Positions 1 through 64,000 of a DNA stretch of 64,000 nucleotides are shown piece after piece. Under the pieces are notes generated by a model that had not been told where the DNA came from, searched no databases, and worked only from the letters and a program-made list of their open reading frames with translations. The position numbers and the translations under genes were made by a program. The stretch is from an uncultured Bacteroidales bacterium (GTDB lineage Bacteria > Bacteroidota > Bacteroidia > Bacteroidales > F082), in assembly GCA_900317055.1 (NCBI GenBank), contig ONFF01000009.1:124001-188000 (forward strand). Direction: 5' to 3'. Within the stretch, counting starts at the first letter, position 1. Each line of letters starts with the position of its first letter.

Positions 1-1316
1 GTGTGGTAGTCGTTGGTGATTTGTTCCAAAGTGTTGGAAAACAGATTGTAGACATAAATGTCGGGTTTGCCCATGCGGGTGGCAGCCAACACAATCTTAC
101 GACTCTTATGGGCATACGAGAACGAACTGACCTTCTGGAAATCGAAGAGATAGGTGCTGGCTTTCTTTCCGCTGTTGACATCCAAATTGTAGAGCTGGAT
201 TTTGCCTTCTTCCTCAAGGATGAACGACAGGATCTCGCCGTTGGGATGCCAAGCCAAAAGAGGGAACGAAGTGTCGATATTTTCATCGGAGCGGTAGCCT
301 GCCTTGAAGAGTTGTTGCCGTTTGCCGCTTTGCAGGTCTTGGAGCCAAAGGCGTATCTTGCCCTCATCGTTACTGACATAGGCGATGTATTTGCCGTTCG
401 GGCTAATAGAAGGCTGCGTGAAAGTGCGGTACTTCTTGTATTTCAGCTTCATCAGGTCGGTGGGCTGGTTGACCAAAAGGCTCTCGTAGCGCGCCTTGTA
501 GTATTCAAACCATTCCTCGACCAGTGCGTTGTATTCCTTGCCGGTGACATAGAGCAGCGATTTCTTCACATTTTGTGTGCTTTCAGCCAAGGTCATGATG
601 TCGTTGAACGACTTGCTGCCGTACTTTTCATCAATGAAATTCCAGAAGGAATAACCCGCAATCAAGGCGTCTTCATCGCGCAGATGGTTGATTTTCTTGT
701 AGCTACCCGATGTTATGCCGCGTTGCAGTTGGGCTTCCTTGTAACAGTCCCAGTTACTAGCGATGAAAGTCACCAAACCATCCTGGAACCATTGTGGTAT
801 GTCGTAGCGGTAACTGCTGCGCAGTTGCGAACCTATCGATGTGCCATTCATCACTTGGCTGAACAGCAGCCGAGCGATGCCTTCTCGGATTTGTGCTTCG
901 AAATGGGTGTAGTCGCCGTCGAAGTAAAGAATGACCTTTGTGCCTATGATTTTGGTGATGCCGCCCGTGTTGCCGTTTTCCTCTTCTTCAAGGTTGATGT
1001 TGCTCTGCTTGAAGTCGCCCTTGCTGTTGAACACAAGGAATTGGATTTTCTTGCTGAAGCGACTGTTTAGGCGGTTTTCCAACTGTGGAATCTGCTCTTT
1101 GGCGTAGGCTTGGGCATATTGGGCAAGGTCGTTGCCACCTTGGTAGAAATACACATCGAAGTTGTCGTTCATGTAGTACGACCAATGGAAGTCGCCATAT
1201 TGCACGCGGTTCTTACCGAAGGGCATGTTCATGCCGTTGTAGAACTGGGCATGAGCCATGGGAATCACGGCTATGAGAAGCAATAAGAGAATCGCGTATC
1301 GTTTTTTCGACAACAT
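1..1316 (-). CDS. TolB-like beta-propeller protein, C-terminal part outside window
   Basis: Reading leftward from ATG 1316, the protein starts with a signal peptide (MLSKKRYAI, then a hydrophobic run ending AHA before QFYNG), so it is exported. The first ~280 residues resemble the peptidase-MA-like region common in Bacteroidota proteins of this type. After that come WD40-like PD40 propeller units, seen as SPNGKYIAYVS and a second AWHPNGEILSF. The frame runs off the left edge without a stop, so over 430 residues are present and the real protein is longer. A minus-strand TATCTTTG lies at 1335-1342, about 20 bases before the start. Homologues are usually annotated as TolB-like translocation or DPP-like proteins; the exact role is unknown. 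The long plus-strand frame over the same bases is a shadow. Confidence 0.8.
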   Translation of the reverse strand, partial: MLSKKRYAILLLLLIAVIPMAHAQFYNGMNMPFGKNRVQYGDFHWSYYMNDNFDVYFYQGGNDLAQYAQAYAKEQIPQLENRLNSRFSKKIQFLVFNSKGDFKQSNINLEEEENGNTGGITKIIGTKVILYFDGDYTHFEAQIREGIARLLFSQVMNGTSIGSQLRSSYRYDIPQWFQDGLVTFIASNWDCYKEAQLQRGITSGSYKKINHLRDEDALIAGYSFWNFIDEKYGSKSFNDIMTLAESTQNVKKSLLYVTGKEYNALVEEWFEYYKARYESLLVNQPTDLMKLKYKKYRTFTQPSISPNGKYIAYVSNDEGKIRLWLQDLQSGKRQQLFKAGYRSDENIDTSFPLLAWHPNGEILSFILEEEGKIQLYNLDVNSGKKASTYLFDFQKVSSFSYAHKSRKIVLAATRMGKPDIYVYNLFSNTLEQITNDYH

Positions 1317-1375
1317 GAATACCAAATTAGCGGACAAAGATAGGCAATTTCTTTAGATTATTGTGGAAAAAACCT

Positions 1376-1383
1376 TATCTTTG
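1376..1383 (+). promoter_or_regulatory. -7 box for the MBL-fold gene
   Basis: TATCTTTG matches the Bacteroidota -7 consensus TAnnTTTG. No TTG sits at the usual ~19-base upstream distance, so only the -7 element is claimed. Confidence 0.5.
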
Positions 1384-1402
1384 CCCTCGCAAAAGAATGT
1401 AG

Positions 1403-1450
1403 GGCTTCGACAGACTCAACAACCTTAGGCCCTTGAGCCTGTCGAAAGGC
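1403..1450. repeat. Inverted pair of the CTTCGAC/GTCGAAG dispersed repeat
   Basis: The bases at 1403-1419 and 1433-1450 are inverted copies of the same motif (core TTCGACAGACTCAA against TTGAGCCTGTCGAA). The repeat lies between the promoter and the start codon of the MBL gene, so the transcript leader would fold into a hairpin. Related single copies are at 3555, 6047, 8322 and 23444. Confidence 0.75.
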
Positions 1451-1468
1451 CGTATCAAAAAAGATACT

Positions 1469-2110
1469 ATGCTTAAACTGGAACAATTTGTCTTCAATCC
1501 CTTTGCGGAAAACACTTATGTCGTTTACGATGACAACACCAAGGAATGTGTCATTATCGACCCAGGCTGCTCGAATGCAGGCGAGGAAAACGAACTCTTC
1601 GGTTTCATCGACAGCCATAACCTCAAGCCGTTGATGGCTATCAATACGCATGGCCATATCGACCATATCGTGGGTAACATCGCGGTGAAAAAGCGTTACG
1701 GTATCAAGGTGGCGGCGCATCCTAATGTGAAGAGCGATTTCCTTCGTTCGCGGCAACAGTCTGCTATGTTTGGGATGCCGCTTTTGGGTGACAGCGACCT
1801 TCCCGATATCGATTTGGAAGATGGCGAGATCATCAAGGTGGGGGAGAGCACCCTCGAGGTCATCAGCACGCCAGGCCATGCCATGGGAAGCATAAGTCTC
1901 TATGCCGAAATCGAGGGTTGGGTGTTCACGGGTGACGCGCTCTTCTGCCGCAGCATCGGCCGTACGGACTTTCCTGGTGGCAACTACGAGCAGCTTCGCA
2001 CCAACATCATCGAGCGGCTGTTCCATCTGCCCGATGATACGGAAGTATATTCCGGTCACGGCGAACTCACGACCATCTTTGATGAAAGAAAGTATAATAT
2101 GTTCCTTTGA
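1469..2110 (+). CDS. MBL-fold metallo-hydrolase (glyoxalase II-like)
   Basis: A 213-residue cytoplasmic metallo-beta-lactamase-fold hydrolase. The metal motif HxHxDH is at residues 61-66 (THGHIDH), followed by further ligands in TPGHAMG, FTGDALF and YSGHGE, which is the complete binuclear zinc set of the glyoxalase II-like branch. The start at ATG 1469 is preferred to an upstream TTG because the extra residues would be translated from a dispersed repeat. Its stop overlaps the start of the TPR gene (TGATG), so the two are probably cotranscribed. Likely substrates are thioesters such as S-lactoylglutathione-type adducts; the sequence does not decide which. Confidence 0.9.
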   Translation: MLKLEQFVFNPFAENTYVVYDDNTKECVIIDPGCSNAGEENELFGFIDSHNLKPLMAINTHGHIDHIVGNIAVKKRYGIKVAAHPNVKSDFLRSRQQSAMFGMPLLGDSDLPDIDLEDGEIIKVGESTLEVISTPGHAMGSISLYAEIEGWVFTGDALFCRSIGRTDFPGGNYEQLRTNIIERLFHLPDDTEVYSGHGELTTIFDERKYNMFL

Positions 2111-3516
2111 TGAAAAGGGTGTTTAACATATTGATTCTTTCTTTTTTGACTACTTTCATCTTCGCGCAGGATGAGACGCGGGTTATAGATAGCCTTGAAA
2201 GCGTCATGTCGAAGCAGGAAGGGCGCGAGAAGGTGGAGACTATGATGGAACTATCCAAGGTGTTCTTTGATTATTCGTTTGATGAGTGTATTGATTGGGG
2301 CGAGAAAGCTATTCAGGAAGCATCTCAATTCCACGATGAGGTATTATTGGCTAAGGCTTTTTGGAAAATTGGGATGAGATACCTTAACCATTATGAACTT
2401 GACTTGGCTCTTGAAAACTATAATAAGGCTTTGGAACTCCTTAAGAATAAAGATGATTCGGAATTGTTGGAGGATGTGTTGAACTACAAAGGTCGTGTTG
2501 AGTTGTTTATGGGTGATATGGATTCTGCATTGATGACTTATCAGTATGCGTTGCGAGTTTCTGAAAAACTTGGAGATGAACTGAATTGTGCGGATGTGAT
2601 CAACAATATGGCTTACATCTATTACCAACGGGATGAAATGGACAAATCTTTGGAGTATTTCAAAGAGGCAAGAAAAAGGTTCGAATTGGTTCAAGATACA
2701 TTGTCAATAGCGCAGTGCGACAACAACATTAGTAACATTTATGTTGAAAGGCAGCAGTTTGATGATGCGCTTTCATTATTGCAAAAGGTGATACCTGTAT
2801 TTGATCATTATCAAGATGAGGCTTCTTTGGCTCATGCATACCAAAATCTCGGAACAGCGTATGCAAGTGGTTTTGTCAAATGTGATTCGGCCTTGGTATA
2901 TCTGCAAAAATCAATCGTTTGTGCTGAAAATGTTGGTGACCAAATTACCTTGATTGAAGATGAGTTGGAATTGGCTGGTGTAATGCGGCAATTAAATAGA
3001 GAAGGGGAAGCAATAAGTCTTTATCAATCTGCATTGCATTCATCGGAAGCGATGGGTTACACCATTGGAATGATGGAAGCATATAAGAATCTCGGTATAC
3101 ATTACAATATTGTGGGCGATTTCACAACTTCTGCAGTTTATTTGAAAAGGTGTATGGACTTGGCCTCGGAGAAGGGCAACCAGTTATATGTCAATACAGT
3201 TCGTCCATATCTGATAGCCGATTATGCCCGACTGGGTCAGTTAATGGAGATGAAGAAGGAATTAGGTTTGATGCAAGATGAATATTTGGGTATTGTCAAT
3301 GAGAACAACGCATTGAGCGATGAATTGTCTCGCATCCAATCCAATGTAGAAGGCTTGTTGGAACAATACGAATTCCAATCCAAACAGATCCAAACTCTCC
3401 AATCCCAACGCAACCAATACCGGTTAGCCTTCTTCGGCTTGCTGGCTATTGCACTTTTTGTCTTGGCTTTGTTAATCGCCTACAAAATTGTTCGGAAAAA
3501 ACGAGCAAAAGTGTAA
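2110..3516 (+). CDS. Exported tetratricopeptide repeat protein with C-terminal membrane anchor
   Basis: A 468-residue protein with an N-terminal signal peptide (MKRVFNILILSFLTTFIFAQ). About eight TPR units run to residue ~380, followed by a coiled-coil stretch (SDELSRIQSNVEGLLEQYEF) and a single membrane helix (LAFFGLLAIALFVLALLIAY) with a basic tail. This is the sensor half of the Bacteroidota TPR histidine kinases, but here the protein ends after the membrane helix with no kinase domain. It may scaffold periplasmic proteins or be a kinase-less relic. The ATG overlaps the previous stop. The base composition is more AT-rich than the upstream gene. Confidence 0.8.
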   Translation: MKRVFNILILSFLTTFIFAQDETRVIDSLESVMSKQEGREKVETMMELSKVFFDYSFDECIDWGEKAIQEASQFHDEVLLAKAFWKIGMRYLNHYELDLALENYNKALELLKNKDDSELLEDVLNYKGRVELFMGDMDSALMTYQYALRVSEKLGDELNCADVINNMAYIYYQRDEMDKSLEYFKEARKRFELVQDTLSIAQCDNNISNIYVERQQFDDALSLLQKVIPVFDHYQDEASLAHAYQNLGTAYASGFVKCDSALVYLQKSIVCAENVGDQITLIEDELELAGVMRQLNREGEAISLYQSALHSSEAMGYTIGMMEAYKNLGIHYNIVGDFTTSAVYLKRCMDLASEKGNQLYVNTVRPYLIADYARLGQLMEMKKELGLMQDEYLGIVNENNALSDELSRIQSNVEGLLEQYEFQSKQIQTLQSQRNQYRLAFFGLLAIALFVLALLIAYKIVRKKRAKV

Positions 3517-3535
3517 AACCTTGAAAATAAAACCT

Positions 3536-3543
3536 TACCTTTG
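3536..3543 (+). promoter_or_regulatory. -7 box for ornithine aminotransferase
   Basis: TACCTTTG, followed by GC as is usual for this promoter class, 90 bases before the start codon. A dispersed repeat copy lies in the leader. Confidence 0.5.
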
Positions 3544-3554
3544 CACGCCGTAGC

Positions 3555-3579
3555 GGTCACTGAGCTGGTCGAAGTGCCC
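3555..3579. repeat. Dispersed repeat (CTGAGC-TGGTCGAAG type) in a leader
   Basis: A diverged copy of the motif GGTCnCTGAGCTnGTCGAAG. It sits in the untranslated leader of the aminotransferase gene. Confidence 0.6.
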
Positions 3580-3632
3580 GCCCTTTCTAGTGAGCAAATC
3601 TTAAATCTTTAAATTTTAAATAAACAACAATC

Positions 3633-4865
3633 ATGATCGAAAAAATCACATCATCACAACAAGCTATGGACCTGGAAGCCAAGTACGGTGCCCATAACTA
3701 TCACCCGCTGCCGGTCGTCCTCGCCAAGGGTAAGGGCGCCAAGGTGTGGGATGTCGAAGGAAAAGAGTATTTTGACTTCCTGTCGGCTTATTCCGCAGTC
3801 AACCAAGGTCACTGCCACCCAAAAATCATCAAGGCTATGACCGATCAGGCCGAACGCCTCACCCTCAGCAGCCGCGCCTTCTATAACGATGCTCTCGGCG
3901 TGTGGGAGAAATATGTGACTGAATACTTTGGCTACGACAAGGTGCTGCCCATGAACTCAGGTGCCGAAGCCGACGAGACGGGTCTGAAGCTCGCTCGCCG
4001 TTGGGGTGTCGTCAAAAAGGGTATCCCGAACGATAAGGTGAAGATCGTGTGCTGCGAAGGCAACTTCCATGGCCGTACCATCACCATCATCACGATGAGT
4101 AACGACCCAGAGTCGTATGCCAACTACGGCCCCATGACTCCCGGTTTCATCCGTATCCCTTACAACGATCCCGATGCCTTGGAACAAGTGCTGGCCAAGG
4201 AAGGTAAGGAAATCGCTGGTTTCCTGCTGGAGCCTATCCAAGGTGAGGCTGGTGTCTATGTGCCGGATGATGGCTACCTGAAGAAGTGCTATGATATCTG
4301 CAAGAAGTACAATGTGCTGTTCATGGCCGATGAGGTGCAGTGCGGTATCGCCCGTACAGGTAAGATGCTGGCCTGCGACCACGAAGGTGTGCGCCCCGAC
4401 ATCCTCATCCTGGGTAAGGCCCTCGGTGGCGGTGTGGTGCCGGTCTCTTGCGTGTTGGCCGACGACGACATCATGCTGAACATTAAGCCCGGCGAGCACG
4501 GCTCGACCTTCGGTGGCAACCCGATTGCTGCCCGTGTGAGCATCGCTGCCCTTGAGGTCATCAAGGAAGAACACTTGATGGAGAATGCCGAGCGTCTTGG
4601 TAAGATCTTCCGCGAGGAAATCGGCAAAATCAAGAGCCCGATGATTGAGAAGGTTCGTGGTAAGGGTCTGTTGAACGCCGTTATCATCAAGCCCAAAGAT
4701 GGCAAGGAAGCTTGGGATGTGTGCCTCAAGATGCGTGACCTCGGCCTGCTGGCCAAGCCCACCCACCAGCACATCATCCGCTTCGCTCCGCCCTTGGTCA
4801 TCACTGAGGCCGAGCTGCGCGAAGCCATTGAAATCATTAAGGAGGCCATCGCCTCGTTCGAATGA
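3633..4865 (+). CDS. rocD: Ornithine--oxo-acid aminotransferase
   Basis: A 410-residue PLP-dependent class III aminotransferase. It transfers the delta-amino group of ornithine to 2-oxoglutarate, giving glutamate semialdehyde and glutamate and linking arginine/ornithine with proline metabolism in the cytoplasm. The PLP-binding aspartate is in MADEVQ (D233) and the Schiff-base lysine in ILGKALGGG (K262); STFGGNP completes the cofactor site. Length and motifs match ornithine aminotransferases rather than acetylornithine aminotransferases, although the two families are close. The codon use is strongly biased and GC-rich in third positions, suggesting high expression. It is a monocistronic unit with its own -7 box and terminator. 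Confidence 0.92.
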
Positions 4866-4890
4866 TTGATGAGTGAACCTCTGATCGTTT

Positions 4891-4919
4891 AGCCCGCCTG
4901 TTTGCAGACGGGCTTTTTT
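4891..4919 (+). terminator. Rho-independent terminator of rocD
   Basis: Stem AGCCCG / CGGGCT with inner pairing, followed by TTTTTTG. Confidence 0.85.
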
Positions 4920-4938
4920 GTTATAAAGATGTCGTTTT

Positions 4939-4969
4939 TTTGACAGTGTTGGTTTTTTGTCTATTTTTG
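4939..4969 (+). promoter_or_regulatory. Promoter of the nitroreductase gene
   Basis: TTTG at 4939-4942, 19 bases, then TATTTTTG at 4962-4969: a full match to the Bacteroidota primary-sigma consensus. The start codon follows 20 bases later. Confidence 0.75.
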
Positions 4970-4989
4970 TCAAGCAAAATGATACAACC

Positions 4990-5625
4990 ATGAAAAGAAA
5001 CTTTCTGATTTTAGCATTGGTTACCTTTGCCTTGTTCTTCACCAGCTGTTGCCAGAACGACAATGCAAACACCGACAACGAACAAAAGACTATGAGTACA
5101 ACGATGAACGACCTGCTGATGCGCCGCAGTGTGCGCAGCTACACCGATGAAGTACCTCCAATGGAGGTGATTGAAGAGATTTGCAAAGCCGGTACCTACG
5201 CTCCGACTGGCATGAATCGCCAAGCGCCCGTTATCGTGGCCGTTACCAATAAGGAAGTGCGTGATCGTTTGAGCAAATTGAACGCCGCCGTCTTTGGTCC
5301 CGACAACGATATGGATCCGTTTTATGGCGCTCCCGTGGTGTTGGTGGTTTTGGCCGACACAACTGCAGCCAGGACTTGGAAGGAAGATGGCTCACTTGTG
5401 ATGGGCAACCTGCTTAATGCAGCTCATGCCAAAGGTTTAGGCTCCTGCTGGATACATCGTGCCAAGGAGGTCTTCGAGACTGAAGAAGGCAAAGCTATCT
5501 TGAAAGATGCTGGCATCGAGAACGAGAATCTGGTTGGGATTGGCAACTGCATCCTAGGCTATACCGCTGGCGATTATCCCGAAGCAGCACCTCGCAAAGA
5601 CAACTACATCTATTGGATCAAGTGA
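4990..5625 (+). CDS. Nitroreductase-family lipoprotein
   Basis: A 211-residue FMN-dependent nitroreductase fold. MLMRRSVRSYTDEVP is the family's typical N-terminal FMN-binding motif (RRSVR), followed by AGTYAPTGMNRQ and a C-terminal GIGNCILGY. A lipoprotein signal (MKRNFLILALVTFALFFTSC) precedes the domain, so the protein should be anchored to a membrane on the periplasmic side. That is unusual for this normally cytoplasmic family but occurs in Bacteroidota. Substrate is unknown. Its last 8 bases overlap the last 8 of the convergent dus gene, and no terminator separates them. Confidence 0.85.
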   Translation: MKRNFLILALVTFALFFTSCCQNDNANTDNEQKTMSTTMNDLLMRRSVRSYTDEVPPMEVIEEICKAGTYAPTGMNRQAPVIVAVTNKEVRDRLSKLNAAVFGPDNDMDPFYGAPVVLVVLADTTAARTWKEDGSLVMGNLLNAAHAKGLGSCWIHRAKEVFETEEGKAILKDAGIENENLVGIGNCILGYTAGDYPEAAPRKDNYIYWIK

Positions 5626-6715
5626 CGATTCGGAGAGTGTGAGACCTGAAAACCGTATCCACCGCTTCTTCATAATCCTTTAGCGCATTGATTTTCTTAA
5701 TCTTGCGCCAAATGTCTTGTGGTTCATCGAAAGAATACATCAGGTACGACCATAGTTCTTTCATGCGCCCCAATACCTTCGGGCTGCCGCCCGCATGACG
5801 GAGGCGGTCTTCGTACAAGTCAAGGACATAGTTGTGTAGTCGTTCGGTTTTAGCCATTGCGAGTGAAGTATAGCAATTATCTGACACACGCTTTGCGTCA
5901 TTGCGAGGAACGAAGCAATCTAGAGAGTCACTTTCCTGGATTGCTTCATTGTCCTTCCTCGCTATGACGGAGGCCTTAATGTCCTCTGCCAAAAATGGAT
6001 TCGCCAGAATGCCGCGTCCAAGCATGAATTGGACTATGGTTTTGCAGGTCCCTGAGCTTGTTGAAGGGCCGTCGTTCAATGTTTTGTGAATCCTCTCAAA
6101 GCTTTCCACCGAAACAATATCCCCATTATACACCAAAGGTGCATTTATCTGAGGCATTAATTCCTTAAAGCGTTCCACATCAGCCTCTCCCTTGTAGAGT
6201 TGTTTACCGATGCGAGGATGAATGATTAATTCACTCAAAGGAAACTTGTTGAAAATCGGAATGATGGCATCAATCTCTTCTGGACTAAAATACCCTAAGC
6301 GGCATTTCACGCTGAACTTGATATCGATTTCTTCAAAAACTCTGTCCAGCATGGCCTCTACCTTGTCGGGATAGGGTAGTAGGCCACAGCCTCGTTTCTT
6401 GTTGGCTACCCTTGGAAACGGGCAACCCATATTGAGGTTGATTTCCTTGTACCCCAGTTCCTTGCATTGCTTGGCAAAACGCAAAATCTCCTCAGCGTCA
6501 GTGCTTAGGATTTGTGGCGTAAGTGTTTCCACATCGTTGCATCTTGGGTCGATTTCCTCGCCTTGCAGGTTCTTGGCGTGGTCTTCTTTATGGATGCCTG
6601 TGAAAAACGGCGTGTAGAATTTGTCGATGCCGCCGAAATGCCGTTTGAACACATTGCGGAAGGGCGCGTCGGTGATGCCTTGGAAGGGACCTAAAGAAAG
6701 AAGAGGTTGGTTCAT
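5618..6715 (-). CDS. dus: tRNA-dihydrouridine synthase with two repeat-derived insertions
   Basis: A 365-residue FMN enzyme that reduces uridine to dihydrouridine in the tRNA D-loop. The family motifs are present in order: DAPFR, NMGCPFP (catalytic Cys), KCRLGY, IHPRIGKQ, YNGDI and MLGRGILANP. Two stretches foreign to the family are in frame. A short one, DGPSTSSGT, comes from a CTGAGCTTG-type repeat (6047-6071). A longer one, ending LDCFVPRNDAKRV, comes from a palindromic CATTGCGAGG element (5896-5969). Both lie between conserved segments and probably form surface loops. ATG 6715 overlaps the lnt stop (ATGA), so the start is fixed by translational coupling. Confidence 0.88.
   Translation of the reverse strand: MNQPLLSLGPFQGITDAPFRNVFKRHFGGIDKFYTPFFTGIHKEDHAKNLQGEEIDPRCNDVETLTPQILSTDAEEILRFAKQCKELGYKEINLNMGCPFPRVANKKRGCGLLPYPDKVEAMLDRVFEEIDIKFSVKCRLGYFSPEEIDAIIPIFNKFPLSELIIHPRIGKQLYKGEADVERFKELMPQINAPLVYNGDIVSVESFERIHKTLNDGPSTSSGTCKTIVQFMLGRGILANPFLAEDIKASVIARKDNEAIQESDSLDCFVPRNDAKRVSDNCYTSLAMAKTERLHNYVLDLYEDRLRHAGGSPKVLGRMKELWSYLMYSFDEPQDIWRKIKKINALKDYEEAVDTVFRSHTLRIVT
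5896..5969. repeat. Palindromic CATTGCGAGG/CGAAGCAATC element inside dus
   Basis: Left arm 5896-5920 (CGTCATTGCGAGG...GCAATC) and right arm 5938-5969 are inverted copies around a ~17-base centre. A second copy is inside hemW (23816-23894). Both share extra sequence upstream (CGCTTTGCGTCATTGCGAGG), and both are read on the minus strand in the same frame. Confidence 0.85.
6047..6071. repeat. CTGAGCTTG dispersed repeat inside dus
   Basis: GGTCCCTGAGCTTGTTGAAG followed by GGCCG. It is translated in frame on the minus strand as GPSTSSGT. Confidence 0.8.
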
Positions 6716-8379
6716 CTTTTCTTTCTTGTGGTGGTTTTGGCCGCCTTCCTGTTCTTGCCAAGGTCTAAAAATGACTTGGCAATCCATGTGATGAGCAGCA
6801 CGAAGGTGACATACACCGCGATGCGGCTGAGGTAGTCGCCGTTCTTGGCGTAGAAAGTGACTTCCTTGTTGGCTTTCAAGGTTGTTTTGATGGCGTCAGG
6901 TTCCCAGTATTTGGTTTGTTGCAGCACATCGCCGCGCTGGTTGAAGAAACCCGAGCGACCCGTATTGGCCGAGCGAGCGATACAGCGGCGGTTTTCGATG
7001 GCTCTCAATTTGGAGAACTCGAAATGCTGCTTATAACCTGGCGTGTCGCCCCACCAACCGTCGTTGGTGATGACAAAGATTAGGTCGGCGCCTTTCTTGC
7101 AGAAGCTGCCGACATACTCGCCGAAAGCCGACTCGTAGCATATCGGCACAGCCACCTTATGTCCGTCAAAGGTCATGACTTTCGATTCGGGGTCGGTCTT
7201 CAAAGTGCCACGAGCTATGCCCATGGTGAGGCTGAAGTTGCGTAGGAAGCCCATCCATTCGGGGATGGCCTCCACCGCTGGAGTAAGTTGCGACTTGTTG
7301 CGGTGCTGCAAGCCGTCACTATTGATGAGTAAGGCCGAGTTGTGACAATAGTAGTATTTGTCTGTGCCATCAATATGACGCGCTGGAAAATCATCTTCCA
7401 TGCCTTTTGGCACCCACTCGTAGGTGGTGCCTCCGATGACGAAAGATAGTTGTGGAAACCGTGAGACGTAATCATTCAAGGTTTTGAGTGCCTTGACCTT
7501 CTCGGTTTCATGCAGCCAGATGCCTTCCTGGATGGCCGATTCGCTGCTGACGATGAAGCGCGTGTTGGGTGTCACCAAGGGTAGCGACAAATTAATGTTG
7601 TTTTGGATGACTTGGTCGTAGAAATGGCTGTCAAACTGTTCGTTCCACGGGTCGCAGTTTTGCTGCACGACGATGACTTCCGTGTCAGTACCTTGGTCTT
7701 CATAGTGCTTGTAAATCCTTGTGCTGATAATGATAGGCACGAGGAGAATAACTGCTTCGAGGCCGATGCTGATCAAGATGGGTTTCGCCGTTTTGGTTTT
7801 GAAGAACTGAAGGATGTTGGCTATCAGTATGTTGACTATCAATACCCATAGGGTTCCGCCAGCTACCCCCGTGTATTCATACCACTGCACCCAGCTGACT
7901 TGGCTTGTAAATACATGGCCCAAGTTGAGCCATGGCCATTTGATGGCCCAATGGTAGGTGAGCAGCTCAAAAGCCATCCAGTAGGGGATGAGGATGAAAT
8001 TGCCCCAAGGATTGTTGCACACTTTCTTTTTTGTGAGGTGGAATAGCCAAAATACGGTGGCCATAAAAAGCGCGTTTAGTAGCCAAGCCAATATGGCGGC
8101 AGGAGTGGAGTTCCACACCCACCAGGTTGTAGCTACATTCCATACGAAGAAGGCGAGAAACGAAAGCCAAAACATCCTGCCTCGTTCGCCTTCCGCGATG
8201 AAGCCTTCAAGCAGCAATAAAGGGACGAAAGCAATGAAAATGAAAGGAGCAATGCCCCAAATAGGCCAAGCTGCCGTGAGCAAACCTCCACTCAAAATAG
8301 CTAAAATTATATTCCGTGTCCGCGGCCCTTGTGCCTGTCGAAGGGTCGCTGTCCCTTTGTTATTTGTCTTTTTCTTCAT
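6712..8379 (-). CDS. lnt: Apolipoprotein N-acyltransferase
   Basis: A 555-residue inner-membrane enzyme that adds the third acyl chain to the N-terminal cysteine of lipoproteins. Several membrane helices fill the first ~220 residues. A nitrilase-like domain follows with the triad regions SSESAIQEG (Glu), RNKSQLTP (Lys) and VPICYESAFG (Cys), and a last helix sits near the C terminus. Residues 12-20 (TLRQAQGPR) are translated from a dispersed repeat in the cytoplasmic tail. The gene's stop overlaps the dus start. Many lipoproteins in this window would be its substrates. A minus-strand TACCTTTG at 8400-8407 is the likely -7 box. Confidence 0.92.
   Translation of the reverse strand: MKKKTNNKGTATLRQAQGPRTRNIILAILSGGLLTAAWPIWGIAPFIFIAFVPLLLLEGFIAEGERGRMFWLSFLAFFVWNVATTWWVWNSTPAAILAWLLNALFMATVFWLFHLTKKKVCNNPWGNFILIPYWMAFELLTYHWAIKWPWLNLGHVFTSQVSWVQWYEYTGVAGGTLWVLIVNILIANILQFFKTKTAKPILISIGLEAVILLVPIIISTRIYKHYEDQGTDTEVIVVQQNCDPWNEQFDSHFYDQVIQNNINLSLPLVTPNTRFIVSSESAIQEGIWLHETEKVKALKTLNDYVSRFPQLSFVIGGTTYEWVPKGMEDDFPARHIDGTDKYYYCHNSALLINSDGLQHRNKSQLTPAVEAIPEWMGFLRNFSLTMGIARGTLKTDPESKVMTFDGHKVAVPICYESAFGEYVGSFCKKGADLIFVITNDGWWGDTPGYKQHFEFSKLRAIENRRCIARSANTGRSGFFNQRGDVLQQTKYWEPDAIKTTLKANKEVTFYAKNGDYLSRIAVYVTFVLLITWIAKSFLDLGKNRKAAKTTTRKKR
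8322..8349. repeat. CTTG-CTGTCGAAGG dispersed repeat at the 5' end of lnt
   Basis: GCGGCCCTTGTGCCTGTCGA followed by AGGGTCGC, a member of the same family as the copies at 1403, 3555, 6047 and 23444. It is translated in frame on the minus strand. Confidence 0.7.
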
Positions 8380-8479
8380 AGTTTTTTCAAAAAATCGGGC
8401 AAAGGTACGATTTTTTGTCTGTAACGTTCATGCAATCGCTTTTTTTCTCCAAAACAAGCTTTTATATCAAAAAATCAAC

Positions 8480-8487
8480 TATTTTTG
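8480..8487 (+). promoter_or_regulatory. -7 box of the kinase/peptidase/PqqD/NTase operon
   Basis: TATTTTTG followed by C, 17 bases before the start codon at 8504. No clear -33 element. Confidence 0.5.
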
Positions 8488-8503
8488 CACAAAATTTCAC
8501 AAA

Positions 8504-9373
8504 ATGAAGAAAGTATATAAAGTTGCTGGCTTTGATTTTGCCATTATCATGCCTGACGATGAAAGGGCGTGGGGGACGATGCAGAACTATGAGCCATTTG
8601 TTACAGAAGACACAGGCAACTATATTTTTACTGCAGAACTGGTTGATGCAATGCCGGATACGACGGGCAAGCAACTTGTTGTTGCCTCGAACATGCGTGC
8701 TGACATGCCGCGTGCAGAGATGTATGATTGGGACGGGAAGTGGTTGTTTGAGTTTGCTCCTACGATGGAAGCTCCGGTGCGTGTAATTATGCTGACTGAC
8801 AAAGAATTCACTTATATGAAGTTCCGTGTGTTAGGTGGTTGGAGATTTTCGTCAGATATTGTAATGAAGATGATGTTTGCCTGCGCAACCACACACAGAA
8901 ACACCCTGATGATGCATGCTTCTGTGACGATGCATAAAGGTAAGGGATACCTCTTTTTGGGAGTGAGTGGTACAGGAAAGAGTACACACAGTCAATTGTG
9001 GATTAATAATATTGAAGGTTGCGAGTTGCTTAACGATGACCATCCGGCATTGAAGGTCGAAGATAATGGCGAAGTGCGCGTCTATGGTACACCTTGGAGT
9101 GGCAAGACATCTTGTTATCGTAACATTGATGTCCCCGTGGGCGCTATCGTTGACCTTCATCAAGCCAAGAAGAATGAGATCAGAAGGCTTTCTTTGCCCG
9201 AAGCTTATGCTGTCATTTTTGTTTCTTTTGCGGGATTGAGATTCTTGAAAGAACAAGCTGACGGATATCATACGACCAATGCGAAGGTTGTTGGTTCGGT
9301 GCCTTGCTACCGACTCGACTGTTTGCCTGATGCCGATGCGGCTTGGCTCTGTCACAATACCGTGACGCAGTGA
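8504..9373 (+). CDS. HPr kinase-like P-loop protein
   Basis: A 289-residue protein with a Walker A loop GVSGTGKST at residues 153-161, followed by LLNDDHPAL and TPWSGKTS, the pattern of the HprK/P-type serine kinase fold. Related kinases occur beside peptide-modification genes (for example in some lasso-peptide clusters, where they phosphorylate the precursor) and as ScmC-type proteins. It is the first gene of a tight operon; its stop TGA overlaps the next ATG. The ATG at 8504 is chosen because it follows the -7 box directly, and the upstream continuation of the frame is antisense to lnt. Substrate unknown; a peptide or a carrier protein is likely. Confidence 0.75.
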   Translation: MKKVYKVAGFDFAIIMPDDERAWGTMQNYEPFVTEDTGNYIFTAELVDAMPDTTGKQLVVASNMRADMPRAEMYDWDGKWLFEFAPTMEAPVRVIMLTDKEFTYMKFRVLGGWRFSSDIVMKMMFACATTHRNTLMMHASVTMHKGKGYLFLGVSGTGKSTHSQLWINNIEGCELLNDDHPALKVEDNGEVRVYGTPWSGKTSCYRNIDVPVGAIVDLHQAKKNEIRRLSLPEAYAVIFVSFAGLRFLKEQADGYHTTNAKVVGSVPCYRLDCLPDADAAWLCHNTVTQ

Positions 9374-9816
9374 TGGCAAAAGTGATCCTGCCCAACGATT
9401 TGATGTTAGGTGAGGTGTCGCAACTGCTGCACGAAGGACGTGAAGTTGTTATGACACCCAAGGGTAATAGCATGCGTCCGTTCATTCGAGGTGAGGTCGA
9501 CAATGTAAGGCTTCAACAGCCAAAGGAGTTGAAAGTGGGGGATATTGTGTTGGCTCGTTTCGAAGGGCGTTATATCTTGCATCGGATTATCGGTATCAAA
9601 GGTGACCATGTTACAATGATGGGTGATGGTAACTTGCAGGGTGTCGAACAGGTATTGAAGTCTGATGTCTCTGGTATTGTGGTCGAGATTATCACTCCAG
9701 AAGGGGAAAAGCGGAAACCCTCAAGAGGACGAATCTGGCGCCTATTGCTTCCTTTTAGGAAGTATTTGTTGAAAATATACAGAAAATGGAATAGAATTAG
9801 AGGTAAACAAATATAA
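9373..9816 (+). CDS. S24/S26-family serine peptidase
   Basis: A 147-residue signal-peptidase/LexA-like fold. The nucleophile motif is GNSMRP (Ser33), followed by GDIVLAR and ILHRII (His70) and then TMMGDGN. The His in the second motif resembles SipW/ER-type signal peptidases, which use Ser-His rather than Ser-Lys. There is no obvious membrane helix at the N terminus, but a basic amphipathic C-terminal tail (FRKYLLKIYRKWNRIRG) could bind membrane. It overlaps the kinase gene by one base. In this operon it is a candidate for removing the leader of a modified peptide; that role is inference. Confidence 0.78.
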   Translation: MAKVILPNDLMLGEVSQLLHEGREVVMTPKGNSMRPFIRGEVDNVRLQQPKELKVGDIVLARFEGRYILHRIIGIKGDHVTMMGDGNLQGVEQVLKSDVSGIVVEIITPEGEKRKPSRGRIWRLLLPFRKYLLKIYRKWNRIRGKQI

Positions 9817-9825
9817 ATACAGAAT

Positions 9826-10095
9826 ATGAAAACAAGAAAAGGTTACACCTTAAGGTCTTTGGGCAAAGAGTTCATTCTCGTTGCCGATGGTTTTGAAGCG
9901 GTCGACTTTAGCCGCATGATTTCGTTGAACGAAACTGCTGCGTTCCTATGGAAGGAAGTGGAAGACAAGGATTTTGATGCCGATATGTTGACCACACTTT
10001 TGACTGACAATTATGACATCGACCGCGAAACGGCCCAAAACGATGTGACTGCAATGTTGAAGTCGTGGGCTGAAGCGGGTATCATAGAGGATTGA
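9826..10095 (+). CDS. PqqD-family peptide-binding protein
   Basis: An 89-residue PqqD-like RRE (RiPP recognition element) protein. Typical features are LRSLGKEFILVADG near the N terminus, the conserved LNETAAFLWKEVE helix, and a C-terminal helix in which the acidic DITRETA-type motif reads DIDRETAQNDV. PqqD-type domains bind precursor-peptide leaders and present them to modifying enzymes. It starts 9 bases after the peptidase gene and is followed closely by the nucleotidyltransferase. No radical SAM or cyclase gene is nearby, so its client enzyme would be the kinase or the nucleotidyltransferase. Confidence 0.85.
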   Translation: MKTRKGYTLRSLGKEFILVADGFEAVDFSRMISLNETAAFLWKEVEDKDFDADMLTTLLTDNYDIDRETAQNDVTAMLKSWAEAGIIED

Positions 10096-10119
10096 ATATT
10101 AATTAATAAGGTGTAGGTC

Positions 10120-11226
10120 GTGTCGACTGTTGAACAACAATATTTTGAATTGCTTCGTGCTGCTTTATGGGGCACGAAGGTTTCCATCGATGGTGAAATC
10201 GATTGGGAAGGCGTTCTGCAGATTGCCAAGTTCCAAAGCAATGTTGTATTGCTGGCTGATTTGGCTTCGCGAATGCCTGATGCAAACAAGCCATCGGCCG
10301 ACATGCTGGGAAAGATGCAGTCACTCATGCGCAACAATTTGTTCCGCCAGATGCGTTTAGGACAGATTTTGGCGCCAGCTTTGAAGCTGTTGCGTGAGCA
10401 CGACATTGAACCGGTGGTACTGAAAGGTTTTGGCCTTGCAGCACTCTATCCCAATCCTACCCTGCGTCAAATCGGCGATATAGACCTTTTTGTCGGAATC
10501 GCCAATTTCCATGAGGCCTGTACCTTGCTGCGCACATTGCCTGGTAGCTACAACTGGGGCGATGAAGTTGATGTGGGCAGACATTATAATATTGAGTTTG
10601 GTCAATATTCATTAGAAGTACATCGCGTGAGCGCTGATATTGAGAATGCCAAGTTGTATCCTCATTATGCCGCTATGGAACAGGAGGGTTTGATGGACCA
10701 TCCTCAGCGCATTGAGTTTGAAGGCCTGGAGATATCCATCCCTTCAAAGGAGTTTGTGGTGTTTTTCACTTTTTACCATGCTTGGCATCATTATCTGGAA
10801 ACAGGCGTGGGTTGGCGGCAACTCAGCGACGTTACTATGGCTCTGCATTCCTATCATGGGCAACTTGATTTGGAAAAGCTGAGAAAATGGATTAACACCA
10901 TGCGTGTCATGAAGCCGTGGCAGACTTTTGGCTATCTTTTGGTGGAGTGTCTCGGCTTGCCAGAGGCGGAGATGCCCTTCTATGATGCTTCATGCCGAAA
11001 GAAGGCAAAGAAACTCTATGGCCAAATCATGAAAGAAGGTAATTTCAAGCGTGCCAATAACTTCAAACGCAATAAGCCCAAACGCCTATTTTGGCACAAA
11101 GCCCACGCTTTTATTGGTATTTTCGTGGATTTTTTCCATCATGTGAGTGTGTTTCCCGCGCAGGCTTTTCATGAGATGAGCAATGCAATTTGGATCAGTT
11201 TTGGAAAAATTTTCAAAAAAAAGTAA
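10120..11226 (+). CDS. Nucleotidyltransferase-family protein
   Basis: A 368-residue protein of the uncharacterised nucleotidyltransferase family found beside PqqD genes. VLKGFGLAALYP precedes the metal-binding motif RQIGDIDLFV, with D120 and D122 as the likely catalytic pair. The rest is helical with a basic C terminus. It starts at a GTG 24 bases after the PqqD gene; no in-frame ATG serves better. Related enzymes occur in some lasso-peptide clusters with an HprK-like kinase, which supports joint peptide tailoring. The nucleotide and acceptor are unknown. Confidence 0.78.
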   Translation: MSTVEQQYFELLRAALWGTKVSIDGEIDWEGVLQIAKFQSNVVLLADLASRMPDANKPSADMLGKMQSLMRNNLFRQMRLGQILAPALKLLREHDIEPVVLKGFGLAALYPNPTLRQIGDIDLFVGIANFHEACTLLRTLPGSYNWGDEVDVGRHYNIEFGQYSLEVHRVSADIENAKLYPHYAAMEQEGLMDHPQRIEFEGLEISIPSKEFVVFFTFYHAWHHYLETGVGWRQLSDVTMALHSYHGQLDLEKLRKWINTMRVMKPWQTFGYLLVECLGLPEAEMPFYDASCRKKAKKLYGQIMKEGNFKRANNFKRNKPKRLFWHKAHAFIGIFVDFFHHVSVFPAQAFHEMSNAIWISFGKIFKKK

Positions 11227-11230
11227 ATTT

Positions 11231-11264
11231 TTTGTATAGGGTATGAATTAATTATTTATTTTTG
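11231..11264 (+). promoter_or_regulatory. Promoter of the 45-aa peptide gene
   Basis: TTTG at 11231-11234 and TATTTTTG at 11257-11264 (22 bases apart), directly after the nucleotidyltransferase stop. The peptide and lipoprotein therefore have their own promoter with a ~65-base leader. Confidence 0.6.
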
Positions 11265-11336
11265 CAGCGTCAAACAGTGTGAAAAGGAATACGAATAACT
11301 AATCACAAAAGTCTAACAATTAAAAAAGTAAACAAA

Positions 11337-11474
11337 ATGAAAAAAATGAACAAAATGTACGAAGCTCCCAAAGCAGAAGTGGTTGAGCTCAATGTCATGA
11401 ATGCTGTTATGCAAGATCCGCTGGTCGCTGATGAAAGCGCCGGTGTCATTGAAGGCAAATTCAATGTCCTCTAA
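11337..11474 (+). CDS. 45-residue peptide, candidate modified precursor
   Basis: A short open frame from ATG 11337 to TAA 11474 encoding 45 residues. It begins MKKMNKMYEAPKAEVVEL, matching the YxxPxxxVVEL pattern common in small Bacteroidota peptides, and ends GVIEGKFNVL. The second half is acidic (ADESAGVIEG) and has one Ser but no Cys or Thr, so lanthionine-type chemistry is excluded. It has its own consensus promoter and sits directly downstream of the kinase-peptidase-PqqD-nucleotidyltransferase operon, making it the obvious candidate substrate. A second in-frame ATG is at 11346. Function is inferred from position only. Confidence 0.65.
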   Translation: MKKMNKMYEAPKAEVVELNVMNAVMQDPLVADESAGVIEGKFNVL

Positions 11475-11521
11475 TTGATTTAATTTCGAAAAAAATCATT
11501 AATTAAATTATTAGTAAAAAA

Positions 11522-12532
11522 ATGAAAAAAATTCTCAGAGGCGTTTGCATGTTGGCAGTAGTGGCTTTGGCCTTCACCTCATGCAAGAAAAACGACACGC
11601 AAAAAGAGGGTATCCGTTTCTCTGGAACAACCGAAAACTTTGTAGTTAATACTGCAGATGAAGAGAGAGCTTATATCGGATCGAATGGTAATAACAATAC
11701 CTTCTTTGAAGCGAATGACCAGATTATGGTGTACAACCTTAATTCGGACGATGCTACCCACACCAACTATGGTATTTATTGGACCGATAAGGCTGGTCAC
11801 CAAGTAGACTGGTTCTATTCAAGTGGTACTGTTATCAACCACAATCCCGTTGAAACTGCACTCTTCGCTTTCTATCCCGCAGAAATCGTGAACAACGCAA
11901 GACTTTGGGAAGGTGAAAACGAAGCCATGTTCGAAATCGTTGACCATCAAGAGTACCGTAAGTATGGTAATCAAGTGGTTCTGCCCAAGACAACTTTGTG
12001 TATGGCTGCTGCCGATACCGTTGCCGCTGGTGTCGATGAAAAGGAATTCCAATTCAGAAACATCATGGGTGGCTTGTGGCTGAGACTGACCGACACCCAA
12101 AGCAGAACGATCACGAGCATCGTTTATGAAGACAACACCTTCAATGTGACGGGCCGTGTGCACGTGAAGATTGACAAAGTTAATCCGGATGTGCTGCTCA
12201 CCCTGTTGAACAACTATGGTCAACCTGGTAATGCTGAAGCTATTGCTGCCTATATCAGCGAAAGCGGTTACTTTGTTGATGATGCTCACGCTGCCTTGAA
12301 AGGTAAGGTCATTACTTTGAATTGCGGCGATGGTGTCCAACTCAATCCTAACACTCCTCAACACTTCATGATTACCTTGCGTCCTGTTGCAGCTTATGAT
12401 GGCTTTAAGCTTACGTTCAACTTCACTGAAGGTGAACCTGTTGTTTATGACTACAATGGTCTTGAACCTATGACCCGTATGATTAGACCTAATCAATTCT
12501 TGAGATTGACTCGTAATGTTGCTGAGCTCTAA
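11522..12532 (+). CDS. Fimbrillin-like lipoprotein
   Basis: A 336-residue lipoprotein with signal and lipobox MKKILRGVCMLAVVALAFTSC. The layout FFEANDQIMVYN, then AFYPAEI, then FQFRNIMGGLWLRLTD follows the fimbrillin/Mfa-like families, in which a two-domain beta fold is lipidated and exported. Assignment is by pattern only. It starts 47 bases after the 45-aa peptide and is probably on the same transcript. It may be a surface structure unrelated to peptide maturation, or the partner on which the peptide acts. A terminator follows. Confidence 0.55.
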   Translation: MKKILRGVCMLAVVALAFTSCKKNDTQKEGIRFSGTTENFVVNTADEERAYIGSNGNNNTFFEANDQIMVYNLNSDDATHTNYGIYWTDKAGHQVDWFYSSGTVINHNPVETALFAFYPAEIVNNARLWEGENEAMFEIVDHQEYRKYGNQVVLPKTTLCMAAADTVAAGVDEKEFQFRNIMGGLWLRLTDTQSRTITSIVYEDNTFNVTGRVHVKIDKVNPDVLLTLLNNYGQPGNAEAIAAYISESGYFVDDAHAALKGKVITLNCGDGVQLNPNTPQHFMITLRPVAAYDGFKLTFNFTEGEPVVYDYNGLEPMTRMIRPNQFLRLTRNVAEL

Positions 12533-12554
12533 TCTGTAAGGTAAACATTAATGA

Positions 12555-12587
12555 AAAAGCACCTCCTTTGGGAGGTGCTTTTTTTTA
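12555..12587 (+). terminator. Terminator of the peptide/lipoprotein unit
   Basis: AAAGCACCTCC / GGAGGTGCTTT stem followed by eight T. Confidence 0.9.
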
Positions 12588-12640
12588 TTGCCTGATGTCG
12601 GGACGGGACGAATCACATCTTCCATTGTGTTTAGGTAGGT

Positions 12641-12671
12641 AAAAAAAAGAGACGCGATTTATCGCGTCTCT
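12641..12671 (-). terminator. Terminator downstream of tRNA-Phe
   Basis: Stem AGAGACGCGAT / ATCGCGTCTCT at 12648-12671, with the T-tract on the minus strand (plus-strand A run 12641-12648). The stem belongs to the GTAGAGACG palindrome family that also appears at 49156-49183. Confidence 0.8.
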
Positions 12672-12679
12672 TAAGGAGG

Positions 12680-12752
<73 letters not shown>

Positions 12753-12790
12753 TCCGTTTTAACTAGGTTGAACCTCTCGGTTTGTGGCTG

Positions 12791-12820
12791 CAAAAATACG
12801 ACATTTTTCTCAATTGGCAA
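12791..12820 (-). promoter_or_regulatory. Promoter of tRNA-Phe
   Basis: On the minus strand, TTG (12818-12820), exactly 19 bases, then TATTTTTG (12791-12798). The tRNA starts ~39 bases downstream. Confidence 0.75.
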
Positions 12821-13017
12821 GAAAAAAACTTCAAAAACTGAGAAATTTTTGTTTTTTGAAATATTTTATATTGGTTTTCAATGAAATAGCAAATAACACT
12901 TACAATTAAAACAATAAAAACTTGCTCAACGAGTTAAAAAATCGGATATTTGCACGCTCTAATCCCACTTTGTTTTCCCTTTGCGGAGTGAATGTGGGAG
13001 AGCGTGCCTAAGATGTT

Positions 13018-14325
13018 ATGGTTATGAGAACACCTTTTATTAAAAGCATCATGCTCGTTTGCCTGTTGGCGTGGTTTGGCCTTGGCGCTAATGCCCAAGC
13101 TGATGTGGATTCTCCATATTCTTTGTTCGGCATCGGACAGGTGAACGGACGCTCCATGAATGTGAGGCTGAAAGGCATGGGCGGCGTGGCCAACGCCATG
13201 TTTGGAGGCGGCATCATTAATGCCGAAAATCCCGCTTCCTACGCTAAGATTGACTCCTTGGCATTCCTCTTCGACGCTGGATTCTATTTCAAGTCGTCGA
13301 CCTTCAGTACGGCCACCCTTTCGGAAAAGGCGAGCAATGCCTCTTTCGATTATGTTTCGATGGCCTTTGGTGTGACGCCTTGGTGGAAGATGGCATTGGG
13401 CGTGCAACCTTTCAGCACTTCGGGTTATAATATGCTCGTTGACGATATTGAGCCTGGCATTGGCAAGACCACCACGCGCTTCAAAGGTAGCGGTGGCCTC
13501 AACCAAGCCTTTTGGGGCAATGCCTTTAAGATTGGCAAACACTTCGCTGTGGGTGCCAATGGCTATTATGTGTTCGGCAACAGTAAAGCCGAAACCTCGC
13601 TCTTTTTCCCCGACACGGTCTATTTTATTGGTTCGCGGCGCAGCGTCGATGTGATGGTTCGCTCCTTCATGTTTGATTATGGCATGCTGTTCAACACGAA
13701 TGTGGGTAATGACTTGGAACTGAGTTTGGGTTTGACTTATACCCAAAAGATTAATCTCAATGGTGACCAAACTTTGTTCATCCGCTCGTTTGAGGAAGAT
13801 GTCGATACCGAGGTGGAGTATCTGATTGACACTATTACATGTGTTACCAACAAAACGAAGATTACTATGCCGCAAGGCATCGGTTTTGGAGTAGCATTGC
13901 AGAAGGGCAGTGAATGGGCAGTTGGAGCCGACTTCAATTGGACACAATGGTCGAAGTTTGCCCGACAAGGGAAGACGGAAGGACTGCAGGATTCATGGAG
14001 GGTGTCGGCAGGCGCTGAATTCACGCCCAAACATACCTCTATTTCTGGATATTTTTCGCGCGTCACCTATCGTTTTGGAGGCTTCTATGAGCAAGGTTTC
14101 ATCAACCTGCTGGGCAATGACGGACTAAATCATTCTATTAATAAGGTGGGTGTTACGGCAGGCATGTCGCTTCCGTTGCCTAAAACCATGTCGAAGGTCA
14201 ACTTGGCTCTTGAAGCCGGTCAATACGGCACTCGCGAAGGCGGTCTGATACAGGAACGCTATGCCAAGGTGAGTGTAGGCGTTTCGGTGTTCGAGCATTG
14301 GTTCATGAAGCGCAAGTACAAATAA
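13018..14325 (+). CDS. OmpP1/FadL-like outer-membrane protein
   Basis: A 435-residue exported protein; the signal peptide ends GLGANAQA. SPYSLFGIGQVNGRSM and GMGGVANAMFGGGIINAENPASYAKID are the N-terminal features of the FadL-type transporters found in Bacteroidota. Alternating hydrophobic strands follow to the C terminus, so a 14-stranded barrel is expected. ATG 13018 is used; a second Met two codons later is equally possible. A weak -7 box (GATATTTG, 12945-12952) with TTG at 12922 precedes it. It heads the envelope cluster with the TPR protein, LptC, CNNM transporter and PpiD. Confidence 0.75.
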   Translation: MVMRTPFIKSIMLVCLLAWFGLGANAQADVDSPYSLFGIGQVNGRSMNVRLKGMGGVANAMFGGGIINAENPASYAKIDSLAFLFDAGFYFKSSTFSTATLSEKASNASFDYVSMAFGVTPWWKMALGVQPFSTSGYNMLVDDIEPGIGKTTTRFKGSGGLNQAFWGNAFKIGKHFAVGANGYYVFGNSKAETSLFFPDTVYFIGSRRSVDVMVRSFMFDYGMLFNTNVGNDLELSLGLTYTQKINLNGDQTLFIRSFEEDVDTEVEYLIDTITCVTNKTKITMPQGIGFGVALQKGSEWAVGADFNWTQWSKFARQGKTEGLQDSWRVSAGAEFTPKHTSISGYFSRVTYRFGGFYEQGFINLLGNDGLNHSINKVGVTAGMSLPLPKTMSKVNLALEAGQYGTREGGLIQERYAKVSVGVSVFEHWFMKRKYK

Positions 14326-14399
14326 GGAAAGACTGCGGAAAAATTTTGGAATGATATTTGAATAAGAGCAAACAAGTCTAACACTAAAAATAAGAAGAG

Positions 14400-15851
14400 A
14401 TGAAAACGAAAAGATTAATGATGATTGCCGTTATCTTTGGAATGGCAATGAGCGTATCCGCCCAAGAGGTGTCAGAGTCGAAGTATGGAACCGACAGCGT
14501 GGCCTGCGTGACCAACCTGTCCATCTATGGTGAGGCTTACAAGCAATGGGAAGCGGCCAAGTTTGCGCCGGAAGCCATTAGCACCGAAATGGTCAACGCC
14601 TGGAGAGAGGTCTTCCTCAACTGCCCCCGTTCCAGCCAACTTATCTACACGAGAGGTGAGAAGATTATGGACTATTTCATCCGCACCAACCCCGCCCAGA
14701 AAGATGCCTACATTGATACGATTTGCATGATGATGGACAACAGAGCCCAGTATTTCCCGGTCGACCCGAAGACTGGCAAATCGCAGGTGGCTGGCATTAT
14801 GGGCCGTAAAGGTTTGCTCATCTACACCTACAACAAGAACCGCTATGAAGAGGCTTACAATGTGCTGAAATCCGCCGTTGACCTTGATGCCTCACAGTTG
14901 CAGGGCGCTTACATCGATGCTTACTTCAAGGCTACCATCGACATGGTGAACAACGACAAGGCTGAGAAGATGACCATCATCAATGTCTATCAGGAGCTCT
15001 CCGAAGTGCTTGATAACAACATCGGTGCTTTGGCTACGACAGAGACGGAACTTGAGACTGCCAAGGAAGAGGCTTTGGCAAGTGGCGATTCCGAAGCTGT
15101 AGCCGGCTTCGAAAAGCAGATGGAGAAGAATGAAAAGAACATCAACATCAACAAGGGTGTGAAGAACAACCTCGACAACCTGTTCTCTCCCTTTGCTTCC
15201 TGCGACGACCTGATCAAGGTGTTCAGCGCCAAGATGAAAGAAACGCCTGACGATGTGACACTGCTCAAGCGCATCACCACCATCCTTGATAAGAAGGATT
15301 GCACCGACTCGAAGCTCTTCCTTGATGCCGCTGTCAAACTGAATGAGCTGGAGCCCAGCCCCGAGGCTTCCTACAGCTTGGGTATCAAGTTCTTCAAGGA
15401 CAAGAAGTATAGTGAAGCAGCCACCTTCTTCGAGCAAGCCACGAAGACCGACAACAACGACCGTAAGTATCGTGCCTACCGCAACTTGGCCATGTGCTAC
15501 CAGAACATGGGTAGCTTCAGCAGAGCCCGCGATATCGCAAGAAGAGCTGCACAGGTTGACCCGACTGCTGGCGAGCCTTACCTCATCATCGCCCAACTCT
15601 ATGCCTCAAGTGCCTCACAGTTCAACGATGAAATTGAAAAGGGTGCCGTGTATTGGGCTGCCGTCGACAAGTGCCAGAAGGCCAAGTCCATCGACTCCTC
15701 AATCGCTGACAGAGCTAACCGCATGATTAGTTCCTACACCGCTGGCTTCCCGAAGGCAGAAACCATTTTCTTCAATGACTATAGTGAAGGCCAGTCCTTC
15801 AACATTGGCGGCTGGATTGGTGAAACTACCACCATCAGAGCTAGAAAGTAA
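14400..15851 (+). CDS. Periplasmic TPR protein
   Basis: A 483-residue protein with a signal peptide ending SVSAQ. TPR-like helical pairs are spread through it (YEEAYNVLKSAVDLDASQ, YSEAATFFEQATKTDNNDR, FSRARDIARRAAQVDP), with a charged coiled-coil section at about residues 215-255. It lies 75 bases after the outer-membrane protein, and its stop TAA is immediately followed by the lptC start, so translation is coupled. The conserved neighbourhood suggests a role in outer-membrane assembly; the exact function is unknown. Confidence 0.75.
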   Translation: MKTKRLMMIAVIFGMAMSVSAQEVSESKYGTDSVACVTNLSIYGEAYKQWEAAKFAPEAISTEMVNAWREVFLNCPRSSQLIYTRGEKIMDYFIRTNPAQKDAYIDTICMMMDNRAQYFPVDPKTGKSQVAGIMGRKGLLIYTYNKNRYEEAYNVLKSAVDLDASQLQGAYIDAYFKATIDMVNNDKAEKMTIINVYQELSEVLDNNIGALATTETELETAKEEALASGDSEAVAGFEKQMEKNEKNININKGVKNNLDNLFSPFASCDDLIKVFSAKMKETPDDVTLLKRITTILDKKDCTDSKLFLDAAVKLNELEPSPEASYSLGIKFFKDKKYSEAATFFEQATKTDNNDRKYRAYRNLAMCYQNMGSFSRARDIARRAAQVDPTAGEPYLIIAQLYASSASQFNDEIEKGAVYWAAVDKCQKAKSIDSSIADRANRMISSYTAGFPKAETIFFNDYSEGQSFNIGGWIGETTTIRARK

Positions 15852-16412
15852 TTGAAACGCATCCTGAAAATAGGAATCATACTCAACATCACAGCCTTCG
15901 TGGCTGTGATGTTGTTTTCGTGTTCGAACCCCGATGCCATCGTGCAAGCCATGGGATCGGACGACACGCTGTCGGGTATCATCGCCGATAGCGTTGTTTT
16001 CTATCGTAGCGACTCGGGCATAGTCAACCTTGAATTGCACACACCACGCATGGTGCGCATGGAAACAGAGGACGACATAATGGAATTTCCCCTTGGTTTC
16101 GATGTGTATATGTACGACAAGGGTGAAAAGACCACGGAGCTCCATGCCGATTATGGAAAAAACTACGGCAAGATGGGATTAATTGAGGCTCAAGGCAATG
16201 TAATTGTGCAGAACTATGGTAGCAACGAGACCATGTATTCCGACAAGTTATTCTGGTATCAAGATACGAAGATGATCCACACCCGCTCACATGTCAAGAT
16301 TGTCACGCCTGACAAGCAAATTGAGGCTGACAGCCTCGTGGCGCGTGAGGACTTTTCGGAATACACCATGTATTCAGGCAGTGCTTTGCTCGATGTGGAT
16401 GAGGAGGATTGA
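15852..16412 (+). CDS. lptC: LPS export periplasmic protein LptC
   Basis: A 186-residue lipoprotein-type LptC, the bitopic component of the LptB2FGC extractor that passes lipopolysaccharide to LptA. The N terminus (MKRILKIGIIL...FSC) is a lipoprotein signal, and the following ~150 residues form the LptC/OstA beta-jellyroll (FYRSDSGIVNLEL, then LIEAQGNVIVQN and SDKLFWYQDTKMI). The start is TTG at 15852, directly after the previous TAA; no ATG or GTG nearby keeps the signal peptide intact. The next gene starts 4 bases after its stop. Confidence 0.85.
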   Translation: MKRILKIGIILNITAFVAVMLFSCSNPDAIVQAMGSDDTLSGIIADSVVFYRSDSGIVNLELHTPRMVRMETEDDIMEFPLGFDVYMYDKGEKTTELHADYGKNYGKMGLIEAQGNVIVQNYGSNETMYSDKLFWYQDTKMIHTRSHVKIVTPDKQIEADSLVAREDFSEYTMYSGSALLDVDEED

Positions 16413-16415
16413 GTT

Positions 16416-17702
16416 ATGGACAGTTGGATTATCGTTGCCGTTACTTTGTTTTTCTCAGCCCTTTGTTCGGGACTTGAGATTGCCTTCAACAGCATTAATC
16501 GCCTTCAGCTTGAGGTGGAACTGACGAAAAGCACCTTCTCGGCAAAAATCATTAGGCTGTTTTTGAAAGACCAGTCGCACTTCCTCACTTCTTTGTTGTT
16601 GGGCAACAACATCGCCCTCATCGTTTATGGCATGAGCATGTCGCAACTGCTTGACGCACCTGTCAACCATTGGTTGCAATACATCTCTTTCGACAATGCA
16701 TTTATGGTGCTGCTGGTGAAAACTATCCTCTCCACCTTGCTTGTTTTATTGGTGGCTGAGTTTCTTCCCAAGGTGCTGTTTCGCATTAATCCCAACGCCA
16801 TTCTTTCATTCTTTGCTTTGCCGACTTTCGTTTGCTATTGTCTGCTCTATCCGCTGATTCTCATTTACACCGGCATTTCGGAGTTCATCATCCGCTATAT
16901 CCTTCGTCTTAAAGTCGACCGACAAGAATACCGGTTCTCCACTGTCGACCTCAATGATTACATCGCTGAATATGCCGATCCTGAGGAAGCGGATGAAGAC
17001 ATGCAGCAGGAGATACAGTTGTTTCAGAATGTGATGGAGTTTCGCTCGGTGAAACTCCGCGAGTGTATGGGGCCACGCAACGAGATTGAGTCAGTGAAGC
17101 TCTCCGATAGTATTGAGGCTGTGAAAGCCCGTTTTGAGGAAACCAAACACTCGAAGTTGATTGTCATAGGTGAAAGCATCGACGACATTGTGGGTTATGT
17201 CCATTTGAACGATGTGGTTCGAGTTGTGGCTGAGCATAGGGAAGTGGCGTTGGCCGACATCATTCGTAAGATTGATTTTTTCCCTGAAACCTATACTGCC
17301 GATAGGCTCTTGAAGCATTTCATCCAGCACCGTCAGGGTGTGGCGGCGGTCGTCGATGAGTTTGGTGGCACTGCCGGTATTGTCACGATGGAAGATGTGG
17401 TGGAGGAAATCTTTGGCGAGATCGATGACGAGTATGATGTGGAGGATGAAGTGGAAAAGGTGGTGGACGACAACACCTTTGTCTTCTCCGCCCGTCTTGA
17501 AATCGACTACCTCAACGACACCTATAAGCTCGATTTGCCCGTTTCCGACGACTATGAGACTTTGGCTGGCATGATTCTGCACTATTGTGAGAGCATTCCT
17601 GAACAGGGTCAAATGCTCCAAATTGGCAATTATCGGGTCAAAATCTTGAAAGCTTCACACATGAAATTGGATGAGGTGGAGCTGAAAATCCAAAATAAAT
17701 AA
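16416..17702 (+). CDS. CNNM/CorC-type transporter (DUF21, CBS pair, CorC domain)
   Basis: A 428-residue inner-membrane protein. Residues 1-~165 form the DUF21 membrane domain with four hydrophobic helices, residues ~190-330 the CBS pair (VVDEFGGTAGIVTMEDVVEE is the family signature), and the C-terminal ~80 residues the CorC/HlyC transporter-associated domain. Relatives export magnesium or other divalent metals; in gliding Bacteroidota the related GldE has been linked to gliding, but nothing here shows that role. It overlaps no neighbour and sits 4 bases after lptC. Confidence 0.85.
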   Translation: MDSWIIVAVTLFFSALCSGLEIAFNSINRLQLEVELTKSTFSAKIIRLFLKDQSHFLTSLLLGNNIALIVYGMSMSQLLDAPVNHWLQYISFDNAFMVLLVKTILSTLLVLLVAEFLPKVLFRINPNAILSFFALPTFVCYCLLYPLILIYTGISEFIIRYILRLKVDRQEYRFSTVDLNDYIAEYADPEEADEDMQQEIQLFQNVMEFRSVKLRECMGPRNEIESVKLSDSIEAVKARFEETKHSKLIVIGESIDDIVGYVHLNDVVRVVAEHREVALADIIRKIDFFPETYTADRLLKHFIQHRQGVAAVVDEFGGTAGIVTMEDVVEEIFGEIDDEYDVEDEVEKVVDDNTFVFSARLEIDYLNDTYKLDLPVSDDYETLAGMILHYCESIPEQGQMLQIGNYRVKILKASHMKLDEVELKIQNK

Positions 17703-17796
17703 TTGATTTTCAGTTTGTTTTTGTAAAAACAAGCAAAAATTGAAGCTTTTGGAAAATAAAAATAAAACATTTTTCCCAGCGAGTGGAAATCTTTAC

Positions 17797-17804
17797 TAAA
17801 TTTG
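17797..17804 (+). promoter_or_regulatory. -7 box for the PpiD-like gene
   Basis: TAAATTTG followed by C, 44 bases before the start codon. Confidence 0.5.
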
Positions 17805-17847
17805 CACGCTCAAAATTGAAGTTTAATAGTAATTAGAAAATAGAATT

Positions 17848-19977
17848 ATGGCAGCAATTGAAAAAATCAGAAGACGCTCCGGATTGTTGATTGCAATCAT
17901 CGGTATCGCATTGTTAGCGTTTGTCTTACAAGACCTTTTCCAAAGTCAGGGAAGAAACACAGGTCCCACCGTGGCCACTGTTGATGGCGACAAGATTTCG
18001 GTGAGAGACTATGAAGCGCTCAAGGAAAAGAATCTTGAAAACAGAAGGTCTTCAAACAACAACCTCTCTTCCTCCGAAACTTATGGTATCTACAACAGCA
18101 CTTTGGAAGAGATGATTAAGGATAACATCATGACCAAGGAATATGAGGCCGCAGGTATCGGAATCACCACAGAGGAACTGATGGATCAGATTACTGGCGA
18201 CAAACCTCACCAGTGGGTGGTTCAGAGCTTCGGTGATGGTAACGGCAATGTTGACAAACAACGCGTGACCGAATACCTTCAGAACCTCAGCAACCTTCCT
18301 CCAGAGTATTATAACCGTTGGCTCGATTTCGAAAAAGCCGTAAAACAAAACCGCTTGGAGACCAAGTTCGACAATTTGGTGAAGGCTTCCTATTTCCTTC
18401 CCACTCCTTTGGCCAAGAAATACTATGAAAACAAGAACATGAAGGCTTCGGCCGATGTCATCGTTTTGCGTTATTCCTCCATCCCGGATTCGACCGTGAC
18501 AGTGACCGATGCCGACAACAAGGCTTTCTATGAGGAGAATAAGTACCGCTATGAGACCGACGAAAGACGCGACATTGAGTATGTTCTGTTCGAAATCAAG
18601 CCTTCGTTGGAAGACCGTCAAGAAGCATTGAAGTTCGTGCAAGAGAGAAAGCCCGAATTTGAAGCTGCTGAGAGTGCTGCCAACTTCGTGAACGACAGCT
18701 ACAACTCCGACAAGCGCTACGACAGCACTTGGATGGGCCGCAAGGATGTCCCTGAGATGATTGAACAAGCCATCTTCGACAACGGCAATGGCGTGGGCTA
18801 TGTGTATGGTCCTTACGAAAACGAAGACGCTTTTAACTTGGTTCGTATCGTTGACATGCAAAGCCGTCCCGATTCACTGCGTGCCAGCCATATCTTGATT
18901 GGTTATAAGGGCGCTATGGGAAGCCAAGACACGATTACCACTAAAGAAGAAGCTGAAGCCAAAGCTAACGAACTGCTGGCTCAACTGAAGGCCACGAAGA
19001 ACAACGATGACCTATATGCTGAAATGGCCGCTGAATATAACACAGATGGCACGAAGGACAAAGGTGGCGACCTTGATTGGTTCACCGATGGCACGATGGT
19101 TCCAGAGTTCAATGAATATGTGATTAATAACCCCGTTGGTTCATTGGGCATTGTGGAGACTCCCTTTGGTTATCATATTGTGAAGGTTACAGGAAAAACT
19201 GAACCTCAACCTAAGGCGCGTCTTGCATTCCTTGAGCACAAAATCACATGGAGCACGAAGACTTATCAGAACATTTATGCCGAGGCTAACAAGTTCTTTG
19301 CTGAAAATAGAACTTACGACCAGTTCAACAAGGCTATTGAAGAACAAGGTCTCACCAAGCGCACGATGCCTGGCATCCAGAAGTCGACTTATCAAATCAC
19401 CGGTCTTGAGAGCCCGCGTGAAATCGTCCGCTGGGCTTTCGACGAGAAGACCAAGAAAGGTGACATCTCCGACAAGATTTTTGAACTTGACAACAATCAG
19501 CTGGTTGTGGCCGCTCTGACGGGCGTCATTAATGAAGGCTATGCACCTTTGGATGTTGTTGCCGAGCGTTCCAAGTACCAAATCCTTAATAAGAAGAAGG
19601 GTGAGATGGCCGTTGAGAAGATGAAGGCTTGTGGAAGCGATGTCAACAGAATGGTTAACGAGCTGGGTGCTGAGTCCACCACTGTCTCTGATGTCAACAT
19701 TGAATCGCGTGTGTTGGGTAACTTTGGTGTTGAAGGCGATATCGTTGGTATGATCATGGGTATGAAGGAAGGTGAGGAAGTCGGCCCCGTTGCCGGTAAC
19801 TCTAGCGCCTTCATCATCAAAAACGTGAAGTTCACGGCTCCCGAAGAGACTACTGACTACAGCAGCATCATCAGAGAGAAGACCAGCCAGTTCTCCAACA
19901 GAGCTCTGAACAATGGTGTGTACAACGCCTTGAGAAACAATGTGAAGATTAAGGATAATAGAACAGAGATTTTCTAA
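17848..19977 (+). CDS. Peptidylprolyl isomerase, PpiD/SurA-like
   Basis: A 709-residue membrane-anchored periplasmic chaperone. One N-terminal helix (LLIAIIGIALLAFVL) precedes a SurA_N-type chaperone region, then a parvulin domain from LRASHILIGYKGA (~residue 345) to GYHIVKVTG (~455), then a second foldase-like region. The length is typical of Bacteroidota PpiD, which helps fold outer-membrane and secreted proteins. It closes the cluster with LptC and the TPR protein. Strong codon bias suggests high expression. A terminator follows. Confidence 0.88.
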   Translation: MAAIEKIRRRSGLLIAIIGIALLAFVLQDLFQSQGRNTGPTVATVDGDKISVRDYEALKEKNLENRRSSNNNLSSSETYGIYNSTLEEMIKDNIMTKEYEAAGIGITTEELMDQITGDKPHQWVVQSFGDGNGNVDKQRVTEYLQNLSNLPPEYYNRWLDFEKAVKQNRLETKFDNLVKASYFLPTPLAKKYYENKNMKASADVIVLRYSSIPDSTVTVTDADNKAFYEENKYRYETDERRDIEYVLFEIKPSLEDRQEALKFVQERKPEFEAAESAANFVNDSYNSDKRYDSTWMGRKDVPEMIEQAIFDNGNGVGYVYGPYENEDAFNLVRIVDMQSRPDSLRASHILIGYKGAMGSQDTITTKEEAEAKANELLAQLKATKNNDDLYAEMAAEYNTDGTKDKGGDLDWFTDGTMVPEFNEYVINNPVGSLGIVETPFGYHIVKVTGKTEPQPKARLAFLEHKITWSTKTYQNIYAEANKFFAENRTYDQFNKAIEEQGLTKRTMPGIQKSTYQITGLESPREIVRWAFDEKTKKGDISDKIFELDNNQLVVAALTGVINEGYAPLDVVAERSKYQILNKKKGEMAVEKMKACGSDVNRMVNELGAESTTVSDVNIESRVLGNFGVEGDIVGMIMGMKEGEEVGPVAGNSSAFIIKNVKFTAPEETTDYSSIIREKTSQFSNRALNNGVYNALRNNVKIKDNRTEIF

Positions 19978-20002
19978 ACGAAAGGCTCAGTGATTGAAGG
20001 AA

Positions 20003-20036
20003 AGGGTGCGTCGGTTTCTTCGGCGCACCTTTTTTT
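20003..20036 (+). terminator. Terminator after the PpiD-like gene
   Basis: Imperfect stem GGGTGCG-CG / CG-CGCACC followed by TTTTTTTG. Confidence 0.85.
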
Positions 20037-20110
20037 GTTTCAATATACTAATCAAATGTAATTTGCGTTTTAGGAAAAAGAGAATAGAGTAGAAACATAA
20101 TACCAAACTG

Positions 20111-21763
20111 ATGAAAAAACTTACTTTTTTAATCGTCGCAGCCTTGGTTTTTGCCTTTATGGGCTGCCGTAAACCTGTAGAGGTGTCTTTTGACAAAGCA
20201 ACTCTTGAGATTGCCGCCCAAGGAGGCTCTGATGAGGTTTCATTGAAGTCGAATGGAGAATGGACCATCGCCATGACCGAGGGATGGGTTATGGTTTCTT
20301 CAATGTCGGGTAACGGTGATGCCACCCTTATTTTAACTGTTGCTCCTAATACGACAGGAGAGAGCCGTTCAACTGAAATCACTGCCAGTACCAAGGACAA
20401 TACTGCTGTTTTGAAGTTGACTCAGGAGGTTCCTCAGCATTATGTTGAAGTTAGTCCTGCGTCAATTATCTGTGGCGCTGTAGGAGGTGAGTATACGGTT
20501 GAGGTGTCATCCGATATCGAATGGGAAGTCGTCACTCCCCAATGGGTGAACAGTTCGATGATGAATGGTTCCAATAATGCGACCCTTACATTGACCATTA
20601 GTCCTTTAGAAGGCGATATGTCCGAATCTCGCATAGGAGAAGTCGTAATAGGAAAACATGATTTGGCTTCTGCTACGGTAATTATTGAACAGAAAGTGTC
20701 GCCTGTTTTAGGCATTGAGGTTGTTCCTGGAAACCTTTATTATGCTTGTACTGGTGAGACCAAGACTATTGCCGTGACCACTGAGGACAATTGGACGGCC
20801 ACTGTTGGAGAGGAATGGATCACATTGAATCAAAATGAAGGACAAGGTAATGCTGAAATCAGTGTGACCGTAGGTGAAAATCCATTGTATGAAGAGCGTC
20901 AATCCAATATCATATTTGCTACGGCTGGAGGTGCTCAGGTGGAGCTCATCATTAGGCAGGAAGCTTCACCCGACCCGCATTTCCTTGAGGTTTCACCTCT
21001 TGTGTTCCAATTTGGAAAAGAAGGCGGCGAGCGAGAGATTCATGTGAGTTGTGATGATGAATGGACATTTGATTTGAATTGTGACTGGTTGTCGGTCTCG
21101 CAACAGTCGGGTACGGGCAATGCTGTTGTTGTTCTGACGGCTGCACCCAATACGATTAATGAGCTGAAAATGCAGGATTTTATTATCAAATCGGGGATGT
21201 TGAGTGCGCAATTAACAGCAAGTCAAGCTCCTGGTGATGATCCGGTTATAGCTAGTTTTGAACCTGATACTTTGTTTGTAGCCTTTTCTGGTGGGGTGCA
21301 AACTGTGCATTTGGCCTCGAACGCCACATGGCAGTTACAGGCGAGCAGTTGGATTACTTTGGTAACCAGTTCAGGCGAGGGTGACGCCACTTTTGATATT
21401 ATAGTGGATAACAATTCTGAGCCGAATGAAAGAATAGGTTTTGTTAGAGCCATTCGTAATGGACAAGTGCTGTGCACGATGGTCGTCGTTCAGGAGGGTA
21501 AGGTCGACATTTTGGAAACAGACATAACTGAACTTTATGTCCGCCCAGAAGGTGGCAGTTATGAAATCCATGTGTCAGCGAACCAAGCGTGGTCGGTGAA
21601 TGTAGATGTGGCGTGGATCCATTGCGATCCTTTGAGTGGCTTTGGCAATAAAACCCTTACCGTCACGGTCGATCCCCTGCCGAGTTTGCGACCAAGAACA
21701 GGACATGTCAAGATAAGCGGTGAAGCTGGGAATAGTGTTAGCATCTTAGTTGAACAGAATTAA
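20111..21763 (+). CDS. Lipoprotein of six BACON domains
   Basis: A 550-residue protein with a lipobox (FAFMGC, Cys18), then six consecutive ~85-residue BACON-type immunoglobulin-like domains and nothing else. Each carries the pattern GG...V.L.SN..W......WI......G.G.........N....R; good examples are ASNATWQLQASSWITLV and SANQAWSVNVDVAWIHC. BACON domains often accompany carbohydrate enzymes or serve as spacers and adhesins on the surface of gut Bacteroidota. Here no catalytic domain is attached, so an adhesin or stalk function is likely. It ends in a strong bidirectional terminator. Confidence 0.82.
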   Translation: MKKLTFLIVAALVFAFMGCRKPVEVSFDKATLEIAAQGGSDEVSLKSNGEWTIAMTEGWVMVSSMSGNGDATLILTVAPNTTGESRSTEITASTKDNTAVLKLTQEVPQHYVEVSPASIICGAVGGEYTVEVSSDIEWEVVTPQWVNSSMMNGSNNATLTLTISPLEGDMSESRIGEVVIGKHDLASATVIIEQKVSPVLGIEVVPGNLYYACTGETKTIAVTTEDNWTATVGEEWITLNQNEGQGNAEISVTVGENPLYEERQSNIIFATAGGAQVELIIRQEASPDPHFLEVSPLVFQFGKEGGEREIHVSCDDEWTFDLNCDWLSVSQQSGTGNAVVVLTAAPNTINELKMQDFIIKSGMLSAQLTASQAPGDDPVIASFEPDTLFVAFSGGVQTVHLASNATWQLQASSWITLVTSSGEGDATFDIIVDNNSEPNERIGFVRAIRNGQVLCTMVVVQEGKVDILETDITELYVRPEGGSYEIHVSANQAWSVNVDVAWIHCDPLSGFGNKTLTVTVDPLPSLRPRTGHVKISGEAGNSVSILVEQN

Positions 21764-21802
21764 AAAAGAATGGGGAAAGCAAATGCTTTCCCCATTCTTT
21801 TT
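21763..21802. terminator. Bidirectional terminator between convergent genes
   Basis: A perfect 18-bp stem, AAAAAGAATGGGGAAAGC and its complement, around an AAAT loop. It serves the BACON gene (+) and the dipeptidase gene (-). Confidence 0.92.
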
Positions 21803-21815
21803 GTCAAGGGATGGG

Positions 21816-23417
21816 TTAAAATCCGAAGCTGAACCAATACCAGAACTTGTTTTCCATTTCCTTCCAGGCTTGTCGTGTGGAAGCGGCAAAGTCCGTGGTG
21901 TATTGATTGAGAAGCTCGGTGGCTTCTTTGTTTTTGCCTTCTGCAATCAAGCTCTTTGCCCTTTCTTCTACTGCGGGAATTTCGTCGAAAGCTTTTTGTT
22001 CGAAACGGTTGGCAGTGCCGAGAAGCGTACTTTTGCAGCGACCCCATTGCACGGTAGCTAGTTTGTTGGCTTTGCGGTAGTGCCAAATCCAAGCCTCGTC
22101 GCGGTAGCGCAGTTGACCGCATTTGTCGAAGCCTTCGGGTAGGGTGGTGGAGCCGGAGAAGATGGGAATGCGCGGGCTTTGGCCTGGGTTGTCGCAAGCC
22201 ATCCAGCAGATGGCGCCGATTTCGTCAGGCATCCAGCTACGGCATTGGATAATGTGATGGTAACTGCTCCAAGCCACAGCTACGGTGCGTTGGAAGTTGA
22301 TGGTGCCAGGAGCGAGATAATTAATGGTGTTCATCATCGCGCTACCCACCCATGGATTGGCTACGGGGCTGATGATGGTGTCTTCGACCACGCCATCGTC
22401 GGTGCGTTTCTTTGCAACCATCTTTATGTTGCGGGTCATGTCCATGTCGGTCCCTTCATAAGTGCTGCGAAAGAGTTCCATCACCTTGCGTACATCAACA
22501 TTTTCGTCTGGTTTCACTGAGAAGGGCAGTTCGGGCATGTCGCGGTTAAGGTTCAATGAGGGTGCCAGCTGACTGAGGATGAAGAACTCGCGGTCGCTGT
22601 AGTTCTTGCCACCGCCATAAGAGGCACGGAAAGCCTTCCAGAAGACGAAGTCGCCCTTGCCGTCCCAGAGGCCATATTTCTTCGCTACGGCCTCGCAGTT
22701 GTCGGAGCAATAAAAGTCCTTGCTCTTGCGTTCGAGTTTGCCTATGCGGGCGATATTGGCCGAAACACCTACCTCGTCGTCGGGGATGCGTTTGGCTGCC
22801 CACACGCCGCCGATTTTGTCTGGACCTTCGCCTAGGATTTCCATTTGCCACACCTCGTTCTTGTCGGCAATGGTGATGCATTCGCCACCGTCACCATAGC
22901 CGTATTCCTTCACCAGTTTGCCGATGAGTTGGATGGCATCGCGGGCGTTGTCGCAGCGCATCAAAGCCACGCGTTCCAGTTCCTCGATCATGAACATGCC
23001 TTTGTTGTTGACCAAGGTGTCGGGACCCGAGAAAGTGGTTTCGCCGATGGCCAGTTGTTTTTCATTGAGGCAAGGGTAGGCCGTATTGAGATAAGCGTAG
23101 GTGTGGGCCACTTGTGGGATTTCGCCAGCCAGTTCCACTTTGCGGTTGTCGAAGGGGTCTTCGGTGTGCATGGAGCCTTTATACACCTTGTGCATCTCGC
23201 CTTTTTCGTGGTCGGCGGCGGCTTCCCAGCGCATCCAGGTGCGGTAGCGGCCGTCGCAGGTGTGGGAGGTGATGACGGAACCGTCGGTGGAAGCGTTTTT
23301 GCCTACCATAATGCTCGTGCAGTTGGCGCCGACAAGGCGTTCGTTTTCGTCTTGTGCCATCGTATTAAAGCCGATGAGCAACAGAGCTGAGAGAAGTAAT
23401 GATTTGAATTTAAGCAT
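21816..23417 (-). CDS. C69-family dipeptidase
   Basis: A 533-residue exported Ntn-hydrolase of peptidase family C69 (U34). The signal peptide ends NTMAQ, and Cys33 in GANCTSIMVGK is the expected N-terminal nucleophile after processing. Other family segments are STDGSVITSHTCDG, GECITIADKNEVWQMEI and VGVSANIARIG. It cleaves dipeptides and would act in the periplasm or on the surface, fitting a peptide-feeding lifestyle. It has its own leader of ~120 bases, which contains one dispersed repeat. Confidence 0.9.
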   Translation of the reverse strand: MLKFKSLLLSALLLIGFNTMAQDENERLVGANCTSIMVGKNASTDGSVITSHTCDGRYRTWMRWEAAADHEKGEMHKVYKGSMHTEDPFDNRKVELAGEIPQVAHTYAYLNTAYPCLNEKQLAIGETTFSGPDTLVNNKGMFMIEELERVALMRCDNARDAIQLIGKLVKEYGYGDGGECITIADKNEVWQMEILGEGPDKIGGVWAAKRIPDDEVGVSANIARIGKLERKSKDFYCSDNCEAVAKKYGLWDGKGDFVFWKAFRASYGGGKNYSDREFFILSQLAPSLNLNRDMPELPFSVKPDENVDVRKVMELFRSTYEGTDMDMTRNIKMVAKKRTDDGVVEDTIISPVANPWVGSAMMNTINYLAPGTINFQRTVAVAWSSYHHIIQCRSWMPDEIGAICWMACDNPGQSPRIPIFSGSTTLPEGFDKCGQLRYRDEAWIWHYRKANKLATVQWGRCKSTLLGTANRFEQKAFDEIPAVEERAKSLIAEGKNKEATELLNQYTTDFAASTRQAWKEMENKFWYWFSFGF

Positions 23418-23443
23418 AATAAATCAGAATTGATAATTGAATC

Positions 23444-23467
23444 GGCCCTTCGACAAGCTCAGGGACC
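23444..23467. repeat. Intergenic CTTCGACAAGCTCAGG repeat
   Basis: GGCCCTTCGACAAGCTCAGG followed by GACC: the cleanest copy of this family in the window, lying between hemW and the dipeptidase gene. Confidence 0.85.
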
Positions 23468-23540
23468 TTAACATTTGTTTTAGAAGTCCAAAAATAGGAA
23501 AGAAAACGGTTAGTTTTGATGTTTTGGAATAAAAAACTAC

Positions 23541-24821
23541 TTATTCCCAAAACAATTCCTCGGCCACTCCATCGGCGAAGAGCATTTGCTGGTCGGTGAG
23601 GTAGAGGAATTCCCGTGTCTGTGAGAGCCTGCCTTGGGCAATCAAGGGCTGGGCATGTTGTTCACAGTAGGTGGAGAAGTGTTCACCCATCTCGCGTTTG
23701 AGCCATTTCAAGTCGATTCCCCAGTGGGTGCGCAAGCGCAGCATGACATATTCGTCGTATTGCTGCTCAGTAGAAAGTTGTTCTTTTTCAATTATTGGTT
23801 CTTGGACTCGCTTTGCGTCATTGCGAGGAGGTACGACGAAGCAATCTAGGCATGGAGCTTTTGTTTCTGGATTGCTTCGTTCCTCGCAATGACGGGATGC
23901 GGTAGAGAAAGCCTCACAATACCGTTCAACACTGGAAACATTCCATTGTCGTGAGGTTCCATCGTAGGAATGTGCCGAAGGTCCAAAGCCTATGTAGGGC
24001 GTGCCAAACCAATAGCTAGCATTGTGCTTGGAATGCATGCCACGGCGGCAGAAATTGGAAATCTCGTAATGCAGATAGCCGTTTTCAGCGCCGCGTTGGC
24101 ATAGGATTTCATAATCGCGCAGGGCATCATCTTCGTTGACGGGAGGCACCTTGCCTAGTTCGATTTGTTTGGTCAAAATGGCATTGGGCTCCAAGGTAAG
24201 GGAGTAGGCCGAGAGGTGAGGCAGGCCGTATGCTAAGAAAATGTCCAAATTCTTGTTCCATTGCTCGGCATTGGAGGTAGGCAATCCATAGATGAGGTCG
24301 ATGCCGATGTTGCTGAAGCCTGCTTGTTTGGCCCAATCGATGCATTGGCGGGCATGCTTTGAGTCATGGCGACGGCTCAGATACTTCAAGTCATTGTCGA
24401 AAAAGCTCTGAATGCCGATGCTCAGTCGGTTGACTCCAAGTTGTCGCAAGCCTTCGAGATAATCTAACGACAGTGTGTCTGGGTTGGCCTCGAGGGTAAT
24501 CTCGGCTTTTTCGGCGATGGGATAAGTCCTCTTAATAAGGTGTAGCAACTCACCGATTTCCTTTAATGATAATAAGGAAGGTGTGCCTCCACCGAAATAG
24601 ATGGTGTTGATGGTGGGCAAGTCGTGATTACCCTTCAGCGCGGGGGATTGCGGGTCAAGCCCGCAATGAGGCCCGCGCTGAAGGTACTCCTTTCGTGCAA
24701 CAATCTCCGCTTTCAAAGCCTCCAAGAAGCAATCTTTCAGTTTCAAGGAAGGCAGCGAATAGAACCCGCAATAGGCACATTTCGAGTTGCAGAAAGGAAT
24801 ATGGATGTAGATACCAGCCAT
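23541..24821 (-). CDS. hemW: Radical SAM protein HemW with two repeat-derived insertions
   Basis: A 426-residue radical SAM protein, close to coproporphyrinogen III dehydrogenase but with the short N terminus of HemW (haem chaperone). The 4Fe-4S motif CxxxCxxC is C11, C15, C18 in IPFCNSKCAYCGF, followed by YFGGGTPS and NRLSIGIQSF. HemW proteins usually have about 375-380 residues. The extra ~47 are two in-frame repeat-encoded stretches: CGLDPQSPALKG (24633-24683) and a run ending LDCFVVPPRNDAKRV (23816-23894). Its start is one base from the stop of the upstream T9SS gene, so the two may be cotranscribed. Confidence 0.88.
   Translation of the reverse strand: MAGIYIHIPFCNSKCAYCGFYSLPSLKLKDCFLEALKAEIVARKEYLQRGPHCGLDPQSPALKGNHDLPTINTIYFGGGTPSLLSLKEIGELLHLIKRTYPIAEKAEITLEANPDTLSLDYLEGLRQLGVNRLSIGIQSFFDNDLKYLSRRHDSKHARQCIDWAKQAGFSNIGIDLIYGLPTSNAEQWNKNLDIFLAYGLPHLSAYSLTLEPNAILTKQIELGKVPPVNEDDALRDYEILCQRGAENGYLHYEISNFCRRGMHSKHNASYWFGTPYIGFGPSAHSYDGTSRQWNVSSVERYCEAFSTASRHCEERSNPETKAPCLDCFVVPPRNDAKRVQEPIIEKEQLSTEQQYDEYVMLRLRTHWGIDLKWLKREMGEHFSTYCEQHAQPLIAQGRLSQTREFLYLTDQQMLFADGVAEELFWE
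23816..23894. repeat. Palindromic CATTGCGAGG element inside hemW
   Basis: Arms CGTCATTGCGAGGAGGTACG...GCAATC and GGATTGCTTCGTTCCTCGCA...TGACG flank a ~20-base centre. It is the second copy of the element found in dus, in the same orientation relative to the gene and in the same frame. Confidence 0.88.
24633..24683. repeat. Nested palindrome (GGATTGCGGGTCAAGCCCGCAAT type) inside hemW
   Basis: The outer arms CTTCAGCGCGGG and CCCGCGCTGAAG enclose an inner palindrome ATTGCGGG-tcaag-CCCGCAAT. It is translated in frame on the minus strand as PHCGLDPQSPALKG. Confidence 0.85.
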
Positions 24822-24822
24822 C

Positions 24823-26793
24823 TTACTTTTCGATCACCAGTTTTAGGGTCTTTTCGCCATCATTGGTTTTGAGACGAACAAAGTAAATTCCGTTTTGCAG
24901 GCTGCTGATGTTGATTGACTTGAAGTTTTCGTTGACGCTCAGCACACTTTGGCCCATGATGTTGTACACTTCCACTAGAATGACCTCGTTACCCTCCACA
25001 TGAAGGACATCATTGGCGGGATTTGGATAAATCTTGGCTTCCTTTCCGTTTTCATGGATGGCATCCCAAATCACAGTCACAGAGAGCGGGTCTGACTCGG
25101 CCTCACAACCGTCATCGAAAATGGCGATAACTATGTACTCATGAGTTTCGTCGAAATCAACATCGTTGTCGAAGTATTCCTGTTGTGCTTGGGGCAATTC
25201 TTCCAAAAGAATCCCGTCTTTCAAAATCCTATAGCCTAAAAGATTTCCTGTTGAGCCTGACTCGGGTTCGGTCCACCTCAGAGCCACTTCTGGGATGTCT
25301 CCAAAGGCTTCGGCGTAAAGGTCGCGAACGGGATTGCAGCTGATAACCACCTCTTCCTCACGAAGCCATCCCATGCGGTCATTGCTGCCTTTGTAGGTGC
25401 CGTAAACAAGGTTTTTAACGGATTGATTCAGGGCATATGCAGTCACATAAACAGGGTCATCGGGTGAGAAATTCTGAACGTAGGTCAAAGTGACGATTTC
25501 CAGCATGCCATCACCGTCAATGTCACCGAAGTTGGCACCGTTCATATAGGAGAGGCCTTGCGGGTGGAGCGGAAAGCCTTCGGTTACCTCGGTACCGTCC
25601 ATTTCCCAAGCGCGAATGAACCCTTCGCTACCGTCCATTAGATTGAAGTCGGTGATGATTTCATTCTCGTCGTCGCCGTCGATGTCGGCCACAGTGATGA
25701 AACCTTCGACACCTGAGGTCAGGTTTAGTGGGAAACCAGGAGCCACGTTGCCTTCAATGTCATATTGGTAAAACACATTACCTTCGCCCGAAACGCCCAT
25801 GAAGATGGCATATTCGTCGCCGTTTTTCACCACTGTTGGGGCAGAGTAAGTCCAATAAGAGACGGGTTTAGGCCATCCTGCGTGGTATTCACCTGTGAGG
25901 GCGTTGCGCACGTAATGGTTCGGGTTGTCGCCATGGCATGCACCGACGAGGCTCCAATTGCCATCGCCTTCGAAATCAACTACGAGTGGCGATTGGTAAG
26001 AATACTTGTAAGAATCATTGCTTTCAACCGTATAGAGTTGTTCGCCCGTGTGGCTGATGCAATATAAAGCGGAGGTTGTCGAGGCGAAAATCTCAAGGGA
26101 GCCGTCATTGTCGATGTCTGCCAAGGTGGGGGTGAAAGCAGGTGTAGAAGGCAATTCGAAGGGGAAGCCTTCCATCTCTTCTCCTTGCAGGTTCCAAGCA
26201 TGGATGCCTGCGGAGATGCTGGCCGAGGCTTTGCCGCGACCGCAGAAAATGATTTCCAGTTCACCATCGTTGTTGATGTCGGCCAAGACAGGAGCGCAGA
26301 TGAGCGGGTTGTTGTTGGAGACCGTTGTCATCAGGATGTTGCCCGAAGCATCGAAAACATTGATGCCGCCACGGGCGTTGCCGTAAGCGGTTAGGGCTAC
26401 GATTTCAAGTATTCCGTCGTTGTTGATGTCGCCAATGGCAGCGGGGTACTGAGCCATGCCTCCGACTAAAGGTTGGGTCCAAAGGATGTTGCCTTGTCCA
26501 TCGATGACGTTAATTTCCTCGTTGTGGCAGAGGATGATTTCATCAGCGCCATCGTTGTTGAGGTCTGCTAAAGCCAAGCCGCGCATTGGCTTATAGGTAG
26601 TATTGGAAGCGAAGGTTAGTGGAAAGCCTGGCATGGGTGTCAATGCATCACGGCTTGCTGGCGGCAGTTGGGTGAGTACGCTTTCGGTTTTGATGATGCC
26701 GTCTTCGTCGATGAATGCCCGCGTGGCAGGTTGCTGAGCAGTTAAGCCTAGAGAGAGGGAGAAGAGGGCAAGCAATAGTAGTATCTTTTTCAT
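24823..26793 (-). CDS. Secreted FG-GAP/VCBS-repeat protein with T9SS sorting domain
   Basis: A 656-residue exported protein (signal MKKILLLLALFSLSLGLTAQ). Eight or so FG-GAP/VCBS propeller blades carry the calcium-binding pattern DxNxDG (ADLNNDGADE, GDINNDGILE, ADIDNDGSLE, GDIDGDGMLE). A fibronectin-like segment (PEVALRWTEP...GNLLGYRILKDG) and a C-terminal type A T9SS sorting domain (KIYPNPANDVLHV ... GIYFVRLKT) follow. It should be a surface or released adhesin-like protein. ATG 26793 is chosen because the signal peptide begins there; an upstream extension would run into the aqpZ terminator. Confidence 0.85.
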   Translation of the reverse strand: MKKILLLLALFSLSLGLTAQQPATRAFIDEDGIIKTESVLTQLPPASRDALTPMPGFPLTFASNTTYKPMRGLALADLNNDGADEIILCHNEEINVIDGQGNILWTQPLVGGMAQYPAAIGDINNDGILEIVALTAYGNARGGINVFDASGNILMTTVSNNNPLICAPVLADINNDGELEIIFCGRGKASASISAGIHAWNLQGEEMEGFPFELPSTPAFTPTLADIDNDGSLEIFASTTSALYCISHTGEQLYTVESNDSYKYSYQSPLVVDFEGDGNWSLVGACHGDNPNHYVRNALTGEYHAGWPKPVSYWTYSAPTVVKNGDEYAIFMGVSGEGNVFYQYDIEGNVAPGFPLNLTSGVEGFITVADIDGDDENEIITDFNLMDGSEGFIRAWEMDGTEVTEGFPLHPQGLSYMNGANFGDIDGDGMLEIVTLTYVQNFSPDDPVYVTAYALNQSVKNLVYGTYKGSNDRMGWLREEEVVISCNPVRDLYAEAFGDIPEVALRWTEPESGSTGNLLGYRILKDGILLEELPQAQQEYFDNDVDFDETHEYIVIAIFDDGCEAESDPLSVTVIWDAIHENGKEAKIYPNPANDVLHVEGNEVILVEVYNIMGQSVLSVNENFKSINISSLQNGIYFVRLKTNDGEKTLKLVIEK

Positions 26794-26811
26794 AATTGTT
26801 TGTTTTAAAAA

Positions 26812-26860
26812 TGAAAAAGGCCGTTTCATTAGCCGGTATCACCAGCGAATGAAACGGCCT
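26812..26860 (-). terminator. Terminator of aqpZ
   Basis: A 13-bp stem AGGCCGTTTCATT / AATGAAACGGCCT with a 17-base loop; on the minus strand it is followed by TTTTTCATTTTT. Confidence 0.8.
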
Positions 26861-26885
26861 GAAATCCATTAATTAATGATTCGGA

Positions 26886-27614
26886 TTATTTCTCTTTTTT
26901 GCAGCAGCCGCCAAGGCATTTGTACACCAGTCCGGCAAGGCAGGCACCGACGAGCGGGGCCACGATGAAGAGCCACACTTGACCCATGGCACTCCATTCT
27001 CCACACTTCGAGAATAAAGCAACGCCAAGCGAACGGGCAGGGTTGACAGAAGTGTTGGTCAGCGGGATGCTGATGAGGTGGATGAGCACCAAGGTGAGAC
27101 CGATGGCCAGACCACCGAATTTACCGTTGGCATGACGATCGTCAGTGACGCCGAGGATGACCATCAAGAATACGAAGGTCAGCAGAGCCTCAACGAGGAA
27201 AGCACCGCCTGTGGAAATTGCTTGATAACCTGTCTCAGGACCACCGCAAGCTTTTTGGAATGCTTCGCCATAGCCGTTGGAAGCAAAGACGCCAGTAGCG
27301 CCGCCACCGATAGCATTCCAAATCACGAGGAGCAAAGCACCAGCGATGATGCCGCCGATGAACTGTGCGAGCCAATAGACGAGCATTTCCTTAAAGCTCA
27401 TGCGTCCGTTAACGAAGACACCAAAGCTGACAGCGGGGTTGAGGTGGGCACCAGAAATGTGGCCGATGCCGTATGCCATAGCCACTACGGTGAGGCCAAA
27501 AGCAATGGCTACGCCAAGGAAGCCTACATGACCAAACAAAGCGGTACCGCAACCGCCAAACACCAAAACGAATGTGCCGAACAATTCGGCAAAAAACTTG
27601 TTACTTGTTTTCAT
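26886..27614 (-). CDS. aqpZ: Aquaporin Z-type water channel
   Basis: A 242-residue MIP-family channel with six membrane helices and both NPA boxes (HLNPAVS and SVNPARS). The selectivity filter residues expected for water channels are present: the Phe in AFGLTV, the His in LIHLIS, and Thr and Arg in TNTSVNPARS. A water-selective aquaporin is therefore more likely than a glycerol facilitator. The C terminus has a Cys-rich tail (CLGGCCKKEK) not typical of AqpZ. It is monocistronic, with a full promoter at 27701-27730 and a terminator. Confidence 0.92.
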   Translation of the reverse strand: MKTSNKFFAELFGTFVLVFGGCGTALFGHVGFLGVAIAFGLTVVAMAYGIGHISGAHLNPAVSFGVFVNGRMSFKEMLVYWLAQFIGGIIAGALLLVIWNAIGGGATGVFASNGYGEAFQKACGGPETGYQAISTGGAFLVEALLTFVFLMVILGVTDDRHANGKFGGLAIGLTLVLIHLISIPLTNTSVNPARSLGVALFSKCGEWSAMGQVWLFIVAPLVGACLAGLVYKCLGGCCKKEK

Positions 27615-27700
27615 AACGTTTTAATTTTAAGTTAGTTATTAGTTGGTTTAATCATTATTCTCTTTTCATAGCTCCATCACGGAGTTCTTTTGGAACACTG

Positions 27701-27730
27701 CAAATGTACAAAATAATCTAAGGTAGGCAA
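27701..27730 (-). promoter_or_regulatory. Promoter of aqpZ
   Basis: Minus strand TTG (27728-27730), 19 bases, TACATTTG (27701-27708). The leader to the ATG is ~85 bases. Confidence 0.7.
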
Positions 27731-27874
27731 TCGTTTTTAAAAAAAATGACCCTGTCCGGAGATGGTGCTTTTGATTGTTTCGATGAGCCTCCCGATCGAA
27801 GGAATAAAAATATATTTTTTAAAAGTTTGATAATCAATAATATAGAAAAAATATGGAAAAAAAATGAAAATTTG

Positions 27875-27906
27875 TTGTGGAATATAACAAAAAAGCAATA
27901 TTTTTG
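27875..27906 (+). promoter_or_regulatory. Promoter of the 91-aa secreted protein
   Basis: TTG (27875-27877), 21 bases, TATTTTTG (27899-27906). The 373-base gap between aqpZ and this gene otherwise holds only the aqpZ promoter and AT-rich sequence. Confidence 0.65.
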
Positions 27907-27987
27907 CAGGACAATTCATATTAGAGCAATCTATGTATGAGAATCAGGAATAAGTAATCAATAAATTATAGAAAGGAAACAATACAA

Positions 27988-28263
27988 ATGAAAAAGAGAA
28001 TCATTAGCGTTATGGCCGTTTTAGCAATGCTGTGTGGTCCGGCTATGATGCAAATTGCAGAGGCTCAGAATATTTTCGAAAGCAATGAGGATCTGAAAAA
28101 AAGCTTGCGTGGTTCAAGTGATGAGGAGGAAAATGATGTGATTAGTCTTGAAGACCGCGATGGTGATATTTCCTTGGAAAACTTTGCACCTTTGAGCGGA
28201 GGTATCCTTGTTTTGGGTTGCCTTGGCGGTGCCTATCTTATTGGAAAAAGAAGGAAGGAGTGA
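27988..28263 (+). CDS. Small exported protein with a sorting-signal-like C-terminal anchor
   Basis: A 91-residue protein in three parts: a signal peptide ending IAEAQ; a ~45-residue acidic, Ser-rich linker (SSDEEENDVISLEDRDGD); and a C-terminal APLSGGILVLGCLGGAYLIG helix followed by KRRKE. Pro motif, hydrophobic helix and basic tail together look like the tripartite C-terminal anchors of sorting systems (PEP-CTERM or exosortase types), but it matches none exactly. No sortase or exosortase gene is in the window. It may simply be a tail-anchored membrane protein. It has its own strong promoter and no cotranscribed neighbour. Confidence 0.6.
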   Translation: MKKRIISVMAVLAMLCGPAMMQIAEAQNIFESNEDLKKSLRGSSDEEENDVISLEDRDGDISLENFAPLSGGILVLGCLGGAYLIGKRRKE

Positions 28264-28329
28264 TACTCCTAATCGATTAGATTGTTTTCCTCTGCTTTAA
28301 ACTTTTTGTTTTCTGTTTCGGATATATAA

Positions 28330-28363
28330 TTGACAGAAACAAGCGTTAGCTGTGCTATATTTG
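28330..28363 (+). promoter_or_regulatory. Promoter of the efflux/two-component operon
   Basis: TTG (28330-28332) and TATATTTG (28356-28363), 23 bases apart. It is followed by an ~85-base leader that holds a terminator-like hairpin. Confidence 0.6.
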
Positions 28364-28394
28364 CATGGTTAATGAAATTAAAGGAATTCTATTG

Positions 28395-28436
28395 TCCAGG
28401 TCAAGTTGATTTTATTAACGGACCTGGATTTTTTGA
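28395..28436 (+). terminator. Leader hairpin with T-tract, possible attenuator
   Basis: TCCAGGTC (28395-28402) pairs with GACCTGGA (28421-28428), followed by TTTTTTG, between the promoter and the tolC start at 28449. It could terminate transcripts before the operon or, less likely, those from the gene before. Confidence 0.55.
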
Positions 28437-28448
28437 TTTAATTTGACA

Positions 28449-29750
28449 ATGATGACACGACGCATAACCACACTCTCTCTGTTTTTCCTATTGGCATGCT
28501 CTGTCATGGCACAGGAAAGTCAATCTTATCGCTTTACATTGGAGGACTGTCTGCAATTTGCCGCAGCAAATAATTACGAGCGCAAATCTATGGAATTGAC
28601 TGGTAAGTCGTTGGAGACAACTTACGAACAGTCGAAACGGCAAAGGCTGCCTAACTTGAGTGCTTCAGTAGGGCAGAACTTGTCGAACAACGAAAACGGT
28701 TGGTCTACCTCGGGAAATGTGGGCGTGGGATCCTCATTGACCATCTATCAAGGTGGCAATATCAACAATACTATTGAGCAGAATCGCCTGAACATGGGGC
28801 GTAACGAAGTTCAATTGGAACGATATGACAACCAGCTTGCCACTCAGATTTTACAGAGTTTCCTCGTCATTCTTGGCAATCAAGAATTGTTGAATTACGA
28901 ACTTGAGGTACTTAATACCAGTCGCGAACAGGTGAAGCAGGGACGAGTACGCCATAATGTGGGTACTATTCTCGAAAGCGACCTTCTGCTGCTTGAGGCG
29001 CAATATTACAGCGACTCGAACAATGTGGTTGACACTCGTATTAATATTGAGAACAATTTGCTTGATTTGAAGGTGCTGCTTTCGATGAATCCGACTGATG
29101 ATTTGGAGATTGTCTCTCCGAATACCGACAACCTTGATGACCTGAAAGAGTCGTTGCCTTCAGAAGAAGAGGCTATTAGTCTCGCCATGGAATATATGCC
29201 TGACTTGCGCATGAGCGACTACGATGTCCATTTGGCCGAAAAGAGCGTCGACATGGCGCGAGGCAACTACTTCCCTTCCATCTCTGCCAATGCCAATGTG
29301 GGCATGGGCGTGTTGTCGTTCGATTCTGAGGGCAACTCGAAATGGTATGGCAAACCAACTGAATCTGCGGGCATTTCGATGAGCATCCCGATTTATAGTC
29401 GTGGTCAAACTAGAGCCAATGTGAAAAAGAGTCGTATTGCCTTGGAACAGGCTCGGTTGGACTATGAGCAAACGGTTCTTTCAGTACGCCAAACCGTAGC
29501 GCAAGCCTACCGTAATGTGGTTTCTGCTTACAATGCCTATAAGGTCTCACAAGTAAAGGAAAACGCCTATAGCAAGAGTTTCAATGCGTACAACATCCAG
29601 TATCAGTACGGCACCATAACGACAGTGGAATTGCTACAGCAACAGAACAATTATCTGAATGCCCTCAATTCCTATATCCAGAATAAGTATTCCTTGCTAA
29701 TGAAACGCAAGATTCTGGATGTGTATATGGGCAAACAAATAGAGTTGTAA
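28449..29750 (+). CDS. tolC: TolC-family outer-membrane efflux protein
   Basis: A 433-residue outer-membrane channel with a signal peptide ending SVMAQ. It shows the two repeats typical of the family: long amphipathic coiled-coil helices (YDNQLATQILQSFLVILGNQ; ARLDYEQTVLSVRQTVAQAY) and a conserved GTITTVELLQQQNNYLNA near the end. It exports substrates handed over by the MacA/MacB-type proteins that follow. ATG 28449 or 28452 is the start; an upstream TTG is not needed. It heads an operon with the adaptor, ATPase, permease, kinase and regulator. Confidence 0.9.
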   Translation: MMTRRITTLSLFFLLACSVMAQESQSYRFTLEDCLQFAAANNYERKSMELTGKSLETTYEQSKRQRLPNLSASVGQNLSNNENGWSTSGNVGVGSSLTIYQGGNINNTIEQNRLNMGRNEVQLERYDNQLATQILQSFLVILGNQELLNYELEVLNTSREQVKQGRVRHNVGTILESDLLLLEAQYYSDSNNVVDTRINIENNLLDLKVLLSMNPTDDLEIVSPNTDNLDDLKESLPSEEEAISLAMEYMPDLRMSDYDVHLAEKSVDMARGNYFPSISANANVGMGVLSFDSEGNSKWYGKPTESAGISMSIPIYSRGQTRANVKKSRIALEQARLDYEQTVLSVRQTVAQAYRNVVSAYNAYKVSQVKENAYSKSFNAYNIQYQYGTITTVELLQQQNNYLNALNSYIQNKYSLLMKRKILDVYMGKQIEL

Positions 29751-29831
29751 GTATAGGGTTGAGTGTTTAGAGTTGTAGGGCTGTCACACTGTGGCAGCCG
29801 CAAGAAGAACGAAAATCGAATAATACGAAAT

Positions 29832-31103
29832 ATGAAGAAAAAAAGAAAAATATGGTTGATTATCCTGGCTATCGTTGTCGTGGCCATCGCTGCGATAGTC
29901 ATCATCAAGGCTATGAAATCAGCCAACAAGGAATTGGTCATCCGCACCCATGTGGTTGGAGAATATACCGTTGAGAACACTGTGACTGCAACAGGTACTA
30001 TTGAGCCTGTGGAGACTGTTGAAGTGGGAACACAAGTGTCGGGTAAGGTGGAGAAGATTTATGTCGACTTCAACGATGTGGTGAAGAAAGGTCAGCTGAT
30101 GGCCGAATTGGACAAGCAGACGCTTAACCAGAGCCTGAGTAGGGCTAAAGCTAGCCTCACTTCGGCTGAGAGCCAGCTCAATTATGCGAAACTCACATAC
30201 GAACGCACGAAACAGCTTTACGAGTCGAATGCCGCCACCTTGGCCGCTTATCAGGAAGCTCAGAACACCTACACGCAGGCTCAAATGAGCAAGAGAAACG
30301 CCCAAGCTTCATACGACCAGGCACGGGTTGATTTGGCTTACGCCGAAATCTATTCGCCCATCGATGGCATTGTGCTCGATCGTGCCGTTGAGGTGGGGCA
30401 GACGGTAGCAGCTTCGTTCAGCACGCCTACTTTGTTTACCTTGGCCAACGACCTGACCAAGATGCAGGTGGAAGCCGATGTCGATGAAGCCGACATCGGG
30501 CAGGTGAAAGTTGGGCAGAGGGTGAGCTTTACCGTGGATGCTTATATGGACGATGTGTTTGAAGGTACCGTGAACCAAATCCGTATGAAACCAACTACCA
30601 CGAGTAATGTGGTGACTTATACGGTCATCATCGAGGCTCCCAACCCCGACCAAAAGCTCTTCCCGGGCATGACTGCCAGTGTGACCATCGTCACGGAGGA
30701 AGAGACAGGCTTGGCTGTGCCTGCCGAGGCCTTCAATTTCACCCCAGACGAGCAAGTGCTAAAAGCCATTCGTAAGAGTGAAAAACCCGATGGACAGCGC
30801 CCCGAGCCACCACAAGGCCAAAAGCCTCAGATGAATGAAGGAGGGCAAGTAGCCAGTCATAACAGGGTGTGGTTGAGGAAAGGCGATGATATGATGCCCT
30901 GTCCCGTCAAGGTGGGCATGAGTGATGGCGCTTATAAGATCATCGAGCAAGGTTTGCAGGCTGGCGACTCAGTGGTGCTTTCGGCGCAGTATGTCGTCAA
31001 GGAGAAAGAAGTGAAGAAAGGCGAAAACCCCTTCATGCCAGGTCCTCCTGGTAGGAACAGGAATAATAATAGTAAAGGAGGAAACCAAGGTAATCAGAAA
31101 TGA
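29832..31103 (+). CDS. macA: MacA-like periplasmic adaptor (HlyD/MFP family)
   Basis: A 423-residue adaptor with one N-terminal membrane helix (WLIILAIVVVAIAAIVII). The lipoyl-like region has VEVGTQVSGKVEKIYVDFND and a second half YSPIDGIVLDRAVEVGQTV, separated by a coiled-coil hairpin (about residues 105-165). A beta-barrel domain follows, with a Pro/Gln-rich linker (RPEPPQGQKPQ) unusual for MacA. It bridges the MacB-type ABC transporter and TolC. The stop overlaps the ATPase start (ATGA). Confidence 0.88.
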   Translation: MKKKRKIWLIILAIVVVAIAAIVIIKAMKSANKELVIRTHVVGEYTVENTVTATGTIEPVETVEVGTQVSGKVEKIYVDFNDVVKKGQLMAELDKQTLNQSLSRAKASLTSAESQLNYAKLTYERTKQLYESNAATLAAYQEAQNTYTQAQMSKRNAQASYDQARVDLAYAEIYSPIDGIVLDRAVEVGQTVAASFSTPTLFTLANDLTKMQVEADVDEADIGQVKVGQRVSFTVDAYMDDVFEGTVNQIRMKPTTTSNVVTYTVIIEAPNPDQKLFPGMTASVTIVTEEETGLAVPAEAFNFTPDEQVLKAIRKSEKPDGQRPEPPQGQKPQMNEGGQVASHNRVWLRKGDDMMPCPVKVGMSDGAYKIIEQGLQAGDSVVLSAQYVVKEKEVKKGENPFMPGPPGRNRNNNSKGGNQGNQK

Positions 31104-31855
31104 TCATGAGTGAACGGCAATCCATCATCAAGGTTGAGAACCTCAAGCGTACATTTGTCGTCGGTAGTGAGGAAGTGCATGCCCTGAAGGGTGTGTCGTT
31201 CGACATTTGTCAGGGCGAGTTTGTGAGTATCATGGGATCGTCGGGTAGCGGCAAATCTACTTTGCTCAATATCCTTGGTTGCCTTGACCAGCCCACCTCA
31301 GGCGAGTATTACATTGATGGTATTTCGGTCAGGGAAAGAAGCAAAAACGAGCTGTCGGAAATTCGTAATCGCAAGATTGGCTTCGTGTTTCAGTCCTACA
31401 ATCTCTTGCCGCGTACCTCAGCTTTGGAGAATGTGGAGTTGCCATTAGTGTACAATCCGGATGTATCGCATCGTGAGCGCCATGAGAGGGCTCAGCATGC
31501 TTTGGAATTGGTGGGCTTGAAGGACCGAATGGAACACATGCCCAACCAGCTTTCGGGTGGTCAACAGCAACGCGTGGCCATTGCCCGCGCTTTGGTGAAC
31601 GACCCTGTCATTGTGTTGGCCGACGAAGCCACAGGCAATCTCGACACGCGCACTTCATACGAAATCATGAGCCTCTTTCAGAACCTTCACGAACAGGGCA
31701 AAACCATTGCCTTCGTGACGCACGAGTCTGATATTGCGGTGTTTACAAGCAGAACAATCTTCCTTCGCGATGGTCACATTCTTCGGGATGAGCCTGTAGT
31801 AACCAAGTCAGCGGCAGAAGCATTGGCGGCATTACCCAAGGATAACGATTATTGA
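31100..31855 (+). CDS. MacB-type ABC transporter ATPase
   Basis: A 251-residue ATP-binding subunit. Walker A GSSGSGKST, the Q-loop in FVFQSYNLLPR, signature LSGGQQQRVAIARAL and Walker B VIVLADEATGNLD are complete, followed by the H-loop THESD. It belongs to the LolD/MacB/FtsE branch, which powers mechanotransmission rather than classical transport. It overlaps macA by 4 bases, and the permease starts 1 base after its stop. A second Met (31106) could be the start. Confidence 0.92.
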   Translation: MIMSERQSIIKVENLKRTFVVGSEEVHALKGVSFDICQGEFVSIMGSSGSGKSTLLNILGCLDQPTSGEYYIDGISVRERSKNELSEIRNRKIGFVFQSYNLLPRTSALENVELPLVYNPDVSHRERHERAQHALELVGLKDRMEHMPNQLSGGQQQRVAIARALVNDPVIVLADEATGNLDTRTSYEIMSLFQNLHEQGKTIAFVTHESDIAVFTSRTIFLRDGHILRDEPVVTKSAAEALAALPKDNDY

Positions 31856-31856
31856 T

Positions 31857-33077
31857 ATGGATATTTTGAACCTCATACGGATTTCGGCGAAAGCCTTGCT
31901 GCGTAACAAGACGCGCACAGCTCTTTCCATGCTCGGTATCGTGATTGGTATTGCTGCCGTCATCGCGGTGGTCAACTTGGGTGAGGGATTGAAGCAGAGT
32001 ACGGCCAATCAATTGTCGGATATGGGCACCAACCTTATCATGGTGATGAGAGCCAACCAAAGGCGCGGTGGCGTGAGCATGGGCTCGTCCAATGTGCAAT
32101 CGCTTAAGGTTAGGGATTGTGAGTTGATTGCCAAAGGTGCCAAAAATGTCACGATGGTCAGTCCCGTGGTCAATAGTGGCGGACAGTTGGTGAATGGTTC
32201 CAAGAACTGGTCGGGCACAGTGTATGGAGGCTCGCCCGACTATTTGGAAATCAGGAAATACGAAATTGCAACAGGCGTCAACTTCACCGAGGAGGATGTG
32301 AAGAAATACGCTAAAGTGGGTTTGATAGGGCAGACCATCGTAAAAGAGTTGTTTGACGATGGAGAAGACCCTATCGGCAAGACCATTCGTGTTGGCAATA
32401 TGCCATTTAAGGTTATCGGCACCCTAAAGGAGAAAGGACAAAACGGTATGGGCATGGACCAAGACGACTTGGTGGTGATGCCTTACAGCACTGTACAAAA
32501 GCGTATGTTGGGTGTCGACTATATCCAGCAGATTGTTTGCTCGGCTGCTTCCGAAAATGTGGCTGAGGCTGCGGTTGAGGAGGTGGAAAGCATTCTTCGT
32601 GTTTCGCACAAGATTCCTGAGGATGGTGCCGACGACTTTGAGGTTCGCACCCAACAGGAGATGTTGGAGATGATGTCGTCGATGACGGGCATGATCACTA
32701 CGGTTTTGGTCGCCATTGCCTTGATTTCTTTGCTGGTAGGCTGTATCGGCATCATGAACATCATGTATGTCACAGTGACGGAGCGTACCAAGGAGATTGG
32801 TTTGCGCATGTCCATTGGAGCGAAGAACTCTGCCATTTTGATGCAGTTTCTTACTGAAAGCATCATTTTGAGCCTAATCGGAGGTGTTATCGGGCTGTTG
32901 TTGGGTCTGTTGCTCTCTTATGTAGTATCATTGGCCATGTCGATGCCTTATGTTGTCAATGTGGCTTGGATGTTTATTTCGTTTATATCTTGCGCCATCT
33001 TGGGCCTCATTTCGGGCTTCTTCCCCGCTTTGAAGGCCTCGCGCACCGACCCGATTAATGCATTGAGGTATGAATGA
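31857..33077 (+). CDS. MacB-type ABC transporter permease
   Basis: A 406-residue membrane subunit with the MacB/FtsX topology: one N-terminal helix (MLGIVIGIAAVIAVVNLG), a ~220-residue periplasmic domain, and three C-terminal helices containing the FtsX signature (VTERTKEIGLRMSIGAKNSAILMQFLTE). The ATPase is a separate gene, unlike E. coli MacB, where the two are fused; the split form is common in Bacteroidota. The substrate may be a peptide, macrolide or lipid, and the sequence does not tell. The histidine kinase follows 14 bases later. Confidence 0.9.
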   Translation: MDILNLIRISAKALLRNKTRTALSMLGIVIGIAAVIAVVNLGEGLKQSTANQLSDMGTNLIMVMRANQRRGGVSMGSSNVQSLKVRDCELIAKGAKNVTMVSPVVNSGGQLVNGSKNWSGTVYGGSPDYLEIRKYEIATGVNFTEEDVKKYAKVGLIGQTIVKELFDDGEDPIGKTIRVGNMPFKVIGTLKEKGQNGMGMDQDDLVVMPYSTVQKRMLGVDYIQQIVCSAASENVAEAAVEEVESILRVSHKIPEDGADDFEVRTQQEMLEMMSSMTGMITTVLVAIALISLLVGCIGIMNIMYVTVTERTKEIGLRMSIGAKNSAILMQFLTESIILSLIGGVIGLLLGLLLSYVVSLAMSMPYVVNVAWMFISFISCAILGLISGFFPALKASRTDPINALRYE

Positions 33078-33091
33078 TTAAAATGTAGACC

Positions 33092-34303
33092 ATGAACAAG
33101 GATACATTTAATGAAGTGGATAATTACATTTCGCTGAAGCGAATAGTTATGCTATCGTTGACTATTACTTTAGCATACTATGCCATATTCGTATTGACGC
33201 ATTATTTCAGTAGACCCATGTTTGACAATCCAATCGAGATAGAGAGTTTGGATGGCCAGGATTTTGTGGTTTTGAACGGAGATACGCTTCAATTGAAGGA
33301 AATGCCGCGACTTAGGCCCTCACTGCCTCAAGATTCTAGAAATTATCATCCTGAACCTTTAGATCATAAAAAACCACGGTTTTTGAATAAGGTTTTGGTG
33401 AATATCCCCCTTACATTTATCATGGTTCTCATTTTGTTGCTTTTCGACAAGAAAATCATGAGCCTAAAACTCAAAAAGAAGAGGGATGAGTTTAGTACGA
33501 TTCTCATAGGTTCATTATTGGTTGGCATAATAATGAGTTCGTTGTGTATTGCTTTTCAATGGTATTGTTGGCCAAGTTGGAGGCCACCGCATTCGCTATT
33601 CGTTTGTATAGTAAAGGGCTGGTTGGGTGATTTGCCTTTATATGCTATTGCAGTTCTGTCTGCTTATTTGTTGCGTTCGGTCTATTTTGAGAAAAAAGCA
33701 GCCGTTGAAAACGAAACACTTCGGGCTGAGAACCTTAACTCACGCTATGAGACCCTGAAGACACAGATGGATCCACATTTCCTTTTCAATTCGCTGAATA
33801 CCTTGAAAGCATTGATTGACGTTGATGTCGAAAAGGCTGGCGATTTTGTCCATCAGTTGTCGACGGTGCTTCGTTACACATTGAAAAACGAGGAAGTGGT
33901 TACTTTGGCCCAAGAGCTTGAATGTGTGCGTCCCTACTGCCAGATGATGAAGATTCGTTATGGCGACAACCTGCTTTTCGACCATCATATCGAACATGAG
34001 AAATACGATAACTACTATGTCCTTCCACTTTCAATCCAGGGGCTAATAGAAAACGCCATCAAGCACAATGTGGTCTCCTCGAAACAGCCACTGACGATTG
34101 ATATTCATACGGATGATGATAATCATCTGATAGTCAGTAATAAAATTCAGCCAAAGATTGGAAAAGAGGAAGGAACGGGAATTGGATTGGCCAATCTTTC
34201 GGAGCGATATCGAATAAAATGGAACGAAAATGTTGAAATTTTTAACGACGGAAAGATTTTTAGCGTAACTTTGCCTCTTAAACTAAACGAACAATCACTA
34301 TGA
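33092..34303 (+). CDS. LytS-type sensor histidine kinase
   Basis: A 403-residue membrane kinase. An N-terminal region has about four helices (near 20-40, 108-122, 137-157 and 172-195), then a short coiled coil and the His_kinase domain with MDPHFLFNSLNTLK (phosphoacceptor His229). LSIQGLIENAIKHN is the N-box and GTGIGLANLSERY the ATP lid. The lack of a large sensor domain suggests it senses within the membrane, perhaps the state of the adjacent transporter. Its stop overlaps the regulator's start (ATGA). Confidence 0.9.
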   Translation: MNKDTFNEVDNYISLKRIVMLSLTITLAYYAIFVLTHYFSRPMFDNPIEIESLDGQDFVVLNGDTLQLKEMPRLRPSLPQDSRNYHPEPLDHKKPRFLNKVLVNIPLTFIMVLILLLFDKKIMSLKLKKKRDEFSTILIGSLLVGIIMSSLCIAFQWYCWPSWRPPHSLFVCIVKGWLGDLPLYAIAVLSAYLLRSVYFEKKAAVENETLRAENLNSRYETLKTQMDPHFLFNSLNTLKALIDVDVEKAGDFVHQLSTVLRYTLKNEEVVTLAQELECVRPYCQMMKIRYGDNLLFDHHIEHEKYDNYYVLPLSIQGLIENAIKHNVVSSKQPLTIDIHTDDDNHLIVSNKIQPKIGKEEGTGIGLANLSERYRIKWNENVEIFNDGKIFSVTLPLKLNEQSL

Positions 34304-35055
34304 AAGCACTGATTATTGAAGACGAAGTCATGGCTGCGAAGACGCTGAAGAAGCTTCTTCTGGAAGTCTGCCCAGGTATTGAAATCGTTGGCATGCTTGA
34401 ATCCATCGAAGACAGCGTCGAATGGATTGCCAACCATCCCATGCCCGACCTGATGTTTATGGACATTCATTTGGCCGACGGCTCATCGTTTGCCATATTT
34501 GATCGTGTTACCATCACATGTCCGGTCATTTTCACCACGGCATACGATGAATATGCACTCAAGGCTTTTGAGGTGAACAGCATCGACTATCTGATGAAGC
34601 CCATCAGCAAGGATGCATTGGAGCGTGCCATGAACAAATATCATTCGCTGGTGGAGAAAAGTGTGGATACCAACCAACTCAGCATGATTTTGAGCCAATT
34701 GGGAGAGAAGAAAAAATACAGAAGCTTTTTCTTGCTTCCCGAGCGCGACAAGTTTATTCCTTTGCCGGTCAGCAATATAGTTTACATTTATATTGATGCT
34801 AAGACGCTGAAGATCATCACAACGGATGGGAAGACATTCTATATGAACCACACCTTGGACGATGTGATGAGCGAGCTCGATCCGCATGAGTTCTTCCGCG
34901 CCAATCGTCAGTTTGTTGTTGCCCGCAGCTCCATCAAGGATGTGTCGGTTTGGTTTGGCAACAAGTTGGCCATCAACCTTTTCGTTGAAACGCCCGAGAA
35001 GATCATTGTGAGCAAGGCTCGTGTGGCCGAGTTTAAGGTTTGGTTTACCAAATAA
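34300..35055 (+). CDS. LytTR-family response regulator
   Basis: A 251-residue regulator. The receiver domain spans residues 1-~120 with the acidic pair E7/D8, phosphoacceptor Asp55 in LMFMDIHLADG, and the conserved Thr and Lys (FTTAYDEYA, LMKPIS). The C-terminal LytTR DNA-binding domain is about residues 145-250 (FYMNHTLDDVMSEL, FFRANRQFVVARSSI). It forms a pair with the kinase just upstream and probably controls its own efflux operon at 28.3 kb. No terminator is visible before tRNA-Lys. Confidence 0.92.
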   Translation: MKALIIEDEVMAAKTLKKLLLEVCPGIEIVGMLESIEDSVEWIANHPMPDLMFMDIHLADGSSFAIFDRVTITCPVIFTTAYDEYALKAFEVNSIDYLMKPISKDALERAMNKYHSLVEKSVDTNQLSMILSQLGEKKKYRSFFLLPERDKFIPLPVSNIVYIYIDAKTLKIITTDGKTFYMNHTLDDVMSELDPHEFFRANRQFVVARSSIKDVSVWFGNKLAINLFVETPEKIIVSKARVAEFKVWFTK

Positions 35056-35110
35056 GTATTTGATTTATAACTATTTATATTAATCATTAAATTTTTTCCA
35101 TAAAAAAGCA

Positions 35111-35140
35111 TTGTGGGAACGAAAAAAGGTTGTACTTTTG
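35111..35140 (+). promoter_or_regulatory. Promoter of tRNA-Lys
   Basis: TTG (35111-35113), exactly 19 bases, TACTTTTG (35133-35140); the tRNA begins 15 bases later. Confidence 0.8.
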
Positions 35141-35155
35141 CACCCACAAAACGAT

Positions 35156-35228
35156 GCTTCCGTAGCTCAGTTGGTAGAGCACCTGACTCTTAATCAGGGT
35201 GTCCAGGGTTCGACCCCCTGCGGGAGTA
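35156..35228 (+). tRNA. tRNA-Lys (CTT)
   Basis: A 73-base cloverleaf. Anticodon stem CCTGA / TCAGG surrounds the loop CTCTTAA, giving anticodon CTT; the T-arm is CAGGG TTCGACC CCCTG. The acceptor GCTTCCG pairs with CGGGAGT using two G-U pairs. CCA is not encoded. Confidence 0.95.
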
Positions 35229-35232
35229 CAGA

Positions 35233-35266
35233 AAAGCCGCTGAAAATCAGCGGCTTTCGTTGTTTT
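35233..35266 (+). terminator. Terminator of tRNA-Lys
   Basis: AAAGCCGCTGA / TCAGCGGCTTT stem, followed by CGTTGTTTTTT. Confidence 0.85.
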
Positions 35267-35306
35267 TTATACCCCCGCAGGGAGTACAATCTTGGTATAG
35301 AGCTAA

Positions 35307-36299
35307 TTAATCCACAACAAGCTTTGCAAATCCATCCGTTGCGAAGGTTTCCAATGCGTTCTGCTCGTTGACGTAGATGTAATAGGCCTCCACACCATCC
35401 ATGCTTTCGATGAGCGGCAGTGACTTCTCCATGCCCATCACCATGCAGATGGAGGCCAAAGCGTCGGCCCAAACGGAGTTTTCGGCCAATACGGTCACGC
35501 TGAGCACATTGTGTTCAACGGGATATCCTGTCTTCGGGTCGATGCAGTGGGAATAGCGTTTGCCGTTGCGCTCCACATATTTGCGGGTACTGCCCGAGGT
35601 GACCAAGCCCTTGTCGCGCAAGGCGATGCGGGTGTGCACCACTTGTTCCGAATCCCAGTTGTCGGCAGGCTTCTCGATACCTACAATCCACGGCTGGTCG
35701 TTGGGCTTTTCGCCACGAGCCATGATTTCACCTCCAGTATCAACCAAATAGTTCTTGATGCCTCGACTATCTAAAAAGGAAGCAATCAAGTCGGAGGTGT
35801 AGCCTTGTGCAATGGCATTGAAATCCAAGGTCATGGCGGGATTTGCCTTGACAACTTTTCCCTCTTCGATGCGGATGTTTCGATAATCGACCAATTGCTT
35901 TAGGCTGTCGATGAGTTGAGGCGTGATGGTGTCTCCATGTTTGTAGCTAAAGCCCCAGGCGGCCACGATGGGTGAGATGGTGGGGTCGAAGTAACCGTCG
36001 GAAAGGCTTGCGGCTTCTTGGGCAATGCGGAAATTGTCAACAAAGATGGAATCAAGTTTGACTTCTTCATTGCGATTGACTTTCGAGATGACTGAAGTGT
36101 CGACCCATAGGTTGACCGAGACATCCACGGCATGAAAGATAGAGTCGATTTCCTGCTGGAAGTTGCGGCCTTGTTCATCGTAATAGGTGATGGCATAGTA
36201 GGAGCCTTGTGCCTCGCCTTGAAGCGCCATCTTTTGAGGCCCTCGGTTACAGGAGGCGAGTAAGGCAAAAAATCCAATGAAAAAAGATATTCTTTTCAT
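35307..36299 (-). CDS. apbE: FAD:protein FMN transferase (lipoprotein)
   Basis: A 330-residue ApbE that attaches FMN to Thr residues of periplasmic or membrane flavoproteins such as NqrB/C and RnfG. Lipobox FFALLASC puts it on the periplasmic side. Family motifs: DPTISPIVAAWGF, MTLDFNAIAQGY, LVDTGGEI and the metal-binding TSGSTRKYVE with HCIDPKTGYPV. ATG 36299 is used because the lipoprotein signal starts there. It lies 2 bases after the DUF5686 gene stop in a three-gene minus-strand operon. Confidence 0.93.
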   Translation of the reverse strand: MKRISFFIGFFALLASCNRGPQKMALQGEAQGSYYAITYYDEQGRNFQQEIDSIFHAVDVSVNLWVDTSVISKVNRNEEVKLDSIFVDNFRIAQEAASLSDGYFDPTISPIVAAWGFSYKHGDTITPQLIDSLKQLVDYRNIRIEEGKVVKANPAMTLDFNAIAQGYTSDLIASFLDSRGIKNYLVDTGGEIMARGEKPNDQPWIVGIEKPADNWDSEQVVHTRIALRDKGLVTSGSTRKYVERNGKRYSHCIDPKTGYPVEHNVLSVTVLAENSVWADALASICMVMGMEKSLPLIESMDGVEAYYIYVNEQNALETFATDGFAKLVVD

Positions 36300-36301
36300 A
36301 A

Positions 36302-38767
36302 TTAAAAGTCTATAATTGCGCTCCATTTCCAAGCGAAGTTGTCCCACAGGTTGGGCAGGCTATAGGGACCGTAACGATAGAACACACCTGCACCGACTTT
36401 TGTCAGGGGCGTAGTCATTAGTCCGTCGATGACGATGCCGCTCTCGAAGTAGCCCTTTTCCATTGTTTTGAAGTTCTTGTCAGGGTAGGCCTCGGCGCGT
36501 TTCATGTCGCCCCAGCCGATATTCGTGATAATGGAAAGTTCGGGATTAAACCACTCGGAATTCGTTTTCCAAAGCATGCCGCTGAAGTTATGGCTAAGAT
36601 AAAGGGCGACAAATCGGTCGCAGAAGAATTCATCCAATCGCATGGTGCTGAAGCTGCCTGGTGAATATAGCCCGAAGGGTTCGTAGGTGCCTAAGATGTT
36701 GAAAGTCTCCATAACGGGACACGACTCAGTGGCATAGCCGGCCTGCACGAGAACCTTGGTGACTCCAAGATAGGGCGTGTAGAAGTTCTTTGAGGCTTCA
36801 AACTTGAAGCGATCGTATTCATACTCACTGCCGAATATGTTTGGGAAGGCATGTTGGTAGGACACCCACACGATAGGATAGAGCGTGCCTAAGGAACGGA
36901 TACCCTGTGGTGTGCTGAGGAACTTTTCCTTATAGGCGAACCTAAGTTTGAGCTCTGCGACGGTGAAGCGTCCTCCCGTAAGCGAGTCGGTAGGAATATG
37001 ATAGAACTGCTGGTTGTAGTGTTTTTGGCTTGTGCTAAGGTTGAGATAAGCCTTGAAATGTTGTGCAAAGCGGGTTGAGAAAGAGAGGTCGAAGCGGTTT
37101 CTTCGTGTGCGAATGTTCTCGTAAAAGGTATATTTGTAGTTTGAAGTGGAAAGTTCGGAGTTGGTTTCTTTCTCAAGCATCCCGCCAAATTCACCCATAG
37201 GTTCCGACCTGCGGCTGTATTGAAAGCTGAGTTCCATCTGCCGCTGTCGGTTGAGGTTCAATTTCAGTCCGCCTCCGTAGTCCCAATCTTTGAGACGTGT
37301 CCAATAGCCAAACGATCCGTTGAGGCTGAACCATCGCGAGAGTCTGTCGTTGGTGCGCCCTCCCAAGCCGAAATACAACCCTCTTCCGGCCGATATGTTG
37401 ATGATTCTGGAGAGGTCAAGGTTAATGCAGCCGATGGGCAGGGCGGATTCGTTCATCAGTTTGTCGGTCATGCCTAAAACGCGGTCGAAAATGTCGGTGC
37501 CTTGGGTGAGGGAGTCGACGAGGATGTAGGTGGCTTTCACCCGTTCTGTCAACGAGTCGATGCGATGTTCGTTCCAGAAGGTCTCATCGCGGAAAGCAGC
37601 GTCGGGGTCCACCTTGATTTCGATGTCGGAGAACTGTCGTTTGCTGATGTCGGGATTGATTTCGATGTCGCTCAGGTAGCTTTTCCCTATAGCAGCCATG
37701 GGGAAGTCGCTACCGTCCATACTGACCACCATACTTGGAAACTTCAGGTTGGTGTTCAACTGTTTTGGGAACCATTGGCCATCCACTTTTTGGTAAAGCT
37801 GTTGAATATCGGCAGTAAAGATTCCTCCTTGTTCGTTGGGTGAAGCTTTCACGCTTTGCAGTGCCCAACCGTCACTGTTGATGGTCATCGTTCCGCGCAA
37901 GCCGTCGAAAGTGCTGCCGCGCATCGGGTGGAACGAGATTACATAGAGTGAGTCGCCCAGACCGATGGGATGAACCGATTCCAAAGTGAAAAAATAGCGT
38001 GTTTTGCTGCCTCTGCTGATGGGGTTGACATATTCGGTGCCGATAATGTTGACGGTTTCGTCATAGAAGCTGACACTTTGCATACTGTTGACCAAATACA
38101 TGAAAGTGGGCTCTTTCATGCCGGCCACTTTGGTGCCGAGCACATGTTGCAGCTTGCGGTCGGGCGACATGAACAGCACTTCCGAGGCGGTCTCCATCAC
38201 CATCAGGTCGCTCTTTTTCATGATACTGTCGAAGAGGTGCAGGCTTGTCATTTCCATGGCGGTGTCGTTGGCTATGGCTTGACCGAAGCTGCTGCTGTCC
38301 ACAGTAAAGACCATCTTGTCGTAGATGTTGTAACGATAGGATTTGAGCGAGTTGGGATTGTTGGCCTTGCGGTGTGCCATCAGGCTGTCGATGATGCGGT
38401 GGGCGGGGTTCTCGCCAGCCTCGACGGTGACTTCGCCCAATTCAAAGGTCATGGGTGTCAAGGCGACACTATACTTCTTTTGGTTGGGTTGTAACACAAT
38501 TTCTTTAGGCTCGTAGCCGATGGAAGAGAATCTTATTTTCTGTATGGGTTCGTTTGCGGTGATGCTGTATCTGCCATCGATGTCGCTAATAATGCCTTGT
38601 TGGCCTCCGTTGATGACCACATTGACGAAGGCTAAAGGCTGGTGGTTGCGCTCGTCGGTAATTTTGCCGCTTAGGGTATGCGTCTGGCCAAAAAGAATAT
38701 CGGCAGAAAGAGTAAAGAAAACGAGGAATAGAAACGGGAAGACCTTTATGCGCAAAGAGGGCTTCAT
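36302..38767 (-). CDS. Outer-membrane DUF5686 protein with carboxypeptidase-regulatory-like domain
   Basis: An 821-residue exported protein. After the signal peptide (ending ILFGQ), an ~80-residue CarboxypepD_reg-like beta-sandwich is seen (LSGKITDERNHQPLAFVNVVI ... GYEPKEIVL), then ~350 residues of DUF5686 periplasmic sequence and a C-terminal half of alternating amphipathic strands ending in WKWSAIIDF, typical of a beta-barrel. The final Phe is the usual outer-membrane signature. It resembles a TonB-dependent receptor but lacks the plug domain. Function is unknown. Its start overlaps the stop of the FtsB-like gene (ATGA). Confidence 0.8.
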   Translation of the reverse strand: MKPSLRIKVFPFLFLVFFTLSADILFGQTHTLSGKITDERNHQPLAFVNVVINGGQQGIISDIDGRYSITANEPIQKIRFSSIGYEPKEIVLQPNQKKYSVALTPMTFELGEVTVEAGENPAHRIIDSLMAHRKANNPNSLKSYRYNIYDKMVFTVDSSSFGQAIANDTAMEMTSLHLFDSIMKKSDLMVMETASEVLFMSPDRKLQHVLGTKVAGMKEPTFMYLVNSMQSVSFYDETVNIIGTEYVNPISRGSKTRYFFTLESVHPIGLGDSLYVISFHPMRGSTFDGLRGTMTINSDGWALQSVKASPNEQGGIFTADIQQLYQKVDGQWFPKQLNTNLKFPSMVVSMDGSDFPMAAIGKSYLSDIEINPDISKRQFSDIEIKVDPDAAFRDETFWNEHRIDSLTERVKATYILVDSLTQGTDIFDRVLGMTDKLMNESALPIGCINLDLSRIINISAGRGLYFGLGGRTNDRLSRWFSLNGSFGYWTRLKDWDYGGGLKLNLNRQRQMELSFQYSRRSEPMGEFGGMLEKETNSELSTSNYKYTFYENIRTRRNRFDLSFSTRFAQHFKAYLNLSTSQKHYNQQFYHIPTDSLTGGRFTVAELKLRFAYKEKFLSTPQGIRSLGTLYPIVWVSYQHAFPNIFGSEYEYDRFKFEASKNFYTPYLGVTKVLVQAGYATESCPVMETFNILGTYEPFGLYSPGSFSTMRLDEFFCDRFVALYLSHNFSGMLWKTNSEWFNPELSIITNIGWGDMKRAEAYPDKNFKTMEKGYFESGIVIDGLMTTPLTKVGAGVFYRYGPYSLPNLWDNFAWKWSAIIDF

Positions 38768-39060
38768 TCTTGTGTCTCAGTTAGATAGATAATCTCGTTG
38801 TCACGCTTCATTAGGTATTGTTCGCGGGCAACTTTCTCCATAGTGGCCGTGTCGTTTTGCAAGTCGTTGAGATACTTTTTGCTTTCGGGCACAAGCTTTT
38901 CGTAGTATTCAATCTGCTGTTTCTTGTCTTTCACCGATTTCGAGAGCCTGATTTGCTCGAAAAGGTTGAACTGGTCGATGAAAAGTATGACAATGAGAAA
39001 CAGCAATGTGGCATACACATAGCGGTTGTTGAGTTTGCGTAAGATTTCCCTGAATGACAT
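38764..39060 (-). CDS. FtsB/DivIC-like septum formation initiator
   Basis: A 98-residue bitopic protein: a short cytoplasmic basic tail, one membrane helix (YATLLFLIVILFIDQF) and a periplasmic coiled coil (SKSVKDKKQQIEYYEKLVPE), followed by AREQYLMKRDNEIIYL, which matches the FtsB/DivIC C-terminal pattern. It would act in the FtsQBL-type divisome bridge. ATG 39060 directly follows a good promoter, so longer upstream readings are rejected. First gene of the operon with DUF5686 and ApbE. Confidence 0.82.
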   Translation of the reverse strand: MSFREILRKLNNRYVYATLLFLIVILFIDQFNLFEQIRLSKSVKDKKQQIEYYEKLVPESKKYLNDLQNDTATMEKVAREQYLMKRDNEIIYLTETQE

Positions 39061-39100
39061 AAGGACTAGGATGTTGAGCTTACCAAAATATTTCAGTCTG

Positions 39101-39128
39101 CAAAGGTAATATATTTCGATGAACTCAA
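39101..39128 (-). promoter_or_regulatory. Promoter of the FtsB-DUF5686-ApbE operon
   Basis: Minus strand TTG (39126-39128), 17 bases, TACCTTTG (39101-39108). It is divergent from the ridA -7 box (TATTTTTG, 39142-39149). Confidence 0.65.
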
Positions 39129-39199
39129 TGACCTTTTTTCTTATTTTTGCGCTCAGAAATCCAATAAATTTTTCAACAAACATCGAAAATTCAGTAATC

Positions 39200-39574
39200 A
39201 TGAAAAAAGTTATTGCAACAACAAAGGCTCCTGGAGCCATCGGTCCTTATTCTCAAGCCATTGAAGCCAACGGAATGGTGTTCATTTCGGGTCAACTTCC
39301 CATCAATCCCGCCACGGGTGAGATGCCTGAAGGCGTTACTGCTCAGACCGAACAGAGCCTGAAAAACTTGGAGGCTATCCTCAACGAGGCAGGCTGCACC
39401 TTCGATAATGTGGTGAAGTCGACTTGCTATCTTGCTGATATGAGCTATTTTGGCGAGATGAATGCCGTTTATGGCAAGTATTTCAAGGGCGACTATCCTG
39501 CCCGTGCCGCTTTTGCCGTGAAGGAACTGCCCAAGAAGGCTTTGGTCGAAATCGAAATGATTGCCGCAAAATGA
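39200..39574 (+). CDS. ridA: RidA-family enamine/imine deaminase
   Basis: A 124-residue RidA (YjgF/YER057c) protein that hydrolyses reactive 2-aminoacrylate-type imines made by PLP enzymes. GAIGPYSQAI, FISGQLPINPATGEM, KSTCYLADM and YPARAAFAV (catalytic Arg) are all family hallmarks. ATG 39200 is chosen because the domain begins there and the -7 box (39142-39149) lies 50 bases upstream. Its stop overlaps the start of the dehydrogenase gene (ATGA). Confidence 0.95.
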   Translation: MKKVIATTKAPGAIGPYSQAIEANGMVFISGQLPINPATGEMPEGVTAQTEQSLKNLEAILNEAGCTFDNVVKSTCYLADMSYFGEMNAVYGKYFKGDYPARAAFAVKELPKKALVEIEMIAAK

Positions 39575-40497
39575 AAATTGTCTTTTTGGAGCCGTTAGGC
39601 TTAAAAGTCAGCCAAATTGAAGCGGCTTGTGAAGGCTTGAAAAAGGCGGGTCACGAGGTGGTCGTCTATCCCGACCGCAACGAGAACCTTGATGAGTTGA
39701 AACATCGTGCCGAGGGTGCGGATGTCATCATCGAGAGCAATATCCCTTTGCGCAAGGACTTCCTTGATGCTTGTCCGAATCTGAAGATGCTCTCCATCGC
39801 TTTCACGGGCTTGGATCACATCGACATGGAGGAATGCCAGCGTCGCGGCATCATCGTAAAGAATGCAGCGGGTTACAGCACTGAAGCTGTGGCCGAACTA
39901 GCTGTCGCCATGATGATTGATGTGTATCGCAAAGTGCTTGAAAACGATGTGATTACGCGCCAATGCAACCGTAAGGGTATCATGCCTGGCAGAGAAATCG
40001 GGGGTAAGACCTTGGGTATCATCGGTATGGGCAACATCGGTCAGCGCGTGGCCAAGTTGGCGAATGCCTTTGGCTGCAAGGTATTGGCATGGAACCGCAC
40101 CTCAAAGCAAGTTGAGGGTGTGACCTTTGTGGATAAAGAGACCTTGTTGAAAGAGTCTGACATCGTCACCTTGCACATTGCCTTGAATGCAGAGACTCGG
40201 GATTTCCTCACAGAGAAGGAATTCGCTTTGATGAAGCCAAGCTCCATATTAATTAATACAGCACGTGGTCCCGTGGTGAATGAACAAGCTTTGGCCAACG
40301 CCTTGAAACAAGGCAAGATTGCGGGTGCAGCCACCGATGTTTATGGCATGGAGCCGCCTCTGAAGCCCGAAAATCCGCTGTTCGATGCGCCTAATCTCGT
40401 TATGTTGCCACACATTGGTTTCGCCACCGAAGAGGCTTTTGTCCTTCGGTTGGGGATTGTGGTGGACAATGTGATGAGGTGGATAAACGAAGAATGA
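39571..40497 (+). CDS. D-isomer-specific 2-hydroxyacid dehydrogenase
   Basis: A 308-residue NAD-dependent dehydrogenase. The Rossmann motif GIIGMGNIGQRVAKLA is at about residues 150-165. The catalytic Arg is in NTARGPVVNE, and the Glu-His pair lies in PENPLFD and LPHIGFAT. It resembles phosphoglycerate dehydrogenases but is shorter and lacks the ACT domain, so SerA, hydroxypyruvate reductase or D-lactate dehydrogenase activity cannot be decided. Its last codons (NEE-stop) are inside a terminator stem. Confidence 0.88.
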   Translation: MKIVFLEPLGLKVSQIEAACEGLKKAGHEVVVYPDRNENLDELKHRAEGADVIIESNIPLRKDFLDACPNLKMLSIAFTGLDHIDMEECQRRGIIVKNAAGYSTEAVAELAVAMMIDVYRKVLENDVITRQCNRKGIMPGREIGGKTLGIIGMGNIGQRVAKLANAFGCKVLAWNRTSKQVEGVTFVDKETLLKESDIVTLHIALNAETRDFLTEKEFALMKPSSILINTARGPVVNEQALANALKQGKIAGAATDVYGMEPPLKPENPLFDAPNLVMLPHIGFATEEAFVLRLGIVVDNVMRWINEE

Positions 40498-40521
40498 CGC
40501 AATTTGCGTCATTCTTCGTTT
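40485..40521. terminator. Bidirectional terminator carrying both stop codons
   Basis: AAACGAAGAATGACGC (40485-40500) and its complement (40506-40521) surround AATTT, with T-tracts on both sides. Plus-strand stop 40495-40497 and minus-strand stop 40509-40511 are both in the stem. Confidence 0.9.
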
Positions 40522-40931
40522 TTATAAAGGCTAACTTTTGGTCGGTAAATCTTGTCAGCTGTAACGAATGCCTCCTTGAATTTCGGTTTGATTTGGCGCA
40601 GACATTTCTCGGCTTCCACACGGTTGCGGAAATCGCCCGCACGCAGGAGGAAATGGGGTTCTGCGTAAGTCAAATATATGGGGATGTCGGGGAAGGCCCG
40701 CTCAAAACGGCTTTTTACGGCTTTGGCGTGATTCAAGGCTTCGTTACCGATTTCGCTGAAAATATGAATGCGGTAGCCGCTGAACGAGCTGTCGACTTTG
40801 TAGAGCGAACGTTGTTTTGCAATAAGGCTTTCGATGCGGCTGTCTTGGTCAACATGCAATGAACCATGGCTTTGTGCGAAGGTCAGGGTTGCCCAAGCAA
40901 CAAGTATGGAAAGGCAGATGATGCGCTTCAT
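40509..40931 (-). CDS. Small exported SPOR-like protein
   Basis: A 140-residue protein with a signal peptide ending LTFAQ and one SPOR-like domain (GYRIHIFSEIGNEALNHAKAV ... YLTYAEPHFLLRAGDFRNR ... CLRQIKPKF). SPOR domains bind denuded peptidoglycan glycan at division septa. The family is common in Bacteroidota and often stands alone. A minus-strand TATCTTTG at 40952-40959 is the likely -7 box, divergent from the ruvB box. Confidence 0.78.
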   Translation of the reverse strand: MKRIICLSILVAWATLTFAQSHGSLHVDQDSRIESLIAKQRSLYKVDSSFSGYRIHIFSEIGNEALNHAKAVKSRFERAFPDIPIYLTYAEPHFLLRAGDFRNRVEAEKCLRQIKPKFKEAFVTADKIYRPKVSLYKNEE

Positions 40932-40997
40932 AATGGAATCATTTTAGGCTGCAAAGATACATTTTTTTGAGAATATCCCAATTTTCGGCGAAAGTTG

Positions 40998-41005
40998 TAT
41001 CTTTG
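40998..41005 (+). promoter_or_regulatory. -7 box of ruvB
   Basis: TATCTTTG, 17 bases before the start codon at 41023. Confidence 0.55.
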
Positions 41006-41022
41006 TGGCGCAAAACAAACGC

Positions 41023-42054
41023 ATGAATAGTAATCTTGACGCGAATGCCTCTCATTTGTCGAAGGCTGAGAAGGACCTCGAAAACGCCCTGCGTCCCGAT
41101 ATGTTTGAAAGCTTTGCGGGACAGAAGCAGGTGGTTGACAACTTGCGCGTTTTCGTGAAGGCCGCCGCCCAGCGTGGCGAAGCCCTCGACCATACATTGC
41201 TGTATGGCCCTCCGGGTCTGGGCAAGACCACTTTGTCGTATATCATTGCTCATGAGTTGGGTGTCGGCATGAAGATGACCTCGGGTCCTGTGCTCGACAA
41301 GCCAGGTAACCTTGCGGGTTTGCTCACCAGCCTTGAGCCTAACGATGTGCTGTTCATCGATGAGATCCACCGCCTTAGTCCTGTGGTGGAAGAATATCTC
41401 TATTCCGCCATGGAGGACTTCCGCATCGACATTATGATTGAGACAGGTCCCAGCGCGCGCAGCATTCAAATCACCTTGAATCCTTTCACTTTGATAGGTG
41501 CCACCACTCGCAGCGGCATGCTGACGGCGCCCTTGCGCGAGCGTTTCGGCATCAAGCAGCGTCTAGAATATTATGACGCGAAGACCTTGTCGACGATTGT
41601 GAAGCGATCGGCAGGCATCCTGCGTGTGCCTATCGACGACACGGCGGCTTTTGAGATTGCGCGCCGCAGCCGAGGCACACCGCGTATCGCCAACATGTTG
41701 CTGCGTCGTGTGCGCGACTTTGCCCAAATCCAGGGCGATGGCACCATCACATTGGATATCGCAAAAATCGGCCTGAAAGCGCTCAATGTGGATGAGCATG
41801 GCCTCGACGACATGGACAATAGGATTCTCACCACCATCATCGACAAGTTCAAGGGTGGGCCAGTTGGCGTGAATACCATTGCCACGGCGGTGGGTGAGGA
41901 CCCCGGCACCATTGAAGAGGTCTGCGAGCCGTTCCTCATCCAGGAAGGTTTCATCATGCGCACACCCCGTGGCCGCGAATGCACCGATTTGGCATATAAG
42001 CATTTGGGGAAAACTCGGATTAAGCCTACGGGAGAGATGAGTTTGTTTGATTAA
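41023..42054 (+). CDS. ruvB: Holliday junction branch migration helicase RuvB
   Basis: A 343-residue AAA+ motor that drives branch migration with RuvA and RuvC. Walker A GPPGLGKT (residues 62-69), Walker [10 protein letters not shown], sensor [18 protein letters not shown] and the C-terminal winged helix ([18 protein letters not shown]) are complete. ATG 41023 is preferred because the upstream codons overlap the -7 box. Its last 29 bases overlap the convergent ORF6N gene. Confidence 0.96.
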
Positions 42055-42673
42055 GATTATCTTCTTCAGGTTTGTAACCAATACGCTTTCGAGGTTGGGA
42101 TTTTGTTTCCCTTAATTGGTCAAGGGCGTCATTGAGGGCTTCTATTTGTATGGCAATTTCCAGGTTGGTCTGTTCCTGCTGTTCATTGATGTCATTCTGG
42201 TCGTGCAATATTTCCTCGATATAGGCGTTCAACTGATCAACTTTATGGGAAAGTTGTTCCATTTTTAGGTCGACTGACAGCATTGTTGCTATTGCCTTTC
42301 GCATTGCGATAAACGCCCTTGTCACCATCACGCTCATTTGTATGGCACAAGGACTGTGTAATACGGAGGCAAGCATCACAGCACCATGTTCGGTGAATAC
42401 ATAAGGAGGTGCTGACTTGGGGCGTTTTTGTGGCGATGTCATCACATTTTGTGACAACATATTGCTAATCCTCTCAATTTCAATCCATTCCTCTTTTGCA
42501 TTACGTTTGACTGCTTGGTTGAGAGCTCGTGTCTCTACTCCGTAAATATTGGCGAGGTCGCGGTCTAGCATTACCTTTTGCCCCCGAATTTCATAAATCA
42601 CATTCTTGATGTTGTCGATGTTCGCTTTTTGCATATCAAATTGAATGCTTTTGATTGGTTTGGTTGTTTCCAT
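42026..42673 (-). CDS. ORF6N-domain DNA-binding protein
   Basis: A 215-residue protein. Residues ~25-120 match the ORF6N (KilA-N-associated) domain: [22 protein letters not shown] and [21 protein letters not shown]-terminal coiled coil follows ([20 protein letters not shown]). Such proteins are phage-type regulators that are abundant in Bacteroidota genomes. Here the usual FPEDFMFQLT segment is replaced by [14 protein letters not shown], so it is a divergent member. The four 10-bp repeats at 42741-42780 lie just upstream of its start and may be its own operator. Confidence 0.85.
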
Positions 42674-42740
42674 AATAATACTTTTGTGTTTTTACGCTGC
42701 AAAATAACGTTACTTGTCAAGAATGAGCCGTTGATTAAAC

Positions 42741-42780
42741 GTTTGTAGTCGACTGTAGTCGTTTGTAGTCGTTTGCTGTC
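42741..42780. repeat. Four tandem 10-bp repeats
   Basis: Units GTTTGTAGTC, GACTGTAGTC, GTTTGTAGTC, GTTTGCTGTC, exactly contiguous and one helical turn apart, upstream of the ORF6N gene. Confidence 0.9.
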
Positions 42781-42898
42781 GGATATATCATTGGTTTTTG
42801 GTTATTTGGTTCCAATACCTAGATTGTATTAAACGCAACAGATTTTTTGAAAAGTTGAAAAAAAACAATAGTTAGCATAAGTATTCAGATATTTTCCT

Positions 42899-42906
42899 TA
42901 TTTTTG
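42899..42906 (+). promoter_or_regulatory. -7 box before the candidate ncRNA
   Basis: TATTTTTG followed by C. The first hairpin of the structured region starts 6 bases later. Confidence 0.5.
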
Positions 42907-42911
42907 CTTTC

Positions 42912-43112
42912 GGATTTGGTGCGCCAAGTCCGTTTTATAGAAGCGTTATGCTTGTCTTGTAGGTGAAAACGTAGGAACTTTTCATTGAGAATACAAGAGA
43001 TGGCATGATGGTTCCGCGCTTTTAGCGTGGGCTGTTATACATGCTCGTATTCTCAGGTTTCCTACGACCTTCATCTGCAGCGTGGCATAGTCAGTTCCAC
43101 GCTTCTTTTGTA
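42912..43112 (+). ncRNA. Candidate structured RNA of ~200 nt
   Basis: No known family is recognised. Four helices can be drawn by eye. (1) GGATTTGG / CCAAGTCC at 42912-42931. (2) A long interrupted stem pairing AGGT, CGTAGGAA, TGAGAATAC, GAG (42961-42999) with CTC, GTATTCTCA, TTCCTACG, ACCT (43044-43070). (3) A CCGCGCT / AGCGTGG hairpin inside it (43013-43030). (4) AGCGTGG / CCACGCT (43080-43103) followed by TCTTTT, which looks like a terminator. A -7 box lies just upstream. The region could be a free RNA or the leader of the 107-aa gene. It fills most of the 443-base gap after the ORF6N gene. Confidence 0.6.
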
Positions 43113-43116
43113 TCAA

Positions 43117-43440
43117 ATGTATGGAGAAGGAAGGATTCTCCTGAGCTTTGGGAATTGGAAGCCGAAAAGAGACTTTATGGAGAATATGAGAAAGGTGAAG
43201 TTTACCTTAGAAACACGGAAAATGGATTTAGAGGATTTGGGCTATTTTGTTGGAGAGCCTGACAAAGATGCCGAAGAAATCCTCAAAGAACGTGTTGGTT
43301 TTTTTCATTGTTTTGGTAATGAACCATATTATGATAGTGAAGCAGGTTGCTTTAGGGATCAAATGATGGGAATTGTCGAAGAAGAAAGTTCGGGAAAAGT
43401 GTATCATGTAATTCCTCAGTTTATAACTTTTGTATCATGA
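43117..43440 (+). CDS. Unrecognised 107-residue protein
   Basis: An AT-rich frame from ATG 43117 to TGA 43440. The product is charged, has no signal peptide or membrane helix, and contains MDLEDLGYFVGEPDKDAEEIL and KVYHVIPQFITFVS. The stop overlaps the start of the LRR gene (ATGA), which supports real translation. The frame stays open upstream to 43027 through the structured RNA region, but those codons are unlikely to be coding. MENMRKV at 43174 is another possible start. It was probably acquired together with the following gene. Confidence 0.5.
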   Translation: MYGEGRILLSFGNWKPKRDFMENMRKVKFTLETRKMDLEDLGYFVGEPDKDAEEILKERVGFFHCFGNEPYYDSEAGCFRDQMMGIVEEESSGKVYHVIPQFITFVS

Positions 43441-45365
43441 AAAAGATTCTATTTATTATAATGATGGTTATGCTTTTTTGTAAAGTTGAGGCACAACCAA
43501 ATTATGATGTAGATATTGATGGCTTGTGTTTTAAGCTTGATTTGACGACATTGACTGCAAAACTTGTTCATGTTCAATCATCGGTGACTGATGTAATTGT
43601 CCCACAAAACATAATAATTGGAGATAGGTGTATTATTGTCAATAGTATTAACTTGTTGTTTGGTAGTTCCTATTCGTACGACTATATTAGATCTATTGAA
43701 ATTCCAAATACTGTTATTGATTTAATCTTGGGATACCCACATTATTCTTATGAGGGATATGGTGAATATATGAGTAGGCTCCCTACAATTTCATCGATAG
43801 AAATTCCAAATAGTGTAGAGAACTTAACGATTTGTAATATTAAAGGTTTAAGCGAACTAGTAATTCCTCCGACGGTAAAAAAAGTCGATCACATATTGAT
43901 ACTTCCTTCTCTTATGAGTCTAATTGTCGAAGATGGCCCTGAAGATTTGATATGGGGAATCTATGATACTTTTAATCAGAACTATGGTCTTTATTATGGA
44001 AACAGTCAATTTTATAAGACAAATCCAAATTATGTTTATATTGGTCGGCAATTAGTTCCATCGACCCAGTCACAATTACACTATTATTTTTTTGGACATC
44101 CTGACAGAGTTTTTGTTCGACCCGAAAGTGTTGATCTTGGACCTACAGTAACTGATTTGCGTGGATTCAATTTATGGCCAGAAGCAGTTATTATTCCTAA
44201 TACGGTGAAAATTGGATGCTATGGACAAGATTATCATTATACTCCTAAATCGGTTGTTTTTGAAGATGGTTTTGATGGCTGGGAAAGCGGGACTGAAAGC
44301 GGAAGCGTTTATCATCAAACAGATTCATGGGGGCCAACCTCAAATTGGTATATAGGCAGGTCTGGTGTGAAAATATATAAACTTGAAGCTGAACAATTGA
44401 CAATAGGTCCTTTTTTATCCAGCGAACAAGCTTCTACGTTTTTTAATAAATCTGGCATTGATGAAACAGGGGGAAACACATATGGAAGATGGGTAAAAGG
44501 CGAAGGAGCATTTATTAAGTTGTTTCAATCAAATCCTCCACAATTGATCCCCGTCACTGCTCAAGGTTATGAACTAGAATATTATTTTGACAATGATACA
44601 TATATTAATACACCTCTCTATGTCCCAAGGGGTTCAAAGCATCTGTATGAACAAGCAGAACATTGGAAGTATTTTTTCAATATCATTGAGTTCGATTGGG
44701 AGGCACCAGAATATGCCATAGAGATTGTAAATAACTCCGTAGAGATGGGAATGTCTTTTGGCGCAGGCGTTTATCATTTAGGTGATACGATTACACTTTC
44801 AGCGACACCAAGTAATGGCTATTCATTCCAAAGTTGGACTGAATTTGGGATTGAAGTTTCAACTGACCGTACATATACCTTTGTCGTTGATAGAGATAGA
44901 ACGTTGACGGCCAATTTTGTTATAGGAAGTAGTGTCTATATTAATGTTAACAGTAATAATTATGGGTTCGGGACGGTCGAAGGTGCTGGAGATTATTCAC
45001 AGGGCGAGACGGTTACGTTAAAGGCGATACCTAATAACGGCTATTCATTCATTAATTGGACTGAAAATGGATTATCTGTTTGCACAGAACCTGTTTATTC
45101 CTTTATTGCCGAAAGAGATAGAAATCTAATAGCCAACTTTTGGGGCACAGGTATTGGTGAAATTGAAGAATCATCAAAAGTATTTGTTTTTGCCAAAAAT
45201 AGAGAACTTTTTATAGAAGGCGCAGATGGATTATCAGAGGTTACGGTTTATAATGTACAAGGCATTATTGTGTATAAGGGTTTGCGAAGAAGGATTTCCT
45301 TGCCATGTGCTGGGTTGTATATTGTGACTATCGAGAATAGGGGGATGAAAGTTGTTGTAGATTAA
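43437..45365 (+). CDS. Surface protein: degenerate LRR, two InlB-type repeats, T9SS tail
   Basis: A 642-residue exported protein (signal ending KVEAQ). Residues ~60-160 contain BspA-like leucine-rich units (RSIEIPNTV, SSIEIPNSV, SELVIPPTV). Around 437-495 and 505-565 lie two InlB-B-like repeats with the shared pattern G.T.TL.A.P.NGYSF..WTE ... R..TANF. The end (ELFIEGADGLSEVTVYNVQG ... GLYIVTIENRG) is a T9SS type A sorting domain. It is a likely surface adhesin. The codons are far more AT-rich than those of ruvB or leuS on either side, which suggests recent acquisition together with the 107-aa and 98-aa genes. Confidence 0.75.
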   Translation: MKKILFIIMMVMLFCKVEAQPNYDVDIDGLCFKLDLTTLTAKLVHVQSSVTDVIVPQNIIIGDRCIIVNSINLLFGSSYSYDYIRSIEIPNTVIDLILGYPHYSYEGYGEYMSRLPTISSIEIPNSVENLTICNIKGLSELVIPPTVKKVDHILILPSLMSLIVEDGPEDLIWGIYDTFNQNYGLYYGNSQFYKTNPNYVYIGRQLVPSTQSQLHYYFFGHPDRVFVRPESVDLGPTVTDLRGFNLWPEAVIIPNTVKIGCYGQDYHYTPKSVVFEDGFDGWESGTESGSVYHQTDSWGPTSNWYIGRSGVKIYKLEAEQLTIGPFLSSEQASTFFNKSGIDETGGNTYGRWVKGEGAFIKLFQSNPPQLIPVTAQGYELEYYFDNDTYINTPLYVPRGSKHLYEQAEHWKYFFNIIEFDWEAPEYAIEIVNNSVEMGMSFGAGVYHLGDTITLSATPSNGYSFQSWTEFGIEVSTDRTYTFVVDRDRTLTANFVIGSSVYINVNSNNYGFGTVEGAGDYSQGETVTLKAIPNNGYSFINWTENGLSVCTEPVYSFIAERDRNLIANFWGTGIGEIEESSKVFVFAKNRELFIEGADGLSEVTVYNVQGIIVYKGLRRRISLPCAGLYIVTIENRGMKVVVD

Positions 45366-45384
45366 TCATAAAAGTAAATTATTT

Positions 45385-45681
45385 ATGGACTTTATTAGTG
45401 CAGTAAAATTGGCAAAAGCTAACGAGCATTTACTAGGAACAAAAGTAAATGGTGCATCAATTGATGAGGTTATCATAGTACCGACCAAAGATGAAGAATG
45501 TAAGAGTTTTTTGTCTTCATATATTTCAACATTGGATGCTCAAAGGTCAATAGCACCATTTATTCAATCTGATGTAGAAATCCAAGTTGTGTTTGACAAA
45601 AAGAGGATAAAAACAGAAAATGTATTTTTTCATACAAATATACGAAATTTGCCAGACGCTATTTTGGAAGCTAAAGAATAG
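45385..45681 (+). CDS. Unrecognised 98-residue protein
   Basis: A small soluble protein starting MDFISAVKLAKANEHLLG, with no motif I can assign. It ends at a TAG, and the same frame then continues without a break into the HTH remnant. It lies 20 bases after the LRR gene and shares its AT-rich composition, so it is probably the right-hand end of the acquired segment. Confidence 0.5.
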   Translation: MDFISAVKLAKANEHLLGTKVNGASIDEVIIVPTKDEECKSFLSSYISTLDAQRSIAPFIQSDVEIQVVFDKKRIKTENVFFHTNIRNLPDAILEAKE

Positions 45682-45954
45682 ATTTTCATTGATTATATCC
45701 ATTGGCGGAAATTGGATGTAGATGTCAGCTTTGAGAGTTTCACTTACGAAGAGGCAGAGCCTTCGGAAATGCAACGCTTCTTTTTGACGCACCCGGAGAT
45801 TAATGTGAGCCGCTTTGCTGAGAAGGCAGGTATCAATGCGGGCCTGCTGCGAAACTATATTAATGGCTTCAAAAAGCCTTCCCAAGAACGCGAACAACAG
45901 ATTTTGCAACAAATCCACCAATTAGGGCAAGAATTTGTCGCCGTTACATTCTAA
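45682..45954 (+). pseudogene. 3' remnant of a DUF2442-HTH gene
   Basis: Reading on after the TAG at 45679-45681, the frame encodes IHWRKLDVDVSFESF, the end of a DUF2442 domain, then a complete Cro/XRE-like helix-turn-helix (INVSRFAEKAGINAGLLRNY) and a typical KKPSQERE ending. About 50-60 N-terminal residues of DUF2442 are missing, and the only start is an internal TTG (45712). Base composition returns to the local norm here. The gene was probably cut by arrival of the AT-rich segment on its left. A short translated HTH product is possible but less likely. Confidence 0.6.
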
Positions 45955-45962
45955 AATTTCCC

Positions 45963-45970
45963 TATTTTTG
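45963..45970 (+). promoter_or_regulatory. -7 box of leuS
   Basis: TATTTTTG followed by C, 37 bases before the leuS start. Confidence 0.55.
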
Positions 45971-46007
45971 CAGTTTCTTTCAAAAACAGCAAAAAACACC
46001 TCGTTGT

Positions 46008-49000
46008 ATGGACTATAACTTTACCGAAATCGAGAAGAAGTGGCAGCAATACTGGCACGACAACAAAATCTATAAGGTTGATATTGACCATAATAAGCCG
46101 AAATTTTATGTCCTTGACATGTTCCCGTATCCTTCGGGCGCAGGCTTGCACGTGGGACATCCGTTGGGCTATATCGCCTCGGATATTTATGCAAGATATA
46201 AAAGGCTGAAAGGCTTCAACGTGCTGCATCCGATGGGCTACGATGCTTATGGTCTGCCCGCCGAGCAATATGCCATTCAGACGGGCACACATCCCGCTGT
46301 GACAACTGAGAAGAACATCAACCGCTATCGCGAGCAGATGGACAAGATCGGTTTCTGCTACGACTGGGACCGCGAGGTGCGCACCTGCGAGCCAGGCTAC
46401 TACAAGTGGACGCAATGGACTTTCCTCCAACTGTTCAACTCGTTCTACTGCAACGGTTGCCAGAAGGCCCAGCCTATTAGCAAGTTGATTGCCCGCTTCG
46501 AGGAAAAAGGTACAGAAGGCCTCAATGTGGCCGAGAGCAAACCACTGAGCTTCACCGCCGATGAGTGGAAGGCCATGAGTGAGAAGCAACAACAAGAGGT
46601 GTTGATGAACTACCGTCTTGCCTATCAAGCCGAGGCCATGGTGAACTGGTGCCCGGGATTGGGTACAGTGCTCGCCAACGATGAGGTGGCCGACGGCCTC
46701 TCGGTGCGTGGCGGCTTCCCCGTGGAGCGCAAGTCGATGAAACAGTGGCAACTCCGTATCACCGCCTACGCCGACCGTCTGCTCCAAGGTCTCGAGACCG
46801 TGGATTGGAGCGAGTCAGTGAAGGACCTGCAGCGCAACTGGATTGGCAAGTCTATGGGTGCTTCCGTTATTTTCAAGGTGGACGGTAAAGATATCGATTT
46901 AGAGGTGTTTACGACGCGTGCGGATACTTTATTTGGTACCACATTCATGGTGCTGGCCCCTGAGCATGAACTGGTGAGCGAAATCACTACGCCCGAGCAG
47001 CGCGCCGAGGTAGAGGAATACATCACCCGCACCAAGAACCGCAGCGAGCGCGAGCGTATGGCTGAGGTGCGTAAAGTGAGCGGCGCTTTCACGGGTGCCT
47101 ACGGCATCAACCCGATCACGGGTGCTAAGTTGCCCATTTGGATTGCCGACTATGTGCTGATGGGCTACGGTACAGGAGCCATCATGGCTGTGCCTGCCCA
47201 CGACAGCCGCGACTTCGCCTTCGCCCGACATTTCAACCTGCCCATTATCCAAGTGGTGAAGAAACCCGGCACCGAGCCGACAGATCCCGCTACATGGGAG
47301 GAGAGCTTCGACGCCAAGGACGGCGAGCTGGTCAACTCGGGCTTCCTCAACGGCCTGACCGTCAAGAAAGCCATCGAGCGCATGATTGAGGAACTGGAGA
47401 AACTGGGCGTCGGCACAGGCAAGACCAACTACCGCCTGCGCGATGCCATCTTTAGCCGTCAGCGTTATTGGGGTGAGCCTTTCCCGATTTACTACAAGGA
47501 TGGCATGCCTTACGCTATGGATGAGTCGAAACTGCCGCTTGAGTTGCCTGCCATCAGTGAATATAAGCCCACCGAAACGGGTGAGCCGCCTTTGGCTCGC
47601 GCCAAGAATTGGGTTACCGAGGAAGGCTATCCCATCGAGACCAACACCATGCCGGGCTTTGCCGGTTCGAGTGGCTACTATTTCCGCTACGAAGACCCGC
47701 ACAACGACAAGGAATACTTCAGCCGCGAAGCCAACGATTATTGGCAAAATGTCGACCTTTATATTGGTGGTGCTGAGCACGCTACCGGCCACCTGATTTA
47801 CAGCAGATTCTGGTGTAAGTTCCTCTATGACATTGGTTTGTCATGCAAGGATGAACCTTTCCAGAGGATGATCAACCAAGGTATGATTCAAGGCCGTTCC
47901 AGCTTCGCCTATCGTGTCAATTTGGAGAAGCTCTGCGAATACGATGTTTGGAACATCATCAAGGACAAGCGTTTGGGTGTGGAATTCATCAAGGGTTACA
48001 AGGATGGTCGTCGTCAGTTTGACTTCTTCTGTCCTGAGAAAGGCATTCTTATTGAGATCAACCGTATGGGCAACCTTGAGAAGGTGGCTGAACCCTGGGA
48101 GGACTATGCGGCATCGAAGGGCTACAAACTTCTTTTGGTGCCCAACATCGATGTTTTGAATGATTATAGGGCTGGAACCCATATCGTTGAACAGAAAATC
48201 AAGGATTTGATTGCGGGTAAGATAGTTCCGGCTTTCATTGAAGGTGAAGAGTACAATCGTGGTCCTATTTTCGTGTCCAAAAACATACCTGACCGTGAGT
48301 TGTTCAGCGACCCGATTCACGTCGATATCAATATGGTTCGTAACGACATTCTTGATATTTCGGCATTCCGCCAATGGCGCGATGACCTGAAGGATGCCCA
48401 CTTTATCAAGGAGAAGGATAAGGACGGCAATGAAGTTTACGTTTGCGGCAACGAAGTCGAGAAGATGTCGAAGTCGAAATACAATGTGCAGAACCCTGAC
48501 GACCTTGTAGAGAAATACGGTGCCGACACGCTTCGTCTCTATGAAATGTTCCTCGGTCCCTTGGAGCAGTCGAAGCCTTGGGATACGCAGGGTATCGAAG
48601 GCACGTTCCGTTTTGTGCGCAAGTTCTGGAGGCTGTTCCATAACGAAAACAACGAGTTCAACGTCAGCAATGAGCCTGCCACAGCGCCTGAACTGAAGAG
48701 CCTGCACAAGCTTATCAAGAAGGAAGAGGAGGGCATTGAGAGCATCTCGTTCAATACGGTCGTCTCGGCTTTCATGATTTGCGTCAATGAGCTTGCCGAT
48801 CTCAAGTGCAACAAGCGCGAAATCCTTGAGCCTTTGGCCATTATGATTTCGCCATATGCACCGCATATCGCTGAAGAGCTGTGGCACTTGCTGGGTCATG
48901 AGACCTCGGTGGTGAACGCTGCATTCCCCGTTTATGATGAGAGCAAGACGGTGGAGAACAGCTTTAATTATCCCATCAGCTTCAACGGCAAAATGCGTTT

Positions 49001-49148
49001 CAATATGGAGTTGCCTGTGACGATGAATGCCGACGAGGTGCAAGCTGCTGTGCTTGCCGCCCCCGAAGCCGCCAAGTGGATTGAGGGCAAGCAGATACGC
49101 AAGGTGATTTACGTGCCGAAGAAGATTGTGAATATCGTAGTAGGATAA
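46008..49148 (+). CDS. leuS: Leucyl-tRNA synthetase with a ~113-residue insertion
   Basis: A 1046-residue class I synthetase that charges tRNA-Leu. HVGH (the HIGH motif, residues 48-51) and KMSKS (819-823) are intact, as are the editing domain and the C-terminal tRNA-binding end ([14 protein letters not shown]). Bacteroidota LeuRS proteins are usually around 930-950 residues. The surplus is one block, about residues 638-750 (47919-48257), between GRSSFAYRV and GPIFVSKN. The block contains [19 protein letters not shown] and [12 protein letters not shown], which vaguely resemble a PD-(D/E)XK/DUF559 nuclease core. The frame is open throughout, so the enzyme is probably functional. A degraded second 3' end is at 50466. 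Confidence 0.95.
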
Positions 49149-49155
49149 TCAATTT

Positions 49156-49183
49156 GTAGAGACGTAGCGCGCTACATCTCTAC
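49156..49183. repeat. GTAGAGACGTAGC palindrome, probable leuS terminator
   Basis: GTAGAGA-C-GTAGC / GCTAC-A-TCTCTAC forms a near-perfect hairpin 8 bases after leuS. It is the same family as the stem at 12648-12671 and may terminate transcripts in either direction. Confidence 0.75.
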
Positions 49184-49189
49184 TCAGTT

Positions 49190-50044
49190 TTATTGTTGCG
49201 CTCGATATTCCTTGGGCGACATACCCGCGTTTGTTTTAAAAAAGCGAGTGAATGCAGCCGGGTCGGAAAAGCCAAGCTGTTGGCTGATCTGTTGGATATT
49301 GAGGTCCTTGCTGTGGCGAAGTAGCGACTTGGCTTGGACAATGACATAACCCGAAATCCATTCATTGGCACTAATACCGGTTTGTTTCTTGATGATGCTG
49401 CCGAAGTACTTGGGCGACAAACAAAGAAGATTGGCATAATACTGCACTTCGCGGCTTTCATGGAAATGGTTGACAAAGGTGTTTTTAAAACGGTTAACCA
49501 ATTGTTGGGCTGGGGTGAGTTCTGGCGCCGTTATGCCGTTTTCATGTAGGTAAATTTCCATCAAATGCGTCCCTATTTCCATTTGCTTGACCAATAATTC
49601 GTCACGCTCAGGGTGGCTCAACTGACTGATGGCTTGGAGCATCATGAAATGCCCTTGCATGCCATCGTATTGTTCGTCGCTCAGATGAAAAACGGAATTG
49701 TATCGATATTCGACATGCTCAAAATAGAAGGGATAGAGATGCTTCAGGTTCTGGAGAAAACTTGGTGAGATGATGAGCAATGAAACCAAATAATCGTCGC
49801 TCGACTCTTGGATCTCCATCACATGACCAGGAGGAACCATGACAAAGTCGTGTTGATGGAATTCCTTTTGTTGCTTGTCAAAAAGGTTTTTCAGACACCC
49901 CCGGTGATTTAGCCAAAGTACGAAAAATGGTGATGCGTAGGCTTTCTCGTAAATAGACACTCGGTTTATGTTGTCTAATATCATTAGACCATGTGTTTTT
50001 ATCTGGTCTCTTATTTCCTCTAAAGCGTGTGGCTGTTTATTCAT
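49190..50044 (-). CDS. AraC-family transcriptional regulator
   Basis: A 284-residue regulator: an N-terminal cupin-like sensing domain (about 1-150, with FVMVPPGHVMEI), a helical linker, and a C-terminal pair of helix-turn-helix motifs (YANLLCLSPKYFGSIIKKQTG; IQQISQQLGFSDPAAFTRFF ending MSPKEYRAQQ). Effector and target are unknown. A minus-strand TATTTTTG at 50066-50073 is the likely -7 box. It sits alone in the first of two tandem leuS-fucosidase intervals. Confidence 0.88.
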   Translation of the reverse strand: MNKQPHALEEIRDQIKTHGLMILDNINRVSIYEKAYASPFFVLWLNHRGCLKNLFDKQQKEFHQHDFVMVPPGHVMEIQESSDDYLVSLLIISPSFLQNLKHLYPFYFEHVEYRYNSVFHLSDEQYDGMQGHFMMLQAISQLSHPERDELLVKQMEIGTHLMEIYLHENGITAPELTPAQQLVNRFKNTFVNHFHESREVQYYANLLCLSPKYFGSIIKKQTGISANEWISGYVIVQAKSLLRHSKDLNIQQISQQLGFSDPAAFTRFFKTNAGMSPKEYRAQQ

Positions 50045-50331
50045 TTTTTTCGGTCGTTTTGCCTACAAAAATAGGTTTTATTGTGCAAATAATCCACAAT
50101 AAACCGACTAAATGACAATTATTCCGTACGGATTGTTATTTGATGAATGTTGAAATGTATCTAATTTTGGAACCGAAAAATGAAGCAAGACGGCACCATC
50201 GTCACTGTTTTTGTTATGCTGGTTTTTTTTAATTGTTTGGCGACATTATTGTATTAGTCAGCATGTGTTTCAAACATCTTATGTTTATATTATTAGCTTT
50301 TATTTTATCAAAGTGTCTGATGGTGCCTTTT

Positions 50332-50460
50332 TTATTTTTTCTGCATCTCAAACACAACCGCATGAGGCATCTCGAACGAGTTCGGAAAGTCGATGCGGTA
50401 CCGACCATCAGCCTCCTTGCAAAGGGAGGCTTTCTTTTGGCAGCCTAACATATTGATTTT
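50332..50460 (-). pseudogene. 3' end of a second alpha-L-fucosidase gene
   Basis: Read on the minus strand, these bases encode the last ~42 residues of a GH29 fucosidase with its own stop: KKASLCKEADGRYRIDFPN followed by an ending HAVVFEMQKK. The intact gene at 53069-54475 ends KKASLCKEADGRYRIDFPN ... HAVVFEMKK. The DNA differs at many positions, so this is not a recent copy. It is cut off at 50460 and joins the leuS remnant within 6 bases. Confidence 0.88.
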
Positions 50461-50465
50461 ATCTC

Positions 50466-50582
50466 GATGAGGTGCAAGCCGTAGTACTCGCCGTTCCTGA
50501 AGCCGCCAAGTGGCTTGAGGGCAAACAGGTACACAAGGTGATATATGTGCCTAAGAAGATTGTTAATGTGGTTGAGAAATAG
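50466..50582 (+). pseudogene. 3' end of a second leuS gene
   Basis: 39 codons including a TAG stop encode DEVQAVVLAVPEAAKWLEG and then [19 protein letters not shown]. The intact leuS ends [38 protein letters not shown]. By hand count 25 of 117 bases differ (79% identity), mostly at synonymous sites. The remnant therefore comes from a diverged but functional leuS, not from decay of the present gene. Confidence 0.9.
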
Positions 50583-50748
50583 TCCTTGAGTTCGTTTGTG
50601 ATTCAAAGCAAACCCAGATTGTTTTCTTGGTTTTATTCAAAAGACAGAGAATCTATTCTGAGTATTTTACTCAACATCCCATACTTTCACAATTGCAGTA
50701 TCATTTTGTTATGCTGTTGGTGGTGCATTTGTTTTTGCCCAAATGTTG

Positions 50749-51861
50749 TTATATGAATATCCTATTTGCCATTGTTTTTTTGCTTAAAGCTGATATCAAA
50801 ACATTGCGTGGAGGACAAACCGAGGCTAATACTATGTCTTGAAAGCAAGGTTGAAGGTTGTTGCTATTGTTTGCTCTTATAGGACCAGAATATAGAACGG
50901 ATTTGTCTAAAGATACTGTTTTGTTTGGCTTAGCATGCTTATAATTGTCCCCGTATGAGAAAGCAAGGATATTCACCTCATTTGTGTGTTCTGCGATGAA
51001 CTTGTGTAAATCAAGTGCAGTGCTGGAAGAGATGTAATCGGCGAGCAGGTCTTGTAAAACCCATATTGTTTTGCCACCCCAAGCCATAGCTGCTTGTGAT
51101 TTTACAATCAATTGGCTGGCCATTCTTGCCCAAACCTGTCGGTAATTAATTCCTGGTGCTAAATGTGGCTTTCCTAACATACAATCTTCAAACGCTTGTG
51201 GGATGCAACTTCGTTTTTTCTTGTTTCCTCCAGAAGTGCTAGAAGTCATAACTTCAACGATTACAGGATTCCCAATGGGGAAATCTTCAATATAAATGTC
51301 TTCGTTACGCATGGCGAAAGTGTGTCCACTATCACGTAAATACTTTTCCAGAACATTCCATTCCAAGCCAGAATCCAAAACCGCTTGTGCTTTAGTTACT
51401 TTCCCCAAAGGCATTAACACATAGTCAAATGTATAGTCAAAAGCCGACGTGTCATCATCTTCATTGTCGTTGATATACTTTACTTTGGATTCTGCCCAAA
51501 TGCCAATTTCTGTACCTCTTTGGAAACCACATTTTTCTAAAAGCTTTGTTTGGGTTTCTCCTTTCAAAGTATTTTCATTCGCTTTTCTCCCCATATACAA
51601 TAAACGGCGAGGACAAATAATCCAAGGAGGGGTATCATCAGAGATTTGAATAGAACAAACGCCCGAAGACACTCTGTCCATATTTGGGAATAATTTCTTC
51701 AGTTCGTCGTGGTTGTTTAAATCTATTTCTGACATGAAACGATTTCCACCGCCGTCACATCTGTCAGAAATAAACGGGCAATAAGCTTTTTTTCTTGATT
51801 TGATTACTTCGGGGCTTATGTCATTTATTGGGTATCCAAGCAATTCGTAGATTTTTGGCAT
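50749..51861 (-). CDS. NotI-family type II restriction endonuclease
   Basis: A 370-residue protein that matches NotI in its N-terminal half: AYCPF, RVSSGVCSIQ and WIICPRRLL carry C28, C35, C69 and C83, matching the four cysteines that hold iron in NotI. The PD-(D/E)XK core can be followed as FDYVL (Asp146) and IVEVMTSS (Glu203). NotI has ExQ there, while this protein has E-x-M. It should cut a GC-rich palindrome, but the exact site cannot be read from sequence. It overlaps the upstream methyltransferase gene by 37 bases. The composition is AT-richer than that of the flanking genes. Confidence 0.78.
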   Translation of the reverse strand: MPKIYELLGYPINDISPEVIKSRKKAYCPFISDRCDGGGNRFMSEIDLNNHDELKKLFPNMDRVSSGVCSIQISDDTPPWIICPRRLLYMGRKANENTLKGETQTKLLEKCGFQRGTEIGIWAESKVKYINDNEDDDTSAFDYTFDYVLMPLGKVTKAQAVLDSGLEWNVLEKYLRDSGHTFAMRNEDIYIEDFPIGNPVIVEVMTSSTSGGNKKKRSCIPQAFEDCMLGKPHLAPGINYRQVWARMASQLIVKSQAAMAWGGKTIWVLQDLLADYISSSTALDLHKFIAEHTNEVNILAFSYGDNYKHAKPNKTVSLDKSVLYSGPIRANNSNNLQPCFQDIVLASVCPPRNVLISALSKKTMANRIFI

Positions 51862-52964
51862 AAGATGGTCTCCTTTATTTTTATGGCCACGGCCTTGGCA
51901 AGAGGAGGAGGTACTGAGTTTCCAACTTGTCGATGCTGGTCTAGATTTTTTATAGTTCCTGACCTACCGCGAATTGGGCCTCTTAATACATAACTATCAG
52001 GGTAGCCATGTATTCTCATATATTCTCGTGGCGTTAAATACCTGTCTTCAATTGGATGAAAAAATATTTCTCCACCTCGCAAGGTGTTTGAAGGTCGATT
52101 GCGATCCAAACGCAAAAACTTGGTTGTGTCTTTTTGTGTCAAACCACCGATTTGTTCTTTGGGAAGATGGGTTTGAGAAGATAAGTTTTTCCCTTCAGGC
52201 ACTCCGTGTATACGTTCTTTGTCACGGCGAGGAGTCACATCATAATGGCTGTTATCAGGGACAATGTCAGTCTCGGTTTTTAGTATTGGTTTTCCGAGTC
52301 CTTTGATTACTTCGCCGACAGTTACGTATGGAGGTAGGTCAAACAAACTCATAGTTTCAGAAGGTTGGGAATGAGTTGGATTGGGAAATTGGAAACCGTT
52401 AGGCTTTTTCGTTGCTACAATGAAAACTCTCTCTCTCAATTGTGCGACACCATAATCAGCAGCCAGCATGACACGCCATTTTGGAATATACCCCAATTCT
52501 TCAAGACTTTTTATAAATTGCTTAAAAACACCTCCGCTTTTTCCATTTAGGTCTTTTGCATTAAGGAGCCCTTTCACTTGTTCTATCATCAAGGCTCTTG
52601 GTTGTATGGCTTTTGCATACCTAATCATTTGAAATAACAGCACACCGCGTTCGTCAAGCATTGATTTTTGTTTTCCAATTTGAGAAAATGCCTGACACGG
52701 AGGACCTCCAAAAAGCAAATCCACTTCTCCCGATTTAAATCCTAGATCATCAAGTATTTTTTGAGGAGAAATCTCTTTTATGTCTCCTTCATAAACAATA
52801 GTTTTTCTTTCTTCTCTAGATATGTTTTCTCGCAAAGTCTCACAGCAGTGTTTGTCAAGTTCGACACATGAGAGGATATCAAATCCCGCCTGTAGAACTC
52901 CGATGTCCATGCCTCCAGCTCCTGAAAACAAGGAAAGTGCCGTTAACCGATTATGCGTTATCAT
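51825..52964 (-). CDS. DNA (cytosine-5)-methyltransferase
   Basis: A 379-residue C5-methyltransferase with all main motifs: SAM-binding FSGAGGMD (residues 13-20), catalytic GGPPCQAFSQIG (Cys90), MIEQVKGL, QLRERVFIVA, a target-recognition region of about residues 200-320, and RQVGNSVPP near the end. It protects DNA against the adjoining NotI-family endonuclease. ATG 52964 is chosen: it follows a -7 box (minus TACCTTTG, 52994-53001), and an upstream TTG adds nothing conserved. Translation into the endonuclease gene is coupled by overlap, so methylation comes first. Confidence 0.92.
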   Translation of the reverse strand: MITHNRLTALSLFSGAGGMDIGVLQAGFDILSCVELDKHCCETLRENISREERKTIVYEGDIKEISPQKILDDLGFKSGEVDLLFGGPPCQAFSQIGKQKSMLDERGVLLFQMIRYAKAIQPRALMIEQVKGLLNAKDLNGKSGGVFKQFIKSLEELGYIPKWRVMLAADYGVAQLRERVFIVATKKPNGFQFPNPTHSQPSETMSLFDLPPYVTVGEVIKGLGKPILKTETDIVPDNSHYDVTPRRDKERIHGVPEGKNLSSQTHLPKEQIGGLTQKDTTKFLRLDRNRPSNTLRGGEIFFHPIEDRYLTPREYMRIHGYPDSYVLRGPIRGRSGTIKNLDQHRQVGNSVPPPLAKAVAIKIKETILCQKSTNCLDTQ

Positions 52965-53068
52965 GATTTGTTTTTCACGGTTTTTCAATGCAGCAAAGGT
53001 AGTAAAAAATCTTAATCTTTAATACTGAATTCTAAAAAGCCAAAAAATGTTTTTTTTGAATTCTGGTA

Positions 53069-54475
53069 TTATTTCTTCATCTCAAACACTACAGCGTGCT
53101 GCATGTCGAAATGATTCGGGAAATCAATGCGGTAACGACCGTCAGCTTCCTTGCAAAGGGAGGCTTTTTTTGTGCTGCCTAATACTTTGATTTTTCCCGT
53201 CTTCAGCTTTATGTCTTTGGCCTCAAACCAATAAGTGTCGGGAACAGGGTTTTCCTGTTCGTCCAAGAGGAAAATACCATAGACTTTGTCGTCTTTCTGC
53301 GTGAAACAAAACTTGCCGTAAGTAAAAGGATAAATTGGGCGTGTGCCGTAGATAGCTTCGCCGTTCACCTGCATCCACTTACCGATTTCTTTCATGCGAA
53401 GCAAGGCGGTGTCGGGCAGGTTGCCGTCGGCATCAGGCCCTACATTGAGGAGGAAATTGCCGCCCTTGGCCACGATGTCGCACAAAAGATGGATGAGTTT
53501 GTTGGTGCTTTTGTAAGTGTCGGTGGAGACATACGACCACGAGTTGCCCATCGACATGCAAGTTTCCCAAGGATAGGGCAGGAGCGAGTCGGGCACCTGC
53601 TGCTCGGGAGTCTGGTAGTTCTCGTATTTGCCGCCTACCGAACGGTCGACGATGATGAGGTCGGGGTTGTTTTCGCGGGCAATTTCGGCTACTTTGGGCA
53701 TGTCAATGTCCTGGATGTAGCCTTGGCATCCGAGCCAGGGACGCGTTTCGTCGTTCACGCTCCATTCGGGGCGCACCCAGCCACCATCGAGCCACAGGAT
53801 GTCGATGTCGCCGTAGTTGTGGGTAAGCTCGCGGATCTGTCTGTGAGTAAATTGCTTGTATTTCTCAAAACGCTCGGGCATAGTAGTCGGGTCGTAGTTG
53901 ACATTGCGGTCGGGGGTGGCCCATTCATGTGCCCAATAGTCATCGCAGTGCCAGTCGGGTTTCGAAAAATAGAGACCAGTCCAAAAGCCTTTTTCGCGGA
54001 AGGCTTTCACCACTTCGCCCGTGATGTCAGCTTTGGGATTTTTCGAGAACGGGCAGCTTGGGTCGACAGTGGAGTAGGTGGTCTCCTTCGTGTCGAACAT
54101 GCAGAAGCCGTCGTGGTGCTTCGTGGTGAAGACAACATACTTCATGCCCGCGTTTTTGGCGGCCTCGGCCCATTTTGAAGGATCGAAATGTTGCGGGTTG
54201 AAGGTTTTGTTAAGATTTTGGTAATCAGTCTTATATTGGTAATAATCGGCGCCATTGCGGTTGATCCAAGGCTCGTTGCAGATGGACCATGACTCCACCA
54301 CTTCCCATTGGGCGTAGATGCCCCAATGCATCATGAATCCAAATTTCAGGTCCTGCCATTGGCTGATGCGGTTGGTGATGACAGGGTCGGTTTCGGGAAG
54401 TTGGTCGGTTTGGGCAAAAGTGGTTGCGTAGAAAATGCTTATTAATAATAAGAGGAGTGATACTTTTTTCTTCAT
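53069..54475 (-). CDS. Alpha-L-fucosidase, glycoside hydrolase family 29
   Basis: A 468-residue exported enzyme (signal ending TTFAQ) that removes alpha-L-fucose from host or plant glycans. The GH29 landmarks are FGFMMHWGIYAQ near the start, TKHHDGFCMF, and the nucleophile Asp230 in DIDILWLDGGW. A short C-terminal beta domain follows. There is no T9SS or lipoprotein signal, so it is likely periplasmic. A minus-strand TATCTTTG at 54497-54504 lies 20 bases before the start. The 3' end is duplicated as a remnant at 50332. Confidence 0.93.
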   Translation of the reverse strand: MKKKVSLLLLLISIFYATTFAQTDQLPETDPVITNRISQWQDLKFGFMMHWGIYAQWEVVESWSICNEPWINRNGADYYQYKTDYQNLNKTFNPQHFDPSKWAEAAKNAGMKYVVFTTKHHDGFCMFDTKETTYSTVDPSCPFSKNPKADITGEVVKAFREKGFWTGLYFSKPDWHCDDYWAHEWATPDRNVNYDPTTMPERFEKYKQFTHRQIRELTHNYGDIDILWLDGGWVRPEWSVNDETRPWLGCQGYIQDIDMPKVAEIARENNPDLIIVDRSVGGKYENYQTPEQQVPDSLLPYPWETCMSMGNSWSYVSTDTYKSTNKLIHLLCDIVAKGGNFLLNVGPDADGNLPDTALLRMKEIGKWMQVNGEAIYGTRPIYPFTYGKFCFTQKDDKVYGIFLLDEQENPVPDTYWFEAKDIKLKTGKIKVLGSTKKASLCKEADGRYRIDFPNHFDMQHAVVFEMKK

Positions 54476-54511
54476 GGAAGCTGAGTTTTAATGCGCCAAA
54501 GATACGAAAAA

Positions 54512-54545
54512 ACCACGATTCGCAGCAAACACTGCAAATCGTGGT
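54512..54545 (-). terminator. Terminator of the zeta-toxin-like operon
   Basis: ACCACGATT / AATCGTGGT with an inner GCAG / CTGC stem; on the minus strand it is followed by TTTTTT. It abuts the fucosidase promoter. Confidence 0.85.
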
Positions 54546-54571
54546 CGGTTTTTCTATGTGATGTTGGAAGA

Positions 54572-54772
54572 TTATTCCTGTTCCATCAGGGCTTTGACTT
54601 CCTTGGCTTTCACGGTGTAGATGTTACCATCGGCATCGCAGAAGCAGAAGGTGCCATTGTGGCGGCAGCGCATGGTGAGCAAGCGTTGCATGGAGAGGTC
54701 GAGGCCACTCATCAGCTTCTTGGTGAAGGAGGATACTTCATTCTTCTTGGCATTCACTGTTACTGTTGTCAT
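54572..54772 (-). CDS. 66-residue partner of the zeta-toxin-like protein
   Basis: A small basic protein starting MTTVTVNAKKNEVSSFTKKL and ending VKAKEVKALMEQE, not recognised by family. It overlaps the end of the zeta-toxin-like gene by 35 bases in another frame, so the two are translationally coupled. It could be an antitoxin, but zeta-type antitoxins (epsilon) are usually encoded before the toxin and are helical bundles; this one has a predicted strand pair (GTFCFCDADGNIYTV). Confidence 0.6.
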   Translation of the reverse strand: MTTVTVNAKKNEVSSFTKKLMSGLDLSMQRLLTMRCRHNGTFCFCDADGNIYTVKAKEVKALMEQE

Positions 54773-55364
54773 ATTGTCTGATTTTTTTGAATTTTTCTTC
54801 GTTGTAAAACTTGATGGATTTGATGTTTCCTTCGGCGATGATTTCGGAGGGCATGATGCTGTTGTCGATGAACAAGAAATAGTCAACGACGGGGCAATAA
54901 AGATGGAATAGGTTCTTGATGCCCGCTTTGTAACGCCTGCGGATAATGTTGTCGTCCACATGATGACCGCCATGCTTCACTCGCTCAGCCACGCGCTTGA
55001 TGGCCAGTTCGGGACTTTGCAGCCAGAAATAAACGAGGCTGGCTTTGTAGCCCTGTTCGCGTGCCTTGAGGATGAGGGAGTGATAGGATTTGGCAGCCAA
55101 GGTGGTTTCGATGGCAAAATCAACTTTGTCAGCGATGTGTTTTTTGATGCATGTCAACATCAGGCGACCTGCGGCGACCTTGGCACCGTCGGGGTTGAGC
55201 GGTGACAGACCCTTGGCGATTTCGTCGCAGTTGACGAACTCCTTGCACTGCAGCGTCTCAGGCAAAACAGTCAAGGAGGCTGTGGTCTTTCCAGCTCCAT
55301 TACAACCTGATATGATATATAAATTAGGCATCAAATAATAATTCTGCTCGTTTTGTGATGACAT
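54738..55364 (-). CDS. Zeta-toxin-family P-loop kinase
   Basis: A 208-residue protein. Walker A GCNGAGKTT (residues 20-28) is followed by VNCDEIAKGL, where the Asp matches the catalytic base of zeta toxins, then FAIETTLAAKSY and a lid region with RVAERVKHGGHHV. Zeta toxins phosphorylate UDP-N-acetylglucosamine; many chromosomal relatives have other or unknown substrates. Met12 (55331) may be the true start because the P-loop fold begins there. A minus-strand TATCTTTG is at 55386-55393. Confidence 0.82.
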   Translation of the reverse strand: MSSQNEQNYYLMPNLYIISGCNGAGKTTASLTVLPETLQCKEFVNCDEIAKGLSPLNPDGAKVAAGRLMLTCIKKHIADKVDFAIETTLAAKSYHSLILKAREQGYKASLVYFWLQSPELAIKRVAERVKHGGHHVDDNIIRRRYKAGIKNLFHLYCPVVDYFLFIDNSIMPSEIIAEGNIKSIKFYNEEKFKKIRQYDNSNSECQEE

Positions 55365-55490
55365 ATTTCATGCCAATTCACGCTGCAAAGATACAAAAAA
55401 TGTGAATGTGTCAACACTTTTCCACACTTTTCCACGATATTTTTTGGGATTTCTTTTTAATTATCTGAAAATCATACTAGTTGATAAACC

Positions 55491-55646
55491 TATGTCATTC
55501 CAGCTTAGCCTCCCATGTCATTCCTACGGAGGTGTGTGCGTTGGCTAGGAATCTATGGGAGGCGGTTCAAAGCAGTTAACCTAATGGGCCGGCTTCAGAA
55601 AGCATAGATTCCATGCTTTCACACAGCCCAGCGCAGGAATGACATA
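55491..55646. repeat. Composite palindromic repeat (TATGTCATTCC type)
   Basis: Outer arms TATGTCATTCC (55491-55501) and GGAATGACATA (55636-55646) enclose a second pair CCTCCCAT (55509-55516) / ATGGGAGG (55555-55562) and a small hairpin GAAAGCAT / ATGCTTTC (~55598-55620). It fills most of the 391-base gap between the zeta-toxin-like gene and the next lipoprotein; I see no gene in it. Confidence 0.8.
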
Positions 55647-55755
55647 CTTTCTGAAGTCTGTTGACACCTAACTTTTGCGATAACATGACCTTTTTCCGTA
55701 ATTCTATGCTGATTCTTCCCAAAAAGTTGTACTTTTACCGCCTCAATCCAACGCA

Positions 55756-56319
55756 ATGAAGATTCGTACGATTATCGGATTACTACTTTTGGCTTTGGCG
55801 GTATGTTCCTGCCAAAAGCCCGTGGAGTATCCTATCGAGCCAAAGATTACATACGAGGGTTTCACCTATTTGATTAATGCTGACAGTACATTCAGCGGTG
55901 AGGGTATCATTGCTTTTTCTTATACCGATGGCGACGGTGACCTTGGCCTTGATGACGGCGATACATTGCCGCCTTTCGGCTTCCACGATACACATTATTA
56001 TAATATGGTGATTGATTACCTGAAATGTGTCAATGGCGAGTTCGTAAAGACGCCGCTGCTGAGTCCTCATGTGCCGACCAGTCCTGCCGACACGCTTGTG
56101 CTTTACGATACGGTGACCTTCAATGCCCGTTTCAAGCGACTTCGTGACTCGGAGGAACCGAAGGCCATCAGTGGCACGATGGAGTACAAGCTTACAGTAC
56201 AAAATCCTTTCTCACCCAACGACACGGTGAAGTTTGAGATTCGTATCCTTGACCGTGCATTGCATGAAAGCAATGTGATACAGACCGAGCCCATTTTTAC
56301 TAATCCTACAATGAAATAA
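55756..56319 (+). CDS. Unrecognised lipoprotein
   Basis: A 187-residue protein with a clear lipobox (ALAVCSC) and no domain I can name. It contains an acidic calcium-loop-like stretch (SYTDGDGDLGLDDGD) and otherwise alternates in a beta-sandwich fashion. It lies 12 bases before the M1 peptidase gene, so both are probably in one operon with the next lipoprotein and the YD-like protein. Confidence 0.7.
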   Translation: MKIRTIIGLLLLALAVCSCQKPVEYPIEPKITYEGFTYLINADSTFSGEGIIAFSYTDGDGDLGLDDGDTLPPFGFHDTHYYNMVIDYLKCVNGEFVKTPLLSPHVPTSPADTLVLYDTVTFNARFKRLRDSEEPKAISGTMEYKLTVQNPFSPNDTVKFEIRILDRALHESNVIQTEPIFTNPTMK

Positions 56320-56331
56320 TAATACAGCAAT

Positions 56332-58629
56332 ATGAAACGACTTTTATTATTCTTAGTTTTGTTATTGACTTTTGCCAGTTTACAAGCGCAAACCGTTGGC
56401 GAGAACATTGATGTTACGCACTATGAAATCCACCTTTGGGGCTTCGATTTTACCAATCGCACGCTGCAAGGTGAGGCTTTTGTTGACTTCAACACAACAG
56501 CCAGTCTTTCCACCCTCGTGCTGGAGTTGAAGACTCTCACTGTCACCGACGTGGCCTCCGACTACTATGGTGTGGAGAGTTTCAGCCAAGAGGGCGATTT
56601 CCTTACCATCGTTTTCGATGAGACCATAGCCGCCAACGAGCATGTCACCTTAGATGTGCGCTATGGAGGATCTACCTTCAACGAGACCTGGGGCGGTGTG
56701 GAATGGTGGGGCACCGATTATGTCTATAACCTTGGCGTGGGTTTCGACAGCCAACCCCACAATCTCGGCAAGACTTGGTTCCCCTGCGTGGACAACTTCA
56801 CCGACAAGGCCACCTACGACCTGATCATCAGCGTCAGTAATGACAAGAAGGCCATCTGTGGCGGCAACCTTATGGAACATTATGACAATGGAGATGGTAC
56901 TTCCACTTGGCATTGGTTTACCCCACAAGAGATTTCGACCTATCACATTTCTTTCGCCATCGGCGATTACGAACTGTGGCAAGATACCTATGAAGGGCTT
57001 AATGGAGACATCTTGATCGATGTGTACGCCAAACCCAACCAGATGAATAATGTACCTGGAACCTTTGTCCACATCAAGGAAATCATTGCGTTCTTTGAAG
57101 AGAATCTTGGCCCTTATCCTTTCAACCGTATCGGCTATGTCAGCACGGGCAAGGGCTGCATGGAGCATACCGACAATATCGCCTTTGCAGCAAGCATCAT
57201 CGACGGCACCACCTCGGGTGAGGAGTATGTTGCCCATGAATTGTCACACATGTGGTCGGGCAACCTGGTGACTTGCACCGAAGCGGGCGATATGTGGCTC
57301 AACGAAGGCTTCGCGCAGTTTTGGGGTGCTTTTTACGAAGCCGGTGTCTATGGTGAACAGCATTTCCAGAATACGATTTCGAATAAGGTCAGTGCCATCA
57401 CTGCATGGTGCAATAGCCCCTCCAACTGGATGCCGCTCAACAACATGCCCTTGAACATGACTTACGACAGCGATGCGGTCTATGAGCGCGGTGCTGTCAT
57501 TGTCAACACGATGATGAACTACATGGGTCGCGAGAACTTCCTGGCAGCCATGCGAGCCTATTTCCAACAATATGCCTATCAGACAGCTACCTCCGAGCAG
57601 CTGTGTGAAGCCTTAACCCAATATTCTGGCATTGACATGCACGGTTTCTTTGACACCTATGTCTATTCGAGCGGCATGCCTAATCTGTTTGCATCAATTA
57701 TCTCTATTGAACCAGTCGGTGGTCAATACGAAGTGACGCTTGACTTGCACTATCAACATATTGGCGATTCACACATCGGTCAAAGCAATGTGTGCGAACT
57801 GACTTTCATTGGTCCTGACTTCCAGTGGGTCACTGAGAAAGTGAGTTGGGACAACCAGCATGGCAGCGCTACGGTCATTCTCGACTTTGAACCTGTGTGT
57901 ATGGTGAGCGACATCAACAACAACTGGTTGGACGGAAAGCAACAGAAGACTGTCATGGTGAAGACATCGGCACAGCAAGCCTGCCATGGCTTCAGGTTTG
58001 AGGCCACCGCTCTGGCTGACTCGGTGTTTGTCGCTGTCGAGAATAACTTGGTGGGTCCTTACGACGACCCGCTGATACCCAAACTGACCCTTTCGTCCAA
58101 GCATTTTTGGTCCATCAACCGTTATGACTTTGGTGCGGCTAAGGTGAAAGGTATGTTTGATTACTCAAAGACCCAGGACGGCGACATCATCCAATCCGAA
58201 AACGATTCGGCCACCTTGCTTTACCGCAAGAACGCTTCGGAGGCTTGGCACGAAATCGCCCACACGATCTATTCAGGCTCCACTTGGAAAGTAGGTCGTC
58301 TTGTGGTCGATGATGTCATGCCGGGTGAATACGCTATCGCCGTTTGGGACAAGGAAGCCCTCGGCACTGAAGAATATGCCGAGCCTGAAAAGCAGATGCA
58401 ACTGTTCCCTAATCCTTCCAAAGACAGGGTTCGCATGACTTGGAGTGGCATTTGCGACGGTGTCATCCGCGTTCTTAGCCTGAATGGGAAAGAAGTGAGA
58501 AACGCTACATTTATCCAAACTGACAACCTTGAGCTTTCAACGGAAGGCTTGGCAAAGGGTTGCTATACAGTGGTGCGTCTCAATCAGGATGGCAGAGTCA
58601 TGGAAACCAAGAAATTAATCGTTAAATGA
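56332..58629 (+). CDS. Secreted M1-family aminopeptidase with T9SS sorting domain
   Basis: A 765-residue zinc peptidase. After the signal peptide (ending SLQAQ), the N-terminal beta domain leads to the substrate-binding motif GCMEH (275-279, the GAMEN equivalent) and the zinc site HELSH (302-306) with distal Glu325 in WLNEGF. The C-terminal ~80 residues (QLFPNPSKDRVRM ... GCYTVVRLNQ) are a T9SS type A signal, so the enzyme is exported to the cell surface. It would release N-terminal residues from external peptides. Its stop overlaps the start of the next gene. Confidence 0.92.
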   Translation: MKRLLLFLVLLLTFASLQAQTVGENIDVTHYEIHLWGFDFTNRTLQGEAFVDFNTTASLSTLVLELKTLTVTDVASDYYGVESFSQEGDFLTIVFDETIAANEHVTLDVRYGGSTFNETWGGVEWWGTDYVYNLGVGFDSQPHNLGKTWFPCVDNFTDKATYDLIISVSNDKKAICGGNLMEHYDNGDGTSTWHWFTPQEISTYHISFAIGDYELWQDTYEGLNGDILIDVYAKPNQMNNVPGTFVHIKEIIAFFEENLGPYPFNRIGYVSTGKGCMEHTDNIAFAASIIDGTTSGEEYVAHELSHMWSGNLVTCTEAGDMWLNEGFAQFWGAFYEAGVYGEQHFQNTISNKVSAITAWCNSPSNWMPLNNMPLNMTYDSDAVYERGAVIVNTMMNYMGRENFLAAMRAYFQQYAYQTATSEQLCEALTQYSGIDMHGFFDTYVYSSGMPNLFASIISIEPVGGQYEVTLDLHYQHIGDSHIGQSNVCELTFIGPDFQWVTEKVSWDNQHGSATVILDFEPVCMVSDINNNWLDGKQQKTVMVKTSAQQACHGFRFEATALADSVFVAVENNLVGPYDDPLIPKLTLSSKHFWSINRYDFGAAKVKGMFDYSKTQDGDIIQSENDSATLLYRKNASEAWHEIAHTIYSGSTWKVGRLVVDDVMPGEYAIAVWDKEALGTEEYAEPEKQMQLFPNPSKDRVRMTWSGICDGVIRVLSLNGKEVRNATFIQTDNLELSTEGLAKGCYTVVRLNQDGRVMETKKLIVK

Positions 58630-59159
58630 GAAATAAAATGAAGAATATCAAGTATTTATCGGTTTTGCTCATGTTGGGTTTCTTTTTCGTATCTTGCGAA
58701 AAACAGCCTCAGGAGAACGAATGGGAAAAGTATTATGGATACACCAATGAGGAAATCGTTGGGTCGTATTCTTTTTCCAACATTTCGAGTGCTTTTGATG
58801 ATTTGACAGAAGGCGCCTATCTCCATATTTGCGAGGATGCTAAAGTCAACATCACGGCAACATCTGTGAGCACTATCGAGTTTAAGGTAAATTGTCCGAG
58901 CGATGAATTCAATCGGACATTTGAGGGTAGGCCTTGTGTGACCGATGACGACTTTTTGATTAATATGACGGTTCCTTCGGGGAACGCACATCCTGATTAT
59001 GAGTTGACGGTTTATGTCTATAAAAATGCCCAAGGCAAAATCCGTCTTCACGGTTTTGCCCGGCAAATTACCTATCAAATCGTTAACAATCCGGATGGCT
59101 CGACTGTGTATAATGTCAAGTCTAAAGTCAATTATTATTTCGATGTCATTAAAAACTAA
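58626..59159 (+). CDS. Unrecognised lipoprotein
   Basis: A 177-residue protein with lipobox LGFFFVSC. ATG 58626 overlaps the upstream stop (ATGA), while Met5 (58638) is an equally good start for the signal peptide. The mature part is beta-rich (VNITATSVSTIEFKVNC; YELTVYVYKNAQGKIRLHGF) and resembles the generic calycin-like or DUF-type lipoproteins of gut Bacteroidota; no family can be named with confidence. Confidence 0.65.
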   Translation: MRNKMKNIKYLSVLLMLGFFFVSCEKQPQENEWEKYYGYTNEEIVGSYSFSNISSAFDDLTEGAYLHICEDAKVNITATSVSTIEFKVNCPSDEFNRTFEGRPCVTDDDFLINMTVPSGNAHPDYELTVYVYKNAQGKIRLHGFARQITYQIVNNPDGSTVYNVKSKVNYYFDVIKN

Positions 59160-59171
59160 ATACTTACAACG

Positions 59172-60368
59172 ATGAAAAAAGGATTATTTACTTTGGCTAT
59201 CCTCGTGATGGCATTTGGAAATTTGGGCTTTGCACAACACAAAGCGAATCTGAAATCAGATGCGACGGCCAATGTGCTCAAGCACTATGGTGTTCGCGAC
59301 GAAACAACATTGGTGCCGGAGATCGCTACTTGGGAGACCACTTATAGCGAGAAGTATCGTACTGTCTACACTTACGATGAGTATGATTATTATCTCATTG
59401 AGGAATTCACAAAAATAGATGAAGGCGATGGCTGGGTAGACTATTACATGATTAACTATGAGTACGACTTTTATGGCAATTTGCTTGAGGCGGTGGCCAA
59501 GTCAGCTTACGAAACTGGTATGATGGAAAACGAGACTCGCGCTTCCTATACTTATGATGACGATCAGCTGAGCGAAGTCATTTATCAAGAATGGGAAAAC
59601 GGAACTTGGGAGAACGAAATGAAAGAGGTCTACAACTACAACGGTGATGTGACAACAGTCCTTTATTGGGATTGGAACGGTTCCAATTGGACTTCCGACG
59701 AGCTATACACCTACACCCGCAATGGCAACACCATCGAACTCATCATGCAATACATGCAAGGCGGTGCTTGGCAAAACGAGGAGAAAGAGATTATCACCCT
59801 TAATTTTGATGAGAGAGTCACTGAAATCCTCAATCAAGACTGGGTTGGCTCTTCATGGGTCAATGATGAATTGACCACCTACAATTATGAAGGCGATGTT
59901 TTCCCCACCAAGACCGTGAAGGAATGGAACGGCTCGGATTGGGAGAATCATCTGAAGTTTGAATACGCTTATGACGGCAATGGTAACGCAGTGAGTGGTC
60001 TTTGCCTTGGTTTTGGAGGTTATGACTGGGTGTCAGAAGATGGCGATATCGAGATGGTATTCGGTAATGGCGAAAAGAGTAACGAATACTACGGCTTATG
60101 GGTTGAAGTGGCCTATGTCGATCTGACAAATGTGGATGAAAATGTTTCTGCTGCTAGCTTCAAAGTGTATCCTGTGCCTGCCGAGAATGAAATCCAGATT
60201 CAGGCCGAAGGTTTCCAGAAAGCTGAAATCTATAGTCTTACTGGACAGAAACTAATGGAAAGCCTGGTTGAGAAGATGAATGTCAGTTCGTTGAGCCAAG
60301 GCGTTTATCTGTTGAGGCTTTACGACCAATCAGGCAAGGCTGAGGCACAAAGAATTGTTGTGAAATAA
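59172..60368 (+). CDS. Secreted YD-like repeat protein with T9SS sorting domain
   Basis: A 398-residue exported protein (signal ending LGFAQ). The middle has six or so ~40-residue units of the form YxYD.....E.....W.NG.W.NE (SYTYDDDQLSEVIYQEWENG; YTRNGNTIELIMQYMQGG), like short RHS/YD repeats. The C-terminal ~70 residues (KVYPVPAENEIQIQ ... GVYLLRLYDQ) are a T9SS sorting domain. Such proteins are probably surface-attached and bind ligands. Last gene of the operon begun at 55756; a terminator follows. Confidence 0.8.
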   Translation: MKKGLFTLAILVMAFGNLGFAQHKANLKSDATANVLKHYGVRDETTLVPEIATWETTYSEKYRTVYTYDEYDYYLIEEFTKIDEGDGWVDYYMINYEYDFYGNLLEAVAKSAYETGMMENETRASYTYDDDQLSEVIYQEWENGTWENEMKEVYNYNGDVTTVLYWDWNGSNWTSDELYTYTRNGNTIELIMQYMQGGAWQNEEKEIITLNFDERVTEILNQDWVGSSWVNDELTTYNYEGDVFPTKTVKEWNGSDWENHLKFEYAYDGNGNAVSGLCLGFGGYDWVSEDGDIEMVFGNGEKSNEYYGLWVEVAYVDLTNVDENVSAASFKVYPVPAENEIQIQAEGFQKAEIYSLTGQKLMESLVEKMNVSSLSQGVYLLRLYDQSGKAEAQRIVVK

Positions 60369-60387
60369 ACAAATAAATCGTGAAATA

Positions 60388-60417
60388 AAAAAAGGAGGCA
60401 ACGCCTCCTTTTTTTAT
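60388..60417. terminator. Terminator between the YD-like protein and the histidine kinase
   Basis: AAAGGAGGC / GCCTCCTTT stem with an AAC loop and T-tracts on both strands. Confidence 0.9.
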
Positions 60418-60418
60418 T

Positions 60419-61927
60419 CTATTTCTTCAGGGTAATCCTAAATGTAGTCCCTTCGCCCACGATGGAGGATTTCACGAAGATTTTGCCCTTGTGGTAGTCC
60501 TCGATGATGCGCTTGGCCAAGGAAAGGCCGAGACCCCAGCCGCGTTTTTTGCTCGTGAATCCAGGGTTGAACACTTGGTTGATTTGCGACTTCGGAATGC
60601 CCTTGCCCGTGTCGCTCAAATCGAGGTGGATGTGGTCGCCGTCATCGATGAGGTCAAGGGTGATTTTGCCGTGGTCGCCCATGGCATCGACAGAGTTTTT
60701 TGTCAGATTTTCAAGCACCCAGCGGAACAGCGAAGGAATCAAGGGCATGATCAATTCGCCATCGGGCAGGTTGACTTCAAATTCAAACTTCTTAGAGAAC
60801 CGCTTTTGCAGGTAGTCCATCGTATCTCGGATGAGGTAGTTGATGTCAGTGGGCTCAGGAGTTGGCACAGAACCAATTTTTGAGAAGCGGTCGGTGACAA
60901 TTTGCAGGCGTTCGATGTCTTTTTCCATCTCGTAGGTGCCCACAAAAGGCTCTTCTTGCATCTTCAGTAGTTCAATCCAGCCCATCAGCGAGGAGAGCGG
61001 GGTGCCTAGTTGGTGTGCAGTTTCCTTAGCCATGCCAGCCCACACTTGGTTTTGCTCCGAACGGCGGGCATAGCTGAAGAGTAGATAGGCGATGAGCAAG
61101 AACAGGGCAAATACAACAAACTGGATGACAGGGTAGTAGCGCATCTGTTGCACCAAGTCGGTGGTGCGGTAGAAGATGGTGGCCTTGCCCTTGTTCATGA
61201 ACTCGATTTGCAACGGGTCGTTCTCGTTGCGCATGATTTCCAACTGCTGTCGCACATAGTTAGTGTCACGCATCATGAGGGAGTCGAGGTTACCGAAGCT
61301 GAGGATGGTGTCCTGGGCTTCATTGGTGACGATGACGGGTACGCCCATCGAGTTGAGCGTGATTTCCTCCATGAAGTGGTCGATCATATCCTCCAACACG
61401 GCCTTCAAGTCAGTGTAGATTTGCGACTCGTTGTAATAAAGGTACTGAATGGTGCCGTAGCCTGGGTCGATTTTTATGGGCGGGTATTTGGAATAGGCGC
61501 TTTTCATCTCCTCGTCGAAGATTTCCTTCTCGTCTTGTGCCGCAGGAAGGTTGCTTTTGAAGATGATATTGTCCTTGGTGTCGGTGATGACTAAAGGAAT
61601 ACTGATGTTGTTGCGGATGATGTCGAGGTAGATGGCGGTGTTCTCGTTGGTCGAGATATCGATGACGCTACGGTAGGCGTTGGCTAGAAGGTCGACGCGC
61701 AATTGTTCCTGTTCACTCACCTTGTTGAAAAACTCTTCGGTCGACTGCATCATCACGGCATGCTGCTCCATGGCGGCAGCCCACATCTTCACTTGTCGCG
61801 TCTCTTGTATGGCAATGGATTTCACCAAATGGTTGGTGTACCACAACGAGACACCGATAATGAGCAGGGCAACGACTGCCAAGGCCCATTTCCAGTGCTT
61901 TTTGTTGGTATAGAGATTCGTTTTCAC
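60419..61927 (-). CDS. Orphan membrane sensor histidine kinase
   Basis: A 502-residue kinase with two membrane helices (about residues 15-32 and 265-285) enclosing a ~230-residue periplasmic sensor domain. The H-box is AKETAHQLGTPLSSL (His305), followed by the N-box ENLTKNSVDAM, DTGKGIP, and KRGWGLGLSLAKRI. No response regulator gene is adjacent, so its partner is elsewhere. This architecture, with AHQLGTPLS rather than the usual SHELRTPL, is typical of a conserved Bacteroidota kinase family. Confidence 0.88.
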   Translation of the reverse strand: MKTNLYTNKKHWKWALAVVALLIIGVSLWYTNHLVKSIAIQETRQVKMWAAAMEQHAVMMQSTEEFFNKVSEQEQLRVDLLANAYRSVIDISTNENTAIYLDIIRNNISIPLVITDTKDNIIFKSNLPAAQDEKEIFDEEMKSAYSKYPPIKIDPGYGTIQYLYYNESQIYTDLKAVLEDMIDHFMEEITLNSMGVPVIVTNEAQDTILSFGNLDSLMMRDTNYVRQQLEIMRNENDPLQIEFMNKGKATIFYRTTDLVQQMRYYPVIQFVVFALFLLIAYLLFSYARRSEQNQVWAGMAKETAHQLGTPLSSLMGWIELLKMQEEPFVGTYEMEKDIERLQIVTDRFSKIGSVPTPEPTDINYLIRDTMDYLQKRFSKKFEFEVNLPDGELIMPLIPSLFRWVLENLTKNSVDAMGDHGKITLDLIDDGDHIHLDLSDTGKGIPKSQINQVFNPGFTSKKRGWGLGLSLAKRIIEDYHKGKIFVKSSIVGEGTTFRITLKK

Positions 61928-61966
61928 AAAGTTAAAAACGATAATGTTCGAAAATTATTATAATTC

Positions 61967-62014
61967 GGTCAGAATTGCAATCCGACCGTGACGAATTGGG
62001 GATTTGCAATCCCC
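61967..62014. repeat. Two adjacent small palindromes
   Basis: GGTC...GACC (61967-61987, imperfect) and GGGGATT / AATCCCC (61998-62014) lie side by side between rpoN and the kinase. They share the core TTGCAAT. There is no T-tract, so they are a dispersed repeat rather than a terminator. Confidence 0.55.
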
Positions 62015-62018
62015 TTTC

Positions 62019-63524
62019 TCAAATCTTTTTTCTCATTCGCCCCACAGGGATACCCAACTGTTCCCTATACTTTGCCACGGTTCGGCGGGCAATGGGGTAG
62101 CCTTTTTCTTTTAGGACGAACATGAGCTGCTCATCGGTCATGGGGTTGGCCTTATCCTCGTTTTCGACGGCATCCTTTAGGATTTTCTTGATTTCGCGGG
62201 TCGAGACTTCTTCGCCTTCTTCATTGGTGATGCCTTCGCTAAAGAAGAACTTCAGCAGGTGAGTGCCATAGGGTGTTTGCACATATTTGCTGTTGGCCAC
62301 GCGTGAAATGGTGGAGATGTCGAGCCCCACTTTGTCGGCCACATCCTTTAGGATCATGGGCTTGAGTTGGGTCTCGTCTCCCGTCAAGAAGTATTCTTCT
62401 TGGATGTCGACGATGGCTTTCATCGTGATGTAGAGTGTGTTCTGCCTTTGGTTAATGGCGTCGATGAACCATTTGGCGGAGTCGATTTTCTGTTTCACGA
62501 ATTGAACGGCCTCCTGTTTGCTGCGGTTGTCCTTGCTGTTGGAGAACTCGTCCAGCATCTTCAAGTACGACTTGCTAACACGCAGTTCAGGAGCGTTGCG
62601 ACCATCCAACGAAAGTTCCACCTTGCCGTCTCTGACATAGACGAAGAAGTCGGGCGTGATGTAATGGATGTTCTTGGTGCTGGAACTGGAGGCATCAGCA
62701 GGTTTTGGGTTGAGTTTGAGAATCTCATCTAGGGCGGCTTTTAGGTCGCGGTTGCTGACTTCGAGTTTCTTGGCGATTTTGTCGTAATGCTTCTTGGTGA
62801 ACTCCTCGAAGAAATCCTTGACGATGGTCATGGCGAGGCTGTAGTCCTTGTGGAAAGGATTGTCCTCCTGAAGTCGTTTCAATTGAATGAGCAAGCATTC
62901 CTGCAAGTCGCGGGCGGCGATGCCAGGAGGGTCGAGTTGTTGCACGATGCGGAGCACCTCTGAAACTTCTTCCTCAGTCGTGGAGACATTCATTGTGAAT
63001 AGCATATCGTCGACGATGTTGGCGATGGGGCGGTTGAGGTAGCCGTTGTCGTCCAAGTTGCCGATGATGTATTGCCCGATTTCGAGTTGCTTTTCCGTCA
63101 GGTCGTGGTAGGCGAGTTGCTGGTTCAGGTAGTCTTGGAAGGTTTCCTCGTTAGCGATGGGGGCTTCGTAGTCGTCATCGTCGCCGCTGTAGTTGTTGGC
63201 TTGCAGCTTGTAGGAATAATCTTCCCGGTCTTCTTCCGAGAGGTAGTCGTTAATGTCGAACTCGTCGTCTTTGCTGAAGTTTATCTCGTCGTCGTTATAG
63301 TCGTCATTTTCGCCGTTGTCGTCGGCGGGATCGTCAACGGTTGGCTCGTTCTCGTCATAGTCGCTGTCGTGAACATCTTCAAGGGCAGGGTTGATTTCCA
63401 TCTCTTCCTTGATGCGTTGTTCGAGTTCGATTAATGGCAGCTGCAGCAGCTTCATCAGCTGGATTTGCTGCGGCGACAGCTTCAGCTCCTGTCGCTGGGT
63501 TTGAGTCAATCGTTGGTTGTTCAT
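62019..63524 (-). CDS. rpoN: RNA polymerase sigma-54 factor
   Basis: A 501-residue sigma-54. The N-terminal Gln/Leu-rich activator region is LSPQQIQLMKLLQLPLIELEQ, followed by a long acidic region II (about residues 50-115, rich in D and E), the core-binding region, and the C-terminal RpoN box seen as ARRTVAKYREQL. It directs transcription at -24/-12 promoters with AAA+ activators. It is probably cotranscribed with asnS, 85 bases upstream. Confidence 0.95.
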   Translation of the reverse strand: MNNQRLTQTQRQELKLSPQQIQLMKLLQLPLIELEQRIKEEMEINPALEDVHDSDYDENEPTVDDPADDNGENDDYNDDEINFSKDDEFDINDYLSEEDREDYSYKLQANNYSGDDDDYEAPIANEETFQDYLNQQLAYHDLTEKQLEIGQYIIGNLDDNGYLNRPIANIVDDMLFTMNVSTTEEEVSEVLRIVQQLDPPGIAARDLQECLLIQLKRLQEDNPFHKDYSLAMTIVKDFFEEFTKKHYDKIAKKLEVSNRDLKAALDEILKLNPKPADASSSSTKNIHYITPDFFVYVRDGKVELSLDGRNAPELRVSKSYLKMLDEFSNSKDNRSKQEAVQFVKQKIDSAKWFIDAINQRQNTLYITMKAIVDIQEEYFLTGDETQLKPMILKDVADKVGLDISTISRVANSKYVQTPYGTHLLKFFFSEGITNEEGEEVSTREIKKILKDAVENEDKANPMTDEQLMFVLKEKGYPIARRTVAKYREQLGIPVGRMRKKI

Positions 63525-63536
63525 CGTTTATTGAAT

Positions 63537-63611
63537 TATGAATGCGGAATGCTGAATGCGGAATGCAGGTTTTGCCTTCAATTCATCATTCAGCATTCAT
63601 CATTCAGCATT
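63537..63611. repeat. GAATGCTGAATGCGGAATGC palindromic repeat
   Basis: Left part is built of GAATGC units, right part of ATTCATCATTCAGC units; the two halves are imperfect inverted copies around GGTTTTGCC. The repeat fills the rpoN-asnS gap, and its right edge includes part of the asnS stop codon. Confidence 0.8.
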
Positions 63612-64000
63612 AATATAAGCAGTTCTTAGGTGTGCGTGGGAACGGGATGACGTCGCGGATGTTGGTCATGCCAGTGATGAAGAGGAGCAGACGCTCGAAG
63701 CCAAGGCCATAGCCAGAATGCGGCACCGAGCCGAAACGGCGGCTGTCGAGGTACCAGTTCATGGACTCCTCGGGGATGCCGACTTCGTGCATGCGGTCAA
63801 GGATCTTGCTGATATCGGTTTCACGCTCCGAGCCACCGATGATTTCACCGATGCCGGGGAAGAGTACATCCATGGCCCGGACAGTCTTGCCGTCTTCATT
63901 CTGTTTCATGTAGAAGGCCTTGATCTCTTTCGGGTAGTCAGTCAAGATGACAGGCTTCTTGAAGTGCTTCTCAACGAGGTAACGCTCGTGCTCCGACTGC
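63610..64000 (-). CDS. asnS: Asparaginyl-tRNA synthetase, C-terminal part
   Basis: About 130 residues of a class IIb synthetase, running off the right edge. [29 protein letters not shown] (motif 2-3 region) and [30 protein letters not shown] (motif 3) identify AsnRS; the ending PRTPKN fits AsnRS rather than AspRS. It attaches asparagine to tRNA-Asn. The stop TAA is read from the edge of a palindromic repeat. Confidence 0.93.

Follow-up and report, generated by a model that had tools for sequence, protein, structure and literature searches.

Tandem arrangement of two leuS-fucosidase intervals

The window analysed here, a 64,000-nucleotide stretch of a contig from an uncultured Bacteroidales bacterium, contains the interval between leuS and a fucosidase gene in two tandem versions, the second from another lineage, which are joined within both flanking genes (Table 1). 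Between an araC-family regulator and a putative type II restriction-modification (R-M) pair, a fucosidase 3' piece (50332-50464) directly abuts a leuS 3' piece (50465-50582); the complete fucosidase lies on the far side of the R-M pair. This order, first proposed in a sequence-only reading of the DNA, is evident from the open reading frames and from a repeat search of the window (repeats of at least 25 nt, terminal repeats included), which aligned fucosidase positions 50333-50460 with 53067-53194 (128 nt, 80% identity) and leuS positions 49031-49138 with 50465-50572 (108 nt, 82% identity). The remnants meet at 50460-50466, as that reading had it, and both retain in-frame stop codons, for the fucosidase TTA on the reverse strand at 50332-50334, one codon past the point where the complete gene stops, and for leuS TAG at 50580-50582. 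The duplication is far from chance, as the one 128-bp fucosidase end of the relative G129 aligns with both copies.

Table 1. Features of the tandem interval, in window coordinates.
Feature	Position	Strand	Evidence
leuS, complete (1046 aa)	46008..49148	+	last 149 bp 93-95% to G129/G132
Hairpin directly 3' of leuS stop	49156..49183	.	14-bp arms, 13/14 paired
araC-family regulator, native cargo of interval	49190..50044	-	PF12833/PF00165; DNA 95% to L080/G129, 94% to L002/G016
Native araC-fucosidase spacer	50045..50331	.	88-91% to L080, L079, L002
Fucosidase 3' remnant, native part including stop codon	50332..50438	-	2/104 positions (50335-50438) mismatch all of L080/L079/L002
Fucosidase remnant, divergent joint-side part, probably donor	50439..50464	-	7/26 positions mismatch all three natives (L080/L079/L002)
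Fucosidase/leuS joint	50461..50466	.	end of fucosidase homology, start of leuS homology
leuS 3' remnant with own stop, unsampled lineage	50465..50582	+	≤84-86% to any leuS found in genus
Putative restriction endonuclease of R-M pair (370 aa)	50749..51861	-	weak PADLOC REase_II match, E=1.1e-4
C5 cytosine DNA methyltransferase	51825..52988	-	PF00145 E=8.6e-65; TIGR00675
Complete fucosidase gene, 3' end, donor-like	53069..53147	-	first 90 bp ≤83% to any of 47 relatives; 12/79 positions mismatch four natives
Inferred crossover region in fucosidase	53148..53172	.	contains 20-bp identical run 53148-53167 common with 50414-50433
Complete fucosidase gene, remainder, native-like	53173..54475	-	PF01120; 90-93% to G129/G132/G016 over most of gene

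For the two leuS ends, the hand-counted identity of 79% gives way to the 82% of the repeat search, and the description of the changes as mainly synonymous is only roughly right, with 11 synonymous and 6 non-synonymous differences among the 36 codons compared. The attribution of the incoming DNA to another lineage stands, given the distance of the leuS piece from every leuS found in the genus (Table 1). The hairpin behind the complete leuS has similar counterparts in relatives, in certain intervals that are empty or of the araC type (L037, L043, L080 and L039). The first 100 bp of the complete fucosidase gene are 96-97% identical to G132 and G016; identity to G132 is 88-94% in the fucosidase versus 97-99% just upstream, and within the window other stretches dip as well.

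The interval in related genomes

The space between leuS and the fucosidase is a gene-exchange hotspot in the genus. Sixty loci were fetched from relatives, and the 42 of these that were contiguous, with leuS and fucosidase convergent, were counted. The two genes lie at most 48 bp apart in 13 of the 42 and 0.3-12 kb apart in the other 29, where the gap is filled mostly by cargo genes; by content, 13 intervals are empty, 11 hold an araC gene and 18 hold something else. A Pfam scan covering 20 of the relatives' 64 cargo ORFs, together with the araC and R-M proteins of the window, found no integrase or transposase family; some of the 44 ORFs outside the scan are homologous to scanned ones. The leuS-araC-fucosidase form sought in related genomes is present in the nearest relatives, G129, G132 and G016, which have araC beside a single fucosidase end, with no insert and no R-M genes, identifying the fucosidase piece in the window as the native gene end.

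The corresponding leuS-R-M-fucosidase form was not found in the genomes searched, nor was a donor carrying it. The R-M enzyme had two matches in 99 genomes of the genus, one of them this genome itself and the other, in G120, located elsewhere with no long flanking repeat found around it. Among 393 genomes of the order only its own was matched, a wider contig search returned six loci, none beside such a leuS or fucosidase within up to 8 kb per side, and no match was found in plasmids, phages and viral contigs. A DNA search of the 99 genomes with the joint recovered, besides the window, ordinary leuS ends at 75-86% identity and two short matches of 30 and 24 bases.

By sequence, the pair appears to be a type II system with a clear methyltransferase and a putative, weakly recognised restriction enzyme. 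The latter has no PDB sequence match and a poor structure model (mean pLDDT 44.9), and a putative restriction enzyme accompanies the methyltransferase at six of seven other loci, with none found at L073. The insert (50465-53068) was also considered as an insertion sequence or composite transposon, a candidate we rejected since its two sizeable ORFs are the R-M pair and it has no transposase gene.

Mosaic structure of the two fucosidase copies

In the remnant, native sequence gives way to divergent sequence after 50438; in the complete gene the change runs the other way, from divergent to native, after 53147. These switches lie opposite one another across 53148-53172. A change-point permutation test gave nominal p values of 0.001 and 0.006. 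These values overstate the case because fucosidase 3' ends in this genus are mosaic: among 47 ordinary relatives, equally strong change points occurred in 2 over 130 bp and in 8 over 240 bp. Taking a single relative as reference weakens the signal, most of all in the right copy, and taking all 47 removes it; the divergent stretch at the joint is just 26 bp long. The switch points thus provide moderate evidence for one reciprocal crossover, and since the switches in both copies fit such an event, the joint probably predates integration.

A mirror-image tandem without restriction-modification genes

A similar scar is present in G054 in mirror-image arrangement, with an ABC-type ATPase as cargo and without R-M genes. 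This cargo and the adjoining 48 bp of fucosidase correspond to G119 at 99-100% across about 740 bp, and beyond the joint lie 24 bp of leuS followed by a fucosidase end matching that of G110; both parental versions of the tandem are present among relatives. The fucosidase frame of both G054 and G110 continues into the leuS end, and most of the 24-bp leuS remnant would therefore travel with the G110-like fucosidase, being fucosidase coding sequence as well. At the joint, by our own reading of the alignment, the two parental sequences match briefly and imperfectly (ATNGTT). A possible third tandem in G056 was set aside, as its two versions lie on contigs C8 and C103, with the pieces at contig ends, and may stem from two strains.

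Origin of the tandem

We favour, without regarding it as proven, a segment that was ligated into a circle and then integrated by a single crossover. The ancestor of this genome would have held the leuS-araC-fucosidase version when DNA of another lineage, bearing a leuS 3' end, the R-M pair and a fucosidase 3' end, entered the cell with its fucosidase and leuS pieces already linked. One homologous crossover in the last ~130 bp of the fucosidase, for which the 20-bp identical run is the likeliest place, would then have left both versions in tandem and both flanking genes intact, with the R-M pair added and not swapped in. The sequences themselves show which parts are native and which foreign, that the nearest relatives lack the insert, and that G054 bears a similar scar; we infer the closed intermediate, ligation of its ends and a role for RecA, and neither circle nor donor was seen among the genomes searched. 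Insertion of a circular segment by homology, as suggested in the sequence-only reading, is the best fit to the breakpoints, on the moderate evidence that the control with 47 relatives leaves, and we give a closed segment with joined ends, a single fucosidase crossover and a tandem outcome in this hotspot about an even chance. The accompanying idea that recombination between the direct repeats could exchange araC for R-M is unlikely, as the copies are only 80-82% identical and their longest stretches of exact match measure 20 and 15 bp.

The tandem may instead have arisen in the donor lineage, with a linear piece spanning the joint and the R-M pair integrating by two crossovers, both in the fucosidase repeats. 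Such an import would also account for the two-sided switch in the window, and the sequences flanking the joint of G054 are both foreign to its G033-like background, as if a segment bearing the joint had been imported; however, two crossovers would be required within the same 25 bp, and the joint of the window occurs in no other of the 99 genomes searched, leaving this unlikely. Rather unlikely, too, is homology-facilitated illegitimate recombination (HFIR), in which one end of a linear donor fragment recombines homologously within the fucosidase and the other is joined illegitimately to the fucosidase of the recipient, perhaps as a bridge between sister chromosomes. The joint of the window is indeed non-homologous, that of G054 has the ATNGTT-like match where HFIR would call for microhomology of 3-10 bp, and both HFIR and inter-chromatid duplication are described in the available text of PMC3240628 and PMC3784515. 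Yet HFIR generally, if not invariably, deletes recipient DNA of similar size (PMC3240628, as excerpted), whereas here araC, spacer and fucosidase were all kept and 128 bp duplicated; it also predicts a fully native remnant, at odds with the divergence of 50439-50464.

The sequence-only reading had inferred here the same phenomenon as the long-target-duplication insertions known for R-M genes of Helicobacter pylori (Nobusato et al. 2000, as cited in excerpts of PMC1643837, PMC4978471 and PMC3031569). The likeness is that an R-M pair lies between long direct repeats (128 bp) of a target present only once in relatives. Unlike those insertions as excerpted, however, the repeats here are the alleles of two lineages, only 80% alike, with the right copy foreign (53069-53147) and the left native, and the insert includes the gene end of the opposite flank. 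The G120 copy without long repeats likewise speaks against this phenomenon, and the R-M pair is rejected as a necessary driver because G054 bears its scar without one; such an origin is very improbable. An assembly chimera at 50460-50466 is more improbable again: the genome is a draft of 32 contigs, but on either side the sequence matches the same close relatives, the complete fucosidase is a recombinant in its own right, and the analogous joint of G054 sits inside a 258-kb contig. Least credible is a tandem duplication in place, after which foreign R-M DNA converted one of the copies. This yields the same order of parts but requires two separate events, and the 29 non-empty contiguous intervals examined include no case of duplication alone.

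Relation to known systems

Judged by titles and abstract openings, none of the literature matches listed describes the leuS-fucosidase locus. It resembles the hotspots of Oliveira et al. (2017; PMC5635113, available text), whose turnover proceeds free of mobile elements through homologous recombination in flanking core genes, in its conserved flanks, many alternative cargos, mosaic flanks and lack of integrase families in the scanned cargo. There, the exchange that is proposed replaces the interval; here, the genome gained a second version in tandem and kept visible gene-end scars. End-joined DNA producing a duplication by one crossover has a parallel in Escherichia coli, where linear DNA was end-ligated and integrated by a single crossover with duplications of 109-950 bp (PMC3240628, in part), although that case involved laboratory conjugation plasmids and ours is deduced from a natural genome. 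Merodiploids formed during Streptococcus pneumoniae transformation share a tandem duplication triggered by incoming DNA, but those duplications, of about 100-900 kb, form between chromatids at repeats (PMC3784515, in part), in contrast to the few kb and non-homologous joint seen here.

Significance

A second version of an interval preserved beside a genome's own is a rare footprint of bacterial gene swapping at a variable spot. The tandem is an occasional by-product of the hotspot for which R-M genes are not needed, and it suggests how 'insertion with long target duplication' could come about independently of restriction enzymes; together the window and G054 make the question testable. One broader proposal, which we consider a long shot, is that small integrase-free circles, made up of cargo and short ends of both flanking genes, routinely carry intervals between convergent core genes from species to species and enter by a single crossover in either flank, with the window and G054 as two frozen steps; the overlap of fucosidase coding sequence with the leuS remnant of G054 makes it slightly less likely still. 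Whereas exchange without mobile elements was inferred from flanking-gene statistics in the available text of PMC5635113, here a single event is visible in leftover gene ends, and these scars reveal the native parts, the incoming parts, the joint and the probable crossover site.

Tandem versions of the leuS-fucosidase interval

The interval between leuS and the fucosidase gene is indeed present in two tandem versions, as a sequence-only reading of the window had proposed, and both gene-end pieces and the corresponding repeats were confirmed. At the joint (50461-50466), a 3' piece of the fucosidase gene abuts a 3' piece of leuS, and both retain the in-frame stop codons attributed to them. A repeat search aligned 128 nt of the two fucosidase copies at 80% identity and 108 nt of the leuS piece and the complete leuS at 82%. 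The leuS changes had been described as mainly synonymous; synonymous differences are the larger class (11 of 36 codons), but 6 codons differ non-synonymously, which could in part reflect decay after insertion. An inverted repeat with 43-nt arms, 74% complementary, lies at 55515-55645 between the zeta-toxin-like gene and the following gene.

Features of the window locus and of the remnants in the relative G054
Feature	Position	Strand	Remark
leuS, complete	46008-49148	+	
araC-family gene	49190-50044	-	
Fucosidase gene, 3' piece	50332-50464	-	stop codon kept in frame
leuS, 3' piece	50465-50582	+	stop codon kept in frame
Restriction-modification (R-M) pair	50749-52988	-	
Fucosidase gene, complete	53069-54475	-	
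Zeta-toxin-like kinase gene	54738-55364		PF06414; adjoins fucosidase
G054 fucosidase remnant	L058:9786-9833		48 bp, with stop
G054 leuS remnant	L058:9834-9857		24 bp, with stop

Variability of the interval among relatives

The fucosidase was found in 83 of 99 genus genomes (E<=1e-100) and the leuS end in 89 (E<=1e-5), and 60 stretches were fetched for locus comparison. The two genes are convergent on a single contig in 42 stretches and in tandem on the same strand in 8, from a more distant group; the other 10 lack one or both. Among the 42 convergent loci, the interval measures at most 48 bp in 13, holds araC as sole cargo in 10 and araC with an AAA ATPase in one, contains no recognised gene in two (315 and 690 bp), and carries other cargo of 1.2-12 kb in 16. 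Pfam scanning of 20 of the 64 cargo ORFs gave AAA and ABC-type ATPases, an EamA transporter, a mechanosensitive channel, peptidases and hydrolases, with some ORFs unmatched. The gap on the other side of the fucosidase, up to the kinase gene, served as control. That side also varies, but less in length: of the 25 loci in which the kinase gene was located, 23 have a gap of 162-342 bp and two (G033 and G054) one of about 2.2 kb; the gene is absent from 14 of the 42 loci despite at least 1500 bases, and three stretches were too short.

Native and foreign parts of the window

The order araC-spacer-fucosidase recurs in three relatives (G129, G132 and G016), with leuS on the same contig in the first two. 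The left fucosidase piece is the original gene end, because these relatives match 50045-50460 (spacer 88-91% and fucosidase end 91% identical) and the single fucosidase end of G129 aligns to both window copies. The araC of G132 (L079) is another allele, with 65% protein identity to that of the window, and it sits between similar flanks; this apparent swap suggests that close relatives replace interval contents among themselves.

The leuS piece, the start of the complete fucosidase gene and the R-M pair, by contrast, are assigned a foreign origin. None of 43 relatives compared exceeds 84% identity to the leuS piece, against a median of 87% (up to 97%) between pairs of compared leuS ends, in keeping with the proposed donor from another lineage; across the genus, DNA matches to the piece go no higher than 86%. 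For the first 90 bp of the complete fucosidase gene, identity to any of 47 relatives stays at or below 83%, a low but not exceptional value, because at least 7 of these relatives have best values there that are equal or lower. The next 100 bp reach up to 95%.

The R-M pair, a putative restriction endonuclease and a C5 cytosine DNA methyltransferase, shares 86% DNA identity with a copy at another site in G120. That copy (L078:9502-11714, contig C34) is the sole other one found in the genus; matches to its flanking genes are separated by 2 bp in G018 and G021 but by about 4 kb in G000 and G002, and no long repeat was found around it. More distant enzyme copies occur in records named Prevotella, Muribaculaceae, Bacteroidales, Neglectibacter and Clostridia. 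Searches of Pfam, NCBIfam and PDB sequences gave no match for the putative restriction enzyme (50749-51861), yet seven homologues in records of Bacteroidales and Clostridia are 73-88% identical to it; its predicted fold model was too poor for use. Of the two forms that relatives might show, leuS-araC-fucosidase is present, for example in G129 and G132, but leuS-R-M-fucosidase was not found in any genome.

Breakpoints in the two fucosidase copies

Mismatches were scored as positions differing from all references (G129, G132 and G016), and change points were assessed by permutation. The left piece passes from 2 mismatches in 104 positions to 7 in 26 at 50439 (p 0.001), and the right copy from 13 in 58 to 9 in 182 at 53127 (p 0.006). 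With G028 added as reference, the right change falls at 53148 (12 in 79, then 2 in 161). Placed on a common coordinate scale, the two switches fall at 53148 and 53173, and between them runs the longest stretch identical in both copies (20 bp, 53148-53167). Such facing switches are the expected trace of a single crossover by a molecule already holding the fucosidase/leuS joint. The evidence is moderate, because the signal depends on the references (the right-copy signal is weaker with G132 or G129 alone, the left change shifts to 50428 with G132 alone, and the signal disappears with all 47 relatives) and because some ordinary relatives (2 of 47 and 8 of 47) have equally strong change points.

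A second tandem with different cargo

Abutting fucosidase and leuS 3' remnants occur in one of 29 non-empty contiguous intervals of relatives, that of G054 (L058, contig C1), where fucosidase similarity starts again 10 bp after the leuS remnant. Its cargo is not R-M, which argues against the earlier view of the window tandem as an instance of R-M-linked insertion. Both parental versions exist among relatives, because G054 aligns left of the joint to G119 (99-100% over about 740 bp, 77-93% farther left), whose single leuS-ABC ATPase-fucosidase interval is clean, and for about 300 bp past the joint resembles G110, whose interval is nearly empty. G054 is thus the mirror image of the window, its short repeated recipient-side piece being the end of leuS and not that of fucosidase. 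In G054 and G110 (L058, L096) the convergent genes overlap and the fucosidase frame continues into the opposite-strand leuS end, so most of the G054 leuS remnant is also fucosidase coding sequence.

The leuS of G054 (93-100%) and its fucosidase from about 0.7 kb inward (94-99%) resemble those of G033, whose interval is also empty, and the stretch between these parts reaches at most 84-91% to anything compared. Its cargo and remnant are G119-like, yet most of the compared genome is G033-like. G056 is possibly a third tandem, or two mixed strains: its two interval versions lie on contigs C8 (L104) and C103 (L045), both ending inside gene ends.

Origin of the tandem

The interval behaves like a hotspot whose cargo is exchanged via homologous flanks, as proposed for hotspots without mobile elements (PMC5635113). 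Replacement of the interval requires two crossovers, and tandem addition a joint between both flanks plus one crossover. In E. coli, linear DNA is known to have its ends joined and to integrate by one crossover, and duplications of 109-950 bp are described there in 14 sequenced clones (PMC3240628). We favour integration of end-joined donor DNA by a single crossover, a reading to which we give about an even chance; import of a ready-made joint into this genome seems unlikely, and one-sided joining slightly more so. The genome has DprA and ComEC family genes, which are no proof of competence because both are widespread (11 and 10 of 14 control genomes, respectively).

Homologous recombination has a length requirement, which bears on repeat-mediated loss. 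The suggestion that the direct repeats could swap araC for R-M fares poorly: later loss of one version by this route is unlikely because the repeats are 80-82% identical and their longest uninterrupted matches measure 20 and 15 bp.

The tandem is thus real and explained in outline, a variant of known processes and not a new kind of system; what makes it valuable is that its scars can be read and that G054 provides a second case, one without R-M.
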